Source: Nitrospirota bacterium (GTDB lineage Bacteria > Nitrospirota_A > Leptospirillia > Leptospirillales > Leptospirillaceae). From it: a stretch of DNA of 5,399 nucleotides. Shown here piece after piece: positions 1-5,399 of the stretch. The notes under the pieces were generated by a model. That model made no database searches. It was not told the origin of the DNA and saw nothing but the letters and a program-made list of their open reading frames with translations. Within the stretch, counting starts at the first letter, position 1. The number at the start of each line of letters is the position of its first letter. Location: NCBI GenBank assembly GCA_021829515.1, contig JAKBPM010000053.1:1-5399 (forward strand), written 5' to 3'. A program made the position numbers and the translations under genes.

Positions 1-18
1 AAACTCTTTCTATTTGAA

Positions 19-84
19 CTTCTTGTCCCCGCATTCCCCCTCTTGGCCTATACGGCCCAAGAAGGGGAATGCGGGGACAGGAGG
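19..84. repeat. Long GC-rich inverted repeat (hairpin)
   Basis: Positions 24-39 (TGTCCCCGCATTCCCC) pair perfectly with 64-79. After one C/A mismatch (40/63) the stem continues through 41-46 with 57-62 and closes near 47-48 with 54-55 around a short TATAC loop. The outer side extends to about 19/84 with two G-U pairs. The stem is therefore close to 30 bp. Neither side is followed by a clear T-run, so a classic intrinsic terminator is not obvious. It could end transcripts of the minus-strand operon, protect their 3' ends, or be a dispersed palindromic element. Confidence 0.85.
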
Positions 85-477
85 GGAAGAGGATAAGTGA
101 AAAACAGGATCTGGCAAGATGTGCGTGAGTTTTTTCTGAATTTCGTACTCATCGACGGATGATTGCAACCAAAGCCAGCCATCCCCGATAAAGGATTTTT
201 GGGCTGGACTGTGGTTTATTTTTCTTAAGATCCCCTAACAAACATGAATTTATGGAGCAAAGGCGTTCAATCTTTTCATTTTTCAGAAAAACGACACAAC
301 GGTTCTGATAGATCCTCTTCATAGCCGGCCTCCCCCTCTTTATCAATCGAGAACGTTTCCATTTTCATCAAGAGACATCCAGAATTGCGACACAATCCTT
401 GCAGGCCATGGGAAACAATCCCGATCTACCTGAATCTGCCTGGATTTTCCTTGAGGGTCGATGAGATATGACCTCCA
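85..477. other. Stretch without a convincing gene
   Basis: No well-supported coding region is seen here. On the minus strand an ORF runs from 346 (TTG) or 322 (ATG) to 149. The ATG has a GGGGAGG ahead of it, but the 57-65 residue product is basic and has no recognisable motif. A loose inverted repeat (167-180 with 202-216, GCCAGCC/GGCTGG core) is followed on the plus strand by TATTTTTCTT. No plus-strand gene lies before it, so I do not call it a terminator. Confidence 0.5.
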
Positions 478-936
478 TTATTGGGGGTTATCCATCATGG
501 AAATACGGGAAGTATCCGATATTTTTAATGCTGTTGGTTTGTGGATGGGGATGATGATGACTTCATATTGGCATGGGGAATGATGATTGTTTTGATCGGG
601 GAGGTTTGCTGTAAAGGTCTTCCCGCCAAGGACTGTCTTCCATATGATTTGGGTGATGTCATTGTCATGCTGAGAGGTCTTCGAGCTTTTGGGAGAATTT
701 TTCCTGAGTGTTTCTCTTTCTTTCCGGGTCATGATGAGAAAGTCTTCATTAATCCAGAGGATTAACTCATATTGATCCGAGAGGATGACGCAGTTTTCGA
801 AAGTTGCGAGTTGATCCGGCAACGAGTTCCATGGTGAGTCTTTTTCTCTCAATGGAGCTTTTTTGGGATTCCCGTCAAAAACCCTTATGTCGGCCATGAG
901 TGCCTTGATTTCCTCTGAAGTGATGATAGGTTCCAT
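478..936 (-). CDS. Small stand-alone PAS-domain protein
   Basis: The product has 152 residues, no signal peptide and no membrane segment, so it is probably a cytoplasmic sensor or adaptor. Residues about 46-133 follow a PAS fold of the PAS/PAC type. They contain a first strand with ILSD (51-54), LILWINEDFLIMT (58-70) matching the usual 'I..vN.aF...tg' helix, RKERETL (71-77) where 'y..eEl' is expected, and KNSPKSSKTSQHDND where 'KNPRiLkSgkhd' is typical. They end with IWKTVLGGKTF (98-108) and the closing strand YEVIIIPI (124-131). No kinase, GGDEF or AAA+ output domain follows; the frame stops at 478. The ATG at 936 has AAGGAG five bases upstream. It is 64 nt after the RGGF gene and may be co-transcribed. 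PAS assignment is by motif reading; ligand, partner and output are unknown. It could be a regulator of the operon or the remnant of a larger sensor. Confidence 0.75.
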   Translation of the reverse strand: MEPIITSEEIKALMADIRVFDGNPKKAPLREKDSPWNSLPDQLATFENCVILSDQYELILWINEDFLIMTRKERETLRKNSPKSSKTSQHDNDITQIIWKTVLGGKTFTANLPDQNNHHSPCQYEVIIIPIHKPTALKISDTSRISMMDNPQ

Positions 937-966
937 GATGGCTCCTTGTTAAGAAATGATAAAATT

Positions 967-983
967 CTGTTAAGTGAAAACAG
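967..983 (-). terminator. Weak AT-rich hairpin between RGGF gene and PAS gene
   Basis: CTGTT (967-971) pairs with AACAG (979-983). On the minus strand the stem is preceded by an A-run and followed by AATTTTATC, a terminator-like layout. The stem is only five pairs, so read-through into the PAS gene would be expected. This is weak evidence. Confidence 0.2.
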
Positions 984-1000
984 TGTTTTTTGAGAGATCG

Positions 1001-1567
1001 TTATTTCAGCGAAAAAAAACCGATCGAGGAGATTCTGTTATTGGTGGTCATAAAATTGATATTGTTCGAAGAATGAGTGATCGCCAGATTCAGACCGGTA
1101 TAATGCTGAATGAGAGCATTGTTCATTGTGTTCTGTATTTCAGTCAGTAGGGCATGGGGCGGATTGCTCAAATTAAGACTGGAAGAGTTTCCAGGGCCGA
1201 CTTGGATCAGGGAAACGGTCCCGCTCTTTGTCGACTGGACCGTTGCATTGCCGGAATTTATTTTGACGATCTGGGACTGTAATGATGAGTAGAACGCCTG
1301 TGTGCCGACGAGATTTCCATTGATGTAGGTAGCACTGGTAATTCCGATTGAATAATTCATGCCCTGTAGAAAAAATCCTCCCCTCATCCTCTCGAGGGTC
1401 TGGTTATTCACTGGCAGGATTTGCTGGAAAACAGGAGCGATTGGGTTTGCGTAAACCACTTCGCCAGAAAAAAAAGAAGAGAAGATCACGGCTACAAAAA
1501 GGACTGAACGAGACAGAAATCCCTTTTTCATTTTTTTATTCCAATCCTGGCGTCTGTCTCTATTCAC
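1001..1567 (-). CDS. Secreted RGGF protein, possibly FapE-like
   Basis: From GTG 1567 the product has 188 residues. Residues 1-21 are a long basic n-region, then a hydrophobic core (SVLFVAVIFSSFF), with likely signal peptidase cleavage after VVYA at residue 40. The mature part carries TLERMRGGF (57-65), YSIGITSATYING (72-84) and a C-terminal IQNT..N..IQ....LN motif (144-160). It has no cysteine. The RGGF plus 'Gi...inG' pattern and the place directly after the fapD-like gene agree with FapE, but this is from memory of the family and not an alignment. GTG 1567 is chosen because GGAGGAAGG lies just before it; ATG 1531 (176 residues, MKKGFLSRS start) makes a more usual signal peptide but has only a weak ribosome site. 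The role proposed is an extracellular or periplasmic amyloid accessory or minor fibre component. The RGG matches a double-glycine processing site. Confidence 0.8.
   Translation of the reverse strand: MNRDRRQDWNKKMKKGFLSRSVLFVAVIFSSFFSGEVVYANPIAPVFQQILPVNNQTLERMRGGFFLQGMNYSIGITSATYINGNLVGTQAFYSSLQSQIVKINSGNATVQSTKSGTVSLIQVGPGNSSSLNLSNPPHALLTEIQNTMNNALIQHYTGLNLAITHSSNNINFMTTNNRISSIGFFSLK
1376..1411 (-). other. Double-glycine leader-like motif in the RGGF protein
   Basis: Residues 53-64 (VNNQTLERMRGG) place hydrophobic residues at -12 (V), -7 (L) and -4 (M) before Gly-Gly at -2/-1. That is the spacing of leaders cut by C39 peptidases in bacteriocin systems. A C39 peptidase is encoded by the adjacent gene. 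Cleavage here is an inference. Confidence 0.45.
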
Positions 1568-1572
1568 GTTGA

Positions 1573-1581
1573 CCTTCCTCC
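1573..1581 (-). promoter_or_regulatory. Ribosome binding site deciding GTG start at 1567
   Basis: On the minus strand GGAGGAAGG ends five bases before GTG at 1567. The later in-frame ATG at 1531 has only GGAATAAAAAA ahead of it. This favours the GTG, at the cost of a longer n-region on the signal peptide. Confidence 0.6.
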
Positions 1582-1625
1582 AATGACACCCTATGTCTAG
1601 AATTTGTTGCCGGACCGATGAACGC

Positions 1626-2438
1626 TTATGGAATTCCAATCTTTGCAAATCCTCCCAACTCGAACTGATTGGGCCCCCCTTCGGTCAAAATCATGGTCCA
1701 GACATCCGGGACAATCCTGGCAAGATGGGTCGGACCCTTGACCCCCGCTGCAGTCCATTCGGATGGGCTATTAAAGGTTTTTCGCCCAAACATAAGGTTT
1801 TTTCCGGAGTGGACCATAAAGAAAAGATCACCCTGCCACTGCCGGACAAATCGCTTGCGCGATTCGATCCGGAGACCGAAAGCCGAGTCCCCTATCAATA
1901 CCTGGCGGTTCGTGACCCCTTTGATGACGACAAAGTGTTTGTACCCATGGACCTGAATCAGGGCGATTGCCGGAAGGTGAACCTGCTGGAGTCGATCCAG
2001 CGAGATCCGGTATCCGTCGGCCAGGTATCCGATCGATCCCAGGAATGACTTGATATCAAGAAGAGAGAAGCCTTCCTTCCGGATCTTATTTTTATCTCCA
2101 TGAAGGTACATATACTTGAAGGCTTCCTGCTCAGTTGTCGGCCGATCAAAACTATAGGTCATCAATGTTGCAACGGCGGCTGATCCACAGCTGAAATCAA
2201 ATTGCTGGGGTTGTACATTTGCAAAACGGAGTTCCCGGACGCTTTTGTTATGTACCGTGATGAATCCCGGTGGCCCAAAGGGAAGGATAACCCCTGCCTC
2301 TGCTGGAGGAATGCCGAAAAGCATCCAGAAACTGTAAATGACAGGGATGAAAAAGAGGATCCTGTTCAGGTGATTCCCTTTCTCGTGATTCTCTGCCGTC
2401 AGCTTCCGTTTTTCTTTCCGAATAAATGGCTCCACCAA
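1626..2438 (-). CDS. fapD: FapD-like C39 family cysteine peptidase
   Basis: The 270-residue product has a charged n-region, a hydrophobic segment at about 27-43 and a probable signal cleavage after PAEA at 48, so it should act in the periplasm. The C39 papain-like core spans about 75-210. It shows QQFDFSCGSAAVATL with nucleophile Cys84 and the oxyanion Gln at 78 or 79, EGFSLLDIK (122-130), HGYKHFVVIKGV with His168, and LIGDSAFG with Asp184. Most relatives have Asp-Pro where this has Asp-Ser. There is no ABC-transporter domain, unlike bacteriocin exporters, which fits FapD, the stand-alone C39-like protein of Pseudomonas fap operons. About 60 residues follow the peptidase core. The frame begins at TTG 2438, with TAGGA six bases upstream and overlapping the preceding stop; GTG 2435 is possible. 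The gap to the upstream gene is 7 nt, so translation is probably coupled. The natural substrate of FapD is not settled to my knowledge. Confidence 0.85.
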   Translation of the reverse strand: MVEPFIRKEKRKLTAENHEKGNHLNRILFFIPVIYSFWMLFGIPPAEAGVILPFGPPGFITVHNKSVRELRFANVQPQQFDFSCGSAAVATLMTYSFDRPTTEQEAFKYMYLHGDKNKIRKEGFSLLDIKSFLGSIGYLADGYRISLDRLQQVHLPAIALIQVHGYKHFVVIKGVTNRQVLIGDSAFGLRIESRKRFVRQWQGDLFFMVHSGKNLMFGRKTFNSPSEWTAAGVKGPTHLARIVPDVWTMILTEGGPNQFELGGFAKIGIP

Positions 2439-2445
2439 TCATTTC

Positions 2446-2847
2446 CTAATGCATGGAAACATTTAATTGCACCAGATTCTGGATAACGACGTTGCTCCCC
2501 GTATTTTGAATCACATTGACGACGCCCGAGGCAGAGCCCAACGCATGTCCGGAAATATTGTTATTCATCTGGCTTGACGTTACCGTGGAGGATAATGTTC
2601 CGTTTAACGTTGCCGAAATCTGACCATCATTGGTAAATGAAAATCCCCCCATTCCCCTGGTGTTGGAAAGGACTTGATGCGATACGGGATATTCCAGAAA
2701 ATCGGAGTTTCCCCGATAGGGAGAGGAAGGAGCGTCCTCGAACAGATCGCCGGCCCATGCAGTATCGGAAAAAACAACGAGAGCTGTCAGGGTGATCAAA
2801 AAAGTGGCTTTTCCCTTCAGGCTTTCAGACCATTTTTTCGTGTTCAT
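2446..2847 (-). CDS. Secreted single-repeat amyloid-like protein
   Basis: The 133-residue product has a signal peptide (KGKATFLITLTALVVF core) with likely cleavage after AWA at 32. The mature chain is about 101 residues and lacks cysteine. It contains LSNTRGMGGFSF (60-71), recalling the RGGF of the downstream protein, and a Ser/Thr/Asn-rich middle. At the C-terminus, residues 108-130 align without gaps to the repeats of the 530-residue protein: the G.vNV.QN.G.N.V.Q pattern shares ten of 23 positions with its fifth repeat. Both proteins end in V.(V/M)H. ATG 2847 has GAGGG eight bases upstream. It is separated from the amyloid gene by 93 nt containing a hairpin, and from fapD by 7 nt. A minor subunit or nucleator (FapA/FapB-like role) is the favoured inference. 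The exact fap equivalent cannot be assigned. Confidence 0.75.
   Translation of the reverse strand: MNTKKWSESLKGKATFLITLTALVVFSDTAWAGDLFEDAPSSPYRGNSDFLEYPVSHQVLSNTRGMGGFSFTNDGQISATLNGTLSSTVTSSQMNNNISGHALGSASGVVNVIQNTGSNVVIQNLVQLNVSMH
2458..2526 (-). repeat. Single amyloid-type repeat in the 133-residue protein
   Basis: Residues 108-130 contain VNVIQNTGSNVVIQ in register with VNVQQNNGANNALQQ and its relatives in the neighbouring 530-residue protein. Conserved positions are G108, N111, V112, Q114, N115, G117, N119, V121, Q123 and V130. The homology is read by eye. Confidence 0.7.
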
Positions 2848-2888
2848 TCTTGTTTCCCTCTGTTTTCAGCCATCATCCATCAATAGAC

Positions 2889-2921
2889 AAAAGGAGGGCC
2901 GGGATCCATTGTCTCCCGGCC
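2889..2921 (-). terminator. Intercistronic hairpin with T-tract (attenuator)
   Basis: On the minus strand, 20 nt after the stop of the amyloid gene, GGCCGGGA (2921-2914) pairs perfectly with TCCCGGCC (2904-2897) around a nine-base loop. CTCC and TTTT (2892-2889) follow. The stem is very GC-rich, but the T-run is short and four bases away, so partial termination or 3'-end stabilisation is likelier than a complete stop. The effect would be more amyloid mRNA than mRNA for the four downstream genes. Confidence 0.7.
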
Positions 2922-2940
2922 TTTCTCCCAGAGCTTGTTC

Positions 2941-4533
2941 TTAGTGGACAGCGACCGAAATGGACTGCTGAATGGAGCCGTTGCTGCCGTTGTTCTGAGA
3001 AATATTCATGTTTCCTGTTGCTTTCTGAAATGCGTTGCCAGAAAGCGTGTTTGTCAGAGCAACGTTGGTGAGGGTTGCCGAATTGCCGGAAACCGTCCCG
3101 CTCAAGGTGCTGGAGGATGTGGCAGCGATAAGAGAAGAAACTGCGCTGTTGACCCCGACCTCGATTCCTTGCTGATCGACATTGTTCGAGCCATTATCCT
3201 GCTGAACATTGATATTGCCCTTGGCACCATCGAATGAACTATTCTGAATCGAGTTCGAAAGTGGCGAAGAACTCACAGAGTTTGTATCGGAGGTGACGGT
3301 AGCCGTTTGTGCCATACTCATGGGTGCGAATACCCCACTATAGCTGCCACCGACTACATCGACTGCAGTTGCCTGTTGCAGGACATTGTTTGCACCGTTG
3401 TTCTGCTGGACATTGATTTGGCCTGTGGCACCCGCAAAAGAGCTGTTCTGGAGTGTGTTGGTCATCATGCTGGGGATGACAATACTAGTGCTTTTTGTCG
3501 TGCTCCCGATGTTTGAGACATTCGGATCAACAATCGGGGGGGCTGTCGTTGCTGGAGTTCCGGGAGGAGACGTTGAAATCCCCACTGCCGTGCTCTGTTG
3601 CAGGGCATTGTTTGCGCCGTTGTTTTGCTGGACATTGACATCGCCTGCGACACCCTGGAATGAAAAGCCCTTGATCATGTTTGATGGGTCATCCAGTTTT
3701 CCGTCAATAGTCGAGGTGTTGTTCGTCAGGGTTGCACTGTTGGAGCTTGCGCCAATGGAAGAGAAGCCGCTCACCGGACCGCCAACATATCCCACGGCAG
3801 TTGCCTGCTGGATGGCATTGTTCGCGCCGTTATTCTGCTGGGCATTGATATTCCCGGCGGCTTTCTGAAACGAATTGTCCTGCATCATGTTGCTCAATGG
3901 GGAATCCGTAACAGTGTTTGTGTTGCTTGAGCCAGTCATCGTGTTGGATGCGGATGCAGAGGCGTTTAAGGAACTGGCAGAGGCCGACGAAAGTGAAACT
4001 CCCACTGACGTGTTTTGTCCCATGGCGTTGTTGGAGCCGTTGTTTTGGACATCGTTGACATTCCCGGATGCACCAGAAAAGCTTGAATTCATGATGGTGT
4101 TTGTAAGTGTTTGTCCGGAATCGGTTTTCATTGTGCCACCACTGTCATAGCCACCCAGGGTGTTTTTGTTGGTATTGACTGTTGCACCATTGGAACTTGA
4201 TGCATCGACAGTTCCGATCGCCGAAGAACCGGGACCCTGATCAACCCCAACGGAAATGGACTGCTGGATCTGGTTGTTTGATCCGTTGTTCTGTCCCGCA
4301 TTCACATTGCCAATAGCTCCCTGAGCGGTCTTTCCGGACTGGGTGTTTTTGAGAGTGCTCCGGGAAAAGGAGTCTCCATTGTCCGCATTGTTCGTATTCC
4401 CTGTCACTGTTGCCGTGTCACTTCCTGTTCCGGTTCCGGATTGTGCCCATGCCGGGCTGGCAACCATAAGAACGGCTGCTGCGCTCATTGCGGTCAATCC
4501 CGCCATCAACTTTCTTTTTTTGCTTCTTGTCAT
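2941..4533 (-). CDS. Seven-repeat secreted amyloid subunit, FapB/FapC-like
   Basis: The 530-residue product starts with a signal peptide (MTRSKKRKLMAG, then a hydrophobic core) cleaved probably after SPAWA at residue 30. The rest is low-complexity, rich in Asn, Ser, Thr, Gly and Gln. Seven repeats begin at residues 75, 157, 227, 297, 371, 439 and 507. The core is G-N-(I/V)-N-x-x-Q-N-N-G-(A/S)-N-N-x-x-x-Q, each usually preceded by a short 'SF.gA.G' segment and separated by variable Ser/Thr-rich linkers. The G-N-I-x-V-x4-G-x-N-N spacing matches the Fap repeat as I recall it (GNIGVNVAAGxNN), and it also resembles curlin's Q.G..N....Q. No cysteine is present, so the C-terminal CxxC described for Pseudomonas FapB/FapC is missing. 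The last repeat ends at the C-terminus (VAVH). ATG 4533 has GGAGG seven bases upstream and is first in the operon after a sigma-54 promoter. Export and polymerisation into extracellular biofilm fibres is inferred. Confidence 0.85.
   Translation of the reverse strand: MTRSKKRKLMAGLTAMSAAAVLMVASPAWAQSGTGTGSDTATVTGNTNNADNGDSFSRSTLKNTQSGKTAQGAIGNVNAGQNNGSNNQIQQSISVGVDQGPGSSAIGTVDASSSNGATVNTNKNTLGGYDSGGTMKTDSGQTLTNTIMNSSFSGASGNVNDVQNNGSNNAMGQNTSVGVSLSSASASSLNASASASNTMTGSSNTNTVTDSPLSNMMQDNSFQKAAGNINAQQNNGANNAIQQATAVGYVGGPVSGFSSIGASSNSATLTNNTSTIDGKLDDPSNMIKGFSFQGVAGDVNVQQNNGANNALQQSTAVGISTSPPGTPATTAPPIVDPNVSNIGSTTKSTSIVIPSMMTNTLQNSSFAGATGQINVQQNNGANNVLQQATAVDVVGGSYSGVFAPMSMAQTATVTSDTNSVSSSPLSNSIQNSSFDGAKGNINVQQDNGSNNVDQQGIEVGVNSAVSSLIAATSSSTLSGTVSGNSATLTNVALTNTLSGNAFQKATGNMNISQNNGSNGSIQQSISVAVH
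2947..4311 (-). repeat. Seven tandem protein-coding repeats with variable linkers
   Basis: The 69-base repeat cores lie at 4311-4243, 4065-3997, 3855-3787, 3645-3577, 3423-3355, 3219-3151 and 3015-2947. Period lengths are 82, 70, 70, 74, 68 and 68 residues. The central repeats (third to fifth) are closest to each other (QQNNGANN); the first, second and last use GSNN or GSNG. The DNA is much less uniform than the protein, so this is an old array and not a recent slippage product. Confidence 0.9.
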
Positions 4534-4540
4534 TTTAAAT

Positions 4541-4545
4541 CCTCC
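4541..4545 (-). promoter_or_regulatory. Strong ribosome binding site of the amyloid gene
   Basis: GGAGG on the minus strand lies seven bases before ATG 4533, with an AT-rich spacer (ATTTAAA). It is among the strongest ribosome sites in the window, consistent with high expression of this product. Confidence 0.8.
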
Positions 4546-4630
4546 AGATAGAGAATGATTAAGTTTGAATCCGCCAGATTATCTTCATTGCCGTTCTCGA
4601 TCATGGCATACGAGACAACGTTGACATTTG

Positions 4631-4646
4631 AGCAATACCTGTGCCA
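4631..4646 (-). promoter_or_regulatory. Sigma-54 (RpoN) promoter
   Basis: The minus strand reads TGGCACAGGTATTGCT. This has the -24 element TGGCAC, a five-base spacer and the -12 element TTGCT, matching consensus TGGCAC-N5-TTGCW at every defined position. The predicted start is near 4620, giving a leader of about 87 nt before ATG 4533. Sigma-54 promoters need an AAA+ enhancer-binding activator; none is encoded in this window. Confidence 0.85.
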
Positions 4647-4807
4647 TCCCTAAAAATCCCAAAGGAATCAGGTCTTGTTTAAAATATTTATTATTTTTTA
4701 TGTGGTTATTGTTAGAAATGTTTCCGATGATAGATAGGGTAAGGAATTTTAAAACTTCTGCATGATTAAAATTGTTCTCTCTCTTTACATTTTCCCCGGT
4801 CTTTTTG

Positions 4808-4823
4808 TGTGATCTTCGTCACA
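4808..4823. promoter_or_regulatory. Palindromic activator site, TGTGA-N6-TCACA
   Basis: TGTGATCTTCGTCACA is a perfect dyad in its outer five bases. It fits the CRP/FNR-superfamily (CRP-type) consensus and equally TGT-N10-ACA, the NifA-type upstream activator sequence. It is centred about 195 bp upstream of the predicted sigma-54 start, in the range used by enhancer-binding proteins and too far for ordinary CRP class I/II contact. AT-rich DNA lies between. Confidence 0.55.
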
Positions 4824-4857
4824 ACTATTTATAAGTTAAGTTAAAAGATTAATAGTT
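4823..4857. repeat. AT-rich inverted repeat beside the activator site
   Basis: AACTATT (4823-4829) is repeated inverted as AATAGTT (4851-4857), with a TTAAG-rich spacer that contains AAGTTAAGTTAA. It touches the TGTGA-N6-TCACA palindrome. It may be a second protein-binding dyad or only AT-rich coincidence. Confidence 0.4.
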
Positions 4858-5050
4858 AGCAGTGTATATAAAGTGAACATTCAAAAGGTCTTTTTTAGGG
4901 AAATACTCATTTTCTGTCATGGGATCCTTAGGGTCAGATGCCAAAATAAAAACAGGTTCCTTCTGTAAAGCTTTTATGCGTTCCAGAAAAGGTGTTTTCA
5001 GGAACATATCGAGGAGGAAGGAGTGTTGTGATCGGAATTTTGAACGAATA

Positions 5051-5073
5051 GATCCTGGCCGGGTACCAGGATC
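5051..5073. repeat. Short perfect hairpin
   Basis: GATCCTGG (5051-5058) and CCAGGATC (5066-5073) form an eight-base stem around a seven-base loop (CCGGGTA). No T-run follows on either strand. It lies inside the possible polymerase remnant. Confidence 0.7.
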
Positions 5074-5185
5074 CTTCCTTGCGAGCCATCCGCAATCCGA
5101 CTCATTGGAGCCCGCGTGTCGGAGTTTCATGAGCAATGGAGAACCAAGAAGTATCTGGATATGATCGAGTTCCACGAGTGGAAGA

Positions 5186-5226
5186 AACGGCAACCCTCAT
5201 CGAGAGACCTTCTGGGGGTTGCCGTT
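5186..5226 (-). terminator. Strong hairpin, possible minus-strand terminator
   Basis: AACGGCAACCC (5186-5196) pairs perfectly with GGGTTGCCGTT (5216-5226), and the stem extends inward to 5199/5213 with one G-U pair, about 14 bp in all. On the minus strand it is followed by TCTTCC, a poor but T-containing tail. On the plus strand no T-run follows. It could end transcription of a gene entering from beyond 5399 on the minus strand. Confidence 0.45.
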
Positions 5227-5323
5227 GTGGATTAAGAAATATATGAAATTCCGTTTCAGGAAGAAGAGTTTAAAGCACGTTCAGGACTTGATCCCGTTGT
5301 GTAGTAAACGATTCGAAGAAGTT

Positions 5324-5398
5324 TTAATGGACCAATCGGGGCTCGTTCAGGAAAGAGTCTTTCTTTTTTGGGTTTACTTCGATCTCATATTTTTTGAT
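5324..5398 (-). CDS. Possible C-terminal end of a gene cut by the window edge
   Basis: The minus strand is open from the window edge to TAA at 5324 and would encode a charged tail, YEIEVNPKKKDSFLNEPRLV then His. A hairpin that could act as terminator lies about 100 bases further on. Only 24 residues are visible and no family is recognised. A plus-strand ORF from ATG 5243 also stays open to the edge (52 codons, no ribosome site). I prefer neither strongly. Confidence 0.25.
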   Translation of the reverse strand: MKKYEIEVNPKKKDSFLNEPRLVH

Positions 5399-5399
5399 C

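Follow-up and report, generated by a model that had tools for sequence, protein, structure and literature searches.

Leader motifs on candidate substrates of a FapD-like C39 peptidase in a putative Fap-like operon of the Leptospirillaceae

Which exported proteins are read by a FapD-like C39 peptidase, and by which of their residues? The question is raised by a 5,399-nt stretch of DNA from a Nitrospirota bacterium of the Leptospirillaceae (contig JAKBPM010000053.1; the whole stretch is called the window below), in which the gene for such a peptidase stands beside that of an exported protein with an RGGF sequence. For the Fap amyloid system itself the question has been under discussion for some years. 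Replacement of the FapD Cys by Ala abolishes secretion of FapC, and in mass spectrometry FapE had lost its N-terminus, over about 70 residues, whereas FapA-D had not (PMC5557850). The passages of the same paper that concern the cutting site note GG and GA motifs in FapE, describe canonical C39 sites as absent from the Fap proteins and consider an alternative recognition sequence for FapD possible (PMC5557850, 2017), and a section on FapD in a later article calls its target "yet to be determined" (PMC6173800, 2018). FapF has been suggested to be cut as well (PMC5557850), and FapD is thought to process FapE and FapF according to a 2025 review (PMC12822426); cutting of FapE by FapD is thus a published suggestion (PMC5557850, PMC12822426).

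Four genes follow each other on the minus strand of the window in the order P0004, P0003, P0002 and P0001 (Table 1), and they probably form one operon because the gaps between them are short (93, 10, and 94 bases). P0004 contains seven GNxNxxQNNGxNN repeats of the type GNINVQQNNGANN, which resemble the published FapC repeat in kind (PMC5557850), and has 0 matches to the leader pattern described below. A single related repeat unit ends P0003 (VIQNTGSNVVIQN), and a similar unit is found in P0001 (TEIQNTMNNALIQ). Pfam searches with P0001, P0003, P0004, and P0005 gave nothing above cut-off, and neither FapA nor FapF was recognised inside the window. P0003 was considered as a FapB (NF058557) and rejected, with 20 bits against a cut-off of 190. 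P0005 has no match above cut-off in NCBIfam either, and its gene may lie outside the operon.

Table 1. Features of the window, with position, strand and basis of each assignment
P0004, 530 aa exported amyloid-like protein	2941..4533	-	translation; seven repeats, leader motif absent
P0003, 133 aa exported minor-subunit-like protein, C-terminal VIQNTGSNVVIQN	2446..2847	-	weak FapB match
Second leader, in P0003	2650..2685	-	alignment with relatives, slot motif
P0002, FapD-like C39 peptidase; 269 aa with GTG as start, or 270 aa with TTG at 2438	1626..2435	-	Pfam, NCBIfam, Foldseek
Codon of Cys84 in P0002, which forms the triad with His168 and Asp184	2187..2189	-	invariant 27/27, 66/66
C-terminal tail of P0002, GGPNQFELGGFAKIGIP	1629..1679	-	peptidase alignment
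P0001, exported protein of 176 aa in the FapE slot, with an IQN...N module at the C-terminus	1001..1531	-	directly after peptidase gene
C39-type leader of P0001, V41-G52; predicted cut G52/F53	1376..1411	-	translation, slot motif, logo, AlphaFold
P0005, 152 aa, downstream of P0001	478..936	-	ORF; no family above cut-off

The original prediction placed a stand-alone C39 peptidase next to the RGGF protein, and P0002 is indeed such an enzyme: it scores 63.4 bits against Pfam Peptidase_C39 (PF03412, cut-off 22), consists of 269-270 residues with a hydrophobic N-terminus (by inspection), and its gene is directly followed by that of P0001. Its triad C84, H168, and D184 (numbered on the 270-aa form) is invariant in all 27 FapD-like rows of a peptidase alignment, made up of P0002 and 26 proteins out of a list of 120, and also in all 66 sequences of a larger peptidase set, where the Gln is invariant together with Cys, His, and Asp. 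The nearest Foldseek matches of the structural model of P0002 (pLDDT 76, with residues 234-270 below 50) are the peptidase domains of PCAT1, ComA, and LahT. Against the NCBIfam model for FapD (NF058616) P0002 scores 137 bits, under the cut-off of 330, which nothing in the genomes of eight related loci exceeded either, and against the FilB model it scores 94 bits with a cut-off of 475. A relative of this peptidase was found in 3 of 21 genomes of Leptospirillaceae. The tail at the C-terminus of P0002, GGPNQFELGGFAKIGIP, varies little among the 16 closest rows of the alignment and is absent from the other 11; it includes an LGGF that resembles the RGGF of the neighbouring protein, and might serve as a self-docking or autoinhibitory peptide.

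The translation of P0001 runs VYANPIAPVFQQILP-V41-NNQT-L46-ER-M49-R50-G51-G52-F53, that is, V at -12, T at -8, L at -7, M at -4, R at -3, and G at both -2 and -1 when counted from a bond after G52. V41-G52 occupies exactly the positions from 1411 down to 1376 at which V-12, L-7, M-4, and Gly-Gly had been predicted, and, as had also been proposed, it lies downstream of a probable Sec-type signal peptide, a hydrophobic N-terminus ending VYA/NP by inspection. A double-glycine leader is defined by hydrophobic residues at -12, -7, and -4 and by G-2 and G-1, and P0001 has V, L, M, G, and G at these places. LahT binds leader residues -4 to -11 in helical form and takes up -4, -7, and -12 in a hydrophobic groove; these three positions are required, 13 leader residues suffice, and changes at -8 are tolerated (PMC6363468). 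The AlphaFold model of P0001, whose confidence is low (pLDDT 63.5), has residues 43-49 (-10 to -4) in a helix and residue 53 onwards in strands, with RGG as a break between the two. The locus thus has in common with LahT, PCAT1, and ComA the hydrophobic -12, -7, and -4, the G-2 G-1 pair and a C39 fold with Cys-His-Asp. It differs from them in that the inner membrane is seemingly crossed via Sec first, the enzyme is stand-alone, -3 is Arg, and -1 is not always G, A, or S in the relatives, while C39 enzymes are reported to cut after GG, GA, or GS (PMC6363468).

Conservation of L-7, M-4, G-2, and G-1 had been named as a check, and these residues are kept, together with V-12 and R-3, in all six P0001 homologues found. 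Among six P0001-type sequences, a set without the 99% identical P0006, invariant columns make up 18% of residues 29-39, 62% of the 13-residue leader and 65% of the rest, so that conservation is low between signal and leader and begins at the leader. The only invariant columns of a 31-row alignment are M1, L46, R50, G51, G52, and N134, to be read with the fact that its 25 rows from other loci (18-31% identical to P0001) had been picked for L...RGG.

Whether the leader accompanies the peptidase can be judged from loci that were fetched from genome contigs by the peptidase alone, as the best 80 of 550 stretches encoding relatives; a scan of genome contigs with P0002 alone as query found nothing. 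These loci come from Dyella, Rhodanobacter, Cupriavidus, Paraburkholderia, Burkholderia, Massilia, Acidithiobacillus, Thioalkalivibrio, Ectothiorhodospira, relatives of Geobacter, an Ignavibacteria MAG, a Nitrospirae MAG, and others. The peptidase ORF was located in 79 of the 80 and missed in L026, where the downstream protein has LSESRGA. Exported-looking ORFs (by a crude hydrophobicity rule) of at least 100 aa that start just downstream of the peptidase carry L...RGG within residues 21-150 in 63 of 75 cases, with a shuffle mean of 0.26, and 12 of the 75 are without it in that range. More than 2.5-3 kb away, the same motif occurs in 6 of 316 exported ORFs on the same strand and in 2 of 333 on the other. 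At positions outside the selection, the 46 nonredundant downstream proteins have V-12 in 38, V, L, I, or M at -12 in 44, D, E, or A at -6 in all 46, and F or Y at +1 in 43. With a looser scan of whole ORFs, which let wrong-frame ORFs pass, 77 of 79 loci have a downstream L...RGG.

The gene on the other side of the peptidase is also likely to encode a substrate candidate, P0003, with an RGM leader. Its residues are V55 (-12), L60 (-7), T63 (-4), R64 (-3), G65 (-2), and M66 (-1), so that only -12, -7, and -2 agree with a double-glycine leader, -4 being T and -1 M. The register comes from Leptospirillaceae-type relatives, which read AVSARTLDHARGG/F (L159) and AVSSGTLDNARGG/F (L001), against PVSHQVLSNTRGM/G in the window. 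The literal double glycine of P0003, G67-G68, was rejected as the cut site, since it has no leucine at -7 and it is R64-G65-M66 that aligns with the relatives. A small exported ORF lies just upstream of the peptidase in 72 of 79 loci (57 nonredundant). L....GG is found in 42 of these 57 (shuffle mean 4.6), and in 40 together with a hydrophobic -12 (shuffle mean 1.3); most of the remaining proteins have RGK, RGR, RAM, RAK, or similar. A pattern that allows G, K, R, or M at -1 and G or A at -2, written after the members without GG had been seen, matches 54 of 57 (shuffle mean 1.97, maximum 6). The proportion of invariant columns in five P0003-type sequences (P0012 left out) is 14% from signal to leader, 62% in the leader and 57% after it.

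The C-terminal signature of P0003 is present in 39 of the 57 nonredundant upstream proteins, and P0001-type and P0003-type proteins have a C-terminal module in common (38 columns, hhalign P 6.1e-7, probability 92; P0001 against P0003 in BLASTP, E 0.009). The two types may therefore be old paralogues, as far as these alignments tell. An argument that they were unrelated and hence had a common trans-acting reader was dropped when this module was found; with a shared module and possible paralogy, the common leader is not fully independent evidence, and our confidence was slightly lowered.

A similar leader is found on FapE. Searches with the FapD and FapE models gave 53 new loci, of which 36 were examined, namely the best 12 of one search and the 24 of two others; a pattern extracted 32 FapE or FapE-slot proteins (all but those of L097, L135, L137, and L139), 23 of them nonredundant. 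All 23 have L, V, or I at -12, L or M at -7, M, L, I, or Q at -4 and R or K at -1, and 18 have E at -8; R-3, G-2, and Y/F+1 were selection criteria for this set. The seven FapE that exceed the curated cut-off (L118-L124, taken for Pseudomonas-type) all carry the leader, for example LKDAEMAELRGR/YV, and those of L091, L094, L095, and L098 score 67-120 bits with the FapE model, below its cut-off. In two whole operons, L160 (FapE over cut-off) and L161 (FapE 212 bits, below cut-off), the strict pattern matches FapE and is absent from FapA, FapB, the FapC-like frames, and FapF. As a bystander it also matches FapD of both operons at its own catalytic His (LLEIRGYKH), and a looser pattern additionally matches the end of FapA in L160. 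That FapE is the only strict match among FapA-C, FapE, and FapF is in step with the mass spectrometry cited above (PMC5557850). Signal and leader together take up 40 residues in Pseudomonas-type FapE, against the roughly 70 that are missing, so that one has to suppose an additional cut or peptides that escaped detection.

P0001 itself gave no match at E<=1 to the NCBIfam FapE model (NF058559, cut-off 250). Its gene lies directly downstream of a fapD-type gene, as does that of FapE, and its leader shares -12, -7, -4, R-3, G-2, and the aromatic +1 with canonical FapE while having T-8 and G-1 instead of E-8 and K/R-1. In hhalign, P0001-type proteins match FapE when the leader is included (P 7.3e-6, probability 84, 44 columns), and the mature parts without the leader give nothing significant (P 0.07-0.47). 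P0001 is thus called FapE-type, a name that refers to its position and leader only. The window and the Fap operons alike have a C39 peptidase gene followed at once by one for a FapE-slot protein with a leader (L/V-12, L/M-7, M/L/I-4, R-3, G-2, aromatic +1) and a repeat-rich subunit upstream; they differ in that the window has a small protein with a leader encoded immediately before the peptidase. The double glycine, which the original prediction took as part of the signature, is kept within the P0001 family, and beyond it GG is not the most conserved part (RGM in P0003, RGK or RGR in FapE); on the sequences compared, the site is defined by R-3/G-2, L-7, and -12 and not by a double glycine. With K or R at -1, the FapE leader would be missed by a search for GG. 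A charge relation between peptidase and leader was considered too: position 141 of FapD is D in 40 of 45 window-type and R or K in 19 of 21 canonical enzymes, and its pairing with the charge at leader position -8 is suggestive. It was left out of the argument, as the two clades differ only once in this respect and position -8 can be changed in LahT.

A long downstream ORF (>300 aa, FapF-like by position and length only) contains L...RGG in 20 of 79 loci, which is in step with the published idea that FapF is cut; six loci (L003, L005, L021, L036, L048, and L057), in which the long ORF matched only without Arg at -3, were set aside. In a stricter count, 4 of 17 nonredundant exported ORFs of FapF length have the motif (shuffle mean 0.18). 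FapF of L163 reads VPDSELERLAGR, and the FapF of L160 and L161 have no L...RGG. As a general third substrate FapF was rejected on the stricter count and on these last two.

From these observations we infer that the window holds a Fap-like amyloid operon in which the leaders of P0003 and P0001 are cut by the exported P0002 after Sec export, whereby minor subunits are freed, and give this reading a probability of about 0.77. P0004 would be the major repeat subunit, P0003 a minor subunit, P0002 the exported peptidase and P0001 a FapE-type subunit. P0003 and P0001 would be exported by Sec and left with a short propeptide, of which P0002 would bind the last 13 residues: a short helix that presents the hydrophobic residues at -12 and -7, in P0001 also M-4, followed by R-3, G-2, and the variable -1 in extended form. 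Cutting after -1 (G52/F53 in P0001, most likely M66/G67 in P0003) would release the minor subunits to start or anchor fibre assembly, and the leaderless P0004 would need no cut. A two-step maturation with the RGGF protein as candidate substrate of the FapD-like enzyme had been proposed from this one locus, and the proposal gains in two ways. First, the leader accompanies the peptidase on both sides in loci chosen blind to their neighbours, and second, the three hydrophobic contacts important for LahT (-4, -7, -12) are present in P0001. Against it stand the K or R at -1 in FapE and the M in P0003, which are unusual for C39 cutting. Further points against it are T-8 in P0001 and T-4 in P0003, the possible paralogy of the two proteins, the pattern matches in FapD and at the end of FapA, the longer gap in FapE mass spectrometry, the P0002 score below the FapD cut-off, the missing match of P0001 to the FapE model, the mature parts without significant similarity and the 12 downstream ORFs that lack the motif.

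It is unlikely that P0002 cuts at another bond, after G-2 or further inside, with the RGG leader as the recognition part only. R-3 and G-2, although partly selection criteria, are kept while -1 varies among G, K, R, and M between families, and the gap in FapE mass spectrometry reaches to about residue 70 (PMC5557850), as such a cut would have it; the usual bond after -1 agrees better with the spacing of -12, -7, and -4 and with the aromatic +1, which is seen in 43 of 46 proteins where it was no criterion and in 23 of 23 where it was one. We hold it to be quite unlikely that the leader is bound and left uncut, as a docking or targeting signal for P0002 or an outer-membrane pore, in the manner of some type 1 C39-like domains. 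Inactive C39-like domains do bind substrates (PMC5135000, PMC6173800), and the K or R at -1 of FapE is odd for a C39 cut, but none of the 66 peptidase sequences departs from Cys, His, Asp, and Gln, the Cys to Ala exchange in FapD abolishes FapC secretion and the N-terminal peptides of FapE are missing (PMC5557850). Very improbable in our view is that the motif is the start of a fold common to P0001-type, P0003-type, and FapE proteins, with RGG as a turn before the first strand that no protease reads. The strands directly after the motif in the low-confidence AlphaFold model and the shared C-terminal module of the possible paralogues would suit such a fold; however, the spacing within the leader is constant although the sequence and length from leader to module differ between families, L...RGG also occurs in the long ORF at the FapF-like position in 20 of 79 loci, and a similar leader is carried by another protein in FilB loci. 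A chance Gly-Gly in a hydrophobic neighbourhood of a glycine-rich exported protein hardly deserves credit, since GG is common (L....GG in 30 of 316 distant exported ORFs) but L...RGG occurs in 63 of 75 downstream ORFs with 0.26 expected, and [VIL]....L..[VILM].GG arises after residue 25 in only 22 of 5000 shuffles of P0001.

Beyond the window, there may be a general double-glycine pathway after Sec export, a proposition for and against which we would bet equally. At least three branches of exported C39 peptidases, namely FapD, that of the window, and FilB, would read one leader, with hydrophobic -12, L-7, hydrophobic -4, and G-2, on periplasmic proteins, -1 being set by the branch (K/R; G or M; Q), and the Fap-like enzyme would cut both minor subunits and also, in certain lineages, a linker in the FapF-like pore. 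The nucleation of fibres and the gating of the pore would then both be timed by one protease. The comparison itself supplies a residue-level prediction of the site in FapE and a second family of candidate substrates for a type of peptidase that is needed for amyloid secretion in Pseudomonas. In the open-licence full-text literature, no paper was found that names this leader, K or R at -1 or the second substrate.

A search for FilB returned 12 loci, none over the FilB cut-off, and in at least three of the six FilB-type loci inspected a comparable leader, ending in Q at -1, follows closely on the signal peptide, with none in two of the six. They resemble the window in a C39 peptidase beside an exported protein with M/L-12, L-7, V/A-4, and G-2 (e.g., ALDDSALADVTGQAG), and differ in the Q at -1 and in the other partner genes. 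The leader idea would thereby extend to the Fil pilus system. The exported partner in the FilB-type loci L165, L166, and L169 has a start like [ML]..D..L..[VA]TGQ.G.

Further small exported proteins were seen in several loci. They follow the FapE slot in Leptospirillaceae (L001, 3997-4317; L159, 5769-6131) and, in two canonical Fap operons, lie close to the beginning (L163, 6249-6668; L164, 5910-6254), with an LWDE motif common to those of L001, L163, and L164. Leader-like sequences in L163 (DDQLGQVRGLF) and L164 (DKNLQKVTGRG) may mark further substrates. In Acidithiobacillus ferriphilus (L029, 2754-3173), the FapE slot is followed by a third small exported protein, whose leader is VSNTVLRQARGG.
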